Assembly: GCF_003670115.1 (NCBI RefSeq)
Contig: NZ_QQTY01000005.1
Span: 124,001 to 188,000 of the forward strand
From: Natronorubrum halophilum
Lineage (GTDB): Archaea > Halobacteriota > Halobacteria > Halobacteriales > Natrialbaceae
Direction of reading: 5' to 3'
Length of the DNA: 64,000 nucleotides
The notes beneath the pieces are model-generated. The model worked only from the letters and a program-made list of their open reading frames with translations, did no database searches and had not been told where the DNA came from. Position numbers and translations under genes: made by a program. Each line of letters begins with the position of its first letter. Position 1 is the stretch's first letter. Positions 1 through 64,000 of the stretch are shown piece by piece.

Positions 1-890
1 GCGGGGAGGCGCTTGATGAGGTGTCGCGGCGCGTCCTCGTCCTCGTGGACCTCCGCGATGAATCGCTGGAGGGCGATCTGGACGGGAACCGCGGCGCACA
101 TGCCGTCACCGTCGGCGTGGTGGCGGACGCGAATCGGGCGACCCTCGAGGACGGTTCGGCGCAGCAGCGTCGCGACCTCCTTGAGGTTGGGTCGGAGCTT
201 CTCGAACGCGGGCCAGTCGATCAGCGGTTCGACGTCGTGGGGTTCGGCGCGGGACTCGAGGGCGGCCTCGAGGCGCTCGCGAGCCTCCTCGGCGGCCTCG
301 TCCTCGAGTTTCGAGAGGCCGTCGACTTCGATCTGGACCGATCCCTCTCGGCGTTCCGGCGTGCCGGTGACGCGGACGACGTCCCCGACCTCGATCGAGG
401 GATAAGCGCGGACACCGGCCTCTTTGAAGGCGGCACACGGCACGACGCCGTACTCGTCGGTGATGTGGAAGATCGTCGGGCCGCCGGTCTGTTTGACCTG
501 CACGATCTCCCCTTCGAGGTGGATCTGCTCGCCGATGTTGGCCTCGAGGCGGTTGGTGCCGGTCAGGGCGTAGTCGTGGGCGACCGATTCGAGGGAGTAC
601 TCCGCTATCTCGGCGGGTTCGAAGGCCATGTCGCCGTTGTCTCGAACGGACTCGAGTTCGACGACGAGCTCGTCGCCGACGCCGTAGGTGCCCTCGAGAA
701 CGGATTCGTGGACGAGGCCGGAGACGGATTCGGAGAGATCGACGAAAACGCCGTAGTCGACGATACCGTTGATTTCAGCGAGGTAAGGCCGACCGCTCTC
801 GACGTCCTCTGTAGTACACTCAGCAGCGAGATCGTAGACGACGGAATCCCCGTCGTCTGCGTCGGGTTCCCCGACGGACTCACGTGTCAT
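1..890 (-). CDS. S1/OB-fold/DHH phosphoesterase, RecJ-like (3' end outside window)
   Basis: The frame is open from an ATG at 890 to the window edge, so about 296 N-terminal residues are visible. An S1-like RNA-binding domain lies at about residues 36-95, with the typical IVDYGVFVDL strand pattern. An OB-fold (tRNA_anti type) lies at about 119-195. A DHH domain begins near residue 250 with the metal-binding motif HHADGDG (257-263). This order matches haloarchaeal RecJ-like DHH proteins, which are single-strand nucleases or phosphoesterases acting in DNA repair, replication or RNA turnover; which substrate applies here cannot be seen. The gene follows the malic enzyme gene on the same strand after 93 bp, so co-transcription is possible. 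The family call is firm and the function is inferred. Confidence 0.85.
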   Translation of the reverse strand, partial: MTRESVGEPDADDGDSVVYDLAAECTTEDVESGRPYLAEINGIVDYGVFVDLSESVSGLVHESVLEGTYGVGDELVVELESVRDNGDMAFEPAEIAEYSLESVAHDYALTGTNRLEANIGEQIHLEGEIVQVKQTGGPTIFHITDEYGVVPCAAFKEAGVRAYPSIEVGDVVRVTGTPERREGSVQIEVDGLSKLEDEAAEEARERLEAALESRAEPHDVEPLIDWPAFEKLRPNLKEVATLLRRTVLEGRPIRVRHHADGDGMCAAVPVQIALQRFIAEVHEDEDAPRHLIKRLP

Positions 891-983
891 CTTGGCTCGT
901 CATTTGCGACGGTCGCGTATAACCCTTGTCAAGAAGCGACGACGAGTGTCGGCCGACCGGTGGAAGCGGATGCAGTGTCGCGC

Positions 984-3236
984 TTACTCCGCCTGGGCGT
1001 CGACGGTCGCAACGGCTGCCAGGTTGACGATATCGGAAACCTCGTCGTCGCGCTGGAGGACGTGAACCGGGCGGTCCATGCCGACGAGCATCGGACCGAT
1101 CGCTTCGGCACCGCCCAGGCGCTGGAGCAGTTTGTAGCAGATGTTGCCCGCCTCGAGGTTCGGCAGAACCAGGACGTTCGCCGGTTCGTCCAACTCGGTA
1201 AACTCGTAACTCCCCTCGAGCATCTCCTCGACGACGGCGGTGTCGGCCTGCATCTCGCCGTCGACCGGGAAGTCGATCGCCGGATCGTCGCGGAGTCGCT
1301 TCGCCGCCCGGCGGGGCTTTCGAGTCCCCTCGTTGTCGACGCTGCCGAAGTCGGAGTACGAGAGCAAGGCGGCTCGAGGCTCGACGTTGAACCGCCTGGC
1401 GAGGTCGGCCGTGTGGCGCGTGATCTCGGCCAACACTTCCTCGTCCGGGTCCTGGTTGACCGTCGTATCGGCCAGGAAGGCGACGCGGTTCTTGAACGTC
1501 AGCATGTAGACGCCCGCGGCGTAGTCGGTGTCGGGTGCCGTCCCGACGACCTGTAGCGGCGGGCGAAGCGCCGACGGATAGTGGTTCGTGAGCCCGGTCA
1601 ACATCGCGTCGGCGTCTCCCTGGTCGACCATCACCGACGCGAAGTAGTTGCTATCTCGAATGCGATCTCTCGCCTCGGTTCGGGTGATTCCCTTGCGCTG
1701 GCGGCGCTCGTAGAGCGCGTCGACGTAGCTATCGTAGTCGCCGGCGGACGGATCGACCACCTCCGGTTCGAACTCGAGGCCGAGGTTCGCCACGGCGGTT
1801 TTGATCACGTCTTCGTCGCCGATCAGGACCGGGCGGGCGATCTCCCGCTCTTCGATCTGGGCCGCCGCGCGGATGATCTTCTCGTTCGCCCCTTCGGCCA
1901 GCGCGAGTCGCTGCGGATCGGTTTTGGCCTTGTTGAACACCGTGCGCATCATCTCACGGGACTTTCCGAGTCGGGCCTCGAGGCGCTCGACGTACGCCTC
2001 GGGATCGATCTCGGCCCGGGCGGCACCCGAATCCATCGCGGCGCGGGCGACGGCGGGGGCGACCTCGAACAACACCCGCGGGTCGAGCGGTTTCGGGATG
2101 ATGTACTCGGCGCCGAACTGGAGCGGCTGATCGCCGTAGGCCTTGCGGACGGCGTCGGGAACGTCTTTTTTCGCGAGGTCGGCGATGGCTTCGGCGGCCG
2201 CGACTTTCATCGCCTCGTTGATCTCCGCCGCGCGCACGTCGAGCGCGCCACGGAAGATGAAGGGGAAGCCGAGGACGTTGTTCACCTGGTTCGGGTAGTC
2301 GGAGCGTCCGGTCGCCATGATGACCGTATCGTCGCGCGCGGTCTTCGCCGTCTCGTAGTCGATCTCGGGTTCGGGGTTGGCCATCGCGAAGACGATCGGA
2401 TCGGCGGCCATCGAGCGCACCATCTCCGCGGAAACGATACCGCCGGCGGAGAGTCCGACGAAGGCGTCCGCATCCACCATCGCGTCCGCCAGCTCGCCCT
2501 CGGGCACGTCTCGTGCGAATTCCCGGCTGTACGGGTCGAGATCGCCGCTCTCTGCTCGAGCGGTCGTCAGAACGCCGTCGATATCGACCATCGTGATGTT
2601 CTCCTTTCGGACACCCAGCGACACGAAAAACCGGGCGGTCGCGAGGGCCGCTGCGCCCGCGCCCGCGAAGGTAACGGAGAGGGATTCGAGGTCCTTGCCG
2701 GAGATTTCAACGGCGTTCAACAGCGCCGCGCCGGTGATGATCGCCGTCCCGTGCTGGTCGTCGTGAAAGACCGGGATGTCCATGCGCTCCCGAAGCCGTT
2801 CTTCGATCCGGAAACAGTCCGGAGCGGCGATATCCTCGATGTTGATCCCGCCGAAGGTCGGCCCCATCGCCGCGACCGATTCGACGAACGCGTCGGCGGT
2901 GTCGTGATCGAGTTCGATGTCGAAAACGTCGATGTCGGCGAAGCGTTTGAACAGCACCCCTTTTCCCTCCATGACGGGTTTCGAGGCCTGCGCGCCGATG
3001 TCGCCGAGACCGAGCACGGCGGAGCCGTTCGAGACGACGCCGACGAGATTACCCTTCGCAGTGTACTGGTAGGCCTCGTTCGCGTCCTCGTCGATCTCCA
3101 GACACGGCGCGGCGACGCCGGGCGAGTAAGCCAACGAGAGATCCCGCTGCGTGCTCGTCGATTTCGTCGTCCGGATCTCGATTTTCCCCGGCGGATCGTC
3201 GCGATGGTACTCGAGTGAGTCTTCGTCCAGTGACAT
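984..3236 (-). CDS. maeB: NAD(P)-dependent malic enzyme with C-terminal phosphotransacetylase-like domain
   Basis: This 750-aa protein decarboxylates malate to pyruvate and supplies NAD(P)H, linking the TCA cycle to pyruvate. The N-terminal malic domain covers about residues 10-160, with the conserved segments YSPGVAAPC and [11 protein letters not shown] Rossmann domain follows with [13 protein letters not shown] near residue 192. From about residue 430 the protein resembles phosphotransacetylase, as in the large bacterial MaeB type, where that domain is regulatory rather than catalytic. Start: an ATG at 3236 gives [10 protein letters not shown]; the upstream in-frame extension looks like non-coding sequence and was not used. 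It is transcribed away from the JAMM gene at 3436, so 3237-3435 should hold both promoters. Cofactor preference (NAD or NADP) cannot be decided from sequence. Confidence 0.95.
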
Positions 3237-3435
3237 ACGTTTCGGTACGAATACCCCTGGGAAAAGAGCCTCGCTATTACGGTTCGAGAGCGTATGTACA
3301 CCTATTTGATCCTTGAGAAACATCACGTACAATCCGGATAGTTCCGAGACGCGGCCGGAACCGGTAGACGGGCCGGCGCTCGAGCCGTCCACCCCTATCG
3401 GAACGTTTAGCAACCGCAAGCCCGCAGGTCGTGAT

Positions 3436-3933
3436 ATGGGTCTGTTCGACGCGCTGTTTCGCTCGAGCGAGATTCTCGGCATCGCCGAGGAGACGCTCGA
3501 GTTCGCCCTCGAGTCCTCGGAGGCGTCCCACCCGAACGAGTACATGGGATTTCTCCGGGGGACCGAGGCGGACGAAGTCGGGCTGGATCGAGACGGACTC
3601 GTCATCACGGATATCCTCGTGGTTCCCGGCACCGAATCAAACAGCGTCAGCGCGACCGTCAAGACGAACCAGATCCCGAACGACGTGAAGGCGCTCGGCA
3701 GCGTTCACTCCCACCCGAACGGCGTGATCAGTCCGAGCGATGCGGATCTAGGGACGTTCGGCCGGGGAAGCGTCCACATCATCATCGGCGCGCCCTACCG
3801 CCGTACGGACTGGCAAGCCTTCGATTCGCGGGGCGAACGGACCCAGTTGAACGTCCTCAACGTGGACCTCCCCGAAACCGAGGACTTTTTCGATTTCACG
3901 CAGGCGGATATCGACGACGAACTCCGACGATAG
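3436..3933 (+). CDS. JAMM/MPN+ (Mov34/PAD-1) metalloprotease
   Basis: The 165-aa protein carries a complete JAMM zinc signature: Glu35 in NEYMGFLRG, then His91-x-His93 in HSHPNGVISPSDAD, Ser101 and Asp104. The protein is therefore probably catalytically competent. In haloarchaea JAMM proteases of this family remove ubiquitin-like SAMP proteins from targets or process SAMP precursors; the substrate of this particular paralogue is inferred. The ATG at 3436 follows a promoter-like region shared with the divergent malic enzyme gene. FAD synthase (ribL) lies 159 bp downstream on the same strand, separated by a possible small ORF. Confidence 0.9.
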   Translation: MGLFDALFRSSEILGIAEETLEFALESSEASHPNEYMGFLRGTEADEVGLDRDGLVITDILVVPGTESNSVSATVKTNQIPNDVKALGSVHSHPNGVISPSDADLGTFGRGSVHIIIGAPYRRTDWQAFDSRGERTQLNVLNVDLPETEDFFDFTQADIDDELRR

Positions 3934-3934
3934 T

Positions 3935-4096
3935 ATGAGTATGCTCGAGACGACTACTGATCTGGACGACCGACGGACGACGGGACCGACAACCGAGGCC
4001 GGACGATCGACGGGTGCGAGAGTCACAGCGCGACCGACCGCACCCGCGGCCGTACGCGCGCCGGTGACCGCGACCCGAAGCCGGAGGCGCACATGA
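3935..4096 (+). CDS. Possible 53-aa basic small ORF overlapping the ribL start (ATGA)
   Basis: An ATG one base after the JAMM gene's TAG opens a 53-codon frame. It ends in TGA at 4094-4096, which overlaps the ribL ATG at 4093 as ATGA, the usual layout of translationally coupled genes. The peptide begins [14 protein letters not shown] and is then rich in Arg, Thr, Ala and Pro (about 13 Arg). I recognise no domain. It could equally be an untranslated spacer in GC-rich DNA, and the strongly basic composition is unusual for a haloarchaeal protein, which argues against it. Only the exact overlap at both ends makes it worth listing. Confidence 0.25.
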
Positions 4097-4524
4097 CGCG
4101 GACGGTTATCGCGCAGGGAACCTTCGATATCCTCCACCCCGGCCACGTCCACTATCTCGAGGAGGCCGCGGCGATGGGCGACGAACTGTACGTGATCGTC
4201 GCCCGCAAGGCGAACGTCGACCACAAGGAAGCACCGATCTGCCCCGCGACGCAGCGTCGGGACGTCGTCGACGCGTTAGCGGTCGTCGACGAAGCGATAC
4301 TCGGTCACGAGGAGGACATCTTCGTCCCGATCGAGGAGATCGATCCCGACGTGATCGCGCTGGGCCACGACCAGTACCACGACGTCGGGGCCATCGAAGA
4401 CGAACTCGAGCGTCGCGGCATCGACTGTACGGTCGAACGCGCGAGCGGGCGCGAGGCGACCGACGAGGACGAGATCCTCTCGACGCGGCGGATTATCGAC
4501 CGCATCCTCGAGCGACGCGGCTGA
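4093..4524 (+). CDS. ribL: FAD synthase (FMN adenylyltransferase), RibL
   Basis: This 143-aa cytidylyltransferase-fold protein has the nucleotidyltransferase signature [10 protein letters not shown] (residues 9-18, with the HxGH loop) and a C-terminal [10 protein letters not shown] segment equivalent to the ISSTxxR motif. Archaeal enzymes of this size and pattern make FAD from FMN and ATP. A glycerol-phosphate cytidylyltransferase would look similar, but the haloarchaeal orthologue is assigned as RibL. It lies downstream of the JAMM gene and is probably in the same transcript. Confidence 0.9.
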
Positions 4525-4638
4525 GAGGGGAGTACGACCGAGTAGCTCGTGGTACCGTCGGCCAGAAACCGCTCCAATTCTTGCAGCACTCGAGTACGAG
4601 CGTGGGTGCAGTTCCGGGAGAGCAAACGGGAGCGAGGC

Positions 4639-5328
4639 TCAGGCGCGTCGCAGCGTCGCTCCCGCGAGGAGGGCGAGCACGGCCACGAGCGCGCCGCCGA
4701 TGCCGAATCCGGGGACGGTATCGTCGCTACTCTCACCGCTCTCGTTGCCCGTTTCAGGCGCTTGAGCGTCGACGACGGTCGCGTTCTCGTCGACGATCAC
4801 GGAGCCGTTGTGGGTGAACGATTGCATGGACCAGTCACCCTCCAGGTCGCTCTCGACGGCGGTGATGTTCACCGGGGACGCCGCACCGTCCGCGCCGTCG
4901 TCGACGCTGAGGGTGAGCGTCGCAATTCGGGCGTGACCGGTTGCGCCGCCGTCGACGGGATCACGATACTGTTCGACGCGGGCGTAGCCGGCGCCGTTAT
5001 CGATATCGCTGTCGGTAACGACCGCCGTCTCGTTTCCTTGTTCCATCCATGGCCCGTGGTGAACGTCCTCGACGGTCAGGACGTCGCTATCGTACTCGAC
5101 CCCGAACGCGACCCGTTCGACGCCGACACCGCCGTATCCGCCGTCGCTGGTCATCACGACGGCGACGTGGATGGTCTCACCGGGCGGCGTCTCGGCCGTC
5201 TCCGGTTCGACCTCGAGGATCGTCGCGCTGTCACCGCCTGCAGCGGTCCCGGCGAACCCAACGGTTGCGAGACTCGCGAGCAAAACGAGGGCGACCACGG
5301 AGACGACCGAAATTCCACGTCCGCGCAC
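4639..5328 (-). CDS. Secreted cohesin-like surface protein with PGF-CTERM anchor
   Basis: The 229-aa protein (GTG start at 5328) begins with a Sec-type signal peptide: a short basic stretch, then a hydrophobic run ending near FAGTAAGG. The middle resembles a cohesin-type beta-sandwich, with segments such as ETIHVAVVM, GVEYDSDVLTV and ARIATLTLSVDDG. The C-terminus has an acidic spacer, then VPGFGIGGALVAVLALL and a short basic tail, which is the PGF-CTERM signal processed by archaeosortase A and replaced by a lipid anchor. It is therefore probably an S-layer-associated surface protein. An upstream ATG at 5397 would add a 23-residue Arg/Trp-rich stretch before the signal peptide, so I prefer the GTG. 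No dockerin partner is seen in the window. Confidence 0.8.
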   Translation of the reverse strand: MRGRGISVVSVVALVLLASLATVGFAGTAAGGDSATILEVEPETAETPPGETIHVAVVMTSDGGYGGVGVERVAFGVEYDSDVLTVEDVHHGPWMEQGNETAVVTDSDIDNGAGYARVEQYRDPVDGGATGHARIATLTLSVDDGADGAASPVNITAVESDLEGDWSMQSFTHNGSVIVDENATVVDAQAPETGNESGESSDDTVPGFGIGGALVAVLALLAGATLRRA

Positions 5329-5568
5329 GATTAGCTCGTCTCCATGCCGCCACGGCCACCTGCACCAGCCGACGTCACGACTGGTCCGTCGATGCACACC
5401 GGTCGACGACGCTGCATGATATTCGTACCCAGCGGCCAGATGGCATAAATACTCCGCGATGCCGAACGAGGGTCGTTCCGGTGGGGATCCCGGCTCGTCC
5501 CGTTCACAATCGGATGTCGTTCACTACGTGTCGCCACTACTGCGAGTCGGGAAACCGGGCCGAGATCA

Positions 5569-5892
5569 TCAGAAGGAGAGCTGTGGATCTTCCCGTCGCT
5601 CCCCCAGTGCGGGCGGCGTTCGATCGGAGTAGTAGCGCCGGCCGATCGCTCGGCTGTCGACCATGTTGAACAGCGCTTGCCGCGCCTCGCTCGGCGACTC
5701 GTACGTTTCGTTCGCGAACGAACCGAGGATATCGCCGACCGATTCCGTACCGTTCGGAAACTCGAGTACGTGTTCGCCGTACGCTTCGACGAGTTCTTCG
5801 TTCGTACTCGGGTACGAATGCTCCTCGAGTTGCCCTGCTAACTCACCGAATTCGACACCGAGCTCTCGATGTGGGATGTTGCTGTCAGTCAT
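5569..5892 (-). CDS. Small conserved haloarchaeal protein, DUF5789-like
   Basis: The 107-aa acidic protein (ATG at 5892) has the pattern of small haloarchaeal DUF5789-type proteins: YPSTNEELVEAYG, then FPNGTESVGDIL, then a helix ending ALFNMVDSRAIGRRYYSDR. No catalytic residues, signal peptide or membrane segment are visible, and I cannot assign a function. The family name is from memory of the pattern, not a search. An upstream start at 5925 would add an unlike segment and was rejected. Confidence 0.7.
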   Translation of the reverse strand: MTDSNIPHRELGVEFGELAGQLEEHSYPSTNEELVEAYGEHVLEFPNGTESVGDILGSFANETYESPSEARQALFNMVDSRAIGRRYYSDRTPPALGERREDPQLSF

Positions 5893-6240
5893 CGTCGATT
5901 CGGGATCCCTACACCACCGATTCACAAACGTCTATGGGGGTGTCAATCGGAGTGAACGGTTCTGATCATCCGGTACCAGTCGGTGGGATCCGGGTTCGGT
6001 GCGTACCGCTTTCCCCGCCGGATTCGCTCGCTGCGGTCGCGGACGTATGCTGGGGTACGTCCTCGCCTGCGTTGGGCAACACGGCTTCCGAACCCGTTCG
6101 CAACTGAGCGGTTTACCGGAGCCATCCCGACGAGTTCCACGGGTTCCACAGATCGCACACCCCTCCGACAGCCCCGAAAACGGGCGTCTCATCCCCTGAT
6201 AGCGAAGGGGTTTTACTCGGTCAGTATCGATTAGTTGGAG
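5893..6240. other. Intergenic region, no gene found
   Basis: These 348 bp separate two divergently transcribed genes. I see no convincing coding frame, tRNA or long repeat. The right end holds the probable promoter of the lipoprotein gene, and the left end should hold the promoter of the small gene ending at 5569. Confidence 0.6.
6193..6217 (+). promoter_or_regulatory. TATA-like promoter with a short dyad before the lipoprotein gene
   Basis: TTTTAC at about 6211-6216 is centred 27 nt before the ATG at 6241, the spacing expected for a leaderless haloarchaeal gene. Immediately upstream CCCCT (6193-6197) and AGGGG (6206-6210) can pair. The dyad plus T-run could also act as a weak terminator. 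Confidence 0.45.
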
Positions 6241-7515
6241 ATGACAGAACGGAACACTCGGCGGCGATTCCTCCAGACGAGTACCGTCGTCGGCGGGCTC
6301 GCGCTGGCGGGCTGTTTCGGTGACAGCGGTAACGATGATGACGACAGCACCGGTGACGAAGACGAAACCGAAGCGGTGTTCGACAGCGCCAGCCCGATCT
6401 GTCACGACTACACGCGGGACGGACGGTACGCCTACGTGACGCTCGGTCCCAACTACAGCGAGGGCGGTCTCGTCGTATTCGACTTCGAAGCCTTCGAAAT
6501 CGTCGCGGAGTTCGCGGATATTCCCGGTAACTTCGGAGCGATCGCCCATCCCACCGACGCGAAGTGCTACGTCAACGCCGGCCGCGCCGACGTCGAGGGT
6601 GTCGATCCCAAAGGCGAGTGGTGGGTCTTCGACACCGACGAGCACCTCCCGATCAACCCGAAAACCGGCGACGTCGACGCGGAGTACGATATCGACGAGA
6701 TCACTCGAGAGAGTAACGGCTACGACACCCACGGCATCGCGTTCACGCCCGACAGCGAGGAGCTGTGGATGGTCAACCGGGACACCGACGACGGATTCGT
6801 CGTCGATCCCGAAACCGACGAAGTCATCGACGAAATCGAGAACGCCGGCACCTCGCCGGACATTCTGACGGCCTCGCCGGACGGCGAGTACATGTTCGCG
6901 ACGATCCGCGGGCCCGACCAGCAGTCCGGCCCTCACGCCATCGCCGGTGACGAGCCGGGCGTCGCCGCCCTCGACGTCGAGAGCCGCGAGCTGGTTCGGG
7001 TCATCGAACCCGATCCGATCGACGGCTACTCCGACGACGAGATCGCGGACGAAAGCATCGCTATCCCGGACTACCACGGTATCGGCATCGTTCCCGACGA
7101 GGCCGACGGCGACTACGAGCTGTGGGCTCTCGATCAGGGTACCGCGACGCTGTACGTCATCGAACCGGCCGGCGACGGCTTCGAGGTCACCGCGGACATC
7201 AACCTCGGCGACGGAACGAGAGAGACGCCACACATGGTCGATTACGACTCCGAGTTCCGCTACGGCGCGATTCCGAGCACCAGCGGCGGCAAGACGCTGA
7301 TCGTCAGTGTCGCCGGCCACGAGATCGTCGCGGAACTCGACACCGGTGCCGGCTCGCACTTCGCCGGCGTTGCTCCCGGCGACGAGTCGATCCTCGTCGA
7401 CGTGATCGGTGCCGAGAAGTTCGTCGAGATCGATGCCGACTTCGAGAACGAGGCGTTCGAGATCGGCCGAGAACTCGCCCTCTCCGAACTCGAGCAGTTT
7501 CCCGGCGGCGAATAA
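6241..7515 (+). CDS. Tat-exported lipoprotein with YVTN-type beta-propeller
   Basis: The 424-aa protein starts MTERNTRRRFLQTS, a twin-arginine signal, followed by a lipobox LALAGC, so it should be exported folded and lipid-anchored at the cysteine. An acidic linker follows. The rest contains repeated blades typical of YVTN/surface-layer beta-propellers, for example YVTLGPNYSEGGLVVFDF, GIAFTPDSEELWMVNRD and ILTASPDGEYMFATI. Such propellers usually bind partners or are redox-enzyme accessories, but no adjacent gene points to a job. The ATG at 6241 is preferred over a TTG at 6235 because it matches the TATA spacing. Confidence 0.85.
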   Translation: MTERNTRRRFLQTSTVVGGLALAGCFGDSGNDDDDSTGDEDETEAVFDSASPICHDYTRDGRYAYVTLGPNYSEGGLVVFDFEAFEIVAEFADIPGNFGAIAHPTDAKCYVNAGRADVEGVDPKGEWWVFDTDEHLPINPKTGDVDAEYDIDEITRESNGYDTHGIAFTPDSEELWMVNRDTDDGFVVDPETDEVIDEIENAGTSPDILTASPDGEYMFATIRGPDQQSGPHAIAGDEPGVAALDVESRELVRVIEPDPIDGYSDDEIADESIAIPDYHGIGIVPDEADGDYELWALDQGTATLYVIEPAGDGFEVTADINLGDGTRETPHMVDYDSEFRYGAIPSTSGGKTLIVSVAGHEIVAELDTGAGSHFAGVAPGDESILVDVIGAEKFVEIDADFENEAFEIGRELALSELEQFPGGE

Positions 7516-7553
7516 GGAGAGCGGATCGAACGCGGACTCGAGCGGATCTACAG

Positions 7554-7561
7554 TTCTTTTT
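7554..7561 (+). terminator. T-run downstream of the lipoprotein gene
   Basis: TTCTTTTT begins about 39 nt after the stop codon. Archaeal transcription ends mainly at T-runs without a required hairpin, so this is a likely terminator. Confidence 0.4.
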
Positions 7562-7700
7562 GCGACGGGGATCGTGAACAGCGCAGCGATATCGAAGACC
7601 GAAACCGGACGACTGCTGTGCGTTCCCAGTGACGAACCGGTCGGAGAAAAGAGACGGGCGCTGGTTCACACGGTTTTGCGGCCCCGTTCGAGTCGCTCGC

Positions 7701-7856
7701 TCAGTTTTCCAGAATGACCGGCGGTGGCAGTCGCAGCGAATCGACCGCGTGGCCCGTCTCGACGAAGTGGTCGATCGCTCGCTTCGATACCTCCGCTTCG
7801 GTGTAGCCCTCGGCAGTGCTGGCCTGCCACCCACATTCGAGGCAGTATTTACACAT
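7701..7856 (-). CDS. 51-aa zinc-finger microprotein
   Basis: An ATG at 7856 opens a 51-residue protein starting MCKYCLECGWQAS and ending PPPVILEN. Cys2, Cys5 and Cys8 and the pair His30/His36 in HFVETGH make a plausible C/C/H/H zinc site. A helix-like EAEVSKRAIDHFVETGH segment separates them. Small single-zinc-finger proteins are common in haloarchaea and several affect gene regulation, but I cannot assign a role here. It sits alone between the lipoprotein gene and ilvD, transcribed opposite to both. The non-random Cys/His layout is the main evidence that it is real. Confidence 0.75.
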   Translation of the reverse strand: MCKYCLECGWQASTAEGYTEAEVSKRAIDHFVETGHAVDSLRLPPPVILEN

Positions 7857-8090
7857 TCGTTACTCTGTCAGTCACTCTGTGGCACTGGCGGGAAAGACCA
7901 GTGCAGGAAAGCGAAGGTACGAGCGTGTGCAGGGTCGGAAACCACGGTGAAACGGCGAAATCGGCCGCGGATCGTTATTTTTCTCCGAGTGAATTTCTCC
8001 GTTCGACACCGAGCGGTATCACCGCATCGCGTACCGCCGGGCGAAAGTCACGGGTCGTGTGATCTGGGAGCCAGTGCCGGTATCCGAGGC

Positions 8091-8097
8091 TTTTAAG
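8091..8097 (+). promoter_or_regulatory. TATA box of ilvD
   Basis: TTTTAAG is centred 27 nt before the ATG at 8121, fitting a leaderless transcript. The remainder of 7857-8120 holds no gene I can support. Confidence 0.6.
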
Positions 8098-8120
8098 CGC
8101 CGAGGTGGCAATCCCACGGT

Positions 8121-9857
8121 ATGAGCCAACAGCCCGAACAGCGATCGCCCGCGGAGGGCAAACCCGACGAGCTGCCGAGCAAGGAGGTCACGGAGGGGAC
8201 CGAACGAGCACCCCACCGTGCGATGTTCCGCGCGATGGGATACGACGACGAGGACCTCTCCTCGCCGATGGTGGGCGTCGCGAACCCGGCCGCGGACATC
8301 ACGCCCTGTAACGTTCACTTAGACGACGTCGCCCAGTCAGCGTACGACGCGATCGACGACGCCGACGGCATGCCGATCGAGTTCGGCACGATCACGATCT
8401 CCGACGCCATCTCGATGGGTACCGAGGGAATGAAGGCGTCCCTGATCTCGCGGGAGGTCATCGCCGACTCCGTCGAACTGGTGGCCTTCGGCGAGCGCAT
8501 GGACGGCCTCGTCACCGTCGGCGGCTGCGACAAGAACATGCCCGGAATGATGATGGCCGCCATTCGAACGGACCTGCCGAGCGTCTTCCTCTACGGCGGC
8601 TCCATCATGCCGGGCGAGCACGAGGGCCGCGAAATCACGGTCCAGAACGTTTTCGAGGGTGTCGGTGCCGTGGCCGACGGCGAGATGTCCGAAGACGAAC
8701 TCGACGAGATGGAGCGCAACGCCTGCCCCGGTGCCGGCTCCTGTGGCGGCATGTTCACCGCCAACACGATGGCCTCGATCTCCGAGACTATCGGGTTCGC
8801 ACCGCTCGGGTCGTCCTCGCCGCCAGCGGAGGACGAGGCCCGCTACGAGGTCGCCCGCGAGAGCGGCGAACTCGCCGTCGAGGTCGTCCGAGAGCAACGA
8901 AAGCCTTCGGACTTCCTCTCGAGGGAATCGTTCGAGAACGCCATCGCGCTGCAGGTGGCCATCGGCGGCTCGACCAACGCCGTGCTCCACCTGCTGGCGA
9001 TGGCCGCCGAGGCCGGCGTCGATCTCGACATCGAGGACTTCAACGAGATCAGCCGCTCCACGCCGAAGATCGCCAAGCTCCAGCCAGGCGGCACGCGCGT
9101 GATGAACGACCTCCACGAGGTCGGCGGCGTTCCGGTCGTCCTGAGCGAACTTCTCGAGGCCGACCTGCTCCACGGCGACGCGCTGACCGTCACGGGAGAG
9201 ACGATGGCCGAGGCGCTCGAGCGCGTGGATCCGCCGCGGATCGGCGACCTCGACGCCGACTTCCTCTACACCGTCGACGACCCCGTCGACGAGCGGGGTG
9301 CGATCCGCATCCTCACGGGGAACCTCGCGCCCGACGGTGCCGTCATCAAGATCACCGGCGAGGACCACCTCCGTCACGAGGGGCCGGTCCGCGTCTTCGA
9401 GGAGGAGGAGAACGCGATGGCGTACGTCCAGGAGGGACGCGTCGAGGCCGGCGACGTCCTCTGTATTCGCAACGAGGGACCCCGCGGCGGACCCGGCATG
9501 CGCGAGATGCTCGGCGTCACGAGCGCGGTCGCCGGCCAGGGCCACGCCGAGGACGTCGCGCTGTTCACGGACGGCCGGTTCTCCGGTGCCACCCGCGGGT
9601 TCTCGATCGGTCACGTCGCGCCCGAGGCCGCCGCCGGCGGCCCCATCGGGGCACTCGAGGACGGCGACATCGTGACCATCGATATCGACGAACTCGAGCT
9701 TTCCGTGGATCTCTCCGACGAAGAACTCGACGCGCGTCTCGAAGAGCGCGACCTCCCGGAACCCCAGTACACGACCGGCGTGCTGGCGAAGTACGGCCAG
9801 CTATTCGGCTCCGCGGCCAACGGGGCCGTGACGAACCCCGGCGCGAAGCAGGACTGA
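8121..9857 (+). CDS. ilvD: Dihydroxy-acid dehydratase (branched-chain amino acid synthesis)
   Basis: The 578-aa protein dehydrates 2,3-dihydroxy-isovalerate and 2,3-dihydroxy-3-methylvalerate to the keto acids for valine, leucine and isoleucine. The three iron-sulfur cysteine regions of the IlvD/Edd family are present: [15 protein letters not shown] near residue 60, [10 protein letters not shown] near 135, and [16 protein letters not shown] near 207. Length and the C-terminal GRFSG and [10 protein letters not shown] segments also match. It appears monocistronic, with its own TATA box and a T-run after the stop. No other ilv gene is in the window. Confidence 0.97.
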
Positions 9858-9890
9858 CGGACGATCGGCTCGATCGCCGCGTCGCGTCCA

Positions 9891-9896
9891 TTTTTC
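9891..9896 (+). terminator. T-run after ilvD
   Basis: TTTTTC lies about 34 nt after the ilvD stop codon. It is a probable archaeal terminator and separates ilvD from the convergent glycosyltransferase gene. Confidence 0.4.
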
Positions 9897-9964
9897 GAAC
9901 GGAGGGCGTCTGGGTTCACGCGCGGACGCTCGTCCGGCCACTGCTCGAGTCGGATACCGGCGCG

Positions 9965-10666
9965 TCAGAAGTGCTCCCGAGTCGGCGACAGACCGGGGAT
10001 CGCGTACTCGAGGTAGCCCACGAGATACGCGAGAAAGAGCGGGACGTAGCCCTCTCGTTCCTGCCGGCGGGAGGAGGTCGCCACCGGGCAACGGTGATCG
10101 TAGACGACCAGCCCCGCCTCTCGCAGCCGCAGGGAGAGGTCGGTGTCCTCGAGAAAGGAGAGCGCGTCGTCGAACCCGCCGACCACCTCGAACGCCGACC
10201 GGCGCACGCTACAGTTACAGCCGGGTTGCTGGACGAAGCCGAGGGGCCAGCTAACCCGGTACCACCAGTCCGAGAGGATGCGAAAGAGCACGTCGTGGCG
10301 GAGCGTGCCTGCGAGCGGTCGGAGCGGGCCGCCAACGCCGACGACGGCGGGGGTCGCGTAGTGGCGGAGGTGCGCGCGAACCCACGCTCGAGGGACGACC
10401 GTGTCGGCGTCGGTGAACAACAGGACGTCGCCGGTCGCTATCGCTGCGCCCTCGTTTCGAGCGCTCCCCGGTCCGTCCCGGCGATCGTCGACGAGCACGC
10501 GTTCGGCGACCGGGTGCGCGCGTGCTGCCGCCAGCGTTTCGTCCCCGCTCGCGACGACGATCACCTCGAGACTCCCGTCGAACGCTTGGGCCGCGAGCGA
10601 GTCCAGCGTACGCTCGAGGCGGCGCGGTTCGTCGCGAGCGGGAACGACGACCGATGCGGCATGCAT
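9965..10666 (-). CDS. GT2-family (GT-A) glycosyltransferase
   Basis: The 233-aa protein starts MHAASVVVPARDEPRRLE, the classical GT-A opening. It has DGPGSARNEGAAIA and the metal/nucleotide motif FTDADT, followed by a GCNCSVRR segment and EDTDLSLRL, which holds the probable base. It should transfer a sugar from an activated donor to a polyprenyl, lipid or glycan acceptor. A hydrophobic stretch near the C-terminus (VPLFLAYLVGYLEYA) may attach it to the membrane. The ATG at 10666 is chosen because the GT-A domain begins there; longer in-frame starts add basic non-conserved sequence. Its substrate is unknown. Confidence 0.85.
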   Translation of the reverse strand: MHAASVVVPARDEPRRLERTLDSLAAQAFDGSLEVIVVASGDETLAAARAHPVAERVLVDDRRDGPGSARNEGAAIATGDVLLFTDADTVVPRAWVRAHLRHYATPAVVGVGGPLRPLAGTLRHDVLFRILSDWWYRVSWPLGFVQQPGCNCSVRRSAFEVVGGFDDALSFLEDTDLSLRLREAGLVVYDHRCPVATSSRRQEREGYVPLFLAYLVGYLEYAIPGLSPTREHF

Positions 10667-10727
10667 CGACCGTAGCTGTCGCCGCGAGCGCGATAATCGC
10701 TTCGACGACAGTCGTTGCCACCGTCGA

Positions 10728-10747
10728 AACCCCCTTCCGGGGGGGTT
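10728..10747. promoter_or_regulatory. GC-rich hairpin 15 nt upstream of the GHMP gene
   Basis: AACCCCC (10728-10734) and GGGGGTT (10741-10747) form a perfect 7-bp stem around TTCCGG. It lies in the 95-bp divergent promoter region between the glycosyltransferase and GHMP-kinase-like genes. It may affect initiation or translation, or may be chance in GC-rich DNA. Confidence 0.3.
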
Positions 10748-10761
10748 CCCTACCGCCCCGC

Positions 10762-11739
10762 ATGGCAATCGCGACCGTCAGCGCGGGTGCCCGGCTCCAC
10801 GTCGGGTTCCAGAACCTCTCGCTCGCTCGCAGACGGCTCTACGGCGGCATCGGCGTCGGCCTCGAGGAGCCGCGCGTGACGGTCACCGCCGAACCCGAAT
10901 CCGGCGTCGAGTGCGACGACCCGCTGGCTCGAGTGTACGCATCCCGCGCCGTCGACGTCCTCGACGTGTCGGGCGTCGCGCTGACGCTCGAGGAGCGACT
11001 CCCGCGCCACGTCGGTCTCGGCAGCGGCACGCAGCTGGCGCTCTCGGTGCTCGTCGCGACGGCGCGAGCACACGATATGGATCCGCGCGTTCGAGCGCGC
11101 GCGCCGGCGATGGGGCGGGGCGGCCGCAGCGGCGTCGGCGTCGCGACGTTCGAGGACGGCGGCTCCGTCGTCGACGCCGGCCATCCGACGAACCGGTTCA
11201 CGACGGAGCCGCCGGCGGAGGGCGACTGGACGGTCCCGCCGGTCGTCGCTCGTCACGACCTGCCCGACGACTGGCGGTTCCTCGTCGTCGTCCCCGACGC
11301 CGAACCCGGCCGGAGCGGCGACGACGAGGACGCGAGTATGCGATCCGTCGTCGAGCGCGCCGATCCCGCCGTCGCCGACGAAATCGCCGGCGTCGTCACC
11401 CGGAAACTGCTGCCGGCCGCCGCCGAGGGGCGACTCGAGCCCTTCGGCGAAGCCGTCGCCGAGATCGGTCGCAAGAACGGCGCGTGGTACGCCGACGCGC
11501 AGGGCGGCGTCTTCCGACCGCCCGCGGGAACGCTCGTCGAAACGCTCGAGGAGTGTCCGGTCTGTACCGGCGTGGGCCAGTCGTCGTGGGGGCCCGTCGT
11601 CTACGGCGTGACGGACCGTGACCACGCCGAGGAGGCCGAAGTCGCGGCTCGAGCTGCGCTGCGCGACAACGGCCTCGAGGGGCGAGTTATCCTGTCACGG
11701 TCGGACTCGAGCGGGGCTCGAGTTCAGACCGATGACTAG
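10762..11739 (+). CDS. GHMP-fold protein, beta-RFAP synthase family
   Basis: The 325-aa protein starts MAIATVSAGARLHVGFQN and carries a GHMP glycine-rich loop in HVGLGSGTQLAL (about residue 90). The C-terminal GVGQSSWGPVVYGVT segment is typical of the beta-ribofuranosylaminobenzene 5'-phosphate synthase family. In methanogens that enzyme joins p-aminobenzoate and PRPP in tetrahydromethanopterin synthesis. Haloarchaea are regarded mainly as folate users, so the actual product here is uncertain. It is divergent from a glycosyltransferase and followed 63 bp later by tfs, with no pterin gene nearby. Confidence 0.8.
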   Translation: MAIATVSAGARLHVGFQNLSLARRRLYGGIGVGLEEPRVTVTAEPESGVECDDPLARVYASRAVDVLDVSGVALTLEERLPRHVGLGSGTQLALSVLVATARAHDMDPRVRARAPAMGRGGRSGVGVATFEDGGSVVDAGHPTNRFTTEPPAEGDWTVPPVVARHDLPDDWRFLVVVPDAEPGRSGDDEDASMRSVVERADPAVADEIAGVVTRKLLPAAAEGRLEPFGEAVAEIGRKNGAWYADAQGGVFRPPAGTLVETLEECPVCTGVGQSSWGPVVYGVTDRDHAEEAEVAARAALRDNGLEGRVILSRSDSSGARVQTDD

Positions 11740-11802
11740 CCGAGATCGGTACCGCGTTCCGATGGAGGAGCACTTTTGCGGCCCGAGACGGTACGAATAC
11801 GC

Positions 11803-12132
11803 ATGCAGTTCTGCGACGACTGCGGTTCGATGATGAAAGCCGACGGCGACCACATGGTCTGTACGAACGACGACTGCGGCGGCTCGAGCGAGCGGGATCG
11901 CGACCGCGAGGACGCGTTCGTCACGACCGAGTCGCAGACGGACACCGAGGTGATCGAGTCGGACGAGAACGCGAACTTCGAAGGGAAGCCGAAGGCGACG
12001 GACGTGGTCTGTGACGAGTGCGGCAATCAAGAGGCGTGGTACACGCTCAAGCAGACGGCCTCGGCCGACGAGCCACCGACGCGATTCTTCAAGTGTACCG
12101 AGTGCGGGAAGCGCTGGCGCGGCTATAACTAA
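11803..12132 (+). CDS. tfs: Transcription elongation factor TFS (TFIIS/RPB9-like)
   Basis: The 109-aa protein has two zinc ribbons joined by an acidic linker. The N-terminal ribbon uses Cys4, Cys7, Cys20 and Cys25. The C-terminal ribbon uses CDECGN and FKCTECGKRW. The loop TASADEPPT contains the Asp-Glu pair that TFIIS/TFS inserts into the polymerase active site to stimulate transcript cleavage, so this should be an active TFS rather than a paralogue lacking cleavage activity. A CTTTTG element 28 nt upstream of the ATG at 11803 is TATA-like. Confidence 0.95.
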   Translation: MQFCDDCGSMMKADGDHMVCTNDDCGGSSERDRDREDAFVTTESQTDTEVIESDENANFEGKPKATDVVCDECGNQEAWYTLKQTASADEPPTRFFKCTECGKRWRGYN

Positions 12133-12278
12133 GCGAACTGCTCGAGCGTGTCCGTCAGGTACGGACGCTGTTCGCCGAGTCGTGGTGAGTACGAAGGATA
12201 TCGATCCCGCCGGAACTCGACGGTATCGGAAACGGACGGGCCAGCCGATCCAGTACGATACGTCCCCTCCTGAGAGGG

Positions 12279-12968
12279 CTACAAGCGTTTGCTCCGCGCC
12301 GCGATCACGTCGAGACCCGGACTGTAGTAGTAGATCGGGTCGGCGGTCGGCCGGTCGAAGCCGTGAGAAGCGTGCAGCGTGTTCGTCTCGATCTCGGCGG
12401 TAGCCGGGTACAGCGTCCACGGTTCGTGATCGACGTCGGTGTACCGGATCGATCCGTCCTGGGACTCGGTGTAGAACCGATAGCGCTCGACCAGAAACTC
12501 GCCGAACGGGTCGTCGGGTGCCGAGAACGGCTCGTCGGTCGGCCAGTAGGTACCCTCGTACTGCGCGGGTCGTGCGCCCGGGTGGCGACGGCGGCTGCTG
12601 AACGTTACCCGGCCGTCGTCGTACTCCAGAGCGATACGCGCGTAGTAGTAGGGGAGGTGGTGGAAGAGGCGAGCGCCGATAACGCTCGAGATGCCCTGCG
12701 CGTCGAGGCTGAAAAAGTAGACGCTGGGAACGCCGTCGCGGGTGACGTACGTTCTGACGTTGAGTTCGGGCAACCGGATTCCGACCCGTTCCGGCATCCC
12801 TTTCGGACGGACGGCGACGTTCGTGAACGGAACGACCGAGAGCCACGCCGAGCCGTCGTGCTCGTCGGGTTCCAGACGCTCCGGAAGGTGTGCGTCCATC
12901 ACGTCCGGATCGACCGGCCAGTTCTCGAACAAGAGATGCCGCCATCCCATCTCCAGCGGGACTACCAT
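12279..12968 (-). CDS. DUF2071 (YqjF-type) protein
   Basis: The 229-aa soluble protein starts MVVPLEMGWRHLLFENWPVD and contains LSVVPFTNVAVRPKG, PELNVRTYV and VYFFSLDA, the pattern of the DUF2071/YqjF family (acetoacetate decarboxylase-like fold). No enzymatic role is established for the family. The ATG at 12968 gives the conserved start. It stands downstream of, and on the same strand as, the DUF5518 membrane protein gene, 157 bp away. Confidence 0.8.
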   Translation of the reverse strand: MVVPLEMGWRHLLFENWPVDPDVMDAHLPERLEPDEHDGSAWLSVVPFTNVAVRPKGMPERVGIRLPELNVRTYVTRDGVPSVYFFSLDAQGISSVIGARLFHHLPYYYARIALEYDDGRVTFSSRRRHPGARPAQYEGTYWPTDEPFSAPDDPFGEFLVERYRFYTESQDGSIRYTDVDHEPWTLYPATAEIETNTLHASHGFDRPTADPIYYYSPGLDVIAARSKRL

Positions 12969-13125
12969 AGAAACGTTCAGTGCTGTCGATAAAAGTTCCT
13001 TTGGTCTTTCGCGCCCACCGGCGTTCAGTCGCGACGTTTCCCAGCCGAACCCGCTCCGCGGAAACGCGTACGGTTTCCACCGGACTACCGGCGTCGCTCC
13101 TCCGAATACCGGCGACCCGTTGCGC

Positions 13126-13545
13126 TCAGAGTTCGTTCCTGACGTAGATCCCGAGCACCGCGCCGAGGATTCCCAACCCGACGGCGTAGACGGCGACCAC
13201 CAGGACGGCGAGGAACAACACACCGAACATCGGCCCCGAGCTACCGACTCCGAGGAAGAACATCGAGGCGAGGAAACCGAAGACGACGAACGGGACGAGC
13301 ATGACGACTCCGGCGAGTGCGCCGACTCGCAGTCCGTCGGCCGGATCGCCGCCCTCGAGATAGCCGGCGACCGCGCCGCCGAGCAGCGTCGACCCGGGAA
13401 GGAACGAGAGAACGATCCCGGCGAGACCGCCGAGTAACGCGTTGAACACGGTGTTCGAGTCGTCGTTCGATCCGGTACCGTAGGTGTCGATCGGCGGTGG
13501 CGTATCGGCGGTATCGGAGACCATCGGAGCTAGTTTCGTTACCAT
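13126..13545 (-). CDS. DUF5518-type small membrane protein
   Basis: The 139-aa protein has a polar N-terminus of about 30 residues, then three to four hydrophobic segments. The hairpin GGAVAGYLEGGD followed by LRVGALAGVV is typical of the haloarchaeal DUF5518 family. The likely location is the cytoplasmic membrane and the function is unknown. Two ATGs, at 13545 and 13524, are both possible; the second gives MVSDTADTPPP. Confidence 0.75.
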   Translation of the reverse strand: MVTKLAPMVSDTADTPPPIDTYGTGSNDDSNTVFNALLGGLAGIVLSFLPGSTLLGGAVAGYLEGGDPADGLRVGALAGVVMLVPFVVFGFLASMFFLGVGSSGPMFGVLFLAVLVVAVYAVGLGILGAVLGIYVRNEL

Positions 13546-13640
13546 GACAACAAGTAGTTGTTGTAGCGTTTCGAGCCGCTGGGTCCGGCGACCACGGGCA
13601 CAACGTTCACAACGATTCGCGCGAACCGTCCAGTAGACGA

Positions 13641-14972
13641 ATGACCGACGGGCCGCGGCTACCGGGCGTCGAAACGGAAGACGAGGAAGAGCGGATCGTC
13701 TGTCACGTCGACGCCGACTGCTTTTACGCGTCGTGCGAGCGCCTCCGCGAGCCCGAACTCCGCGGGGAACCCGTCGTCGTCGGCATGGGCTACGAACCCG
13801 GCGACACCGTCGGTGCCGTCGCCACCGCCAGCTACGAGGCTCGCGAGTTCGGCGTCGAGAGCGCCCAGGCCATCTCGAGCGCGCTCGAGCGGCTTCCCCG
13901 ACGCGCGACTCTCGACGAAGCTGCAGCGGACTACGATCCGGAGCTGACGCCCGAGGAGACCGGATACTACCGGTCCGTCGATATGGACTACTACGAGTCG
14001 ATCGCTGAGGAGGTCCGCGAGATCCTGCACGACTGTTCGGACACCGTCCGGGAAGTGAGCATCGACGAGGCGTACCTCGACGTCACCGACCGCACCGCCT
14101 GGGAGGTCGCGGACGGCTTCGGACGCCACATCAGGGATCGGATCCGCCGGGAGGTCGGCGTCACCGTCAGCGTCGGCGTCGCACCGACGATGAGCGCGGC
14201 CAAGATCGCGAGCGACTTCGACAAGCCCAACGGGTTGACCGTCGTCGAACCCGGCGAGATACGGGCGTTCCTCGCCCCGCTCGAGGTCGACCTGCTCCAC
14301 GGCGTCGGCCCCGTGACCGCCCGCGAGTTGCGCGAGATGGGTCTCGAGACGGCCGGCGACGTCGCCGCGACCGACCCGGAGCCGCTGGTCGAGCGGTTCG
14401 GCGAGCGCGGGCAAGAACTGTACGACCGCGCGCGGGGGAACGACGACCGGCGGGTCGAGCCCAAGGGAGAGCCGAAGAGCTTCTCGCGCGAGTCCGCGTT
14501 CCCAGCGCCGGTCGAGGAGCCGGAACCGAAGTACGAGCAGATCGAGGCGCTCGCGACGGCCGTCGCCGACCGCGCCCAGCGCGAGGGAGCGTTGTACCGA
14601 ACCATCGGGGTCAAGGCCGTCCTCCCGCCGTACGACGTCAATACCCGCGAGCGCTCCCTGTCGGGGCCGGTCGACGACCCCGACCTCGTCGATCGCATCG
14701 CTCGCGACCTGTTCACGGAGTTCGAGAGCGACCCCGTCCGCAAACTCGGCGTCCGGATCGCTAACCTCGAGTTCGCGGCGGCCGATCAGGCCAGCCTCGA
14801 TAGCTGGGATCGGAGCGAGATCGACCAGCGAGCCGACGGCAATGACGCAACCGACGATACTGACGAACCTGCTAGTGTCACCGATCACGCCGACGATGAC
14901 GAACGGGAATCGATGACCCGAGCGCGGAGGGACCGCGCCGACGGTCAGTTGTCGTTGTGCGATTTCTCGTGA
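13641..14972 (+). CDS. dinB: Y-family DNA polymerase IV (translesion)
   Basis: The 443-aa protein is a full-length DinB. The catalytic motif CHVDADCFYASCE (Asp24, Asp26) and the second acidic motif VSIDEAYLDVT near residue 137 are intact. A helix-hairpin-helix region follows, with GVGPVTARELREMG near residue 225, then the little-finger domain. The C-terminus is an acidic linker ending GQLSLCDFS, a probable PCNA-interacting peptide. It bypasses DNA lesions. It appears to be transcribed alone. Confidence 0.95.
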   Translation: MTDGPRLPGVETEDEEERIVCHVDADCFYASCERLREPELRGEPVVVGMGYEPGDTVGAVATASYEAREFGVESAQAISSALERLPRRATLDEAAADYDPELTPEETGYYRSVDMDYYESIAEEVREILHDCSDTVREVSIDEAYLDVTDRTAWEVADGFGRHIRDRIRREVGVTVSVGVAPTMSAAKIASDFDKPNGLTVVEPGEIRAFLAPLEVDLLHGVGPVTARELREMGLETAGDVAATDPEPLVERFGERGQELYDRARGNDDRRVEPKGEPKSFSRESAFPAPVEEPEPKYEQIEALATAVADRAQREGALYRTIGVKAVLPPYDVNTRERSLSGPVDDPDLVDRIARDLFTEFESDPVRKLGVRIANLEFAAADQASLDSWDRSEIDQRADGNDATDDTDEPASVTDHADDDERESMTRARRDRADGQLSLCDFS

Positions 14973-15102
14973 CGCTTCTGGAACGGTAATCTACGGGTGG
15001 ACGACGCTTACGGCGTGTCTCTCACGATGAACGCCGTGGACGTGGTGCCTGAAAAACTATAACCCCCCGACGACAACTCATACCAGATTCCCCGACTTTC
15101 AC

Positions 15103-16422
15103 ATGACTGAGGATTTCTACGACCTTCTCGACGTTCCATCCGACGCCTCTCAGGACGAGATCAAGGACGCCTACCGCGAACAGGTCCGCGTCTACCATCC
15201 CGACCACAACGACGACGACCGGGCCCGAGCACAGTTTACGGCGGTCAAGAAGGCGAACGACATTCTCGGCGATCCCGTCGAACGACAGGCCTACGACCGC
15301 CTCGGCCACGAGGACTACGTCGCGAAGCGAACCAGCGGACTGCCCTCGGCCGACGTCTGGAAATCGACCGAAACGAATTCGAGCGGGTCGGATTCCGACA
15401 GCGCGACCGGATCGGATAGGACCACGTCGGGCGACGGCTCGAGAACGACGTTTACGGACTCCGACGAAACGGCAAACGCCTCGAGCGACGCCGCATCGGA
15501 GGCGTCGAAAACGACGGCGAAATCCGCCGCCGGCACGACGGCTGGCGGAACGACATCGACCGGGGGCTCGAGCACGAGCACGAGAGCGAGTGCAACCGGG
15601 ACCACGGCCGGGACAGCGACCGGGAGCGAGAACAGGGGCACAGGCGAGTCGAACCGAGCCGCTGGATCGACCGACGGCGGGACGGCTCGCGGAACTGCGC
15701 GGTCCCGGACCGGCGGGCGATCTCGGTCCGGATCCGGCCGGTTCGGCGACAACGCGGTCGTCGGCTCGTGGCGACGACAGAACTTCTCGCTGCCGCTGAT
15801 CTGGCTTTCGGTGGTCGTCTATCTTGCCGGACTCGTCGACTTCGGTCTCGCGAACGAATCCGCGCTCCGGACGCTGTGGGCCGAGCTGAGCGCCGTCGGT
15901 GGAGATCCAGCCGGCATCTGGGAGACGCTCTCGAGTAGTCGGTACGGCGTCGATCCGACGGCCGAGTACCTGGTCGCGTTCGAACTCGTCGCGCCGGCGC
16001 TCGAACGGCCCCTGTGGGACGCCGCACTGGCTGGGATCGTCGGCCTGACGGTCGTCGCCTTGCTCGGCGCTCGAGTGCTCCGGGATCGGGAGACGACGGC
16101 GCCGGTCTCGATCGACGAGACGATCGTCCTCGCGCTCGCCCTGACCGTGGCGACCACGCTCGCCGGAGGGCCGCTGCTGGCCGGTGCGGTCTTGATGCCC
16201 GTCCTGTTCGGCCTGATCGTTCGTCACACGCGGCGCGGGCCGGGCTGGAAGCCGTCGTACCTGTACGTCGTTCCCGTGCTGGCACCGGCCGTCGGATTCG
16301 GGATCACGGCGGCCGGCGAGGCGACGCTGGCGCTCGACCTTGTTACGTTCGTGGTCCTTCCTCTCGTCGGGGCGCTCGGACTGCCGCTGCGGGCGACGAT
16401 CAGGAAACGCTTCGGTCGGTAG
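15103..16422 (+). CDS. Membrane-anchored J-domain protein with Ser/Thr/Gly-rich linker
   Basis: The 439-aa protein begins with a J-domain (residues 3-66: DFYDLLDVPSDASQDEIKDA and the HPD motif in YHPDHND), which would stimulate an Hsp70 (DnaK) ATPase. Residues about 85-215 are a low-complexity linker of Ser, Thr, Gly and Ala. The remaining 220 residues contain about six hydrophobic segments, for example LPLIWLSVVVYLAGLVDFG and AALAGIVGLTVVALLGARVL. The J-domain should face the cytoplasm. No dnaK or grpE is nearby, so it is a specialised co-chaperone rather than DnaJ itself. What it recruits Hsp70 to is unknown. Confidence 0.85.
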   Translation: MTEDFYDLLDVPSDASQDEIKDAYREQVRVYHPDHNDDDRARAQFTAVKKANDILGDPVERQAYDRLGHEDYVAKRTSGLPSADVWKSTETNSSGSDSDSATGSDRTTSGDGSRTTFTDSDETANASSDAASEASKTTAKSAAGTTAGGTTSTGGSSTSTRASATGTTAGTATGSENRGTGESNRAAGSTDGGTARGTARSRTGGRSRSGSGRFGDNAVVGSWRRQNFSLPLIWLSVVVYLAGLVDFGLANESALRTLWAELSAVGGDPAGIWETLSSSRYGVDPTAEYLVAFELVAPALERPLWDAALAGIVGLTVVALLGARVLRDRETTAPVSIDETIVLALALTVATTLAGGPLLAGAVLMPVLFGLIVRHTRRGPGWKPSYLYVVPVLAPAVGFGITAAGEATLALDLVTFVVLPLVGALGLPLRATIRKRFGR

Positions 16423-16423
16423 G

Positions 16424-17083
16424 TTAGCCGACCATCGTCGCGACGCCTTTCGTCTGCCGGTAATCCCGGCCGAGGATCGCCTCGAGTCGCGAGACGATCG
16501 CCTCGTGCTCCGTATCCTCCCAGTCGGTCGGATCCCGAATCGGAACGATCAGGAAGCCGCGACCGCGGATCTCGCGGGCGTGAAGCCTGGCCATATCCAA
16601 CTCGAGTCGATCCCGCTGGGTCGTGTACTCCCGGAGGACGTGGTCCGTCGCTCGTTCGCCGACCGGCAACAGGATGTGGGCGTTGATCGCCCGAAGCTCG
16701 GCGTCGAAGTAGCGCTCGAGCGTCGCGTAGCTCTCGTCGGTCGGCGTCTCGTCCGCCGGCAGACAGCACATGTGGATGTAGCTGGCAAAGCAGTTCTCGA
16801 GAACCGGGCGATCCCGCGGGCCGGTGGCGAAACCCACCTCGCGAAGGATCGCCTGGATCGCCACTCCAGCCTCGGTTTCGGTGAACGGGACGCCGGTCGA
16901 TGCGCCGCCGTGGACGCCGGGGTAGTCGCCGATCAGGTGAAAATCGGCGTTGGCGTCGCCGTATCCGAACACGGCCGTCCGCTCGTCGGCTCCAGTTCGG
17001 TCGAACGGCGGTCGCAGACCGAACGGGTTGCTCGTCCGCTCAGTGACGTTTTTCACGAGCGTCAAAAGATCACCGAGAATCAT
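16424..17083 (-). CDS. Uracil-DNA glycosylase superfamily protein, divergent
   Basis: The 219-aa protein has the UDG-fold pattern: HLIGDYPGVHGGASTGVPF resembles the family-4/5 water-activating loop, and VPIRDPTDWED stands where a HPSP-like loop is expected. A Cys cluster (CFASYIHMCC) may bind metal or an Fe-S cluster, but the canonical four-Cys family-4 spacing is not obvious. It probably acts in base excision repair or is a diverged homologue without glycosylase activity. The ATG at 17083 lies 101 bp from the end of the HTH-10 gene upstream on the same strand. Confidence 0.7.
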   Translation of the reverse strand: MILGDLLTLVKNVTERTSNPFGLRPPFDRTGADERTAVFGYGDANADFHLIGDYPGVHGGASTGVPFTETEAGVAIQAILREVGFATGPRDRPVLENCFASYIHMCCLPADETPTDESYATLERYFDAELRAINAHILLPVGERATDHVLREYTTQRDRLELDMARLHAREIRGRGFLIVPIRDPTDWEDTEHEAIVSRLEAILGRDYRQTKGVATMVG

Positions 17084-17184
17084 ATACTGTTCGCTGTCTC
17101 GGGCATCCGAGTTCGATCCGTGACGTGGCGCGTTCGCGGACTATCGCTACGCTACTTGAGTAACAACTGAAACGAGTGACACGC

Positions 17185-17916
17185 TCAATCGGTCCTCTCG
17201 GCATCCGACTGTCTCTCGCTCTCTGACCCGTGTTCCGGACGCCGTGGCGACGGATCGAACTCGTCGGAAGCCGAATCGGCGGCGACCGTCGAGTTGATGA
17301 GTGCCGTGAGCCCGCGGCGAAGCCGCTGTGAAACGGCGGAGTCGGAAATATCGAGTTGGTCGCCGAGTTCGACGAGCGTGGTCCGTCGCGGAACGTCGAA
17401 GTACCCCGCATCGTCGGCGGCGACGATCAAATCCCGTTGTGCCGCCGTCAGGCCGAATCGGCGGTCATCGCTGGGGCTCACCGTTTCGTGTAACTGAACG
17501 AGTTCCACCGAGATACCCTGATCGACGCAGTCCGTATAGAACGCCGAGAGATCCTCGTACGACGGGAATCGAAGTCGGAAAGTCCACCGCGTCTCGGTCC
17601 CGGTGGCGCTCGTGACGATCACGTCCTGCTCGCGAATCGACTCGATGACGCCGTTGACGCGATCGGTCCACGTGACCTTGATAAGGGCGTGTTCGTCCGT
17701 TTCGTCGACGACCGACGCGTCGGAAACGACCGGATCCTCCTCGAGGGAGTCGACGATCGACTCGACGACGTCGGCCGGAGCCCAGAAGTACGGAATCACC
17801 CCTTCGCTCGTCGGGACCGTCGTCTCGACGGTCAGCGTCACGTCCTCGTCCAGTTCGAGGGGCGACCCGAGCGGAAACTCCGCCGCTGGAACGGTGATTG
17901 TCGCGAGAATACTCAT
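17185..17916 (-). CDS. HTH-10 (bacterioopsin-activator type) transcriptional regulator
   Basis: The 243-aa protein starts MSILATITVPAAEFPLG, the usual opening of haloarchaeal Bat-like regulators. It has an N-terminal sensing region with no PAS or GAF domain and a C-terminal HTH_10 domain: LTAAQRDLIVAADDAGYFDV, then TTLVELGDQLDISDSAVSQR. An acidic, Ser-rich tail follows. Target genes are not evident. Confidence 0.9.
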   Translation of the reverse strand: MSILATITVPAAEFPLGSPLELDEDVTLTVETTVPTSEGVIPYFWAPADVVESIVDSLEEDPVVSDASVVDETDEHALIKVTWTDRVNGVIESIREQDVIVTSATGTETRWTFRLRFPSYEDLSAFYTDCVDQGISVELVQLHETVSPSDDRRFGLTAAQRDLIVAADDAGYFDVPRRTTLVELGDQLDISDSAVSQRLRRGLTALINSTVAADSASDEFDPSPRRPEHGSESERQSDAERTD

Positions 17917-18132
17917 TGCTCACGCGACTCCTCGAACGAACCCCCATCGTCCCTAGCGCCAAATCGTCGAGATCGGTCTAGTTGCGGAGGTGATGACGTC
18001 AGCGTCTGTCGAACGTACCGGTCCATAGAGAGCACGTCCGGTGAAACAACTGCAGGAGCTTACAAGAATTGAGAGGTTAGATACCGAAGTAGTTTAAGTA
18101 CTAGCCGATCGCGGGACGCCACCGAAACGGCA

Positions 18133-18543
18133 CTAGTGATCGCGCTCCATCCCCGTCTCTGCACGGAGTAACGTTACCGAAACACGGCCGACGGCGTCGA
18201 AATCCTTCAGACAGTAGACGAGGTTCCGGACTCGCCCGGCCGGTCCGTGACAGAAGACGGCCTCGAGACACCATTCCCTGTGATGGACGTGGCAGGTCGT
18301 GTCGGTCTCGGATTGGAACTCGTGTTGGACCTCGTGTAGGTCCTCGATGATCTCCTCGTGGACGTAGTCGAAGACGACCGTTGCCGCGACCGTTCCGTGG
18401 GCTTGCTTCAGACGGTGGTGCGATTCGATGTACTCCTGAATCGCTTCCCGCAACGCGCGGGAGCGAGAATCGAGGCCTTCGGCCTGCCACGTCCGGTCGA
18501 ACTCGGCCAGCATCTCCTCGGGAACGTTGAGGCTAGTTCGCAT
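18133..18543 (-). CDS. Ribbon-helix-helix regulator, CopG/NikR-like
   Basis: The 136-aa protein begins MRTSLNVPEEMLAEFDRTW, a ribbon-helix-helix DNA-binding domain. It ends in an ACT-like regulatory domain resembling NikR (YVHEEIIEDLHEVQHEF, then CHVHHREWCLEAVFCHGPAG). NikR uses H-x-H-x5-C for nickel; here HVHHREWC is one residue shorter, so metal binding is uncertain. The ATG at 18543 gives the canonical RHH start; the 18585 start adds a Ser/Pro extension. No nickel transporter or hydrogenase gene is adjacent. Confidence 0.8.
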   Translation of the reverse strand: MRTSLNVPEEMLAEFDRTWQAEGLDSRSRALREAIQEYIESHHRLKQAHGTVAATVVFDYVHEEIIEDLHEVQHEFQSETDTTCHVHHREWCLEAVFCHGPAGRVRNLVYCLKDFDAVGRVSVTLLRAETGMERDH

Positions 18544-18715
18544 GTTCGCCCGTTCGCTCGGAGACGAAAAAGGTGCGGCGGTCACGACGCGCCCCTGACG
18601 ACTACACGGTCGAACGCGCGTTCTCCATCGTGATCGACCCAGCCCGCTCGCTCCGCGTTCGTCGCCGCCGAAATTACGGAGTTTTTATGCGTCAGTGTGG
18701 AATTTCGTCGAACGA

Positions 18716-19207
18716 ATGTATCAGTTCGGTCACTACGGTGCCGCGTTGCTCGTATACGCGCCACTGGGTACCGTCGTTGCGTTCGGCGGTTACGAGACCG
18801 CGGCACTCGTCGGCGCACTCGCTTGCGTCGCCCTTTCGACGCTCCCCGACTGCGATCACCGGCTCCCGCTAATCGAGCACCGCGGGCCGACCCACTCGCT
18901 GGTTTTCGCCGTTTTCGTCGGCGCGGGACTCGCCGCACTCGCCGCACTCTTCGTCGAAACCTCATCGCCGTTCGCCGATCTCGGATTCGTCGTCTTCGCC
19001 TTCGTCGTCGGCACCCTCTCGATCGGGTCACACCTCCTCGCGGACGTGTTGACGCCGATGGGGATCCGTCCGTTGTGGCCGTTTTCGCGCCGACACTACA
19101 CGCTCGAGGTGACGAGAGCCGCAAACCCGATCGCGAACTACGTCCTGTTCGGACTCGGCGTCGCTGCGGTTCTCGCCGGAGTCGTAGTGATCGCGGCGCT
19201 CGGCTGA
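18716..19207 (+). CDS. Membrane-bound metal-dependent hydrolase-like protein (DUF457/YdjM)
   Basis: The 163-aa protein has four to five hydrophobic segments. It carries the family's acidic/His motifs STLPDCDHRLPLIEHRGPTHS (residues about 39-60) and GSHLLADVLTPMGIRPLWPF, which form the putative metal site. The ATG at 18716 fits a TATA-like TTTTTAT at 18682-18688; a GTG at 18695 lies too close to that element. The function of the family is poorly defined. It converges with ctaA. Confidence 0.85.
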   Translation: MYQFGHYGAALLVYAPLGTVVAFGGYETAALVGALACVALSTLPDCDHRLPLIEHRGPTHSLVFAVFVGAGLAALAALFVETSSPFADLGFVVFAFVVGTLSIGSHLLADVLTPMGIRPLWPFSRRHYTLEVTRAANPIANYVLFGLGVAAVLAGVVVIAALG

Positions 19208-19264
19208 TAGCGATACGAAACGGAGGCCGCGCCGACGGTTCGAAGCTGGTGGCGAATCGCCGCG

Positions 19265-20149
19265 TTAGGGCGACCGTGTGTCGGTCGCCTCGCTCGGGGT
19301 GACTCGAGTCAACCAGATGCCGGCGAGGAAGGAGACGAGGAGGAGTCCGGCGGCGGCGATGTAGAGATCGTCGAGCAGGGGGCTGTACGTCATCACGGCC
19401 CGGCGACCGACGAAGACGACAAGCAAGGCGAGCGCCGCCGTCCCGCTCAAAAGACCAGTCAGACGGGCGCTTTCGAATCGGCGGCGACCGATCATCCCGG
19501 CGACGATGACGGCAGCCAGCAACGCGAGCGTGACGCCGTACTGCGCCATCTGGAGGGACGGGCGATAGGTCGTGATGTCGCCGATCACCAGCGGGCTGAG
19601 GGCGACGTGGAACGGGAGCGACACGGCTCCGAGTGCGAGCGCACCGGTGACGTATCCGGCCGTCAGGCGCGGTGCCCAGACGCGGACGGTCGCTACGACG
19701 AACAGCACGAAGATGAGGACGGCCGTCCAGAAGTGAAGCGACAGGATATCCATCGTGTACTGGGTGACGGTTTCGCGGCCCAGGACGACCTGGACCGGCG
19801 TCAAGATCATTCCGGCGACGACGAGCGCTGCCACGCGCGTATCGATATTCGGCAGTCGAACGGCCGCGACGGCGGTCCCGATGATGGCGACGCCGGCGAA
19901 CATCGCGACGAATCGGTGGAACCACTCGTAGAAACTGGGGAGGTTCGACGGGAACAGGTTGTACGGCCCCGCATCGCACAGGGGCCAGTTTTGCTCACAG
20001 GCGAGCCCGGACCCGGTCGCTTTCGCAGCGACGCCGAGCAGGATGGTCGCCGCGACCAACACGAGCGTCATCGCGAGCAGGTGGGGAAAGCCAAACCGTT
20101 CGATCAGCGGACGGAGTACCGGACGCGAAGTGTGACTATCGGTCGACAC
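19265..20149 (-). CDS. ctaA: Heme A synthase (COX15/CtaA family)
   Basis: The 294-aa integral membrane protein (GTG start) has about eight transmembrane helices and the CtaA heme-ligand regions: KATGSGLACEQNWPLCD, the loop cysteines in the same segment, EWFHRFVAM, and LHFWTAVLIF. It oxidises the C8 methyl of heme O to heme A for cytochrome oxidase. Its neighbour is divergent across 182 bp, so it seems to be expressed separately. Confidence 0.9.
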   Translation of the reverse strand: MSTDSHTSRPVLRPLIERFGFPHLLAMTLVLVAATILLGVAAKATGSGLACEQNWPLCDAGPYNLFPSNLPSFYEWFHRFVAMFAGVAIIGTAVAAVRLPNIDTRVAALVVAGMILTPVQVVLGRETVTQYTMDILSLHFWTAVLIFVLFVVATVRVWAPRLTAGYVTGALALGAVSLPFHVALSPLVIGDITTYRPSLQMAQYGVTLALLAAVIVAGMIGRRRFESARLTGLLSGTAALALLVVFVGRRAVMTYSPLLDDLYIAAAGLLLVSFLAGIWLTRVTPSEATDTRSP

Positions 20150-20331
20150 GGGCGTTCAGCCGGGGGTTAGGTCCAGCTATACTTAGGTTGCCCGAGTCGT
20201 TCTTAGTACGCTGGAATCGGGCGGTAGAACCGACCACAACCGGCGGGTAGCGACACGCGACGGTACGACGATCCCGCGACCCGCGCCGCCGTGTTCGTCG
20301 CATTCAAGGGCCGGCCACGCCAGCACCCCGC

Positions 20332-21459
20332 ATGGACAAACGCGAGCGACTCGAGGACTACCTCGAGTCCAACGGGTTCGATTCGGTCTGGTTCGCGCGG
20401 CCGAATGGGTTCGCCTGGCTGACGGGCGGAAACAACGTCGTCGACCGCGAGACGGACGCCGGCGTCGCCGCCGTCGGCTACGACGGAACGGACCTGCGGA
20501 TCGTGACGAACAACATCGAAGCGGATCGGATCGTCGCCGAGGAGCTTCCGGACCTCGACTCCGAGGACGTTTCGGTCGAGCAGTTCTCGTGGCACACGAC
20601 CTCGCTCGGCGAGGCCATCGCCGCCCGCACCGGTGCCGACGAGCGAGCGGCGGCCGACATCGACGTTCCGGGACTCGAGCGCGTCGACCCGACGCCGCTC
20701 CGGCAACCGCTGACCGACCGCGACCTCGAGCGCTACCGGAAACTGGGACGGGAGACGGCCGCCGCGGTCGAGTCGGTCTGTCGCGAACTGCGCGCTGACG
20801 ACAGCGAACACGAGGTCGCCTCGGCTCTTCGAGTCGCCCTCTCCGCGCGCGATATCGAAGCGCCCGTCGTGCTCGTCGGCGGGGCGGAACGAGCCCAGCA
20901 GTACCGCCACTACACCCCGACGGACGCCGAACTCGGCGAGTACGTCCTCGTCTCGGTGACGACGCAACGCGCCGGTTTGCACGCGAGTTGTACCCGGACC
21001 GTCGCCTTCGATCCGCCATCGTGGCTCGAGGAGAGACACGCGGCCGCGGCTCGCGTTGAGACGACGGCGCTCGCGGCGACGCGGGCGGCTGCGAACGTCG
21101 ACGAACGTACCGGAACCGACAGCAGCGCCGGGACGGCCGGGGACGTCTTCGCGGCGATCCAGCGCGCCTACGAGACGCTCGGCTATCCCGGCGAGTGGGA
21201 ACTCCACCACCAGGGCGGAGCTGCCGGCTTTGCGGGTCGAGAGTGGATCGCAACGCCCGATCACGAGGCACCGATCACGGCCCCGATGGCGTACGCGTGG
21301 AATCCGACCGTCGAGGGGGCGAAAAGCGAGGATACCGTGCTCGTCGGCGACGGCATCGAACCGCTGACCGACACGGACCGCTGGCCGACGACGACCGCGC
21401 GGGCCGTCGAGTTCGACCTGGAAATCGAGCGACCGGCGGTGCTCGGACTCGACGACTGA
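20332..21459 (+). CDS. M24 (Xaa-Pro peptidase-like) protein with degenerate metal site
   Basis: The 375-aa protein has the creatinase/prolidase N-domain (NGFDSVWFARPNGFAWLTGG) and a pita-bread C-domain. The aligned metal ligands are mostly changed. The usual Asp of the SDxTRT motif is Ser in HASCTRTVAF (residues 217-226), and the first Asp is also absent. The EPG Glu is replaced in YAWNPTVEG. His292 and the Glu of KSEDTVLV remain. It is therefore probably not a metallopeptidase and may act as a binding or regulatory protein. Alignment was by eye. Confidence 0.8.
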   Translation: MDKRERLEDYLESNGFDSVWFARPNGFAWLTGGNNVVDRETDAGVAAVGYDGTDLRIVTNNIEADRIVAEELPDLDSEDVSVEQFSWHTTSLGEAIAARTGADERAAADIDVPGLERVDPTPLRQPLTDRDLERYRKLGRETAAAVESVCRELRADDSEHEVASALRVALSARDIEAPVVLVGGAERAQQYRHYTPTDAELGEYVLVSVTTQRAGLHASCTRTVAFDPPSWLEERHAAAARVETTALAATRAAANVDERTGTDSSAGTAGDVFAAIQRAYETLGYPGEWELHHQGGAAGFAGREWIATPDHEAPITAPMAYAWNPTVEGAKSEDTVLVGDGIEPLTDTDRWPTTTARAVEFDLEIERPAVLGLDD

Positions 21460-21533
21460 CGGTCGAAAACAGGACTCGAGAACTGGGGGACGCTGCGAGA
21501 CGAGCCGCGAGACGGCGACTGGACGGTGTCTCG

Positions 21534-22220
21534 CTACTGGTCGTCGGCTCCGTTCGATTCTTCGGCGTCGTCCTCGCCATCGATGGGAGCGCCTTCGGCG
21601 TCACCATCGGTCTCGTTCGGTTCGCCGTCGGAACCGTCGACGCCGGGTTCGTCGGCGTCGCCGAGGACGAGGGGCTCGGTGTCGTCGACGGTGATCGTTA
21701 CCGGTTCGGCGTCCCCCTCGAGATCTCCCTCGGATTCGGGCTGGCGATCGAGCACGCGATCGAGCGTGAAGATCGTGTTCAGTTCCTGTTGAACCTGGTC
21801 GACGACGCCGCCGACGAGGTCGCTCGGCTGGATCGCCGTGTACTCGTAGGGATTGTTCCCCGCCCCTTCGCTCGCGCGTTTTTCCCGCGTGACCCGGTCC
21901 TCGGCGTGGAGTTCGGCGAGCGCTTCCCGGACCGTACTCGGATAGAGCCCGGTTCCCTTCGCGACCTCCTCCGAGGTGCTACCGGGATTCGCCAGTAAGT
22001 GAACGTAGATCTTCGCGCGCGTCTCCGTGTCGAGGATCCACGAGAGCAGGTCGACGATCCGCTGGTCGACCTCCTCGGCGGCGGCGGTTCGAACGCCCTC
22101 GCCGTCCCCGTTGTCGGAGGGATCCGCGTCATCCCCCTCGAGCGAGTCGTCCGTTTCGTCACGATCCCCGTCACCGCTCCCGCCGTCTACCCGGTGCTCG
22201 TCCAGTTCGTCTGAAGCCAT
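21534..22220 (-). CDS. Acidic winged-helix transcriptional regulator
   Basis: The 228-aa protein has a very acidic, low-complexity N-terminus (about 45 residues). A winged-helix DNA-binding domain lies at about 50-140 (IVDLLSWILDTETRAKIYVH, STSEEVAKGTGLYPSTVREA), and a predicted helix follows (VVDQVQQELNTIFTLDRVL). A second acidic tail ends the protein. The layout suits a haloarchaeal TrmB/ArsR-like regulator whose tails keep it soluble in high salt. The ATG at 22220 removes ten poorly coding residues relative to a start at 22250. Targets are unknown. Confidence 0.8.
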   Translation of the reverse strand: MASDELDEHRVDGGSGDGDRDETDDSLEGDDADPSDNGDGEGVRTAAAEEVDQRIVDLLSWILDTETRAKIYVHLLANPGSTSEEVAKGTGLYPSTVREALAELHAEDRVTREKRASEGAGNNPYEYTAIQPSDLVGGVVDQVQQELNTIFTLDRVLDRQPESEGDLEGDAEPVTITVDDTEPLVLGDADEPGVDGSDGEPNETDGDAEGAPIDGEDDAEESNGADDQ

Positions 22221-22324
22221 AGTCCTCTCGTCTGAGATAAAGTCTCGCACGGAAGTAAACCTTTGCGGGCCTCGTCGCTACCGGACGTACTCGGTCGAAA
22301 ACGGCGAAAACGCGACCGCGCCCG

Positions 22325-23413
22325 CTACTCGGGTCGAAGCGTCAGCGATTCACACAGCGCGTCGGGGCCGTCTTCCTCGAGCAACCGTCGCTGGCGCTGT
22401 GCGCCGCTGACGCGCTCGTAAACGCGCTTGATCCCGCTGACGCCGAGGCGTTCGCACTCGCGGTCGACGAGTTCGCCGAGGCCGATCGTTCCCTTCATCT
22501 CGCGGTCGATGAAGCGAGCCTCGTGGCCGTGGCGGATCGCCCGCCACTTGTTCTCGTCGAGGAGTTCGCGCCGGTGAGTCGCTCCGTAGCCGCTGGCACC
22601 GTCCTCGTACGCGTCGGCGAGGGCGTCGACGAGCGCGTGGGCGTACTCGACGAACGCGAGGACGACGTCGGGGTCCGCCTGTCCGTCCGGCGTGCGCAGT
22701 TCGACCGTTCCGTGGGCGGTGTGCGGGCGAACGTCGTACCAGAGTTCGCCGCGGTCCTCGATCGCATCGGTCTCGAGCATCCGGCGCTCGAACCGGTCGA
22801 AGGCCTCGTAGTCCTCGAAGTACGTCGGCATCCCCGTGTTCGGCAAGGCCTCGAAGATCTTCGCGCGGGCCGACTGGAGCCCGGTGTCGAACCCGTTCCA
22901 GTACGGCGAGTTGGCCGAGAGCGCGAGCATGATCGGGACGTACCAGCGCAGTTCGTTGGCGATCCAGACCGCCTTGTCGGCGTCGTCGACGCCGACGTGG
23001 ATATGCACTCCGGCCGTCGTGTTCCGGTGTTGGGGGTACTGGATCCGATCGAGTTGCGATCGGTAGCGGGGCTTGTCGGCGTGCTCGAGTTCCTGCCACT
23101 TCGCCAGCGGGTGGAGCCCGGCGGCGGCGATTCCGTAGCCGTGCTCGGCGGCGTGATCGACCAGCGCCCGACGAACCTCGAGGAGCGACGCTCGAGCGTC
23201 GCCCGGACCCTCGATCAGCGGCGTCTGTGTCTCGATGACGCACTTGAAGAGTTCGTGATCGAGGCGACCGGCGAGGATCTCGGGCGGGTCGTGCTCGTAG
23301 ACGAGTTCGTCGGTGCCGCTCGTGGGGCGGCCGTCGTCGTCGACGACGAAACATTCCTCCTCGATCCCCAGCGTGCCCATGCGCGTAAACGATTCCCGGG
23401 ACCCGCGTTCCAT
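22325..23413 (-). CDS. gshA: Glutamate-cysteine ligase (gamma-glutamylcysteine synthesis)
   Basis: The 362-aa protein has the GCS2-family pattern: [12 protein letters not shown] near the N-terminus, [20 protein letters not shown] near residue 140, and [17 protein letters not shown] near 240. Haloarchaea use gamma-glutamylcysteine in place of glutathione as a major thiol, and this enzyme makes it from Glu, Cys and ATP. An internal ATG at 23380 (MGTLGIEEE) is an alternative start. It is divergent from the small membrane protein gene at 23633. Confidence 0.92.
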
Positions 23414-23632
23414 CGTCTCCCGTTTTTGGCCGCGATGATAAATACCGTTTGGACTCGGCGGCGCGTCCCCGTTGTTCGACGGCGTCGGCCCGGTACCGGC
23501 GCGACGCGCCGGTTGTACTGGATCGACGGCTCGGAATCGGAGACGGGCGTCTCGCGAGTCCCCAGTCCGTCACGACGAACGGAACGGCGGTCGTGCGATA
23601 CTATTTATGCGACGTTCGTGATAGCAGCGAAC

Positions 23633-24166
23633 ATGGGGCAGGATCGACGGCGAGACCGCAATCCCGGACGCCAGACCCGACCGGCTACCAGCGCTACGCG
23701 CCGCACCTGGTACGGCCTCGGCAAACTCTCGAGCGCCGAGAAGAGCGGGTTCGGCCGAATCCTACACGACTGCAGTCACGTCTTCGGCGATATCTCGATT
23801 CTGGCGCTCCCGACGCTGTTCGCGATCATGGCGGCACCCGGGCGAGGGATCGCCGACGCGACCGCCGCCGGCCTCCTCGCGTGGACGACGATGGTCGCCG
23901 TCGCGACGCTGATCCGCGGCGGCTGGATCGAGCCGGTGGGAACCGACGTGCTCGGCTGGGTGGCGATCACGCCGTCGCTGGTCGTCGTGCGATTCGTCTA
24001 CTACAATCTCGCGTTGTCCGTCGCCGTCTTCGGCGGGGTGTGGCTGGCGGGCGTCGTCGGCGTCGCACCGCTCTCGCTCGTTACGGCGCTGGTCGTCTCG
24101 AGCGTCTCGATGCTGGCGTTTCCGCGCCTCGCCGAGTCGGCGTACGGCAGCCTCCGAGAGCGGTAG
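23633..24166 (+). CDS. Four-TM haloarchaeal membrane protein of unknown function
   Basis: The 177-aa protein has a basic, polar N-terminus of about 45 residues. About four hydrophobic helices follow (GDISILALPTLFAIMAAPG, ADATAAGLLAWTTMVAVATL, ITPSLVVVRFVYYNLALSVA, LSLVTALVVSSVSMLAFP). I recognise no family. The ATG at 23633 is supported by TATTTATG at 23602-23609, 28 nt upstream, as expected for a leaderless message. Confidence 0.75.
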   Translation: MGQDRRRDRNPGRQTRPATSATRRTWYGLGKLSSAEKSGFGRILHDCSHVFGDISILALPTLFAIMAAPGRGIADATAAGLLAWTTMVAVATLIRGGWIEPVGTDVLGWVAITPSLVVVRFVYYNLALSVAVFGGVWLAGVVGVAPLSLVTALVVSSVSMLAFPRLAESAYGSLRER

Positions 24167-24187
24167 CCGGAGCCGCTGCGATGACGC

Positions 24188-25768
24188 TCAGGACGCGACG
24201 GTCTCGGCCTCGGGATCGACGTCCGCCTCGCCCTCCCGGAGTTTGAACTTCTGGATCTTCCCGCTGGGATTCTTGGGGAGTTCGTCCACGAAGTAGTACG
24301 CCCGCGGTCGCTTGAAGTCGGCGAGGTGGTCGTTCTCGAGCAGGAACGCGTCGAGTTCGTCCGCGGAGACGCCGCCGACGACGTACGCGACGACCCGTTC
24401 GCCCCACTCGTCGTCGGGTTCGCCGACGATGGCCGCCTCTTCGACGGCGTCGTGGGAGAACAGTGCGTCCTCGACCTCAGCCGGATAGATGTTCTCGCCG
24501 CCGGAGACGATCATGTCGTCCTTCCGGTCGACGACGTAGAGGTAGCCGTCGTCGTCGAGGCGACCGAGGTCGCCGGTGTAGTACCACGTCGTCCCGTCGG
24601 CCTCGCGCAACGACTGCTGGGTCGCCTCGGGACGGTTCCAGTACTCCCGCATCGCACACGGACCGGCGATCAGAACCTCGCCGATTTCGCCGCCCGCTAC
24701 CTCCTGGTCCGGGGCCGCGTCGGGTTCGACCACGCGCAGTTCGTGGTTGAGCGCGGGCAGTCCGGCGGAGCCCTGCTTCGGGAGTTGATCCTCCGACGGT
24801 TGGAAGACGGCGGCGGGACCCATCTCGGTCATGCCGTACGCCTGGACGTAATCATCACAGAGGTGTTCCCGGCAGTTCTCGAGGACCTGCTCGGGCATCG
24901 GTGCCGCGCCGTATAGACCGAGTCGGAGCGACGAGACGTCGACGTCCGTCTCGGCGGCGGTCAGCGACAGCGCGTTCCACGCCGTCGGTGCGGCAAACAG
25001 CTGCGTGACGTCGTACTCCTCGATCGCCTCGAGAGCCGCTTGCGGCTCGAACTCGTGGTGGATGACGGTCGCCGCGCCGCGGTGGACCCGCGGGAACAGA
25101 TTGCAGTGGAGTTCGGCGCAGTGATACAGCGGCATCATCGACAGTCCGATATCGTGGCGGGTGAGATTCAGCTCCGCGATGCACAGCAGATCGTGTTCGA
25201 CCATACTCCGGTGCTCGTGGACGACCCCTTTCGGACGGCCGGTCGTCCCTGACGTGTAGATGAAGGCGTAGACGTCGTCCTCGGCGACGGAAACGTCCGG
25301 CCGGTCCGCGGAACTCGACTCGAGCAGGTCGGCGAACCCGCTCGCGTACTCCGGCGCGTCGTCGTCGATGAAGACGTACTCGCTCACGGTCTCGAGGGAC
25401 GGGCGAGCGCCCTCGACCGCCTCCCGGGTCGCGAATTCGAACAGGAGCAGTTCGGCTTCGGCGTCGGTGACGATGTACTCGATCTCGCCCGCCGGAAGCC
25501 GGAAGTTCAGCGGCGTGAAGACGGCGCCGATCTTCGCACAGGCGTAGACGGTGAGCGCCATCTCGGAGCCGTTGTACAGAACGGTTGCCACCCGGTCTCC
25601 CTTCTCGATGCCGAGATCGAGCATCGCGTTCGCCAGCCGATTGACGCGCTCGTCGAACGCCGCGTAGGTCCACCGCTGGTCCTTCCGCGGATAGATGATC
25701 GCGTCGCGGTCGGGGTGTCGACCGACCGTCTGCTCGAGGGTGTCGCCGATCGTGGGATGTGATGGCAT
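24188..25768 (-). CDS. Acyl-CoA synthetase (AMP-forming, fatty-acid ligase type)
   Basis: The 526-aa ANL-superfamily enzyme has the AMP-binding motif YTSGTTGRPKG near residue 170, YGMTEMGPAAVF near 315, and YYTGDLGRLDDDGYLYVVDR near 405. The hinge KDDMIVSGGENIYPAE and the C-terminal catalytic lysine in LPKNPSGKIQKF (about 500) are also present. It should convert a medium- or long-chain carboxylate to its CoA thioester. The chain-length preference cannot be read from sequence. It converges with the membrane protein gene ending at 24166. Confidence 0.92.
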   Translation of the reverse strand: MPSHPTIGDTLEQTVGRHPDRDAIIYPRKDQRWTYAAFDERVNRLANAMLDLGIEKGDRVATVLYNGSEMALTVYACAKIGAVFTPLNFRLPAGEIEYIVTDAEAELLLFEFATREAVEGARPSLETVSEYVFIDDDAPEYASGFADLLESSSADRPDVSVAEDDVYAFIYTSGTTGRPKGVVHEHRSMVEHDLLCIAELNLTRHDIGLSMMPLYHCAELHCNLFPRVHRGAATVIHHEFEPQAALEAIEEYDVTQLFAAPTAWNALSLTAAETDVDVSSLRLGLYGAAPMPEQVLENCREHLCDDYVQAYGMTEMGPAAVFQPSEDQLPKQGSAGLPALNHELRVVEPDAAPDQEVAGGEIGEVLIAGPCAMREYWNRPEATQQSLREADGTTWYYTGDLGRLDDDGYLYVVDRKDDMIVSGGENIYPAEVEDALFSHDAVEEAAIVGEPDDEWGERVVAYVVGGVSADELDAFLLENDHLADFKRPRAYYFVDELPKNPSGKIQKFKLREGEADVDPEAETVAS

Positions 25769-25864
25769 GCCGTGTTGCGATTGGACAAGGAGTCTTATAG
25801 TAGTTATCGCGCTCGCTCCCGCGCGACCGGCGACGGGGACGCGTTCGGCCGCCCTCAGGCAGGA

Positions 25865-26503
25865 TTACCGCGGCCGTGCGACGATGCCGAGGTGATCCGC
25901 GTGGTACGTCTCGAGTCGCCGCGTCTCGAGCACCTCGTAGCCCTCCTCGAGGGCCGCCCGAACGTCTTCGAACACGTCGGCGGGTTCGCGCGTCACGTCC
26001 TCGCTTCTGGCCTTGACGGCCAACAGCAGCCGACCGTCGTCGGCGAGGAACCGTTTGTTCTCGAGGGCCACGCGGGCCTGCCCGCGCGTCGCGACGTCCT
26101 GAATCAGTACGTCGACGTTCGATTCGACGACGTGCGCGTAAGTTTCGGGCTTTCTGGCGTCCTTGAGTAGCGGGAAGAGTCGCGGGCGCGATTCGGCGGC
26201 CTCGAGCAGGTCCCGAGTCGGTCGGGCGGCGAACTCGACGGCGTAGGTCGGGCCGGCGAAGTCGGCGACGTGGCTCACCGTCGTCCCGCTGGCAGCCCCG
26301 AGGTAGAGCACCGCCTCGCCGCCTTCGAGGCCGGTCTCCATCCCGAGGTCGAACATCGCGCCCAGCTTCGAGCGGTTCGGGCTCCAGGCGCGCCACTCGC
26401 CATCCGTCGGCTCGCCGTAGACGGGGTCGCCGCGGGTCGCGAGCCGTTCGGTACCGTCGAACGTGCGGCGTTCGACGCCGTCGGGGAGGGGGGCGTTACT
26501 CAT
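25865..26503 (-). CDS. flpA: Fibrillarin-like rRNA/tRNA 2'-O-methyltransferase
   Basis: The 212-aa SAM-dependent enzyme methylates ribose 2'-OH in rRNA and tRNA, guided by C/D-box sRNAs. It has PNRSKLGAMFDLG, the SAM site YLGAASGTTVSHVAD, and DVLIQDVATRGQA, all standard for archaeal fibrillarin. Its ATG at 26503 lies inside the 3' end of nop5 (8-bp overlap), so the two partner proteins are translationally coupled. Confidence 0.96.
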   Translation of the reverse strand: MSNAPLPDGVERRTFDGTERLATRGDPVYGEPTDGEWRAWSPNRSKLGAMFDLGMETGLEGGEAVLYLGAASGTTVSHVADFAGPTYAVEFAARPTRDLLEAAESRPRLFPLLKDARKPETYAHVVESNVDVLIQDVATRGQARVALENKRFLADDGRLLLAVKARSEDVTREPADVFEDVRAALEEGYEVLETRRLETYHADHLGIVARPR

Positions 26504-27398
26504 CGGCGTCACCCCCGTCGCTATCGACGGACGCATCCTCGCTATCGCCGTTCGTGGTCCGCGCCTGAATCGTCTCGATCCGCTCCGCGAGTTCCGCCTC
26601 GAGTTCGGGCTTGCGCTCGCCCGAGTAGTGGTCGACGCGGGCGGCGATGGCGAGTTTTCCGGCGAGTGCGCGCGCCGCCGAGCCCCGGTCGTCGGGATGG
26701 GTTCCGCGGACCGCGCTGTGCGTGAAGATGACCCCGTGTTTCGGCGACGGCGCGTGACCGCGCAGGTGCGCGAACAGGGCGTCTTCCGCGCCGAGAACCT
26801 GCACCGTGCCGCTCGGTTTCTTTGCTAAGTCCTCGAGACCGCCGGCGAGCGAGATCAGCCGCGCCGCGAGGACGGGGTCGGCGAGCGCGGCGAGGTTCGG
26901 CGCGACGGTCGGCGTCTGCCGTTCGACGTACTCCCGCAGCGCGTCGGCCTCGTCCGCGAGCCCCGTCACGCGCTCGGCGAGCGAGACGATCGCTTCCCGA
27001 CCGGGCTCCGGGGCTCGCTCTCGAGTCGCCAGTTCACGGGCGTAGTCGACGCCGGTTCCGGCGTCGGGGTCGACGGTGCCGGCCCACTCGGCGAGTCGTT
27101 CGGCGAGTTCGTTTGCCGTCCGAGTGCAGTCGTCCATCGCCCGCACCGCGTGGACGAGTTGGCGATCGTCGGCCCCCTCCCGTTTGGCAACTTCGCGCCG
27201 CGTCGCGCGCGTCGTCGCCTCGTGGAGTCGGTCGTAATACGCCTCCGTTGTTTCAGCGTAACCGGCTTCGACTGCTCGCCGGGGCCAGTCTCGCGGCGTC
27301 TCGGCCGTGCCGTCGGTGATCGCGTCACTGGCGGCGTCGGCCGCCCCCGGTTCGACGTCGACGAACCAGCCTCCCTCGACAGCGGTGTGTTCATCCAT
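26496..27398 (-). CDS. nop5: NOP5/NOP56-like C/D-box sRNP core protein
   Basis: The 300-aa protein is the scaffold that binds fibrillarin and L7Ae on C/D-box guide RNAs. It contains a long coiled-coil region (about 60-160) and the RNA-binding NOP domain with RLISLAGGLEDLAKKPSGTV and ALFAHLRGHAPSPKHGVIF. The acidic C-terminal tail is longer than usual and replaces the basic tail of non-halophilic homologues. It precedes flpA in the same operon. Confidence 0.95.
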   Translation of the reverse strand: MDEHTAVEGGWFVDVEPGAADAASDAITDGTAETPRDWPRRAVEAGYAETTEAYYDRLHEATTRATRREVAKREGADDRQLVHAVRAMDDCTRTANELAERLAEWAGTVDPDAGTGVDYARELATRERAPEPGREAIVSLAERVTGLADEADALREYVERQTPTVAPNLAALADPVLAARLISLAGGLEDLAKKPSGTVQVLGAEDALFAHLRGHAPSPKHGVIFTHSAVRGTHPDDRGSAARALAGKLAIAARVDHYSGERKPELEAELAERIETIQARTTNGDSEDASVDSDGGDADE

Positions 27399-27568
27399 AG
27401 CTGGCTCTAAGACACCCGACTCGTTTATGGGTTCTCGATGGCGCGCGCCGACGGACGGACGCGACCGAGAAGCGGAGGGGCGAACGCGCGCCGCCGAATC
27501 CGGGAGTCCTCACGACCTGGATCGTCGGGCGACTGCGGGACGGAGCTAACGCGAACCGGCCGACGGCA

Positions 27569-28174
27569 TTACTCCGTTCGATATCGCTTCGGGACGTACC
27601 CCTCGAGTCGATCGGGGACGTACCCGAAGACGTCGGGAGCGATCGTCGCCAGTCGCTGACGAAGGCCGGCGTAGACGGCCCCGACCACCAGCGCGGCGGC
27701 GACGACGGCGCGAAACGGACCCTCGAGAACGACGAGCAGCGGAACGCCGATGCTTACCAGCAGCGCGAGATCCTCGGGCGAGCCGTCGTACCGGACCCAC
27801 CGCATCGGTCGCCGCCAGCGCCCTCGCACGTGATCGTAGACCGCGCGGTCGGAGGTGCCCTCCCACGGACGGAGCTCGAGGCCGCCGCCGAACCGATCCA
27901 GTTGACAGTGGACGGCCGCGCCGACGACGGCGGATGCGACGCCGACGGAGACGGTCGTCGGCACCGCCACCACGAGGGTAACCGACGGGAGCGTGACCAA
28001 CGCGTATCCCGTCGGCCAGTGAAGCGTCCGCCGGTGACCGGCGTACAGATCGAGATCCGGAACGAGACTCCCGGCGAGGGCACCCGCGAGCGCGACCGGA
28101 GCGAGATCGGGATAATAACCCACGAGCGGCGCTGCTATCGCCAGCCCGATTACGGCGTGTGTCGGCAACATCAT
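27569..28174 (-). CDS. Membrane metal-dependent hydrolase-like protein
   Basis: The 201-aa protein starts MMLPTHAVIGLAIAAPL and has about five hydrophobic segments. Acidic residues follow the first helices (SLVPDLDLYAGHRRTLHWP), and there is a second motif VHCQLDRFGGGLELRPWE. This matches the DUF457/YdjM-like group, in which Asp/His residues at the membrane face may bind metal. The C-terminal half ends with a basic GYVPKRYRTE. Its function is unknown. Either of two adjacent ATGs (28174 or 28171) could be used. Confidence 0.75.
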   Translation of the reverse strand: MMLPTHAVIGLAIAAPLVGYYPDLAPVALAGALAGSLVPDLDLYAGHRRTLHWPTGYALVTLPSVTLVVAVPTTVSVGVASAVVGAAVHCQLDRFGGGLELRPWEGTSDRAVYDHVRGRWRRPMRWVRYDGSPEDLALLVSIGVPLLVVLEGPFRAVVAAALVVGAVYAGLRQRLATIAPDVFGYVPDRLEGYVPKRYRTE

Positions 28175-28302
28175 CGTCTACTGAACTCCCCTCTGAACCA
28201 CATTCAGGGAACGACGACGTATGAGTCCTTCTCCGATCGAAACCCTGTCACCCCGCAGATTTCGCGGTCGCGGCCTCGCTCGAGCGCGGGAGAGGCGAAC
28301 GC

Positions 28303-29172
28303 CTAATACGTCAGCGACATCCCGCCCTCGTGGGTCATGTCGCCGCCGTTGAGGTGCTCGCTGTGGATCGAACAGCCGATCACGAAGAGGTTCGCGACCT
28401 CGTACGGCTCCATCATCTCTTTGGCGCGGGTCCGTTCGAGCATGACCTCCTCGACGACTTCGTCGACAGTCATCCCGCGGCGGTCCGCCGTCGCCGGGAG
28501 CTGTTTGGCGACGAGTGCGGTCTTGACGTAGGCGGTACTGACGGAAAACGAGCGGACGGTTCCGTCACCCTCGGCGGCGATGGACTGCGTCAGCCCTCGG
28601 AGGCCGAACTTCGTGGTGTTGTAGGCGACCTTATCGCGGGTGACGATGTGACCGTGGACCGAACACATGTTCGCGACGACGCCGCCCCCGTCCTCTCGAA
28701 AGTGGGGCATGCACGCTTTCGACAGCACGAACGGCGCTCGCTGCATCACCGCCTGCATCGTGTCGTACTTCTCGAGGGGGAACGATTCGATCGGGGCCAC
28801 GTGTTGCAGGCCGGCGATGTTCGCGAGATAGCGAATCGAGCCGTGGTCGGCGGCCTCGTCGACGATCCGCTCCAGATCGTCGTCGACGGTGAGATCGGCG
28901 ACGATCGGGACGATCTCGCCCGGTAAAGATAGCTCCTTGACCGTCGATATCGTCTCGTCGAGACCCGCTTCGTCCAGGTCCGTTCCGGCGACGGTAAGCC
29001 CGTTCGCGGCGAACGCGAGCGCCGTCGCCCGCCCGATCCCGGATCCAGCGCCGGTAACGATGACGACGTTTTCGGGCGCGTAGTGTGGATCGTCGAGCAC
29101 GAGAAAGTCGTCTGCGGTCGGTGCCGTCGGGCCGTACCGCTCCATCGCCTCGTCGATGGTCATGTCAGCCAT
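28303..29172 (-). CDS. Short-chain dehydrogenase, 3-hydroxybutyrate dehydrogenase-like
   Basis: The 289-aa SDR protein has the cofactor motif TGAGSGIG (about residue 41), the NIAGLQHVAPIESFP segment typical of 3-hydroxybutyrate dehydrogenases, and the catalytic Ser with AYNTTK (Tyr and Lys). It probably interconverts 3-hydroxybutyrate and acetoacetate, but other hydroxy-acyl substrates are possible. The N-terminal 30 residues are an extension absent from bacterial enzymes. Starts at 29172 (MADMTIDEAM) and 29163 are equally plausible. No adjacent polyhydroxyalkanoate gene is present. Confidence 0.8.
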   Translation of the reverse strand: MADMTIDEAMERYGPTAPTADDFLVLDDPHYAPENVVIVTGAGSGIGRATALAFAANGLTVAGTDLDEAGLDETISTVKELSLPGEIVPIVADLTVDDDLERIVDEAADHGSIRYLANIAGLQHVAPIESFPLEKYDTMQAVMQRAPFVLSKACMPHFREDGGGVVANMCSVHGHIVTRDKVAYNTTKFGLRGLTQSIAAEGDGTVRSFSVSTAYVKTALVAKQLPATADRRGMTVDEVVEEVMLERTRAKEMMEPYEVANLFVIGCSIHSEHLNGGDMTHEGGMSLTY

Positions 29173-29243
29173 ACCCACAAGCGAACGACTCCGGGTAAAT
29201 ATCTATCGGACGGCGGACCCGAACCGCAAGGCGGAGTCGCGGT

Positions 29244-30203
29244 TCATCGGTTCCGGCTGACCGGAAACCCGACCCGGTCCGGGTTGTCGTTCATCCGCTC
29301 GAGGATGCGTTCGTAGAGGTCGTTGCGGACGCGCTGGCTCGTACGCGGGTGCACGAGATACCGGAGTCGGAGGTCGACCCACGACTCCTCCTGGACGACG
29401 TTCACCGACGGCCCGTCGCGGACCTCGAGTTCGACCGGCGTTTTCGCGAGTCGCTTCCGGTACAGTTCGACAGCCCGTTGCATGTCTTCGCCCAGGTAGT
29501 CCGTCGCCTCCTCGATCATGAGGGCGCGTGCGAACTCGAGGTCGGTTTCGTAGGCGACCTGAATCGAGAGTTCGTTCCAGACGTGCGGGAACGACCGGTA
29601 GGAGTAGTTGTACACGTGCGAGGAGAGAACGACGCTATTGGGGAGGGTGATCACTCGCCCCGAGGGCTGGTTCGAGGAGACGAGTTCGCCGTTGATCTCC
29701 CAGAGCGTCGTTACCAGAAAGTCGACTTCGACGACGTCACCCTTCGACCCCTCGATGGCGACGCGGTCGCCGACGCCGTACGGGCGTTTGATCATGATGT
29801 ACAGCCACCCGATGAGCGAGAAGAGGGGCTGTTGCAGGGCGAAGGTGACGGCGAAGCCGACGATACCGAGCGAGAACAACACGCCGACGTACTGTCTGGT
29901 GAGCACGCTGAGGACGCCGACGGTACCGAGTACGATGAAGGTCAGTCGAACGACGTTTTTGAGGTCGTGTCGTCGCCGTTTGTCGGCCGTCCGCGTCAGA
30001 AGGACCCGGGCGACCAGAGCGTAGCCGCCGAAGGCAGCGAAGCCGACGGCGGCGATCAGTAGCGCCTGGGCGAGCAGGCTGGTGGCGGGAACGCCACCGA
30101 CTTCGCCCGAGACCACTGCGACGTCGAACCGTCGAACGATACCAGCAGTCACGCCGAATCCGAGCGCAACTAGCAAGGAGACGGAGCCGAGATGGCGGTT
30201 CAC
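29244..30203 (-). CDS. MscS-family mechanosensitive channel
   Basis: The 319-aa protein (GTG start) has four hydrophobic N-terminal segments, the pore-lining helix SLGIVGFAVTFALQQPLFSL, and a beta-domain with RPYGVGDRVAIEGSKGDVVEV and ITLPNSVVLSSHVYNYS, as in MscS. It should release solutes on hypo-osmotic shock. It is divergent from trkA at 30393, and the pairing with K+ uptake genes fits osmotic control. The GTG at 30203 is chosen because it precedes the first membrane helix; the longer frame adds Arg-rich sequence. Confidence 0.88.
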   Translation of the reverse strand: MNRHLGSVSLLVALGFGVTAGIVRRFDVAVVSGEVGGVPATSLLAQALLIAAVGFAAFGGYALVARVLLTRTADKRRRHDLKNVVRLTFIVLGTVGVLSVLTRQYVGVLFSLGIVGFAVTFALQQPLFSLIGWLYIMIKRPYGVGDRVAIEGSKGDVVEVDFLVTTLWEINGELVSSNQPSGRVITLPNSVVLSSHVYNYSYRSFPHVWNELSIQVAYETDLEFARALMIEEATDYLGEDMQRAVELYRKRLAKTPVELEVRDGPSVNVVQEESWVDLRLRYLVHPRTSQRVRNDLYERILERMNDNPDRVGFPVSRNR

Positions 30204-30392
30204 GTGCGTCGGTGACGCGCGGGCTACAAAAAGCTGATTGCGACCGTATCCGGTCGAGTGCCGTCTCGAACGGCGTTCGCGCCGTAATTCGGTTGGCGAT
30301 CGATCACGTCGGATCACCGGCCGTTCGTCGTAACGCCTTTCGTTCCGCCAGCAAAACATCCAGGGAAGAATGCGTCCGCGGAGGATCCACCA

Positions 30393-31730
30393 ATGTACGT
30401 ACTAATCGTCGGTGCGGGTCAAGTCGGACAGATGATCGCTTCGAATCTCGAGGACTCACACGACGTCGCGGTGGTCGAACGCGACCCGGACATCGTCGAC
30501 GAGATCACGTACTCGTACGACGTCCTCGCCGTCGAAGGCGACGGAACGGATCTCGAGGCCCTTCGAGAGGCGGGCCTCGGTCGGGCTGATCTCGTCGTCG
30601 CGTGTACGAACGATGACGAGACGAACATCGTCGTCTGCGGGACCGTCAAGACCGTAGACGACGTCTTTACGATCGCACGAGTGCGGAATCGAACGCTGTT
30701 GAACACGTGGCAGGGATCGCAGGACGCTTTCGGGGTGGGCTTTATGGTCTGTACCGACCTGCTGGTCGCCCAGACGATCTTCCGGATCTCCGGGTTCCCG
30801 CGGGCACAGGACGTCGAGATGTTCGCCGGCGGACTCGTCAGGATGGCCGAGTTCGATATCGACGCCGAGAGCCCACTCGTCGGCCGACGCGTCGAGGAGG
30901 CCGATCAGTACGATTCGATGACGTTCGCCGGCGTCTTCCGGGGCGACGAGATGATCGTCGCCCGCGGCGACACCGTTTTCCAGGCCGACGACCGGATCGT
31001 CGTCATCGGGAGCCCCAGTTCGGTCAAGGAGTTCGCGATGGAGGTGTGCATCCCCGAGGGAACCTCGAGCGCGGACGACGTGGTCGTCGTCGGCGGCAGC
31101 GAGATCGGCTTTCAGACCGCTCGCGAATTCGAGGCCCACGGCTTCGAGCCGCGACTGATCGAACGTGACCACGAACGCGCCCGCGAAATCGCCGAAGCGC
31201 TTCCCAAGACGTTCGTCATGGAGAGCGACGCGACCGACACGGACTTCCTCTCCCGCGAACACATCGACGAGGCCGACATCGTCATCGCCGCCCTCGACAG
31301 CGACGAGAAGAACCTGCTCGTCTCGCTGCTCGCGCGTCGGGTCGGCGTCGGTCGGACGGTCGCGATCATCGAGAACACCGAGTACACCGATCTCTTCGAG
31401 ACCGTCGGCATCGACGTCGCGATCAATCCTCGTGAAGAGACCGCCGAAGAGATCGTCCGCTTTACCCGGACCGACCAGACCGAGAAGATCGCCATGCTCG
31501 AGCACGACCGCGCAGAGGTCATCGAGGTCGAACTCGGGCCGGGGAGCGCCCTGGCTGGCCGGTCGATCGCGGACTCGATGGCGGACTTGCCCGACTGCGT
31601 CGTCATCGGTGCGATCTCGCGCGGCGGCGATCTCATCACGCCCCGCGGGACGACGGTTCCCCAGCCCGGCGATCACATCGTGATCTTCGTCGATGCGACC
31701 GTACTGGACGAGATATCGGCAGTGCTGTGA
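30393..31730 (+). CDS. trkA: Trk potassium uptake regulatory protein TrkA (two RCK units)
   Basis: The 445-aa cytoplasmic protein contains two tandem TrkA_N/TrkA_C units. The first begins MYVLIVGAGQVGQMIASNL with a NAD-binding glycine loop. The second begins near residue 228 (DDVVVVGGSEIGFQTARE). Each is followed by a TrkA_C domain, the last ending TTVPQPGDHIVIFVDA. It gates TrkH channels in response to nucleotides. GGAGG at 30380-30384, 8 nt before the ATG, is a clear Shine-Dalgarno-like site, unlike most genes here. It converges with trkH at 31776. Confidence 0.95.
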   Translation: MYVLIVGAGQVGQMIASNLEDSHDVAVVERDPDIVDEITYSYDVLAVEGDGTDLEALREAGLGRADLVVACTNDDETNIVVCGTVKTVDDVFTIARVRNRTLLNTWQGSQDAFGVGFMVCTDLLVAQTIFRISGFPRAQDVEMFAGGLVRMAEFDIDAESPLVGRRVEEADQYDSMTFAGVFRGDEMIVARGDTVFQADDRIVVIGSPSSVKEFAMEVCIPEGTSSADDVVVVGGSEIGFQTAREFEAHGFEPRLIERDHERAREIAEALPKTFVMESDATDTDFLSREHIDEADIVIAALDSDEKNLLVSLLARRVGVGRTVAIIENTEYTDLFETVGIDVAINPREETAEEIVRFTRTDQTEKIAMLEHDRAEVIEVELGPGSALAGRSIADSMADLPDCVVIGAISRGGDLITPRGTTVPQPGDHIVIFVDATVLDEISAVL

Positions 31731-31775
31731 GTCGTCCGATCCCGCTTCGAGACATGGGATCCGTGTCGACCGCCA

Positions 31776-33323
31776 CTACCTGTAGAGATCGAGTTCCCGG
31801 AAGGCCGCTCCCAGCAGCACTGCGATCGGGATAATCTCGAGGCGACCGATCCACATATTGCCGATCAACATCAGCTTGGTTACCGCCGGCATCTCCGGAC
31901 CGGTGATCCCCGTGCCCAGTCCGACGGTACTCTGAGCGCTCATCACGTCGAAGATAATGTACTTGAGGGGATACGCTGACGGCAACATCCAGAGGAAGAC
32001 GGCGACGCCGACGGCGAGTCCGGCGATCCAGAGGATGAAGACGACTGCTGCTTCGGTGTATTCACGCTGGACCTGTGACTGGTCGAGGGTTCGCTCGTCG
32101 AGACGGAGCCGTCGAATCGCGCTGGCCGGTGTGAAGACGCTCCTAATCTGCCAGACAGTTCCCTTGACGAGGGTGATGACGCGGATGAGTTTGAGACCTC
32201 CGACCGTCGACCCGGCCGCTGCACCCGTAAGCATCCCCAGACAGAGCAACAGGGTCGTCCCGGCCGTCCAGATCTGCTCGGTTCCATCGCCGATCGCTGT
32301 CGTACCGAATCCGGCGTTCGATGTCGCGGAAACGAACTGGAACAACGCGATCCGGAACGTCTCCTCGAACGTGTCGTACTGGCCATTGGTCCAGAGGAGC
32401 GCCGTCAGCGCAACGGATCCTACCGAAAACCAGATGAACACCCAGCGGGTCTGGATATCGGTGTAAAAGTTCCGCAGGTGGCCTTTGAGAATCAGGTAGT
32501 GAACCGGGAACGCGATACTGCCCGCGACCATCACCGGGATGACCGCGTACTCGATTACCGCGCTGTCGTAGTAACCGATCGAATCGGCGTGGACCGAGAA
32601 TCCACCGGTCGAAATGGCCGTCATCGCGTGGTTGATGGAATCCGACAGCGGCATTCCGGCGGCGAGAAACAGCGCGACCCCGGCGAGCGTGATTCCGAGG
32701 TAAATCTTCCAGATCTCCGTGACCGTCGAGACGATACTCGGATGGATCTTCTCGGAGCGAGCCTCGCTCTCGTAGAGCGTGAGCGACCCGCTGCCAGGAC
32801 GGGCGAGAATCGCGACGGTCAGAACGATGACGCCGACACCGCCGATCCATTCGGTGAACGACCGCCACCACTGCAGCGATCGGGGGAGGTCCTCCTCTAT
32901 CATCGCCATCGTCAACCCAGTGCTGGTGAAGCCGCTGATACTCTCGAAAATTCCGTTCAGTGGGTGGCGAAAGACGGAAACTGTCTCGTTCATCGGCGGC
33001 GCGTTCGCCCACGCGGGATACGGATTCAATGCGATCGTCCACGCAACGAGCAAGAACGGGAGCCCACCGAGGATGCCGACCGTCCCCCACGCGGCAGCCG
33101 CCGTAACCATCGCCTCGAGTTTTCCCGAATCCGCCACCTGCTGATACCGGCGCGCGAGCCAGATCCCGAGACCACCCATCACGACAGCCGAGATGGTGAA
33201 CGCCGGGACTGCGTAGAACTCTTGATTGATGACGGCGACCGCGATCGAAACGAACGCCATCAACGAGACGACCTGCAGGATTCGACCGAGGTCTCGTCCC
33301 ACTGCCGGATACCGTACCCTCAT
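31776..33323 (-). CDS. trkH: TrkH-family potassium transporter
   Basis: The 515-aa membrane protein has the four pore-loop repeats of the SKT superfamily, visible as ISGFTSTGLTMAM, ISTGGFSVHADSI, TSNAGFGTTAIG and QSTVGLGTGITG. About ten to twelve transmembrane helices surround them. The conserved ends FTEWIGGVGVIVLTVAIL and NMWIGRLEIIPI match TrkH. It is the channel for K+ uptake. The ATG at 33323 is directly preceded by the short trkA, whose frame runs into it. Confidence 0.93.
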   Translation of the reverse strand: MRVRYPAVGRDLGRILQVVSLMAFVSIAVAVINQEFYAVPAFTISAVVMGGLGIWLARRYQQVADSGKLEAMVTAAAAWGTVGILGGLPFLLVAWTIALNPYPAWANAPPMNETVSVFRHPLNGIFESISGFTSTGLTMAMIEEDLPRSLQWWRSFTEWIGGVGVIVLTVAILARPGSGSLTLYESEARSEKIHPSIVSTVTEIWKIYLGITLAGVALFLAAGMPLSDSINHAMTAISTGGFSVHADSIGYYDSAVIEYAVIPVMVAGSIAFPVHYLILKGHLRNFYTDIQTRWVFIWFSVGSVALTALLWTNGQYDTFEETFRIALFQFVSATSNAGFGTTAIGDGTEQIWTAGTTLLLCLGMLTGAAAGSTVGGLKLIRVITLVKGTVWQIRSVFTPASAIRRLRLDERTLDQSQVQREYTEAAVVFILWIAGLAVGVAVFLWMLPSAYPLKYIIFDVMSAQSTVGLGTGITGPEMPAVTKLMLIGNMWIGRLEIIPIAVLLGAAFRELDLYR

Positions 33324-33990
33324 GGATGTCGCCGGTAAACGCCTCAACCGCGTCGGACAGGGCGGAGTCGTCGGTAAAGACCGTCACCTGATCGCCAGTC
33401 CGGATCGTCGTATCGCCTCGCGGCGCGCGGATTTCCTCGCCGCGTTTGAGCGCGACGACGAGACAGCCGTCCGGAAGTGAGCCCGTCTCGATGGCCGTCT
33501 CGAGCGGTTGACCGTCCATCGGCGCGCCGTCGGTCACGGTCAACTCCACGAGTTCGGTCTCGTCGTCGAATTCGATGAAATCGCTGACGTTGGGGTATCG
33601 AACGGAGTGATAGAGATAATCCGCGATCAATCGTTGCGGGTTCTCGATGAGCGTGACGCCGATTTTCTCGAAGATCGGCAGGTTCTCCGTATCGTGAACC
33701 ACGCTGACGAGGTTCGGGACGTCGTGTTCCTGGGCGAGCAACATCACCATAATGTTGACCGCATCGATGTCCGTCGTCGAGATGACTGCATCCGCGCGGT
33801 CGATACTAGCGTCTTTGACCGTCCCATTTTTCGTCGCGTCGGCGTTGAGTACGAGACAGTCGTACTCCGAGGCGACATCGTTCGCTCGCTCCTCGTCGGT
33901 CTCGATGACGACGACGTCGTTTCCGTCGCGGACCGCGAGGTCGATTAGATTCGAACCGATACTCCCTGCGCCGATGATAACGAGATACAT
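33320..33990 (-). CDS. trkA: TrkA-type single-RCK subunit, no stop in its own frame (possible frameshift)
   Basis: About 223 residues of TrkA are recognisable. They start MYLVIIGAGSIGSNLIDLAV (NAD-binding), run through IERADAVIS-like Rossmann strands, and end in a TrkA_C domain closing with RTGDQVTVFTDDSALSDAVE. The frame then continues without a stop for over 1 kb antiparallel in meaning to, and out of frame with, trkH. A TGA overlapping the trkH ATG (ATGA, 33320-33323) lies in a neighbouring frame, and one inserted base would restore a normal coupled trkA-trkH pair. The stated left end is that TGA. Explanations are a sequencing error, a mutation, or translational frameshifting. The protein should gate the adjacent TrkH. 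Confidence 0.8.
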
Positions 33991-34394
33991 TCTCAAAGCC
34001 TCTCTACTGATCGTTCGAGCCGCGTCTCGAGAACACGATAAGGGGTAGTTCGGTCTCGGTTATTACTCTATACGACTCGCCGATAGCCGATTCGAGAACA
34101 CCACACGCCGCCCTCGTTCGCAATCGGGAGTCGACGTGGCTCGCGATGTCGTCAGTCATCGGTCATTCATCGCGATCCGAATTGGCCGCTCGTGACGCTG
34201 ATTACACGACATCGATTCACTACCGCAGCTTTTCGATTCGGTACTATAAACTCTCTCATCTATGGATACAGTAGATACTCCGCGGGATATTTTCGCACTC
34301 GTTCATCATCTGGAGGAGTGCTCGGATGAGCAGTAGGGATCGTGACGAGCGATAAAAAGCAGAACCCTTCAATCTCGCGAGCGTACCCGTCCGT
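33991..34394. other. Divergent regulatory region between trkA and the Lrp-TrkA_C regulator
   Basis: These 404 bp are more A/T-rich than their surroundings. They contain TATA-like elements (ACTATAAAC at about 34243-34251; GATAAAAAG at about 34349-34357, some 40 nt before the regulator's ATG). I see no supported gene; a 24-codon ORF at 34262 was not accepted. It probably carries operators for the regulator at 34395. Confidence 0.5.
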
Positions 34395-35138
34395 ATGAGC
34401 ATCCGCTTGGACGAAGTAAACAAACGCATCATCCATGCGTTGATGAACGATGCGCGGGGCACGTCCGCACCGACGATCGCCGAGGAAGTCGGCGTTTCGC
34501 CAGCGACGATTCGAAACCGGATTCACCAACTCGAGGACGCCGGAATCATCCGCGGCTACCACGCGAACGTCGATTTCGACGCCGCTGACGAGATGCTCAC
34601 GACGCTCTACGTGGCGACAGCACCCATCGAAGAGCGCGCGCGACTCGCCCAGCAGGTCCGAACGATCACCGGCGTCGTCAACGTTCGCGAGTTCGTGGCT
34701 GGAACAGAGAATCTCCACATACTCACCGTGGGCAACGACGTCGAAGCGATAAACGACATCGCTCGAGAGCTAACGTCGCTCGGCATTGATATCGACGACG
34801 AAAAAGTCGTCCGAACGGAGCAGTTTCAGGCGTACCACCCGTTCGGCCCCGCCGAAATCCACCAGCAGTTCTCCAACTATATTAGCCTCGCCGGCGGCAA
34901 CGAAGTCGTCGAACTCACCGTCGATGCCGACGCACCGATCGCCGGGTTGACCTTAGAACGCGCCGCGCGCGAGGGGCTCCTCGAGGACGGCGTACTCGTC
35001 GTCTCGATCGAGCGCGACGACGCCGTGTTGACGCCGCGGGGGGAAAGCGAGATTCGAGCCGGCGACATCCTGACCGTTCTCTCCCGCGGCGGCTTTACCG
35101 AGCGTCTGTTCGATACGTTCGAAACCGGATCGAACTAG
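34395..35138 (+). CDS. Lrp/AsnC regulator fused to a TrkA_C domain
   Basis: The 247-aa protein has an N-terminal Lrp-type HTH (residues 1-60: LDEVNKRIIHALMNDARGTS, then VSPATIRNRIHQLEDAGIIRG). An AsnC-like ligand domain follows (about 65-150), and a C-terminal TrkA_C domain (about 175-240: EVVELTVDADAPIAGLTLER, LTPRGESEIRAGDILTVL). TrkA_C binds small ligands such as nucleotides, so this looks like a transcription factor reading the same signal as the Trk gate. Its position between trkA-trkH and the permease genes supports control of K+ or amino-acid uptake; that role is inferred. Confidence 0.9.
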   Translation: MSIRLDEVNKRIIHALMNDARGTSAPTIAEEVGVSPATIRNRIHQLEDAGIIRGYHANVDFDAADEMLTTLYVATAPIEERARLAQQVRTITGVVNVREFVAGTENLHILTVGNDVEAINDIARELTSLGIDIDDEKVVRTEQFQAYHPFGPAEIHQQFSNYISLAGGNEVVELTVDADAPIAGLTLERAAREGLLEDGVLVVSIERDDAVLTPRGESEIRAGDILTVLSRGGFTERLFDTFETGSN

Positions 35139-35244
35139 TCGCTGACGCGAGGTGAAGCGGTCGGAACGAACGGGGTCGGTCGGAGTTGATCGTCACGGGA
35201 GCCGGGTTTTCGGGCGACCGTCGAGTGAGAGCCGTGGACGACCG

Positions 35245-37563
35245 TCAATCGTTTCGACTGCCGAACAACCGATTCCAGAGCGACCGTTTTGTCGGCCGTT
35301 CGGCCAGGAGGACGGAACAGTCGACCTCGTTGACGACGCTGTAGGCGAGCGAGCCACGCAGCAGCCGAGAGAGCAGCCCGCGTTCGGTCGCCCCGAGGAC
35401 GATCAGCGAGTGATCCCGAGCCGCCGTCGCGATAGCGTCCTCAACGTCGTCCGAGGCATCGACGCGGATCGTCGCGTTCTCGAGGTCGTGATCCGCCGCC
35501 CAATCGGTCAGGAACGCTTCGCCCTCCGCCTCCTCCCCCTCGTCGACGACGTGCAACAGCGTGATCTCGGAACCGAGTTGGTCGCGCATATATCGAGCCA
35601 TCTCGGCGCTGAGATCGGAGTCTGGACCGCCGGCGGTCGGGACCAGTACGCGGTCAGTCTCGAGACCGCGGTCGTTCAAGACGAGGAAGTCACACGGCAG
35701 ATCGTGGGTCAACTCCTCGAGTGGCCGTTCCGCGCGACCGGCGGTCCAGGGTCGGTCGGGGCCCCAGCCCATGACGACGGTGTCCGCGTTCTCGCGGCGA
35801 GCCACGTCGAACACTTCTTCGAACGAGCGATGAGACACAACTGTCCGAATGTTGACGGGAGCGTCGACCGTTTCCGTACTCTCCCGAACCTGATTCATCA
35901 ATTTCCGAGATTCGTCGTCGATACGCTGGATGTGTTTGGAGCCCTCGACGAGCGGCGTCTGGTCGGGAACCTCGACGATGTGGACCGCCTGGACGACGCC
36001 GTCGTTGGCCTTGGCAACGACGCTCGCCAGTGAGAGGAGGTGGGCTTCAGTCCGCGGGTTCGAGACCGGGACCACCACGGTGTACTCGCTTCTACCGGAC
36101 GGCTTCGCCGCGGTCGCAGCGGAGACGGCCGCATCTGGCATCTCCTCGGATCGCGAGAGGATGTAGTCGCTCAATACGCCCTCGCGATCGGTTTCGTGGC
36201 GGGCGTAGATGCCGTACCAGGCGATCGCACCAAGGACGAACGCTAACCCCAGCGCGATCTCGATCTGATTCATGAACGCGATCAATCCGAGCGAGAACAC
36301 CACGCCCAGAATTGGCGTAATCGGGTAGAACGGCACGGTGAAGTCCGGATCGTACTCCGGCACGTCAGCCTCACGAAAGACGATCAGCGCGACATTGATG
36401 AGCGCGTAGACGACGAGATGGAGAACGCTCGCCGCTTTCGAGAGAACCTCCAGGTCGCCGCCGAGGACGACGATAAAGAGGAGGATCATCGCACCGGTAA
36501 CGGCGATCGACCGGTACGGCGTGGCGAATCGCGGATGGATCTCGTTGAGCCAGTCGGTGACGATCTTGTCACGGCCCATCGCGAAGTTGATGCGTGCGGA
36601 GGCGAGGATCGACGCGTTCGCGCTCGAGGCCGTCGCAAGCAGTGCAGCCAGTGTGATCGAGGTAACGCCGATCACGCCGAGATTGCCCTCGAAGATCACG
36701 CTCGCGACATCCGACATCGGGGTGTCGATGTCGATCTGGTCGTAGGGAATGATGCCGACCATGAGGCCGACGAGAATCGAGTAGACGACCATCACGATGG
36801 CAACGCTGCCGATGATGGCGATGGGGAGATTTTGGCCCGGATTTTTGAGTTCCTCGCCGATCGTCGCGATTTTGGCGTAGCCGAGGTAGGAGACGAACAC
36901 GAGCGCAGTCCCCGGGAGCATCTCGCCGTAGCCAAGCGGCGCGATCCCACCGTCGATGGTGACCGTTCCCCAGTCGAACGAGAAGAAGCCGACGAGCGCA
37001 AAAACGGCCAGGATCCCGAGTAGGAGGGTGACGATAGCCGTCTGAATGCCTCCCGTCTCCTTCGCACCGATGTAGTTGATGCCGACGAAAACGACCCCGG
37101 CAATCAGGGCACCGATCTGGATATCGGCCAGGACCAGCGGCCCGAGAACGATCGTCGGCAGCAGTGCGATACTCCCGAGGCCAGGTATCGGTATGACGAC
37201 GCCGTCGAGCAGCGTTGTAAGGTAGCCGCCGAACCCGATACAGTAGAAGGCGCTTGCAAAGGCAAGCCCCATCCAGTCGCCCATTCCGGAGACCGATCCG
37301 AACAGGGGACCGAGCGCGCGATTGATGTAGTAGTACGCACCGCCCGCTTTGGGCATCGCCGTCCCGAGTTCGCTCACCGAGAACGCGTTTATCATGGCGA
37401 TCATGCCGCCGATGATAAACGAGAGGACGACGATCGGACCCGCCTCTTGGGCCGCGACGCCCGGAAGAACGAAGATCCCCGCGCCGATCATCGTTCCGAT
37501 CCCGATCGCGAGCGCGGAAAACAATCCGAGATCTTTGGCGAGTTCCTCGTCTCCGCCGGTCAT
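35245..37563 (-). CDS. APC-family amino-acid permease fused to two UspA domains
   Basis: In this 772-aa protein the first 450 residues form a 12-helix APC transporter. Signature segments are IGIGTMIGAGIFVLPG near residue 20, YYYINRALGPLFGS, and SANASILASARINFAMGRD near 320. The C-terminal part holds two universal-stress-protein domains, at about 480-620 (EYTVVVPVSNPRTEAHLL) and about 630-760 (RVLVPTAGGPDSDLSAEM, ending GATERGLLSRLLRGSLAYSV). The latter GxxxxG...GS motif is the Usp ATP site. The cytosolic Usp pair may gate transport according to ATP or stress. It is paralogous and adjacent to the next gene on the same strand. Confidence 0.93.
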   Translation of the reverse strand: MTGGDEELAKDLGLFSALAIGIGTMIGAGIFVLPGVAAQEAGPIVVLSFIIGGMIAMINAFSVSELGTAMPKAGGAYYYINRALGPLFGSVSGMGDWMGLAFASAFYCIGFGGYLTTLLDGVVIPIPGLGSIALLPTIVLGPLVLADIQIGALIAGVVFVGINYIGAKETGGIQTAIVTLLLGILAVFALVGFFSFDWGTVTIDGGIAPLGYGEMLPGTALVFVSYLGYAKIATIGEELKNPGQNLPIAIIGSVAIVMVVYSILVGLMVGIIPYDQIDIDTPMSDVASVIFEGNLGVIGVTSITLAALLATASSANASILASARINFAMGRDKIVTDWLNEIHPRFATPYRSIAVTGAMILLFIVVLGGDLEVLSKAASVLHLVVYALINVALIVFREADVPEYDPDFTVPFYPITPILGVVFSLGLIAFMNQIEIALGLAFVLGAIAWYGIYARHETDREGVLSDYILSRSEEMPDAAVSAATAAKPSGRSEYTVVVPVSNPRTEAHLLSLASVVAKANDGVVQAVHIVEVPDQTPLVEGSKHIQRIDDESRKLMNQVRESTETVDAPVNIRTVVSHRSFEEVFDVARRENADTVVMGWGPDRPWTAGRAERPLEELTHDLPCDFLVLNDRGLETDRVLVPTAGGPDSDLSAEMARYMRDQLGSEITLLHVVDEGEEAEGEAFLTDWAADHDLENATIRVDASDDVEDAIATAARDHSLIVLGATERGLLSRLLRGSLAYSVVNEVDCSVLLAERPTKRSLWNRLFGSRND

Positions 37564-37735
37564 CGTCGGTCCCTCCGTCTCGAGCGATTGTCAAATACCA
37601 GTAAGAGTGACATGGTTGGGTTCGGAGCGTAAAGGACACTCCCGATACCGTGATCAATAGATCGATCCCTCTTAAGGCATTCGCCTTCCTGAATATATGG
37701 CCGAGTCAATAACGCATTCAAAATCTAGTGCGCCA

Positions 37736-40060
37736 TTAATTATCGAATCCGGATGTTTCCCTCGGCCGTTCGGGGCTGTCATCCCGACCCGTCGGCTTCG
37801 GCGTGATACCGATCTCGTCCGCCGACTCGTCGCCGCTGGCGCCGAAGATCCGTTCGCGGAACGTGCGTTTGTGACGTTTCTCCGCGAGCAACACCGAACA
37901 GTCGACCTCATCGAGAACGTCGAGAATGAGCGAACCGCGGGCGAGTCGCTCGAGGACGCCCTTCTCCGTCGCGCCGATGATCAGCAACGTCGCGTCCGAC
38001 GCAGCCTCGGCGATACGGGTCTGGACGTCGCCGGTCTCGACCCTGCACGTCGCGTCCTCGAGGCCGCGGTCGCGAGCCCAGTTCTGGAGGAACTGCCGTC
38101 CCCGCTCGCGGTCGTCGGCGACGTGGAACAGCGTCACGTCCGCGTCGAACAGGTCTTGAAGCGCGCGCGCGACAGCCGCCGCGAGATCCGAATCGGGGCC
38201 GCCGGCGGTCGGGAGCAGGATTCGAGACGGGTCGAATCCACGGTCGCGAAAGACCAGGAAGTCACACGGGAGCGACCGCGCGAGTTCGTCGACGGTGGTT
38301 TCTACGCGACCCGGCGAGCCGTGAGAGTCGGGACCCCACCCCATCACACAGCTGTCGACGCCGTATCGTTTTGCGGCGTCGAACACTTCCTCGATGCCGC
38401 GGTGTGAGAGCACCACGTGCGTTTCCACGTCGACGCCGTACGTCTCGGCGTCCGCCCGCGCCTGCTCGAGCAGGTGCGCGGCCGCTTCGTGGTCCTTCTG
38501 TTTCCGAGCGGCCCGCAACGAGGTTTGATCGGGCACTTGCTCGATGTTAACGGCGACGACCGTCCCGTCGTGTTGGGCGGCGATCGCCGATCCGAGTGTG
38601 ATGAGATGTTTTTCGTGAGCGGGGTTCGCGAGCGGGACCATCACCCGGTAGTCACCGCCCTCGGGTTGAACGGACGTGGTCGCGGAGACGGCCGCGTTCG
38701 GGAGTTCCTCCGAGCGCTCGAGGACGTAGTCGGCGAGAACCCCTGGCGACTCGATCTCCGAGCGGGCGTAGCCGAGGTACCAGACGACGCCGAAGACCAC
38801 GAATCCCATCGAGAGCAGGATGACGATCGGTTCGATGAACGCGATCAGCGCGAACGAGAAGACCGCGCCCAGAATCGGCGTCGCGGGGTAGAACGGCACG
38901 GTGAAGTCCGGATCATAACCCGCGGGTTTGGCCTCCCGGAAGACGATCAACGCGATGTTCAAGAGACCGTAGACGATGAGGTGGAGAACGCTGCCAGCGG
39001 TTGCCAGTATCTCGAGGTTTCCAAAGGCGATAAACAGGAGGATGAACGCGCCCGTGATCGCAATCGCGCGGTAGGGCGTCGCAAAGCGTGGATGGATCTC
39101 GTTGATCTTCGGCGAGATCAGTTTGTCCCGGCCCATCGCGAAGTTGATTCGGGAGGACGCGAGGATCGACGCGTTCGCCGACGATGCGGTTGCGAGCAGC
39201 CCGCCGAGCAACAGCGCCGCGGCACCGACGGGACCGATCAACAGTCGAGCGACGTCGACGACGGCGGTTTCGTTGTTCGCGACGAGGCTGGTTTCGACGG
39301 CCGCGAGGATCGCGAGGAGAATCAGGGCGTACATCACGGTGACGATCACGACGCTCCCGATCACCGCCCGCGGGAGGTTCTTCCCCGGTTCCTGAATCTC
39401 TTCGGCGACGGACGTGATCTGGACGAAGCCGAGGTAGGAGACGAATATCAACCCCGTCACCGGCAACAGGGGTGCCCAACCGAACGGGTCGATCGGACGG
39501 AGCGTTTCCAGATCGGCGTTGAGCAGGCCGAACAGGGTAAAGACCGCCAGAATTCCCATGAGTACGATGACGATAACGTTCTGCAGCCGCCCCGTCTCCT
39601 TCGCGCCGATGTAGTTGATCGCGATGAAAAACCCCGCGCCGACCAGCCCGATCAGCTGGGCCGAGTCGAAGCCGAGGGGGCCGAGTGTCACCGACGAGAT
39701 ACTTACGAACTGGTTGACGTACTCGCCGAACCCGTACATGTAAAACGCCGAGGCGAACGCGAGCCCCATCCAGTTGCCCCAGCCGGCGATCGAACCGAAC
39801 AGCGGCCCGAGTCCCTGGTTCACGTAATAGTATGCACCGCCGGAGACGGGCATCGCCGTCCCGAGTTCGGATGCCGAAAGCGCCGTGAGCAGCGCGAGTC
39901 CGCCACCGACGACGAACGCCAACGCCGCCAGCGGCCCGAGCTCCGCCACCGCCGGTCCGGGGAGGACGAAGATCCCCGCCCCGATCATCGTCCCGACGCC
40001 GATGGTCAACGCGGCGAGCGGGCCGATGTCCTTGGCGAGTTCCTCATCGCTTCCGCTCAT
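37736..40060 (-). CDS. Second APC permease-UspA-UspA fusion (tandem paralogue)
   Basis: This 774-aa protein has the same architecture as its downstream neighbour: APC transporter (IGVGTMIGAGIFVLPGPAVA, YYYVNQGLGPLFGS, SANASILASSRINFAMGRDK), then two Usp domains. The second Usp has ILLPTAGGPDSDLAAAVARA and GATEKGVLERLARGSLILDV. The two genes, 172 bp apart, arose by tandem duplication and have since diverged throughout. The intergenic space is A/T-rich, so each may have its own promoter. The substrate (probably a cationic or neutral amino acid or an amine) is unknown. Confidence 0.93.
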   Translation of the reverse strand: MSGSDEELAKDIGPLAALTIGVGTMIGAGIFVLPGPAVAELGPLAALAFVVGGGLALLTALSASELGTAMPVSGGAYYYVNQGLGPLFGSIAGWGNWMGLAFASAFYMYGFGEYVNQFVSISSVTLGPLGFDSAQLIGLVGAGFFIAINYIGAKETGRLQNVIVIVLMGILAVFTLFGLLNADLETLRPIDPFGWAPLLPVTGLIFVSYLGFVQITSVAEEIQEPGKNLPRAVIGSVVIVTVMYALILLAILAAVETSLVANNETAVVDVARLLIGPVGAAALLLGGLLATASSANASILASSRINFAMGRDKLISPKINEIHPRFATPYRAIAITGAFILLFIAFGNLEILATAGSVLHLIVYGLLNIALIVFREAKPAGYDPDFTVPFYPATPILGAVFSFALIAFIEPIVILLSMGFVVFGVVWYLGYARSEIESPGVLADYVLERSEELPNAAVSATTSVQPEGGDYRVMVPLANPAHEKHLITLGSAIAAQHDGTVVAVNIEQVPDQTSLRAARKQKDHEAAAHLLEQARADAETYGVDVETHVVLSHRGIEEVFDAAKRYGVDSCVMGWGPDSHGSPGRVETTVDELARSLPCDFLVFRDRGFDPSRILLPTAGGPDSDLAAAVARALQDLFDADVTLFHVADDRERGRQFLQNWARDRGLEDATCRVETGDVQTRIAEAASDATLLIIGATEKGVLERLARGSLILDVLDEVDCSVLLAEKRHKRTFRERIFGASGDESADEIGITPKPTGRDDSPERPRETSGFDN

Positions 40061-40340
40061 GGTTCCTCCTCAGTACTCGTTCACCGGGAATCAGCTGTGG
40101 ATTGCGTGTCATTCTGTGTTACGAACTGCGGGAATCGGTCGCCGAGTATCCGTCACGATAGCGCACTCAGATGTGGCCGGAATGTTCTGTCGAACTGAAA
40201 GTCACGCCTGAACGGAGTCCATCCCGAGCATAGTGAGGCGAAGTAGGACTCACCCCTTAACAGGTTCGTTTACCGCTCGAGACCCGACTCCGATCGAGCC
40301 GTTCGTCACCGTCTCAAACCGAGTGCCGTCTGCGGTCCGG

Positions 40341-40544
40341 TTATCGGGTCGCTTCTTCGAGAATGTGAGTAATGGCCCAGATGACCCAGATAAAGACGAG
40401 AACGACAAAGACGCCCATCTCGAGGCGAACGAACGAACCGTGCCAGACGGCGAGAATGACCGCAACGACCGTAATCGAAACGGCGGTAACGGTAAAAATG
40501 TCGAAAAAGGAGGAGGGCTCTCGAACGCTGGGCAGTCGAGTCAT
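40341..40544 (-). CDS. 67-aa two-helix membrane protein
   Basis: The protein starts MTRLPSVREPSSFFDIF and has two hydrophobic helices (TVTAVSITVVAVILAVWHG and GVFVVLVFIWVIWAITHIL) joined by a short FVRLEM loop. It ends EEATR. A TATA-like CATATAG element (about 40573-40579) lies 32 nt upstream of the ATG at 40544, which favours this start over an ATG at 40595. It is next to transporter genes and could be an accessory subunit, but there is no direct evidence. Confidence 0.7.
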   Translation of the reverse strand: MTRLPSVREPSSFFDIFTVTAVSITVVAVILAVWHGSFVRLEMGVFVVLVFIWVIWAITHILEEATR

Positions 40545-40751
40545 GCCAATCACGTACTCGTAGGGGGCCAACGCATATAGATCATCGGTCAACACGTCTG
40601 GACGACGGAAGCGGTGAGCGATCAGGTGTCGATACGTGGCGTCCGCCAGCGAGCCGGGAGGCTAGGTCCGGATCTAACTTCAATAGAATTATGTGCGACC
40701 GAAATTTTGGAGTAGCGTGTTTCTGGCAGTGCCGTCGCCAGATGTGTGAGC

Positions 40752-42290
40752 ATGAATATACGTGTTAACTGGCAGGCAAGCATTGCCCTCACTGGAACCG
40801 TTCTCAAATATCTCGCCCTCGCGCTGCTCGTCCCGCTCGTCGTCGCCATCATCTATCAGGAGGATATTTTCGCTTTCGTGGCGACCATCGTGATTACCGT
40901 CACCGTCGGATTCCTTCTCGAGCAACTCGATCCCGATCCCGATCTGCAACCGCGGGAGGCGCTGTTGCTGGTCGCGATCGCGTGGCTCGCCGTCGCGATC
41001 ATCGGATCGGTTCCGTACGTGATCGCGGGCTACGACACCGCTTCCACGCTTGCGCATCCGGTGAACGCACTCTTCGAGTCGATGTCCGGGTTCACGACGA
41101 CGGGAGCGACGGTGATGGGCGAGATTTCCGTCGACGATCACTCCCACGCGATCATGATGTGGCGACAGCTCACGCAGTGGCTCGGCGGCATGGGGATCAT
41201 CGTGCTGATGATCGCGATCCTACCGGAACTCGCCGTCAACGGTGCACAGCTGATTCGAACGGAGGCACCGGGACCGGAGTTACAGAAGCTCACCCCCAAG
41301 ATCGCCGAAACGGCCCGCATCCTCTGGCTCGTCTACTTCGGGTTTACGGTCGTCCTCATCGGGTTGCTCTACGGGCTCAATCGCGTAGGAGTAGCTCCCG
41401 AAATGACCTTCTACAACGCCGTCGCACACGGCTTTTCGACCCTGCCGACTGGCGGGTTCTCGCCCGAAGCGAACAGTATCGCGGCGTTCTCGGCGGTCGT
41501 TCAGTGGGTCATCATCCCGTTCATGGTCGTTGCCGGGACCAACTTCGCGCTCTTTTGGTACGTGTTACACGATGAGCCGCGACGGATCGTTCAGAATACC
41601 GAGTTTCGCACCTATGCCGGGGCAATCGCGGTTCTCGCGGGGCTTCTCGGTGCGCTGTTGTACAGCGGTGGGGCACCCCCACTCGGCGACCTGGGCGGGA
41701 CGACCGAGGGAGTAGGCGAGAACGCTATTCGACAGGCGCTGTTCCAGACCGTCTCGCTGTTGAACTCGACGGGATTCGCGACGAGCAACTTCGCACAGTG
41801 GGACGGGGCCGCACAGGTGGTCCTCCTGACCGCCATGTTTATCGGCGGCAGCGCCGGTTCGACCGGTGGCGGGATCAAGATCATCCGCTGGCTGGTCGTG
41901 TTGAAAATCGCTCGCCGGGAACTGTTCACCGCTGCGCACCCCGAGGCCGTAAAGCCGATCCGGATCGGCGGGTACGTCGTCGACGAGGACGTGATCCGTG
42001 GCGTGCTCGGCTTTACGTTCCTCTTCTTGCTCATCTTCGCCTTCGCAACGGTGTTCCTCATCGTCGATGCGGCCCGCGTCGGCTACTCGCTGACGCCCCT
42101 CGAGGCCATCGGCGCGAGTATCGCGACGATCGGGAACATCGGTCCGGGATTCGGCGCGGTCGGCCCGTTCGGAAGCTACCTCGAGTTTCCGGTAACCTCG
42201 AAACTCGTGATGATCTTCCTCATGTGGATCGGTCGCCTCGAAATTATTCCGGTGCTCGTCCTGTTCACGGGCGCGTTCTGGAAGCGATGA
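40752..42290 (+). CDS. trkH: TrkH-family potassium transporter (second copy)
   Basis: The 512-aa protein has all four pore loops: MSGFTTTGATVMG, LPTGGFSPEANSI, NSTGFATSNFAQWD and IATIGNIGPGFGAVG, with TQWLGGMGIIVLMIAIL and MWIGRLEIIPVLVLF. It is clearly a K+ channel of the Trk/Ktr superfamily and is distinct from the copy at 31776. The ATG at 40752 or a GTG at 40746 could be the start. It has no adjacent trkA and may use the two-RCK TrkA at 30393. Confidence 0.93.
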   Translation: MNIRVNWQASIALTGTVLKYLALALLVPLVVAIIYQEDIFAFVATIVITVTVGFLLEQLDPDPDLQPREALLLVAIAWLAVAIIGSVPYVIAGYDTASTLAHPVNALFESMSGFTTTGATVMGEISVDDHSHAIMMWRQLTQWLGGMGIIVLMIAILPELAVNGAQLIRTEAPGPELQKLTPKIAETARILWLVYFGFTVVLIGLLYGLNRVGVAPEMTFYNAVAHGFSTLPTGGFSPEANSIAAFSAVVQWVIIPFMVVAGTNFALFWYVLHDEPRRIVQNTEFRTYAGAIAVLAGLLGALLYSGGAPPLGDLGGTTEGVGENAIRQALFQTVSLLNSTGFATSNFAQWDGAAQVVLLTAMFIGGSAGSTGGGIKIIRWLVVLKIARRELFTAAHPEAVKPIRIGGYVVDEDVIRGVLGFTFLFLLIFAFATVFLIVDAARVGYSLTPLEAIGASIATIGNIGPGFGAVGPFGSYLEFPVTSKLVMIFLMWIGRLEIIPVLVLFTGAFWKR

Positions 42291-42484
42291 CCGCTCCTCA
42301 CGCTATCGAAGCGGGTCCCGCGTTCGGCGGACGCTCCGCGGATCGATACCGGCCGTTCGCGGGCGATACACCGGCTCCCGTTTCGTGGATACCGCTACAG
42401 GCGCGGACGTGAATCTGCGTCGTCGAACTCACGGCTCTCGAAAGCAATTGTCACTCGAGTAGAAATCGCCCGTACGACGGCCCG

Positions 42485-43606
42485 TCAGATGCCGAACGTC
42501 GCCCTGAGCATATCGCGACTTCCCGGACCGAGTCCGACGGCGACGACGGTGATCATCATCACGATCGCAAACCGGGGGTTCTCCTCGAATATCTCCTCGT
42601 TGAACACCCAGATGATGAACACGGGAGCGGCGAGTTTCACGAGCGCGAACGGCCACGCAGAACCGGTAATCTCGGTGATGCTTGCGGGAAGAAACGACCC
42701 CGTCACGTTGACGATCGCCTCGTTGACCGGATGTTTCGGACTGTAGCCGAGGTTCCAGACGTGCGACCAGTCGAGCATGAGCTGGTTCGCGAACCCGTCG
42801 ATCGCGTGGGCCCAGATGATGATGATCCCCATCAATCCGGTACCGCGGTTCAGATCGGGGGCGAACCGCGTGATCCCGATCCAGATGATGGCCGTCGAGA
42901 CGGTCGCGGCCGTGAGGACGATGGTCGCGATCAACGGGTGAAACGAGACGTACTCCGTCGTCGCGGCGAGATAGCCGAGCCAACCGAGCGTGACGGCGAG
43001 CGCGGTTGCACCGATCGTGACGAGGGGATACTCATAGCCCGAGACGTACCCGTTTCGCTCGAGGTAGACGGAGCCGGCGACCGCGACGAACGCGATGAAG
43101 GCCACGGTGAAGTAGATCAACGGACTGATCATGAACCCCGACCACGGCAACTGAATCGCGAGTTCGCCCGTCTCGCGGTAGGCGGCGACGTTCGCGTCCT
43201 CGACGGTTCGGAGGGCACCGCCGAAGAGCATGAACGGGAACAGGGCGAAAAAGCCCGCGCGGTAGCGTTCGATCTCGAGGCGGCGAATCACGAACAGGAT
43301 CCCGATCACGAACAGGATAAGCGTCGGGATGTATCCCGAATACGAGACGAGCGTGTATCCCGGCGCGGCGGTCGGTCCGGCGTCCGCGGGCGCGTTGTTA
43401 CAGTGTACCTGTTCGCCACCCGCCCACGCGATACAGCTCCATCCGTGAGCGTCAGCAACCACCGGTCCCCAAAAGTACTGCCAGATGATGTCGACGTACA
43501 CGCGCTGTGGGAACACCAAGGCGGCGAGTGTCACACCGACGGCGAGGAGGACAACGGTCGCGGCCCAGATCCGTTCGGCCCCGTACCGTTCGATATACTC
43601 GTCCAT
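42485..43606 (-). CDS. DUF63 family multi-spanning membrane protein
   Basis: The 373-aa protein starts [20 protein letters not shown] and has about nine to ten hydrophobic segments. The motifs [17 protein letters not shown] and [18 protein letters not shown] are characteristic of the archaeal DUF63 family. A pair of Cys residues (CIAW and HCNN) lies in an extracellular loop and may form a disulfide. No function is known for the family. Confidence 0.9.
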
Positions 43607-43681
43607 GGACGATACCCGTCGGGGCGGGTGCTTACCGTTTCCGATTTTCTGCAGGGATAGACAGTCGACAGTCGGTGACCG

Positions 43682-44494
43682 TTACTCGCCAGTGAACTGG
43701 GCCTCCCGCGTTGCCGCACGCAGTTCCTCGTGGATCTCACCGTTCGAGGCCACCAGCCCGGTGCTGTCGTGTCGCCAGCGGTTCCCCTCGAGGTCGGTGA
43801 CGGTCCCGCCGGCCTCGCGGACCAGCTGGACGCCGGCGACGGTATCCCACGAATTCGCCCGCAGGTTGGTCATCGTCCCCTCGAGCGTCCCCGCCGCGAC
43901 CATCGCTAACTCGAGTTGGGCGCAGCCAAAGCGACGCATGTCGCCGAAGCGCTCGACGATGGCTCGCGTCGCCCCGGCGTACTGCTCACGGTCGTCGAAG
44001 TCCCACCAGAACGTGGGACAGACGGTTGCGGCCTCGGGGTCGCCGCAGTCGCTGACCGAAAGCGGTTCCTCGTTTCGAAACGCCCCCTCGGGGCCGACGC
44101 GATACGTGTCCGACAGGGCGGGACAGACGGTCGCCGCGCCGACCGGCTCGCCGTCGCGGACTGCGGCGACGGCCGTCGCGAAGGCGCGACTCTCGTTGAC
44201 GAAGTTGTTCGTTCCGTCGATGGGATCGACGATCCAGGCCGGCCCCGTCTCCGGAACCTGCTTCAGCGCATCGTCCTCCTCGCCGACGATCGGATCCGCC
44301 GGAAACGCCTCCTCGATGACCTCGATAACCGTCGTCTGGGCGTCTCGGTCGACCTGCGTCACGACGTCCGTCTTCCCGTCCTTGTACTCGACCTCGAGAT
44401 CGGTTCGAAACGACTCGTCGGCGACGTCTGCACCCGCGGTAGCCGCGCGGACCGCGACGCTCGCCCGGCGAGCGTCCCCGTTGCGTTCGCTCAT
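43682..44494 (-). CDS. Inositol monophosphatase/FBPase-family phosphatase
   Basis: The 270-aa protein has the complete Li+-sensitive phosphatase metal sites: GEE (71-73), DPIDGTNNF (90-98) and a C-terminal NSWDTVAG. It hydrolyses a phosphomonoester. In archaea these enzymes often act on both inositol-1-phosphate and fructose-1,6-bisphosphate, so gluconeogenesis or osmolyte/lipid synthesis are both possible. It lies upstream of, and on the same strand as, the DUF63 gene, 75 bp away. Confidence 0.9.
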   Translation of the reverse strand: MSERNGDARRASVAVRAATAGADVADESFRTDLEVEYKDGKTDVVTQVDRDAQTTVIEVIEEAFPADPIVGEEDDALKQVPETGPAWIVDPIDGTNNFVNESRAFATAVAAVRDGEPVGAATVCPALSDTYRVGPEGAFRNEEPLSVSDCGDPEAATVCPTFWWDFDDREQYAGATRAIVERFGDMRRFGCAQLELAMVAAGTLEGTMTNLRANSWDTVAGVQLVREAGGTVTDLEGNRWRHDSTGLVASNGEIHEELRAATREAQFTGE

Positions 44495-44677
44495 TGGCTA
44501 CTGTCGGGAGGCCGGCGTGAAAAGCGGACCTACTCGTTCTCACGGCCGGCGAGCAGCGGGCGGCGATCGCGAGAAACGCTCTCGAGACGCTGCAGACCTC
44601 GGTGTGGCGCCACGGAGCGACCGCTCGCGGAGTGGTGAGATCGACGCGAGAAAATACCGAGGTGGGCCGAAGCCGAG

Positions 44678-46024
44678 TTAGACGAGTTGGATGACGTTTC
44701 CGTTCGAGGAGACGTGGATATCCCGTCCGAGATCGTAGCCCTGGTTCGAAGCGAGATCAACGTAGCCCGACAGCCCCTTCAGATTCTGGTGGGCCGGGAT
44801 GATGTGCTGGGGCTGGAGCGCGTCGAGCATCGTGTAGTGGCCCTCCTGGCAGAGGTGACCGGAGACGTGGATGTCGTCGTAGACGCGTGCACCCTGCATG
44901 CCGAGCAGTTTCTCCGCCTGGTAGCGCTGGCCCTCGTTGGTCGGCTCCGGAATGACGCGCGCGGAGAAGACGACCTTGTCGCCATCGTTCAGCTCGTACG
45001 GCGTCTCGCCGCGAGCCATCCGGGTGAGCATCGCACGCGGCTCGCCCTGGTGGCCCGTGACGACGGGGAGGAAGTTCTCCTTACCCTCGTTCATGATCCG
45101 TTCGAACGACTGATCGACGGAGTTTCGATGGCCGAACATGCCGAGGTCGTCCGGGAAGTCGACGAAGTCGAGTCGCTCCGCGGTGCCGGAGTACTTCTCC
45201 ATCGAGCGCCCGAGCAAGACCGGCTGGCGGCCGATGTCCTTCGCGAACTCGACCAGCGACGTCACCCGCGCGATGTGGCTCGAGAAGGTGGTGGCGACGA
45301 TGCCGCCGTCGTAGTCCTCCATACTGTAGAGGACGTCCCGAAGGTGTTCTCGAGCGACGTTCTCGCTCGGGGTTCGCCCCTTCTTGTTCGCGTTCGTACA
45401 GTCCTCGATGTAACACAGCACACCCTCGTCCTCCCGACCGATCTCGCGGAAGCGCTTCATGTCGATCGGGTCACCGATGACCGGCGTGTGGTCCATGCGC
45501 TTGTCCAGCCCGTAAACGATCGCGCCCTCGGGCGTGTGGAGGACCGGGTTGATCGCGTCGATGATCGAGTGGGTCACGTTGACGAACTCGAGTTCGACGC
45601 CGCCGTCGCCGATCGTCATCGATTCGCCGGGATCCATCGTCACCAGTTCGTTTTCGGTGCCGAACTTCTGTTCGTCCTGCAACTCTTGTTTGACGAGTTC
45701 GATCGTAAACGGCGTCGCGACGACGGGAGCGTCGTACCGGTGGGCCAGTTTCGAGATGGCGCCGATGTGGTCGAGGTGGCCGTGGGTCGGCACGATCGCT
45801 TTCACGTCGCCCTCGAGGTCGCTCATGATCCGATCGTCGGGGATCGCGCCCATGTCGATCAGATCCAGACTGTGCATCCCTTCCGTCCGGATGTTGTCGT
45901 GGATCAGTACCTTCGACAGGTTGAGACCCATGTCGAAGATAACGATGTCAGTACCAGCGCGAACGGCAGTCATCTGCCGTCCGACTTCCTCGTAGCCGCC
46001 GATCGTCGCGATTTCGATTTCCAT
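44678..46024 (-). CDS. rnj: Ribonuclease J (beta-CASP metallo-beta-lactamase)
   Basis: The 448-aa protein has the metal motif HGHLDH (81-86) and the beta-CASP motifs: [17 protein letters not shown] near residue 205, [11 protein letters not shown] near 245, and [14 protein letters not shown] near 390. The last segment [15 protein letters not shown] matches archaeal RNase J, a 5'-3' exoribonuclease in mRNA turnover and rRNA maturation. It faces the tRNA-Leu gene across a 294-bp region with two dyads. Length and all motifs indicate an active enzyme. Confidence 0.95.
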
Positions 46025-46141
46025 AGTGAGTGCCGATCATAGCAGTCTCTTCACAGGGCGCGCCAGCAGATACTGACTGCAACAGGAACGAATCGACGGA
46101 CGTGAGGCGTCGTCGGTCACGTCTCCGATATCGCCATGTGA

Positions 46142-46156
46142 AAGACGGCGCGTCTT
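46142..46156. repeat. Dyad AAGACG-N3-CGTCTT, copy 1
   Basis: A perfect inverted repeat, extended by one more pair on each side to GAAAGACG/CGTCTTTC (46140-46158 outer limits), with a GCG loop. It shares its six-base arms with copy 2, 140 bp to the right. It may be an operator or an RNA hairpin in the rnj upstream region. Confidence 0.6.
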
Positions 46157-46282
46157 TCGGTTATCAGACCAGTAGCCCTTCGGCCGTATATAGTTCCGGA
46201 TTCGGTTCGGAAACGGGCGGTTCTCCGTCTTCGCTCGGCAGACGCTGTTAGATCCATCGACACCACCGCAGAAGTTTGCGAG

Positions 46283-46303
46283 GGCAAGACGCTCCGTCTT
46301 GCC
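46283..46303. repeat. Dyad GGCAAGACG-N3-CGTCTTGCC, copy 2
   Basis: A perfect 9-bp stem with a 3-nt loop that starts 15 nt beyond the 3' end of tRNA-Leu, read on the minus strand. It has the same AAGACG/CGTCTT core as copy 1. It may help 3' processing or termination of the tRNA transcript. No T-run follows it. Confidence 0.6.
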
Positions 46304-46318
46304 GCACTAGTTGTGTAG

Positions 46319-46401
46319 TGCGAGGGGAGGGAATCGAACCCACGAACCCCTACGGGAGCGGATCTTGAGTCCGCCGCCGTTGGCCGCTTGGCTACCCTCG
46401 C
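46319..46401 (-). tRNA. tRNA-Leu (anticodon CAA)
   Basis: Read from 46401, the sequence has a 7-bp acceptor stem GCGAGGG/CCCTCGC and discriminator A. A D-arm with AGCCAAGCGG follows. The anticodon arm has loop CTCAAGA, giving CAA. A long variable arm typical of Leu is present, and the T-loop is GGTTCGAATC. The length is 83 nt and no CCA is encoded. No intron is seen. Confidence 0.95.
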
Positions 46402-46522
46402 ACGCATCGTGAGCTTTCTCCCTCACGAGGTTAAATCGTCCGATTCTCGTTCCCCATGTCCGCGGCCTCGAGACGCGGCGCAACTGAAAACGCTTAGGGG
46501 GCTCTCGGTCGATAGCTCGAGC

Positions 46523-46750
46523 GTGAGCGAGAATCGCGTCGTTCAGGGGCGAATGGTAACGGGCAAAGCACTCGCGGAGCTGATCGAGGACGATTCGGTG
46601 ATGGAAGCCGAGCCGATCGAAGACGCCGACAGGGACTGTCCCGAGTGCGGTGGAAACGTACTCGAGGTCGGCTACATGCCCTCGGTCACCGAGTTCATCA
46701 CCGGCTGGAAGTGCCAGGATTGCGACTGGAGCGAGACGGATCGAGACTGA
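46523..46750 (+). CDS. Small haloarchaeal zinc-ribbon protein (DUF5795-like)
   Basis: The 75-aa protein (GTG start) begins MSENRVVQGRMVTGKALAEL and has a zinc ribbon with RDCPECGGNV (Cys-x2-Cys) and GWKCQDCDWSE (Cys-x2-Cys). The protein is acidic, with a conserved EVGYMPSVTEFITGWK segment between the knuckles. The ATG at 46553 (MVTGKAL) is an alternative start, but the upstream residues look conserved. Its function is unknown; it could bind nucleic acid or a protein. Confidence 0.8.
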   Translation: MSENRVVQGRMVTGKALAELIEDDSVMEAEPIEDADRDCPECGGNVLEVGYMPSVTEFITGWKCQDCDWSETDRD

Positions 46751-46845
46751 GTAGCCGGAGCCGACCAGCGGCGACGATAGCGAGCCCGGATCATCCGTAG
46801 CACGGAAACTCGTCGAGACGGTCCGCACTCGACCGATGCTCGAGG

Positions 46846-47718
46846 TTACCAGAGCAGCCACTCCAGCGCGAGGACGACCGCCGCCAGAAACACGTGCTCG
46901 CCGTCGACGACGAACCCGTAGTACAGCGGGCCGCGCTCGGGCGTCGCGAACGGAACGTATCCCGCGACGTAGCCGTTCATCGCGAGCAGCGCGAGGTACT
47001 CGAGCGACAGTCCGGTTCCGACGACTAATCCAACGACTGCGACGGCGACGGCACCGTTTGCGATCTGCGAGTAGCGACGAGTCGCCGCCACCCCGAGCGT
47101 GTTCGGAACTGTGGCGATTCCTTCCTCGCGATCACCCGGGATGTCCTTGACGTCGAAGATCACCGCCGCGATGGTGATCATCGCGGTCACGTAGCCAGCG
47201 AGGAGGAGGATCTCGAGCGTCCAGAGCCGGTCGTAGTAGTAGCCGACGCCCAGCGGAATAATCCCCCACGCGAGACCGACGAAAACGTTCTTGACGAGAA
47301 AGAGTCGCTTGATGCCGCCCAGCGAGTAGAGGAGTGCGACGACGAGCGGGAGGAGCATGTACAGCGCCCCCGGAACCCCCAGCGCGACCGCGGCCCCGAT
47401 CGCAGCGAGATAACAGGCACTCCCGAGTGCCAGCCAGAGCCGACCGTAGCGCTTGGTAAGCGCTGCTCGCTGCGGGACGTTCTGTTCGTCCTCCTCGAGG
47501 TCGGTGAGTCGGTTGATCGTGTAGACGAACATCGTCGCCGCGAAGACGATGAACATCGGCAGGATCTCGAGGGGAAGTTCCACGAGGAGTATCGTCGTGA
47601 TAGCAACGCTGACGGTCGCGATCGAGATGAAGAGATTACTGTGTACGAGCAACCGGAGGACGGCCTTCAGCGACGAGACCCATGCTGGCGTTCGGTGCGT
47701 CGCGGTGGGATTCGTCAC
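46846..47718 (-). CDS. UbiA-family membrane prenyltransferase
   Basis: The 290-aa protein (GTG start) has nine hydrophobic segments and both aspartate motifs that bind the prenyl diphosphate via Mg2+: VYTINRLTDLEEDEQN (first motif, near residue 70) and FDVKDIPGDREEGIATVP (second motif, near 190). It transfers an isoprenoid chain to an acceptor. Haloarchaeal relatives include lycopene elongases for C50 carotenoids and quinone or lipid prenyltransferases. No carotenoid or quinone gene is adjacent, so the acceptor is unresolved. Confidence 0.85.
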   Translation of the reverse strand: MTNPTATHRTPAWVSSLKAVLRLLVHSNLFISIATVSVAITTILLVELPLEILPMFIVFAATMFVYTINRLTDLEEDEQNVPQRAALTKRYGRLWLALGSACYLAAIGAAVALGVPGALYMLLPLVVALLYSLGGIKRLFLVKNVFVGLAWGIIPLGVGYYYDRLWTLEILLLAGYVTAMITIAAVIFDVKDIPGDREEGIATVPNTLGVAATRRYSQIANGAVAVAVVGLVVGTGLSLEYLALLAMNGYVAGYVPFATPERGPLYYGFVVDGEHVFLAAVVLALEWLLW

Positions 47719-47913
47719 GTCAGTTCACGTGGGTGCAGAGAGGGATGGCAGACGTTTTAATGCTGTGTTGGACATACTGTCGCCGTCGGGAGCGGATACT
47801 CGAGTGCGTATTGGTCTTTCGTCGAACAAGTCGCTATGGGCCTTCTATCGCCGATCTCTTGGGGATCGGGAGACGACCTGTACGGATAAGTATCGGCGGT
47901 CGCTATCGTGAGT

Positions 47914-48468
47914 ATGACCCAGATCGAGTTAACCCCTCGTCAGCGGACGGCGCTGACGGCGCTTCTGAATCACTATCAAGATACCGGGTCGCCGGTCGCC
48001 GCCAAAACCATCGCCGAAGAGACCGATCGAAAGCCGAAATCCTTCCGCAGACAGTTGGTGAACCTGAAGGAACTCGGGCTGGTCGAAGGCGTCCGCGGAC
48101 CGAACGGCGGCTACAAACCCACCGAAGGCGCGTACTCGGTGCTCGAGCGTGAGGCGGTCGATGATCCGGAGACCGGTGTCCTCGCGAGCGAGTTCGAACG
48201 CATCGATGCCATCGTCGACGAGATCCGCTTTACGAACGTACACAATCCCGACAAATGCCGGGCGCAGATCCGGTTCCAGCAGTCGATTCGGGGGTTCGAC
48301 GACGGCGACGCGGTTGCGATCGGCGTCACGACCGGGACGGAACTACTCCTCGCCGGCGTGATCGACGTCATCGACACGACCACGAACGTGATTATCGTCG
48401 ACATCGCTCAGTTGGAGACGCCCGGCAACTGGGAGGGTGGCCGCTCCCGACCGTCACCGCCAGTCTGA
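47914..48468 (+). CDS. Winged-helix regulator, haloarchaeal Rrf2/TrmB-like type
   Basis: The 184-aa protein has an N-terminal winged helix (LTPRQRTALTALLNHYQD, VAAKTIAEETDRKPKSFRRQ, with wing GLVEGVRGPNGGYKPT) and a conserved C-terminal domain containing NPDKCRAQIRF and a GV(T)TGTELL strand. This combination is common in haloarchaea, often labelled Rrf2-like, but it lacks the three Fe-S cysteines of IscR. A GTG at 47908 is an alternative start. Targets are unknown. Confidence 0.8.
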   Translation: MTQIELTPRQRTALTALLNHYQDTGSPVAAKTIAEETDRKPKSFRRQLVNLKELGLVEGVRGPNGGYKPTEGAYSVLEREAVDDPETGVLASEFERIDAIVDEIRFTNVHNPDKCRAQIRFQQSIRGFDDGDAVAIGVTTGTELLLAGVIDVIDTTTNVIIVDIAQLETPGNWEGGRSRPSPPV

Positions 48469-48689
48469 GCGACAGGCGTCGGGGGGAGTCGACGACGGAC
48501 GCTCGAAATTCAAAATCGGGCATTCGTCCCGACGCTTTCCGGGGACGTTCGAACGAGTGGGTACGCACACCGGTCACACGATTGAACTATTACACAAACA
48601 ACAGGCGAGCGAAAACGGTACGCATCTTCCGGTCGCACTCCAGTTGATAGTCGTCGATGGTTTTCCGTCGCGAGTGGAAACTAACAGGA

Positions 48690-48695
48690 TTTAAG
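48690..48695 (+). promoter_or_regulatory. TATA box of sucCD
   Basis: TTTAAG is centred about 26 nt before the sucC ATG at 48718, consistent with a leaderless operon transcript. Confidence 0.55.
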
Positions 48696-48717
48696 CAAGG
48701 TCGGAACGGCCGTTCGA

Positions 48718-49878
48718 ATGGCTATGAAACTACACGAGTATCAGGCGAAGCAGGTCTTCGCCGACGCTGGGATTCCGACGCCAGCGTCTCAACTCGCCTC
48801 CGACGTCGACGGCGCTGTTGCCGCGGCCGAGGAGATCGGGTATCCAGTCGCAATCAAAGCGCAGGTACAGGTCGGCGGCCGCGGGAAAGCCGGCGGGATC
48901 AAACTCGTCGACGACGAGGACGAAGCCCGCGAGGCGGCCGACGAGATTCTGGGGATGGATCTCAAGGGCTACCACGTCGGGAGCGTGCTCGTCGAGGAAG
49001 CGGTCGACTTCACCAACGAACTCTACGTGGGGATCACGATGGACCGCGGCGAGGGCAAGCCCGTCGCGATGGTCTCGACCAAAGGCGGCGTCAACATCGA
49101 GGAGGTCGCCGAGGAAGACCCCGACGCCATCGCCCGCGAGCACATCGACCCCTCCTTCGGCATGCATCCCTACCAGGCCCGCAAGGCCGTCTACGATGCC
49201 GGCGTCGATCAGGCGATCGCTCGCGACGTCTCGAGCGTCCTCACTACGCTCTATCAGCTCTGGGACGACCGCGACGGCGCAGACGCCGAGATCAACCCGC
49301 TGATGGTCACCGCAGACGACGAGGTCATCGCGGCCGACGCCGTGATGAACATCGACGAGGACGCGTTATTCCGCCAGCCCGAACTCGCCGAGATGGAGGC
49401 GGAAGCCGCCAGCACCGGCGACGAACTCGAGCAGATGGCGGACGAGTACGACTTCGACTACGTCCGACTCGAGGGCAACGTCGGAATCATCGGCAACGGT
49501 GCCGGACTCGTGATGACCACGCTCGACCTCGTCGACCACTACGGCGGCGAGCCCGCGAACTTCCTGGACGTCGGTGGCGGCGCGAAGGCCGCCCGCATCG
49601 CGAACGCGCTGGATATGGTGTTCTCCGACGACAACGTCGACAGCGTCGTCTTCAACATCTTCGGCGGGATCACTCGCGGCGACGAGGTCGCCCGAGGAAT
49701 CAACGAGGCGCTCGAGCAGTTCGACGAGATCCCCAAGCCGGTGGTCGTGCGACTGGCCGGCACCAACTGGGAGGAGGGCATGGAGATTCTCAACGAGGAC
49801 CTCGTGACGGTCGAACAGACCCTCGAGGACGCGGTCCAACGTGCTGTCGAGTACGCTGGGGAGGTGAGCGAACAATGA
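48718..49878 (+). CDS. sucC: Succinyl-CoA ligase (ADP-forming), beta subunit
   Basis: The 386-aa protein starts [20 protein letters not shown] and has the ATP-grasp domain ([19 protein letters not shown]) and the CoA-ligase end [19 protein letters not shown], followed by [16 protein letters not shown]. With sucD it makes succinate and ATP from succinyl-CoA in the TCA cycle. Its stop overlaps the sucD start (ATGA), so the subunits are translationally coupled. Confidence 0.97.
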
Positions 49879-50747
49879 GTGTACTAGTCGACGACGACAC
49901 GCGCGTCGTGGTACAGGGCATCACCGGCGGGGAAGGCAAGTTCCACGCCGAACAGATGATGGAGTACGGCACCAACGTCGTCGCCGGCGCGGTTCCCGGC
50001 AAAGGCGGCCAGGAAGCCGCCGGCGTTCCGGTCTACAACACGGTCCACGAGGCCGTCGAGGAGGAGAACGCCGACACGTCCGTGATCTTCGTCCCGCCGG
50101 CCTTCGCCGGCGACGCGATCTTCGAGTCGCTCGATTCGGGTCTCGACCTCGCGGTCGCGATCACGGAAGGCGTCCCGACCCAGGACATGGCTCGCGTCAA
50201 CAAGCGCCTCTCCGAGACGGACACGCGACTCATCGGCCCGAACTGTCCGGGCCTCATCACGCCGGGCGAGGCCAAACTCGGCATTCTCCCCGGAAACATC
50301 TTCGCGGAGGGCAACGTCGGCCTCGTCTCCCGCTCCGGTACCTTGACCTACCAGGTCGTCGACAGCCTGACCAACCGTGGCATCGGCCAGACGACCGCCA
50401 TCGGTATCGGCGGCGACCCGATCATCGGCACGGACTTCGTCGACGCCCTCGACCTCTTCGAGAACGACCCCGAGACCGACGCGATCGTCATGTGCGGTGA
50501 GATCGGCGGCGAAGACGAGGAGGAAGCGGCCGCGTTCATCGACGAACACGTCGACACGCCGGTCGCCGGCTTCATCGCCGGCCGCACGGCGCCGCCGGGC
50601 AAACGGATGGGCCACGCGGGCGCAATCGTCTCCGGCTCCGGCACCGGCACCGCGGAGAGCAAGATCAACGCGCTCAACGACGCCGGCGTCCCCGTCGGCG
50701 ACACCCCCGAGGAAGTCGCGGACCACATCGAAGGGTTCCTCGACTAA
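49875..50747 (+). CDS. sucD: Succinyl-CoA ligase (ADP-forming), alpha subunit
   Basis: The 290-aa protein has the CoA-binding Rossmann domain ([16 protein letters not shown]), [18 protein letters not shown], and the phosphohistidine His247 in GHAGAIVSG. All are diagnostic. The ATG at 49875 overlaps the end of sucC by 4 bp. Confidence 0.97.
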
Positions 50748-50870
50748 CGCGCTGCACGCCATCTTTCGTCTTTTATCGGTGCGAGCGATTCGGCTTCGTT
50801 ATTCTGAGTCGCGTGGGACTGACCCCCGACTAGCACGGGGAATACACGGTGTCGCCCGCTCTCTCGCCGC

Positions 50871-51038
50871 ATGGTCGATAAAGAGACCGTTCGTCGGGGA
50901 TACGACGAGATTTCGGCCACGTATGCCAGCGAACGAGCGCCCGGACGACGGGAGATACCGATCGTCGAACGGTTCCTCGAGCGTCTTCCGCTTCGACGGC
51001 GAGTTCGTTATCACGTGGGAGGGAAGCGCCGATGCTGA
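50871..51038 (+). pseudogene. Truncated SAM-dependent methyltransferase remnant
   Basis: A 55-codon ORF starts MVDKETVRRGYDEISATYAS, the characteristic opening of class I SAM methyltransferases, and runs to VERFLERLPLRRRV. It stops at TGA without reaching the SAM-binding glycine loop. An overlapping frame (51000-51035 region) reads FRFDGEFVITWEGS, like the end of such a protein. The pattern suggests an internal deletion that fused the two ends of a once full-length gene. It lies between sucD and a membrane protein gene. Confidence 0.6.
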
Positions 51039-51097
51039 CGACGGTCGCCGACAATGCCGTGCCAACGCTTGTTGTGCTCTACGGAGAATGTAAGGAT

Positions 51098-51580
51098 ATG
51101 TCCGGAACCGACGACGAGGTACCCGCATCCGAAACCGAGAACGAAACCGGTGCGCCCGACGGCGTCGTCCCGGCGACCGTCGCCGACGCGAGCGGCTACG
51201 GACTCTCGCTCACGCTGATCGGCGGCGTGTTGCTCGCACTGGCGTACTACGGCTACGTCGCAGTGACCGGTCCGCAGGCGCTCGGGCAGGCCGTTCCCCG
51301 ACCGTTTTATCTTCTCGTGTTCGCGCTCCTATTCGTCCTCGAGCTGTTTCAGAGCCGCGAGCGTGGAGGAGTAGCAGTGGTTCGGGCGACCGCTCTGGCG
51401 CTCTTTTACGGCGGGCTGACCGCGTTCGCGATAGAGGGCGGCGTCTACCTCTGGGAGAACCCCTGGGCGGCGCTCGACGGCTTCGTCGGCGTCACCGTGC
51501 TGGCGGTGTCGCTGGTCGTCGCGGCGCTCGCGTACTTCGTCTACCTGTCGGCACTCGAGTCGACCGGGACGGGTCGCTGA
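51098..51580 (+). CDS. Four-TM membrane protein of unknown function
   Basis: The 160-aa protein has an acidic N-terminus of about 30 residues. Four hydrophobic segments follow (YGLSLTLIGGVLLALAYYGY, FYLLVFALLFVLELF, ATALALFYGGLTAFAIEGGV, GVTVLAVSLVVAALAYFVYL). I do not recognise the family. The ATG at 51098 is preferred to an upstream in-frame ATG at 51032, which would run through the methyltransferase remnant. Confidence 0.65.
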   Translation: MSGTDDEVPASETENETGAPDGVVPATVADASGYGLSLTLIGGVLLALAYYGYVAVTGPQALGQAVPRPFYLLVFALLFVLELFQSRERGGVAVVRATALALFYGGLTAFAIEGGVYLWENPWAALDGFVGVTVLAVSLVVAALAYFVYLSALESTGTGR

Positions 51581-51699
51581 CGTCGCTGCGCTATCCGTCG
51601 TCGGCCCCCGCCGCTCGTAGCCGGCCCGCTCACGCACCACGGTAACGGTCGTTCGTCGGAACGGACTCGAACGGCACCCCGAGCCGCGAACTCGAGTCG

Positions 51700-52413
51700 C
51701 TAAAACAGGCCGCCGAACTTCGATCGAAGCCAGCCGAGCAGTCCGGACGAGCGCTCGTCGTCGTCCGTCGTCGCCGGGAGGTCCGCCTCCGTTTTGGAGA
51801 CGATCGCGGTTTCTTCTGTCGTGTCCGTCTCACCAGCGTCGGTGTTCTGGAAGGGAACGTAGGCCGACGAGTCCGTGGCCTCGGGCTCGTCAGCGTCGGT
51901 CGTCGCAGCATCGGTCGCGGTGGAGTCAGTATCGGAACGATCCGAGTCGACAAACACGCCGGCGGGATCCGCCGACTTCTGGGTGTCGGATTCCGCCTCT
52001 GTGGCGTCGTCTCCGTCCGCGTCGATCCAGAGGAACTCCTTTTCTTTCGTCCGGTCCGTCAACAGGAGGTCCTCGAGCGCGTTCTCGTCGACTAGCAGGT
52101 CGTCGTCGACCGATTCCGACACCGGATCCGGCTCGTCCGCACTCGCGATGATCTCCTCGGGGCTCTCGTCGTCGAGGACGCTATCGATGTCGTCGGTATC
52201 GGAAACGGTCGCCTGGAGCTGTCCGAAGACGGCGGCGGCCGTCTGGTCCTCGATCTCGCTGTCGGACGCCTCCGCCTCGTTGTCCGCAACTCCCCCGTCA
52301 ACTGCGTCCCCGTCGGGTGATTCCCCCTCGATCTCCCCGAACAGTTCGTCGGTGGTTGCTCCGACATCGAGTGCCCCATCACTCGAGTTCGTGTTTATCC
52401 TGCTATCAGTCAT
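51700..52413 (-). CDS. Highly acidic haloarchaeal protein with amphipathic C-terminal tip
   Basis: The 237-aa protein is very rich in Asp, Glu, Ser and Thr, with long low-complexity runs. Two parts look conserved: TKEKEFLWIDADGD near residue 122, and a hydrophobic/basic C-terminus LGWLRSKFGGLF that could dock on a membrane or a partner. Short helices such as DDLLVDENALEDLLLTDR may be binding motifs. There is no signal peptide. I do not recognise a family. Confidence 0.65.
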   Translation of the reverse strand: MTDSRINTNSSDGALDVGATTDELFGEIEGESPDGDAVDGGVADNEAEASDSEIEDQTAAAVFGQLQATVSDTDDIDSVLDDESPEEIIASADEPDPVSESVDDDLLVDENALEDLLLTDRTKEKEFLWIDADGDDATEAESDTQKSADPAGVFVDSDRSDTDSTATDAATTDADEPEATDSSAYVPFQNTDAGETDTTEETAIVSKTEADLPATTDDDERSSGLLGWLRSKFGGLF

Positions 52414-52754
52414 GACTTCTTCCGCAATGATAGATAATCACATGACTTTAACTTTTGGAATTTTTTCACCGCGAACGGGCCGGAGTGATACGACATTAAT
52501 GTGACGGCCGTCTCCGGAAACGCGGAGTAGAGTGGGTGGACGTTTCCGTAGTAATCTGCCGTTCGATGGATCGATTATGAACATCAGCGCGCGAGAGCGT
52601 ACCCGGTTCCCGTGATCGCGGCGTCGTTCGCGGGCGATAGTGGTCGTCGAACCTCTCCCAACACGGCTACCACACCAGTACTCACAGAGGCGCGAACTCG
52701 CAAATGACGTGAGTATCCACAATCGTTATAATACCGTCAACCAGTGTTGGTATC
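52414..52754. other. Intergenic region with divergent promoters before bioB
   Basis: These 341 bp hold no gene I can support. The left part is A/T-rich (around 52433-52465) and should be the promoter of the acidic protein gene. The right part contains the bioB TATA box and the dyad described separately. Confidence 0.55.
52727..52749 (+). promoter_or_regulatory. bioB TATA box and adjacent CAAC-N4-GTTG dyad
   Basis: TATAATA (52727-52733) is centred 25 nt before the GTG start of bioB. CAAC (52738-52741) and GTTG (52746-52749) form a dyad between the TATA box and the start codon. A protein bound there would block initiation, so it may be an operator; the dyad is short and may be chance. Confidence 0.45.
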
Positions 52755-53861
52755 GTGGTTTACGAGACGAACAACGAGACGGTCGACGACGCACTCGAGC
52801 GGGTGCTGGCCGGCGAGCGACTCGATCGGACGGACGGGCTCGCGTTGCTGGCCCAGCCGGTCGAACCGCTCGCGGAGGCCGGTGCGGCCGTGCGCGATCG
52901 CTTCGGCGACGGCACGGTCGACGCCTGCTCGATCGTCAACGCGAAGGCGGGCAACTGCGCCGAGGACTGTGGCTTCTGTGCGCAGTCGGTCCACTTCGAC
53001 ACCGGCATCGACACCTACGATTTCCTCGGTCCGGAGAAGGTTCTCGAGGCCGCCAAACGCGCCGAACGCGACGGTGCCCAGCGCTTCGGGATCGTCGTCG
53101 CGGAGAAGGGCGTCTCGAAGGAGAATCGCCCCGAAGAGTGGGAAGAGGTCCTCGAGTCCGTGCGACTCGTCAGGGACGAATGCGACCTCGAGGTCGACGC
53201 CTCCCTCGGCATTCTCACCGAGGAGGAGGCCGCGATCCTCGCGGCGGAGGGAATCAACCACTACAATCACAACATCGAGACCTCGCCGAACTACTTCCCC
53301 GAGGTCGTCGGCTCCCACAGCTTCGCGGATCGAGTGAAGACCCTCGAGACCGCCAAGGCGGCCGGGATGGACCTCTGTGCCGGCGTTATCCTCGGCATGG
53401 GAGAGTCGCCGACCGACCGCGTCGACGCCGCCATCGCGTTACAGGATATCGGCATCTCCTCGCTCCCGGTCAACGTACTGAACCCGGTCGCGGGGACGCC
53501 GATGGCCGAGCGGGGCGGGAACATCACGACCGAGGAGATCGTCAAGACGGTCGCGGTGTACAAACTGCTCCACCCCGAATCGCGGGTGCGACTCACCGGC
53601 GGCCGCGAGGTCAACTTAGACCCCGACGAGCAACACCTGCCGCTCGAGGCGGGTGCGGACGGCCTCCTCACCGGCGATTACCTCACGACCGAGGGCCAGT
53701 CGCCCGGCGAGGACTTAGAGATCGTCGAACGCGCGGGGCTCGAGCCGAACCGGGAGACCAACGAGTTCGATCCCGAGGAGGTCAAGGCTCGCTACGGCGA
53801 CTCTGCGGAGTCGTCGACCGAAACGACGGCGAATACGGGCGCGGAACCGAGCGACGACTGA
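52755..53861 (+). CDS. bioB: Biotin synthase (radical SAM)
   Basis: The 368-aa protein (GTG start) inserts sulfur into dethiobiotin. The radical-SAM cluster cysteines are Cys68, Cys72 and Cys75 in GNCAEDCGFCAQS. EVDASLGILTEEEA, NHYNHNIETSPNYFPEV, and VNVLNPVAGTPM all match BioB. The C-terminus has a non-conserved acidic extension of about 20 residues. It is the first gene of bioB-X-bioF-bioD. Confidence 0.96.
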   Translation: MVYETNNETVDDALERVLAGERLDRTDGLALLAQPVEPLAEAGAAVRDRFGDGTVDACSIVNAKAGNCAEDCGFCAQSVHFDTGIDTYDFLGPEKVLEAAKRAERDGAQRFGIVVAEKGVSKENRPEEWEEVLESVRLVRDECDLEVDASLGILTEEEAAILAAEGINHYNHNIETSPNYFPEVVGSHSFADRVKTLETAKAAGMDLCAGVILGMGESPTDRVDAAIALQDIGISSLPVNVLNPVAGTPMAERGGNITTEEIVKTVAVYKLLHPESRVRLTGGREVNLDPDEQHLPLEAGADGLLTGDYLTTEGQSPGEDLEIVERAGLEPNRETNEFDPEEVKARYGDSAESSTETTANTGAEPSDD

Positions 53862-53896
53862 CGACCAGCATCCGACACGGAAGACGACACAACACA

Positions 53897-54976
53897 ATGG
53901 ACGACATAACGTTTGCAGTAGTTGGAACCGGTGGTATCGGCCGACGAACGCTCGAAGTGAGCCAGCACAAAGACGCCCTGACGCCCGTCGCGGCGTGTGA
54001 CCGACACGGCATCGCGATCGATTCCGACGGCCTCGACGTCGACGAACTGCTCGCGGCGACGGAGGGGAATATCGACAGCGAACCGCGAGACGGCGACGTT
54101 GCGACCGACGGTGGAACGGGCACAGCAACCGACGAGAGTGAAGGCGGCGTCAAACAACACGGCGAGGACAGGGGCGTCGTCGCCTCGAGTCAGGCCCGTC
54201 CCAGCGAGGATTCCATTCGGGACGTCATCGACCGCGGCGACGAGATCGACGCCGTGTTGCTCGCGTTGCCGAACTACGAACACGACTTCATCCCGCGCGT
54301 CGCCGATCGCTTCCTCGAGGGTGGCTACTCGGGAGTTATGGTCGACGTTCTCAAACGCTCGCGCGTGATCGACATGCTCGACGACCGCGGCGAGGCGTTC
54401 GAACATGCCAGGATCACCTTCATCTGCGGCGCGGGCGCGACGCCCGGGCTGTTGACCGGTGCGGCGGCGCTCGCCGCCCAGTCGTTCGTCGAGGTCACCG
54501 ACGTCGAGATCCGGTGGGGCGTCGGGCTCAAGTCCGGCTACGCGGACAACCGCGGTACCGTCCGCGAGGACATCGCCCATCTTCCCGAATACGATATCGA
54601 AACGGCTCGCGACCTCTCCGAGTCCGAGATCGAATCGATCATCGACGACCACGACGGCGTTATCGAGTTCGAGGACATGGAACACGCCGACGACGTCCTA
54701 CTCGAGCGCGCCGGCGTCTGCGACGCCGAGGACGTCAGCGTCGGCGGAATCCTCGACGTCGAGCGCGATACAAAGCCGACGACGACCACCGTCAGCGTGA
54801 CGGGGACGACGTTCGACGGCGAGACGGCGACGAACACCTTCCAACTCGGCGACGAGACGAGCATGGAGGCGAACGTCAATGGTCCGGCGCTCGGCTACCT
54901 GAAGACCGGTGTTCGTCGCAACCGCGCCGGCGAGTACGGCGTCTTCGGACCCGCTGAACTGATGCCGGGGTTCTGA
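53897..54976 (+). CDS. NAD(P)-dependent saccharopine dehydrogenase-like oxidoreductase, probable BioU-type biotin enzyme
   Basis: The 359-aa protein starts MDDITFAVVGTGGIGRRTLE, a Rossmann NAD(P) fold. A catalytic-domain segment follows (FICGAGATPGLLTGAAALAA, VEIRWGVGLKSGYADNRGTV). It lies between bioB and bioF, 35 bp after bioB, and no bioA (DAPA aminotransferase) is found in the cluster. BioU, known from cyanobacteria and reported in some haloarchaea, replaces BioA with a saccharopine-dehydrogenase-like enzyme that takes an amino group from a lysine. Lys153 in DVLKRSRVIDM, after the Rossmann part, is a candidate. Residues about 58-100 form a low-complexity acidic insertion. Family and fold are seen; the BioU role is inferred from context. 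Confidence 0.7.
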   Translation: MDDITFAVVGTGGIGRRTLEVSQHKDALTPVAACDRHGIAIDSDGLDVDELLAATEGNIDSEPRDGDVATDGGTGTATDESEGGVKQHGEDRGVVASSQARPSEDSIRDVIDRGDEIDAVLLALPNYEHDFIPRVADRFLEGGYSGVMVDVLKRSRVIDMLDDRGEAFEHARITFICGAGATPGLLTGAAALAAQSFVEVTDVEIRWGVGLKSGYADNRGTVREDIAHLPEYDIETARDLSESEIESIIDDHDGVIEFEDMEHADDVLLERAGVCDAEDVSVGGILDVERDTKPTTTTVSVTGTTFDGETATNTFQLGDETSMEANVNGPALGYLKTGVRRNRAGEYGVFGPAELMPGF

Positions 54977-55111
54977 ACCATCTGTTCTTGAGAACCACGC
55001 GGCTCCGGGTCCCGAATCGCCGTTGCGCGCGAGCGTGATCACACTCGACGGTCGCGTCACTTGTCAGCACGAGACGCGAGCCGTGTCGAATAGAACCGTG
55101 AAAGTGAAACC

Positions 55112-56344
55112 ATGGCAATGATACCGTTCACTCGAATGGAAGACCGCGGGTTCGACCTCGAGGAGCGAGTCGACGCGCTCGAGGAATCCACGCTGAAACG
55201 ATCGCTATCACCCGTCGACCGGGTCGCCGAGCGGGGTTACTTCGCCCCACCGCCGGGGAGCGAGCTACCGGTTCTCAGCGCGGACGAGGCGCTGGTGTTC
55301 GCCGCGAACAACTACCTCGGCTTGACCGACGACCAGCGGGTGCAGGACGCGGCCCGACAGGCTACCGCGACCGTCGGCACGGGTGCCGGTGCGAGCCGGC
55401 TCGTGACCGGTGATACGATGGTCCACCAGGACCTCGAACGGCTGCTCGCCGAAACGAAAGGAACCGAACGTGCGCTCTCCTTTTCGTCGGGGTACGCCGC
55501 GAACGTCGGGACGATCACGGCGCTCGAGCCGGACGTCATCTTCTCCGACGAGTACAACCACGCGAGTATCGTCGACGGCTGTCGGCTGACGGCCGCCGAA
55601 ACGGTCGTCTACGACCACTGTGATGCCACGAGCCTGCGGTCGAAGCTGGCCGCCCGAGCCGAGAGCGCGGCGGCGAGCGACGAGTCCTGGCTGATCGTCA
55701 CCGACTCCGTGTTCAGCATGGACGGCACCGTCGCGCCCCTGACCGAGATCTGCGAGGCCGCCGAGGAGTTCGGCGCGTGGCTGATGGTCGACGAAGCCCA
55801 CGCCACCGGCCTCTACGCGAACGGCGGCGGCGTCGTCCAGGCGGAGGGGCTCGAGGATCGCGTCCAGATCCAGATGGGGACCCTCTCGAAGGCGCTGGCG
55901 AGTCAGGGCGGATACGTCGCGGGCAGCGACGAACTGATCGAGTGTCTGGTAAACGACGCCCGCTCGTTCGTCTTCTCGACCGGTCTCGCGCCGCCGGCCG
56001 CCGCGGCCGCGAGCGAGGCCCTTCACATCGCCCGCCACAGCGACGTCCGAGAACGGCTCTGGCAGAACGTCGCTCACCTCCGGGACGGCCTCGAGACGAT
56101 GGGCTTTGACGTCCTCGGAGACTCCCAGATCCTCCCCGTGCTCGTCGGCGATCGAGACGACGCGGTCGCCCTCGCCGACGGACTCCGGATACGGGATATC
56201 GTCGCGCCGGCGATCCGACCGCCGACGGTGCCCGAGGGAACCAACCGAATCCGCGTCGCCCCGCTGGCCACGCACGATCAGGACGACATCGTCACCTGTC
56301 TCGAGGCGTTCAAAGACGCCGGCGAGGACGTCGGACTATTGTGA
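55112..56344 (+). CDS. bioF: 8-amino-7-oxononanoate synthase
   Basis: The 410-aa PLP enzyme condenses pimeloyl-thioester with alanine. It has FAANNYLGLTDD, LSFSSGYAANVGTI, the Asp of MVDEAHATG (227-230 region), and the PLP lysine Lys260 in GTLSKALASQGG. It could in principle be another alpha-oxoamine synthase, but the bio neighbourhood makes BioF by far the best call. It is 135 bp after the BioU-like gene and 7 bp before bioD. Confidence 0.95.
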   Translation: MAMIPFTRMEDRGFDLEERVDALEESTLKRSLSPVDRVAERGYFAPPPGSELPVLSADEALVFAANNYLGLTDDQRVQDAARQATATVGTGAGASRLVTGDTMVHQDLERLLAETKGTERALSFSSGYAANVGTITALEPDVIFSDEYNHASIVDGCRLTAAETVVYDHCDATSLRSKLAARAESAAASDESWLIVTDSVFSMDGTVAPLTEICEAAEEFGAWLMVDEAHATGLYANGGGVVQAEGLEDRVQIQMGTLSKALASQGGYVAGSDELIECLVNDARSFVFSTGLAPPAAAAASEALHIARHSDVRERLWQNVAHLRDGLETMGFDVLGDSQILPVLVGDRDDAVALADGLRIRDIVAPAIRPPTVPEGTNRIRVAPLATHDQDDIVTCLEAFKDAGEDVGLL

Positions 56345-56351
56345 ATACGTG

Positions 56352-57035
56352 ATGACCGCCCCACTCGCAATCGTCGGCACCGATACCGGCGTCGGCAAGA
56401 CCGTCGTCACCGCGGGGCTCACCCGCGACCTCCGCGAGCGAGGGTTCGACGCGCGGGCGATCAAACCCGCCCAGACCGGCTACCCGCCGGACGACGACGC
56501 GGAGTTCGTCGCCGACGCCTGTGACGACCCGGACGCCGCGACCTGTCCCCGGTACCTCGAGCCGACGCTCGCCCCGCGCGTCGCCGCGGTAGAAGCCGGC
56601 GAAGCGCTCTCCTACGACTCGATCCGCACGGCGTGTGCCGAAGCGATCGCCGAGACTGAGGTCCCGATCGTCGAGGGAATCGGCGGCCTCCGCGTTCCGC
56701 TGGCCGGCGACCGCGAAGTAATCGACCTCGTCGCCGACCTCGAGGCGACCGCGGTCGTCGTCACCCGATCGGGACTCGGCACGCTGAACCACACCGCGCT
56801 CTCGGTCGAAGCACTCGAGTCCCGCGGCGTCGATATCGCGGGACTCGTCTGCAACGAGTACGCGGGCGCGACGGTCGCCGAGCGGACCAACCCCGACGAA
56901 CTCGAGCGCATGACCGGCTACGACGTCGAGACGGTGCCGCCGCTCGAGGGCGAGACGCCGCGCGCGCTGGCTGCCGGCGTGACGGCCGCGCTCTCGGCTT
57001 CGTTTTTGGACCGACTCGTACCGGAAGAACGCTGA
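56352..57035 (+). CDS. bioD: Dethiobiotin synthetase
   Basis: The 227-aa protein carboxylates DAPA to dethiobiotin. The P-loop is GTDTGVGKT (9-17). The substrate region is KPAQTGYPPDDDAEFV, and the biotin-ring-forming segment is VEGIGGLRVPL. The ATG at 56352 lies 7 bp after the bioF stop, so both are probably in one transcript. It completes bioB-bioF-bioD. Confidence 0.95.
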   Translation: MTAPLAIVGTDTGVGKTVVTAGLTRDLRERGFDARAIKPAQTGYPPDDDAEFVADACDDPDAATCPRYLEPTLAPRVAAVEAGEALSYDSIRTACAEAIAETEVPIVEGIGGLRVPLAGDREVIDLVADLEATAVVVTRSGLGTLNHTALSVEALESRGVDIAGLVCNEYAGATVAERTNPDELERMTGYDVETVPPLEGETPRALAAGVTAALSASFLDRLVPEER

Positions 57036-57058
57036 CGGAGTACGGTGGAGGTCACGGA

Positions 57059-57259
57059 TCAGTCGGCCGACGGCATCGGTCGGTCCTCGTCGGAGACCGC
57101 CCGATCACTATCGGCGGAGGTGTCGGCGATGTCGCAATGTGCCTCGACCAGGTGTGTCACGATCTCCGACTTTCGATGTTTGACCTCGAGGTGAACGCGA
57201 AGCGCCGCTCGTTCGTCGTGCGTCTCGGTACAGAGGGGGCAGCGATGGGAATTGCTCAT
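57059..57259 (-). CDS. 66-aa C2H2-type zinc-finger protein
   Basis: The protein starts MSNSHRCPLCTETHDERAAL and has Cys7, Cys10, His23 and His28 (in RVHLEVKHRKSE), giving a C-x2-C-x12-H-x4-H finger. Further His residues follow in VTHLVEAHCD. An acidic tail ends it. Haloarchaeal proteins of this type are small regulators or nucleic-acid binders, and no target is evident. The ATG at 57259 is used rather than 57271, which adds a non-conserved MTGR. Confidence 0.75.
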   Translation of the reverse strand: MSNSHRCPLCTETHDERAALRVHLEVKHRKSEIVTHLVEAHCDIADTSADSDRAVSDEDRPMPSAD

Positions 57260-57386
57260 TCGACCGGTCACCGGTGTCTACTGTCGACGGTATCCGAAAT
57301 AATAGTGTTGGTCGTTTCACACGTGGCCAGTCTGGAGTAATGGAGTGTCTCGAGCGACACGACGAGTCGCCGGCGACTGATCACGC

Positions 57387-58904
57387 TCACATGAAGTCGC
57401 TCAGTCCCGACTGCCCGTCGTCCGATTCGTCGGCGTCGGTCGTCGAGTCCGATTCGGACGGCGTCCCGTCCTCCGCTGCCCCGGTCGCCGCGGTGAGCGT
57501 CTCCTGCCCGTCCGCGTCGTCGCTCGTCTCATCGCTCGAGTCCGCGTCGGTGTCGCCGTTGCCGGTCGGATCGTCATCGGCGCCCGAGTCGCCGGCGTCG
57601 AAGAAGGCCGAACCCGAGTGTTCGACCGTTTCCGCCTCGAGCAGTTCCTCGGCGTTCGCGACGATCGACTGGACCTTGTTGGTGTCTTTGCCGCTGCCGG
57701 TGACGAAGGAGACGTCGCCCTCGTCGAGTTCGTAGACGGCGGCCATTCGGACGGTGAGGTCGCGGTTCTTGCAGTGGTAGGTCATGGCAGAGAGGAACGG
57801 TAAGATCTCCCGGCGGGCGGTCGCGACGCTCGTTCCCTCGCGCTCGGCGATCCGTTCCGCGATGCCGTCTCGAGTGTTCCGAGTGCCTTTCGTGCGGCCG
57901 AGTTTGGACCAGTAACTCGGCGGCCCGTAGCGCGTCCAGCCGCCCTTCGGCTCGCGGCGGGAGGCGGCGACGCCGGCGGTCATGTTGTCCGTCGCGTACC
58001 GCCAGTAGGAGTAGTTCTGCGTGGCGCGCACCCGGCCGAGCCAGCGGTCGGCGTTCGAGAGGTACTCGTAGGCGTCGGCCAGCTCCGCCCCCTCGTAATC
58101 CTTCGGGACGTTGTCCTCGATCCAGTTGAGCATCTCGTCGGGGTTCTCGTCGACGTCGTAGGAGGCTCGCAGCGCCCCTTCGGCGTCCTCCTCCTTGATC
58201 AGCGCGTCGAGGAAGTCGAAGATCCCCTCGGTGGTGTCTCGTTCGCCCGTGACGACGTCCTCGACGGTCAGCCGTTCGGCCTCCTCGGCGACCGCCTGCA
58301 GGTCGTTGACCGCCGAGCGCAGGTCGCCGCTCGTGCTCTCGGCGATCTTCTCGAGCGCGTCCTCCTCGAACTCGACCCCCTCGCGCCGGCAGATGTCCCG
58401 TAGCACGGGAACGATGGAACGCTTCGAGACGTCCCGAAACTCGATCGTCTCACAGGAGTTGCGCAGGGACTGGCTCATGTCGTAGAACTCGTTGGCCACG
58501 AGGACGATCGGTTGATTGGCGTTTTTGACGACTCGAGTCACCTCCCGCGAGCCGCCGTAGTCGGCGTTGCCGTGGAAGTTGTCGGCCTCGTCCAGAATCA
58601 CGAGTCGGCGGCCGGCCCCGCCCGCGGTCAGCGTGCCGCTCTTTGCAGCTTCGCCGGCGATGCGCTCGATCACGTCGGCCCCGCGGCTGTCGCTGGCGTT
58701 GAGTTCCATCACGGGCCAGCCCATGTCGTTGGCCAGCGCGTGGGCGGCGGAGGTCTTGCCGACGCCAGGGCTGCCGTGGACGATCACCGCCTTTCGGTGG
58801 TCGTCCCAGGTCTCCGCCCACTCCTCGAGGCTGTCGCGGGCCTTGTTGTTCCCTCGCACCTCCGACAGCGTCGTCGGGCGGTACGTCTCGGTCCAGTCGC
58901 TCAT
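57387..58904 (-). CDS. rfcL: Replication factor C large subunit (clamp loader)
   Basis: The 505-aa AAA+ protein has Walker A GSPGVGKTS (44-52), Walker B DEAD (105-108), sensor motifs in IEFRDVSKRSIVPVLRDI, and a long C-terminal domain. With the small subunit it loads PCNA at primer ends. The last residues GQSGLSDFM form a PCNA-interacting peptide behind a roughly 60-residue acidic low-complexity tail. It is divergent from the lipoprotein gene at 59194. Confidence 0.96.
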   Translation of the reverse strand: MSDWTETYRPTTLSEVRGNNKARDSLEEWAETWDDHRKAVIVHGSPGVGKTSAAHALANDMGWPVMELNASDSRGADVIERIAGEAAKSGTLTAGGAGRRLVILDEADNFHGNADYGGSREVTRVVKNANQPIVLVANEFYDMSQSLRNSCETIEFRDVSKRSIVPVLRDICRREGVEFEEDALEKIAESTSGDLRSAVNDLQAVAEEAERLTVEDVVTGERDTTEGIFDFLDALIKEEDAEGALRASYDVDENPDEMLNWIEDNVPKDYEGAELADAYEYLSNADRWLGRVRATQNYSYWRYATDNMTAGVAASRREPKGGWTRYGPPSYWSKLGRTKGTRNTRDGIAERIAEREGTSVATARREILPFLSAMTYHCKNRDLTVRMAAVYELDEGDVSFVTGSGKDTNKVQSIVANAEELLEAETVEHSGSAFFDAGDSGADDDPTGNGDTDADSSDETSDDADGQETLTAATGAAEDGTPSESDSTTDADESDDGQSGLSDFM

Positions 58905-59193
58905 TGTACAGTGGTTGGGGTGAGTCGCGTTTAGTGGTTGCGGAGCGTCACTCCTCGCCGACCGTCTTCAAGTCGAGACGGGATGTAACGTCCGCGTACG
59001 CGTCGTCGCTCGAGACGATGGTATCGCCGTTCGACGTGTTCGACGGGCAGTCGTATACACAATTCATCGCTACTGGAGATTCGATACGGACCGATAGACG
59101 CGGATAGCAACCAGTTAGATACGCGATGATGAGTGTAATCAGATGTGATGGTTTTGATAGGTATTGATGTAGGTCGACGGCAATAGATCGGCT

Positions 59194-60126
59194 ATGGAAC
59201 GGCGAACGTTTATCGCGACTACGGGAACAGGGGTCGGTATCGGAGTTGCTGGTTGTCTGAACGCCGAGGATACCACTACCCCAGAGAAGGAGACGACGGA
59301 CCTCGAGGACGACTCATCCGAACCGACGGCGGCCGAGACGAACGAGAGCGGTGGAGACGACGGGGAGTCGAACGCGGAGACCGACGACACCGGCGAAGAT
59401 GACGATGGAAACGGCGGTGACCCCGGAGAAGGCGTGACGTTCGACTCCTGCGAGCGAGCGACGGTCAGCGGAACCTTCGAGGACGGAGAGATCGCCTACG
59501 CGAGCACCGGGTTCTACGATCAGGCGGGATTTGGCAATACGATCATCGAAGACGGCATCACCATCGGCGAGGACGTCGCGCCGTTTACCGGAACCATCGT
59601 CTTCGAACTCTCGGACGAACAGACCGTTTCCGAACGCGTGGACGGAGTGACCATTAGCGTTCCCGACTACGGGGAGTACGGCACGGTCATCACCGGGCTG
59701 ACGACCGATCGAGAGGACTACATGGTCGCAGGCATCACCCACGCAAACCCCCACGCGGAGGCGTGTCTCGAGGAGATCGAGTCCGAGTGGGAGGACGAGA
59801 CGAACGGCGGGAACGGCGATCCGGCGCCCGCGACCTTCGAGGTCGCGTCAATGGCGACGAACTCCCCGGTCGGCGGCGGGGAGGTGCTCGAGGTGTCGGC
59901 GACGATCGAAAACGTCGGCGACGAGTCCGGAACGACCGACGTCGACCTCGTGGTCGGCCACGATCCGGCCATCGAAGACAGTCGGATGCTCACCCTCGAG
60001 CCGGGCGAATCGGCCGATATCGTCCTCGAGTTTCAGGCGGGCGAACCCGCAGGCGACACCGAAGAGTTCCCCGTTCGCGTCGATACGGGCGCACACGAGG
60101 CCATCGAAACGGTCGTCGTCCAGTAG
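59194..60126 (+). CDS. Lipoprotein with CARDB-like domain
   Basis: The 310-aa protein has the signal MERRTFIATTGTGVGIGVAGC with a lipobox Cys at residue 21. The opening RR-x-F pattern suggests Tat export. An acidic Thr/Asp/Glu/Gly linker spans about 25-82. A small globular domain follows (about 83-205). The C-terminal domain (about 212-310) resembles CARDB beta-sandwiches (GEVLEVSATIENVGDESGT, LEPGESADIVLEFQ). It is probably a surface-exposed binding protein. A sole Cys pair in the middle domain (DSCERA, EACLEE) may form a disulfide. Confidence 0.8.
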   Translation: MERRTFIATTGTGVGIGVAGCLNAEDTTTPEKETTDLEDDSSEPTAAETNESGGDDGESNAETDDTGEDDDGNGGDPGEGVTFDSCERATVSGTFEDGEIAYASTGFYDQAGFGNTIIEDGITIGEDVAPFTGTIVFELSDEQTVSERVDGVTISVPDYGEYGTVITGLTTDREDYMVAGITHANPHAEACLEEIESEWEDETNGGNGDPAPATFEVASMATNSPVGGGEVLEVSATIENVGDESGTTDVDLVVGHDPAIEDSRMLTLEPGESADIVLEFQAGEPAGDTEEFPVRVDTGAHEAIETVVVQ

Positions 60127-60249
60127 GGTAACGGGCGGCGGCTACTGGTGTTCACGCGGACGGCTGCAGATGCCGATGTGTAGAAAAACGGGACGGAAAC
60201 CGAGGTTCAACAGCGGTGGCGCTAACTATCGAGACGAACAACTACCGGT

Positions 60250-60999
60250 ATGAACGTCGCAATCGTCACCGTCGGCGACGAGCTACTGGCCGGCTCGACG
60301 ACGAACACGAACGCCTCGTGGTTGGCGGCGCGAATCGACGATCGAGGAAGCACCGTCGTGCGAATCCTGACGATTCCCGACGACCGCGAGCTCATCGCCG
60401 ACTACGTGTCGCGCTGGGCCGACGAGTTCGACGCCGTCATCGTCACCGGCGGCATCGGCGGCACTCCCGACGACATTACCGTCGAAGCCGTCGCCGACGG
60501 GCTCGAGCGCGACCTCGTCGTCCACGAACGGATCAGAGACGAACTGCTCGAGAAGGCGACGGCCTTCCGCGAGGACAATCCGGATCTGGTCGACGAGTAC
60601 GAACTGAACCTCGATATCGACGCCGCGGCGTCGATCCCCGAGGGCGCGACGCCGATCGTCACCGATGCGGGATGGGCACCGGGCTGTATCGTCGACAACG
60701 TCTACGTCTTCGCCGGCATCCCCGACGAAATGCAGGCCATGTTCGAGGCGGTAGCCGGCGAGTTCGAGGGCGACGCCGTCGCGCGGACGCTCTTCACGCC
60801 GGCTCCCGAGGGGGCGCTCCACGACGCGCTCGAGGGGGTCACCGAGGCGTTCGACGTCGCCGTCGGCAGCTATCCGCGCAGCGAGGGGCGTCCGGGTCGC
60901 ATCCGCGTTCGAGGAACGAACGAAGCGGTCGTCGAGGACGCGATGGCGTGGCTCCGGGCGCGGATCGAGACGACCGAGCCGCCGGCGGCCGACGATTGA
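60250..60999 (+). CDS. CinA/MoaB-like (molybdopterin-binding fold) protein
   Basis: The 249-aa protein starts MNVAIVTVGDELLAGSTTNT and has VIVTGGIGGTPDDITVEAV, both hallmarks of the MoCF/CinA nucleotide-binding fold. Archaeal proteins of this length with a short C-terminal region are annotated as CinA-like or molybdopterin-binding. They may act in molybdenum cofactor metabolism or as nucleotide-sugar/ADP-ribose hydrolases. No moa, moe or nicotinamide gene is adjacent, so the role is open. Confidence 0.85.
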   Translation: MNVAIVTVGDELLAGSTTNTNASWLAARIDDRGSTVVRILTIPDDRELIADYVSRWADEFDAVIVTGGIGGTPDDITVEAVADGLERDLVVHERIRDELLEKATAFREDNPDLVDEYELNLDIDAAASIPEGATPIVTDAGWAPGCIVDNVYVFAGIPDEMQAMFEAVAGEFEGDAVARTLFTPAPEGALHDALEGVTEAFDVAVGSYPRSEGRPGRIRVRGTNEAVVEDAMAWLRARIETTEPPAADD

Positions 61000-61109
61000 T
61001 CGCGAGGTGGAGTCGCCCCGCGGTCTCTCGGGCGGCACGCGCACCGACGAAACGGGTTTCCCTCGAGACGAACAAGCGGGTACCGATGGCGGACGGCGAA
61101 TGGGCGTCG

Positions 61110-61775
61110 CTATTCACGATCGTCCGACCCGTTCCGGCGGTCCTCGACGATCCGGAACGCGACCGTAACGAAACTGGCGACGACGAGGACGAGTTGCTCG
61201 CCGGTTTCCGCGACCGGGAAGGACCGTTCGGCATCCGACGACGGCTCACCCGGTGTCGGGTTGAATCCGGTCGAGTAGTAGGTGTCTTCCGTCGTGCCGA
61301 GCGTGGTCGGCTCGCTAATCGCCCCGGTCGCGCTATCGAATTCGACGAACGTCTGGACGACGCCGCGCTGGTTCGAAACGATCAGTTTCCCCGAGAGATC
61401 GTAGAATCGATCCTGCAGCGGCCAGAGGAGGTTCGCGCCGCTGTAGAAGGCGTCCAACAGCACGTGTGCGAACAACATCGTAACGAGGGTCACCCAGATA
61501 ACCCGGTAGCCGTAGGCGTCCCACCGCTCGAGGACGAACGAGGAATCGCGACGGGTGGCGTCCCAGAGGAGGAACGCGGCGGGGACGAGAACGATCCAGA
61601 GATTGTGAAACAGCGCCCGGTGAGCCCCAGGCGCGTAGAGCCCGACCAGCGTATCGAGATCGAGACAGGCGGTGGCGAACATGACGGCGAGGATCGCCTT
61701 CGCGTCGAAGCGATCACCGAGCAGTGCCGTCCCCAGTAATCCGGCGAGGGCGACGTGGACGGCGACCGAAGGCAT
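61110..61775 (-). CDS. Membrane metal-dependent hydrolase-like protein (YdjM type)
   Basis: The 221-aa protein starts MPSVAVHVALAGLLGTALLG and has about four hydrophobic segments plus ACLDLDTLVGLYAPGAHRALFHN and FAHVLLDAF, the Asp/His pattern of the family's putative metal site. A soluble region follows, and a final helix (LVLVVASFVTVAFRI) is near the end. The start at 61775 is preferred to 61790. It is the third protein of this broad type in the window. Confidence 0.75.
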   Translation of the reverse strand: MPSVAVHVALAGLLGTALLGDRFDAKAILAVMFATACLDLDTLVGLYAPGAHRALFHNLWIVLVPAAFLLWDATRRDSSFVLERWDAYGYRVIWVTLVTMLFAHVLLDAFYSGANLLWPLQDRFYDLSGKLIVSNQRGVVQTFVEFDSATGAISEPTTLGTTEDTYYSTGFNPTPGEPSSDAERSFPVAETGEQLVLVVASFVTVAFRIVEDRRNGSDDRE

Positions 61776-61914
61776 ACCACGGCTTGCCACAGTGCGGCGC
61801 TTCAGTCTTTGGCTCGGTCTCGGCCAGAGAGACAGCTATCTGATAATTTCGATGACAGTCGTCGCAACGAACCGTCTTCAGTAGCTACTTGAGTCGACCA
61901 GCCGACCCTCGCAT

Positions 61915-62625
61915 ATGGTCGGACGTGGGCCGAAACGGGAACTCGCAGAGAAAATTGCCGGAGAGATCACGCTGAGTGACGATCCCGGTGCGACGCTGCG
62001 AAAGTGGCGCACCGACTTCGATATCTCGCAGACGGATCTCGCCGTGGAGCTAGAGATTTCGTCGTCGGTGATCTCCGATTACGAGAGCGGACGACGGGAG
62101 AGCCCCGGTATCGGCGTCGTCCGTCGGCTCGTGACGGGACTCCTTTCGATCGACGAACGACGGGGCGGCGACCGAATCCGACAATACGGTCGAGTGCTCT
62201 CGGCCGGGTTCGACAGCGACGTCGTCTACGACCTTCGGGAGTACGCGAGTTCGATTCCGCTCGAGCAACTCCACCGCGAGTTCGACGCGACCGAGATCGC
62301 CGGGAGCACCACCGAACTCATCAGCGGCCACACGGTCATCGACAGTATCGAGGCGATCACTCGCCTCTCGAGCGAGGAGTTCTTCCGGCTGTACGGACAG
62401 AGCACGAACCGCGTCCTCGTCTTCACCAACGTCACTCGCGGCGAGGGCGTCGGGATCGCGCTCCGCGTCCTCAATCCGACGCCGAACGCCGTGATCCTCC
62501 ACGGGCTCGAGGAAGACGAACTGTGGGAACACGCGGCGGAACTCGCACGCATCGATAGTTATTCGCTCGCGGTCACGTCAGCACCGCTCGAGGACGTCCT
62601 CGACTATCTCGGATCGCTCGAGTGA
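61915..62625 (+). CDS. XRE-type HTH regulator (haloarchaeal COG1709-like)
   Basis: The 236-aa protein has an N-terminal Xre helix-turn-helix (about 25-80: TLRKWRTDFDISQTDLAVEL, SSSVISDYESGRRESPGIG). The C-terminal domain of about 130 residues includes LTNVTRGEG-like strands (VLVFTNVTRGEGVGIALRVL) and a hydrophobic DYLGSLE end. The family is widespread in euryarchaea, but its ligand is unknown. It appears to be transcribed together with the 58-aa ORF that follows after 24 bp. Confidence 0.85.
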   Translation: MVGRGPKRELAEKIAGEITLSDDPGATLRKWRTDFDISQTDLAVELEISSSVISDYESGRRESPGIGVVRRLVTGLLSIDERRGGDRIRQYGRVLSAGFDSDVVYDLREYASSIPLEQLHREFDATEIAGSTTELISGHTVIDSIEAITRLSSEEFFRLYGQSTNRVLVFTNVTRGEGVGIALRVLNPTPNAVILHGLEEDELWEHAAELARIDSYSLAVTSAPLEDVLDYLGSLE

Positions 62626-62649
62626 CACGGGACGGAGGGACGACGGCAA

Positions 62650-62826
62650 ATGCTCGATAGAACGGAACGGGCGACGGTCGCGCTAACGACGGTCTACGTT
62701 CTCACGCTTGCGATTACGGTTTGTCTCGGGAACCCGGCGGTGTGGGTCGCTTGGGGTGCCCTCATGGTTCTTCTCTCGGGAAGCGCACTCCTGCTGGCGA
62801 ACCGGGAGCGGGTCTCGGATCGGTAG
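62650..62826 (+). CDS. 58-aa two-helix membrane protein
   Basis: The ORF starts MLDRTERATVALTTVYVLTL and contains two hydrophobic helices (TTVYVLTLAITVCLG and VWVAWGALMVLLSGSALLLA). It ends NRERVSDR. It follows the XRE-type regulator by 24 bp on the same strand. It is a plausible small membrane protein of unknown function, and it could be a partner or a target of the regulator. Confidence 0.6.
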   Translation: MLDRTERATVALTTVYVLTLAITVCLGNPAVWVAWGALMVLLSGSALLLANRERVSDR

Positions 62827-62887
62827 CGACGGAGTCGCCGCTCCACAACGGTGCGCTCGAGCGAGAACGGTGAACGGTTCGGACCGC

Positions 62888-63271
62888 TCAGGCGATCTGG
62901 TCTTCGTACTCCTCGGCGCTCAACAGGGCCTCGAGTTCGCTCGTGTCGTCGGCCGCGATCTCGAGCATCCAGCCCTCGCCGAAGGGCTCCTGGTTGACGA
63001 GTTCGGGGGCGTCGAACAGCGCCTCGTTGACCGCTGTGACCTCGCCGCTGACGGGCGCGTAGAGGTCGGAAACGGCCTTGATCGATTCGATAACGCCGAA
63101 CTCCTCCGATCGGGTGACCGCATCGCCCTCTCCGGGGAGTTCGACGAAGACCACGTCGCCGAGTTCGTCCTGCGCGAAGTCGGAGATACCGACCCGCACG
63201 GTGCCGTCGTTCTCGAGCGCCCACTCGTGTGATTCCTGGTACCGTCTGTCGTCGGGAATGTCGAAGCTCAT
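62888..63271 (-). CDS. gcvH: Glycine cleavage system H protein (lipoyl carrier)
   Basis: The 127-aa protein starts [20 protein letters not shown] and carries the lipoyl-lysine site Lys65 in [19 protein letters not shown]. It shuttles the aminomethyl group between GcvP and GcvT. Its start codon overlaps the gcvT stop by one base (TAATG), so the two are translationally coupled. Confidence 0.96.
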
Positions 63272-64000
63272 TATACTGTATCGATGAAGGGTGTCGTTTC
63301 AACTCTTGCCTTTTTGGACTGCCCGCGGACGATGATCTGGAGCGTCGTCCCCGGCTCCGCGTACTCGATCGGGACGTAGCCGAGTCCGATCGGCTTCTCG
63401 AGGGAGGGACTCATCGTGCCGCTGGTCACGGTGCCGACGACTCGGCTATCCGTGTTCGTGATGTCGTATCCGTGTCGCGGGATGCCGCGGTCGATCAACT
63501 GGAAGCCGACCAGTTCCTCCTCGATCCCCGCCTCGTTCACTCGCTCGAGGGCATCCCGGCCGACGAACTCGGTCTCGAGGTCGACGGTGAAGCCGATTCC
63601 GGCCTCGTAGGGCGTTCGCGGATCGGACTCGTGGTCGAAGTCCTGGCCGGCGAGCAGGAAGCCGGCCTCGATTCGCAGCGTGTCCCGCGCGCCGAGCCCG
63701 CAGGGCTGGCACTCAAACAGCGACCAGATGCGTTCGGCCTCCGGCCACGGTACGATCAGTTCGAAACCGTCCTCGCCGGTGTACCCCGTCCGAGCGGTCC
63801 AGCAGGTCACGTCGTCGATGGTCGCGTCTCGGGCTTCGAACCGGTCCAGTTCGTCGACGGGTTCGTCGGCGAGGGTCGCGACGAGTTCGGCCGCCTTCGG
63901 CCCCTGCACCGCGAACATGGCGTACTCGTCGGTCCGGTTGTCGACGGTGGCCTCGAGGTCCCACTCGTTCCGGTAGCCGATCCACCGCTCGTGGGTGGCC
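63271..64000 (-). CDS. gcvT: Glycine cleavage system T protein (aminomethyltransferase), 5' end outside window
   Basis: The frame is open from the window edge to the TAA at 63271-63273, giving the C-terminal roughly 242 residues. Conserved segments are [45 protein letters not shown], and the C-terminal barrel ([20 protein letters not shown]). It transfers the methylene of glycine to tetrahydrofolate. It is upstream of gcvH in the same operon. Confidence 0.95.

Follow-up and report, generated by a model that had tools for sequence, protein, structure and literature searches.

A biotin operon of the haloarchaeon Natronorubrum halophilum in which BioU very probably replaces BioA

The genome of the haloarchaeon Natronorubrum halophilum carries what is very probably a biotin operon under BirA control, with the gene order bioB-bioU-bioF-bioD and with BioU in place of BioA. 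The window analysed is a stretch of 64,000 nucleotides (NCBI RefSeq assembly GCF_003670115.1, contig NZ_QQTY01000005.1, positions 124,001 to 188,000 of the forward strand), and positions given below are those of the window unless a contig is named. An initial annotation of this DNA had proposed that a BioU-type enzyme takes over from BioA the conversion of 8-amino-7-oxononanoate (KAPA) to DAPA. This proposal is supported by homology, predicted fold, invariant catalytic residues, and operon order, and also by the co-occurrence with bioD, the absence of bioA, and a biotin operator common to bioB and bioY. The chemistry of BioU is already known from cyanobacteria, and what is described here is a haloarchaeal branch of BioU. 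No earlier report of a haloarchaeal BioU was found in the literature searched, the scope of which did not extend to the original BioU paper (Sakaki 2020).

The four genes all lie on the plus strand. The first, bioB (52755..53861), encodes biotin synthase and scores 331 bits against TIGR00433, for which the cut-off is 225 bits. It is separated by 35 bp from bioU (53897..54976), which is assigned as 8-amino-7-oxononanoate carboxylating dehydrogenase from database matches, conserved residues, and fold. After a gap of 135 bp follows bioF (55112..56344), encoding KAPA synthase, whose best match is TIGR00858 with 400 bits, slightly below the cut-off of 426 bits. Immediately 3' of bioF lies bioD (56352..57035), which encodes dethiobiotin synthase and scores 114 bits against TIGR00347 (cut-off 83). 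Open reading frames and HMM matches alike bear out the earlier description of bioB, bioF, bioD, and one extra gene on a single strand between positions 52755 and 57035.

The same order, bioB-bioU-bioF-bioD, is found in 96 of the 110 haloarchaeal loci that were retrieved, and this arrangement is not a matter of chance. The remaining 14 loci keep the order and have genes missing; several of them end at the edge of a contig or of the fetched stretch, and a few have no detected bioF or bioD in the vicinity. One genome (G230, loci L084 and L104) has two bioB-bioU copies, with no bioF or bioD detected near the second. When the haloarchaeal loci were examined for an extra conserved neighbour gene beside the operon, none was found; the only recurrent downstream gene encodes the replication factor C large subunit, which is present in 29 loci and on the opposite strand.

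What is the extra protein of the operon? It has 359 amino acids and matches BioU from Synechocystis (Slr0355, PDB entry 6IR4) with E=5.6e-82 in a phmmer search; the match consists of two stretches that cover both domains, which amounts to full-length homology. The NCBIfam BioU model NF047886 matches the protein with E=5.1e-98 and 328 bits. This is below the 600-bit cut-off of the model, which is an annotation threshold and not a functional feature, and which was reached by no haloarchaeal genome searched.

The fold was modelled with AlphaFold2, using an alignment that included 24 cyanobacterial relatives; the mean pLDDT is 82 and is low only at residues 60-99. This segment (54074-54193) is a variable, low-confidence linker that is found in haloarchaeal BioU and is absent from cyanobacterial BioU. 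The initial annotation had called for a comparison with the cyanobacterial BioU structures, and the predicted fold matches all five of them: the crystal structures 6IR4, 6ITD, and 6K36-6K38 occupy ranks 1-5 in Foldseek, with TM values of 0.83-0.84 by query and 0.91-0.92 by target for a predicted model that depends in part on cyanobacterial BioU, because its alignment contained cyanobacterial BioU rows. The next matches are diaminopimelate dehydrogenase-like enzymes, with TM values of about 0.5. The earlier label 'saccharopine-dehydrogenase-like' can stand as a loose description only, the nearest folds outside BioU being those of diaminopimelate and lysine dehydrogenases.

The residues known to be catalytic in cyanobacterial BioU are fully conserved. 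K153 of the haloarchaeal protein corresponds to K124 of Slr0355, the sacrificial lysine, and H263 corresponds to the catalytic histidine H233; neither residue varies across the aligned BioU rows, of which 109 are haloarchaeal and 81 cyanobacterial. According to the titles of the PDB entries, K124A and H233A are mutants that were crystallised with an intermediate analogue or a DAPA conjugate, and the K124 mechanism of BioU has been described (PMC12915131). By analogy, we infer that haloarchaeal BioU converts KAPA to DAPA in a single turnover. The epsilon-amino group of K153 would condense with KAPA, as in Synechocystis BioU, and the resulting imine would be reduced by NAD(P)H. CO2 would then carboxylate the K153-KAPA conjugate, and an NAD(P)+-dependent oxidation would free DAPA-carbamate for BioD. 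Since K153 would be left without its amino group, it is proposed that one BioU molecule is consumed per biotin.

Does the haloarchaeal enzyme use a different donor? The initial annotation had raised the possibility of a different lysine donor mode, for which no support was obtained, because the internal, sacrificial lysine is present in every aligned haloarchaeal sequence. In the alignment of haloarchaeal and cyanobacterial proteins, 77 positions are conserved across both groups and 29 are fixed differently. These 29 group-specific positions would be in keeping with an enzyme that carries out the same step with many turnovers, taking free lysine or another amine as the donor; however, the equivalents of K124 and H233 are invariant in 109 of 109 haloarchaeal sequences, and this lysine would be dispensable to an enzyme with a free-amine donor, which makes such an enzyme improbable. 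There is likewise only a slim chance that haloarchaeal BioU represents a separate ancient branch in which group-specific active-site residues alter the chemistry, for example towards repeated turnover or another amine donor despite the conserved lysine. With an identity of about 45% and 29 group-specific positions, turnover or cofactor preference could differ between the BioU enzymes of the two groups.

The whole-genome search for bioA that had been suggested at the outset was carried out with TIGR00508, at a cut-off of 405 bits, on a genome of 4.7 Mb that is 99.99% complete. Positive controls over this cut-off included Escherichia coli, Synechococcus elongatus, and Methanocaldococcus jannaschii. 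No match over the cut-off was found in this genome, where the best of eleven TIGR00508 matches scores 282 bits, nor was there one in any of 292 Halobacteria genomes or in the 20 BioU-bearing cyanobacterial genomes checked. Two BioU-bearing cyanobacteria contain BioA-like genes (G426:C44:59390-60658 and G433:C58:274-1545) that score 369 and 348 bits, below 405. A survey published in 2018 found bioF in 18, bioD in 14, and bioB in 19 of 31 Halobacteria, and bioA and bioW in none (PMC6138646).

Might one of the eleven matches nevertheless be the true DAPA synthase, as a class-III aminotransferase that has escaped recognition, leaving the operon protein with some other role such as regulation? The public name of the operon protein would fit the second part of this suggestion. 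The protein is called 'transcriptional regulator' in the three annotated haloarchaeal plasmid loci that were opened (L219, L220, and L221, some of them RefSeq records), where it stands between genes annotated as bioB and as 8-amino-7-oxononanoate synthase; of the seven plasmid records found, six give 'transcriptional regulator' and one has 'hypothetical protein'. However, a domain search found no DNA-binding domain in the operon protein, and its predicted fold is that of BioU. Moreover, for each of the eight top TIGR00508 candidates another class-III aminotransferase family gives a higher score, and neither this genome nor the 292 have a match over the bioA cut-off. An overlooked aminotransferase is thus extremely improbable. 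From its profile matches, the operon protein itself is not a PLP enzyme, and BioU is retained here as the enzyme of this step.

The region upstream of bioB contains a candidate BirA-type biotin operator, GTCAACC-N14-GGTTTAC (52736..52763, plus strand), that overlaps the bioB start codon. The consensus for bacterial BirA is TTGTAAACC-N14/15-GGTTTACAA. Haloarchaeal bioB upstream regions have in common the inverted repeat GTNAACY-N14-GGTTTAC, the right half of which overlaps the coding start, and the spacer is exactly 14 in 94 of 96 regions. Conservation of the right half-site by itself is little proof, because this half is coding; the left half is non-coding. The pattern GNNAACY-N14-GGTTTAC occurs at two sites only in the 4.7 Mb genome, at bioB and upstream of bioY (G000:C1:525322-525349, locus L227), and the genome has no occurrence of the reversed pattern. 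The pattern had in part been adjusted to these two sites, and other genomes provide an independent test: when 116 Halobacteria genomes were searched, each of the 30 loci retrieved lay at bioB (17) or bioY (13). The genome's own BirA carries an HTH_11 domain. Judged from the operator pattern, BirA probably binds at these sites, and this biotin ligase/repressor would control the operon.

A probable archaeal TATA box, CGTTATAAT (52724..52732, plus strand), can be read about 25 nt 5' of the GTG start, and a comparable AT-rich box is present in related upstream regions. The position of this putative box suggests that the bioB transcript may be leaderless.

The distribution of bioU follows that of bioD closely. 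Among 292 Halobacteria genomes, BioU is found in 107 and bioD in 107, with both present in 106 and one exception each way; in the genome that has BioU and no bioD match (G186), bioD sequence was detected at a contig end by tblastn. Fisher tests on this co-occurrence give extreme p-values, which should not be taken at face value because the genomes are related and the counts are not corrected for phylogeny. In 22 of the 292 genomes, bioB is present without BioU. In the 20 such loci examined (L119-L138), bioB is mostly solo; four have bioF nearby, and in three (L124, L131, and L133) fragments of bioU lie beside bioB. Loci without an intact bioU suggest decay of the pathway with retention of bioB, perhaps for dethiobiotin salvage, and the joint loss of bioU and bioD fits a shared pathway. 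One genome has two bioD genes (G227:C11:593053 and C15:587), although neither BioB nor BioU gives a match there above the thresholds applied. BioU was not found in viral contigs, nor was it seen in the sample searched of Halobacteriota other than haloarchaea. In a tree built from BioU sequences of haloarchaea (40) and cyanobacteria (30), the two groups separate cleanly; having no outgroup, the tree does not give the direction of transfer.

Is the pathway complete? No bioW was found in the genome of N. halophilum, and full de novo synthesis of biotin is therefore unexplained. Among haloarchaea, a 2012 paper describes Natrialba magadii as a biotin auxotroph that lacks the genes, and Natronomonas pharaonis as a prototroph in which three or more of them are present (PMC3403918). 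It has been considered that the operon stands outside a complete pathway and only finishes imported intermediates, for example KAPA or dethiobiotin. The absence of bioW, the presence of the BioY transporter, and the 22 genomes with bioB and no BioU, with their mostly solo bioB genes and occasional bioU remnants, are all compatible with such a salvage function. However, the four genes for ring assembly are intact, and bioU and bioD are retained almost one to one, so that a function restricted to imported intermediates is unlikely. It is also a question about the source of pimelate, and the role of BioU is not affected by it.

With BioU placed at this step, the bioA gap noted in the 2018 survey (PMC6138646) is filled in about one third of the Halobacteria genomes searched. 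An enzyme that probably consumes itself is thereby placed in archaea, and a protein family with the public name 'transcriptional regulator' is corrected. The operator result provides a candidate BirA regulon for haloarchaea, and the assignment of BioU draws attention to the source of pimelate in this group.

How does the haloarchaeal system compare with those already known? It resembles Synechocystis sp. PCC 6803 BioU (Slr0355) in fold, in the catalytic lysine and histidine, and in its role as a replacement for BioA, which is inferred here. It differs in sequence, with about 45% identity, and in the extra linker of about 35 residues in the haloarchaeal protein. Haloarchaeal bioU is part of a bio operon, whereas bioB, bioF, or bioD was detected at none of 80 cyanobacterial bioU loci within the flanking DNA retrieved, which reached at most 5 kb per side. 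With BioA, the SAM-dependent DAPA aminotransferase, BioU has the pathway step in common, but BioA is unrelated and PLP-dependent. The proposed regulation resembles the BirA operators and regulons of bacteria and some archaea in having GTAAACC-like half-sites, inverted and with a spacer of 14, in its position upstream of bio and bioY genes, and in a BirA with an HTH domain; it differs in that the right half-site here overlaps the bioB start codon.
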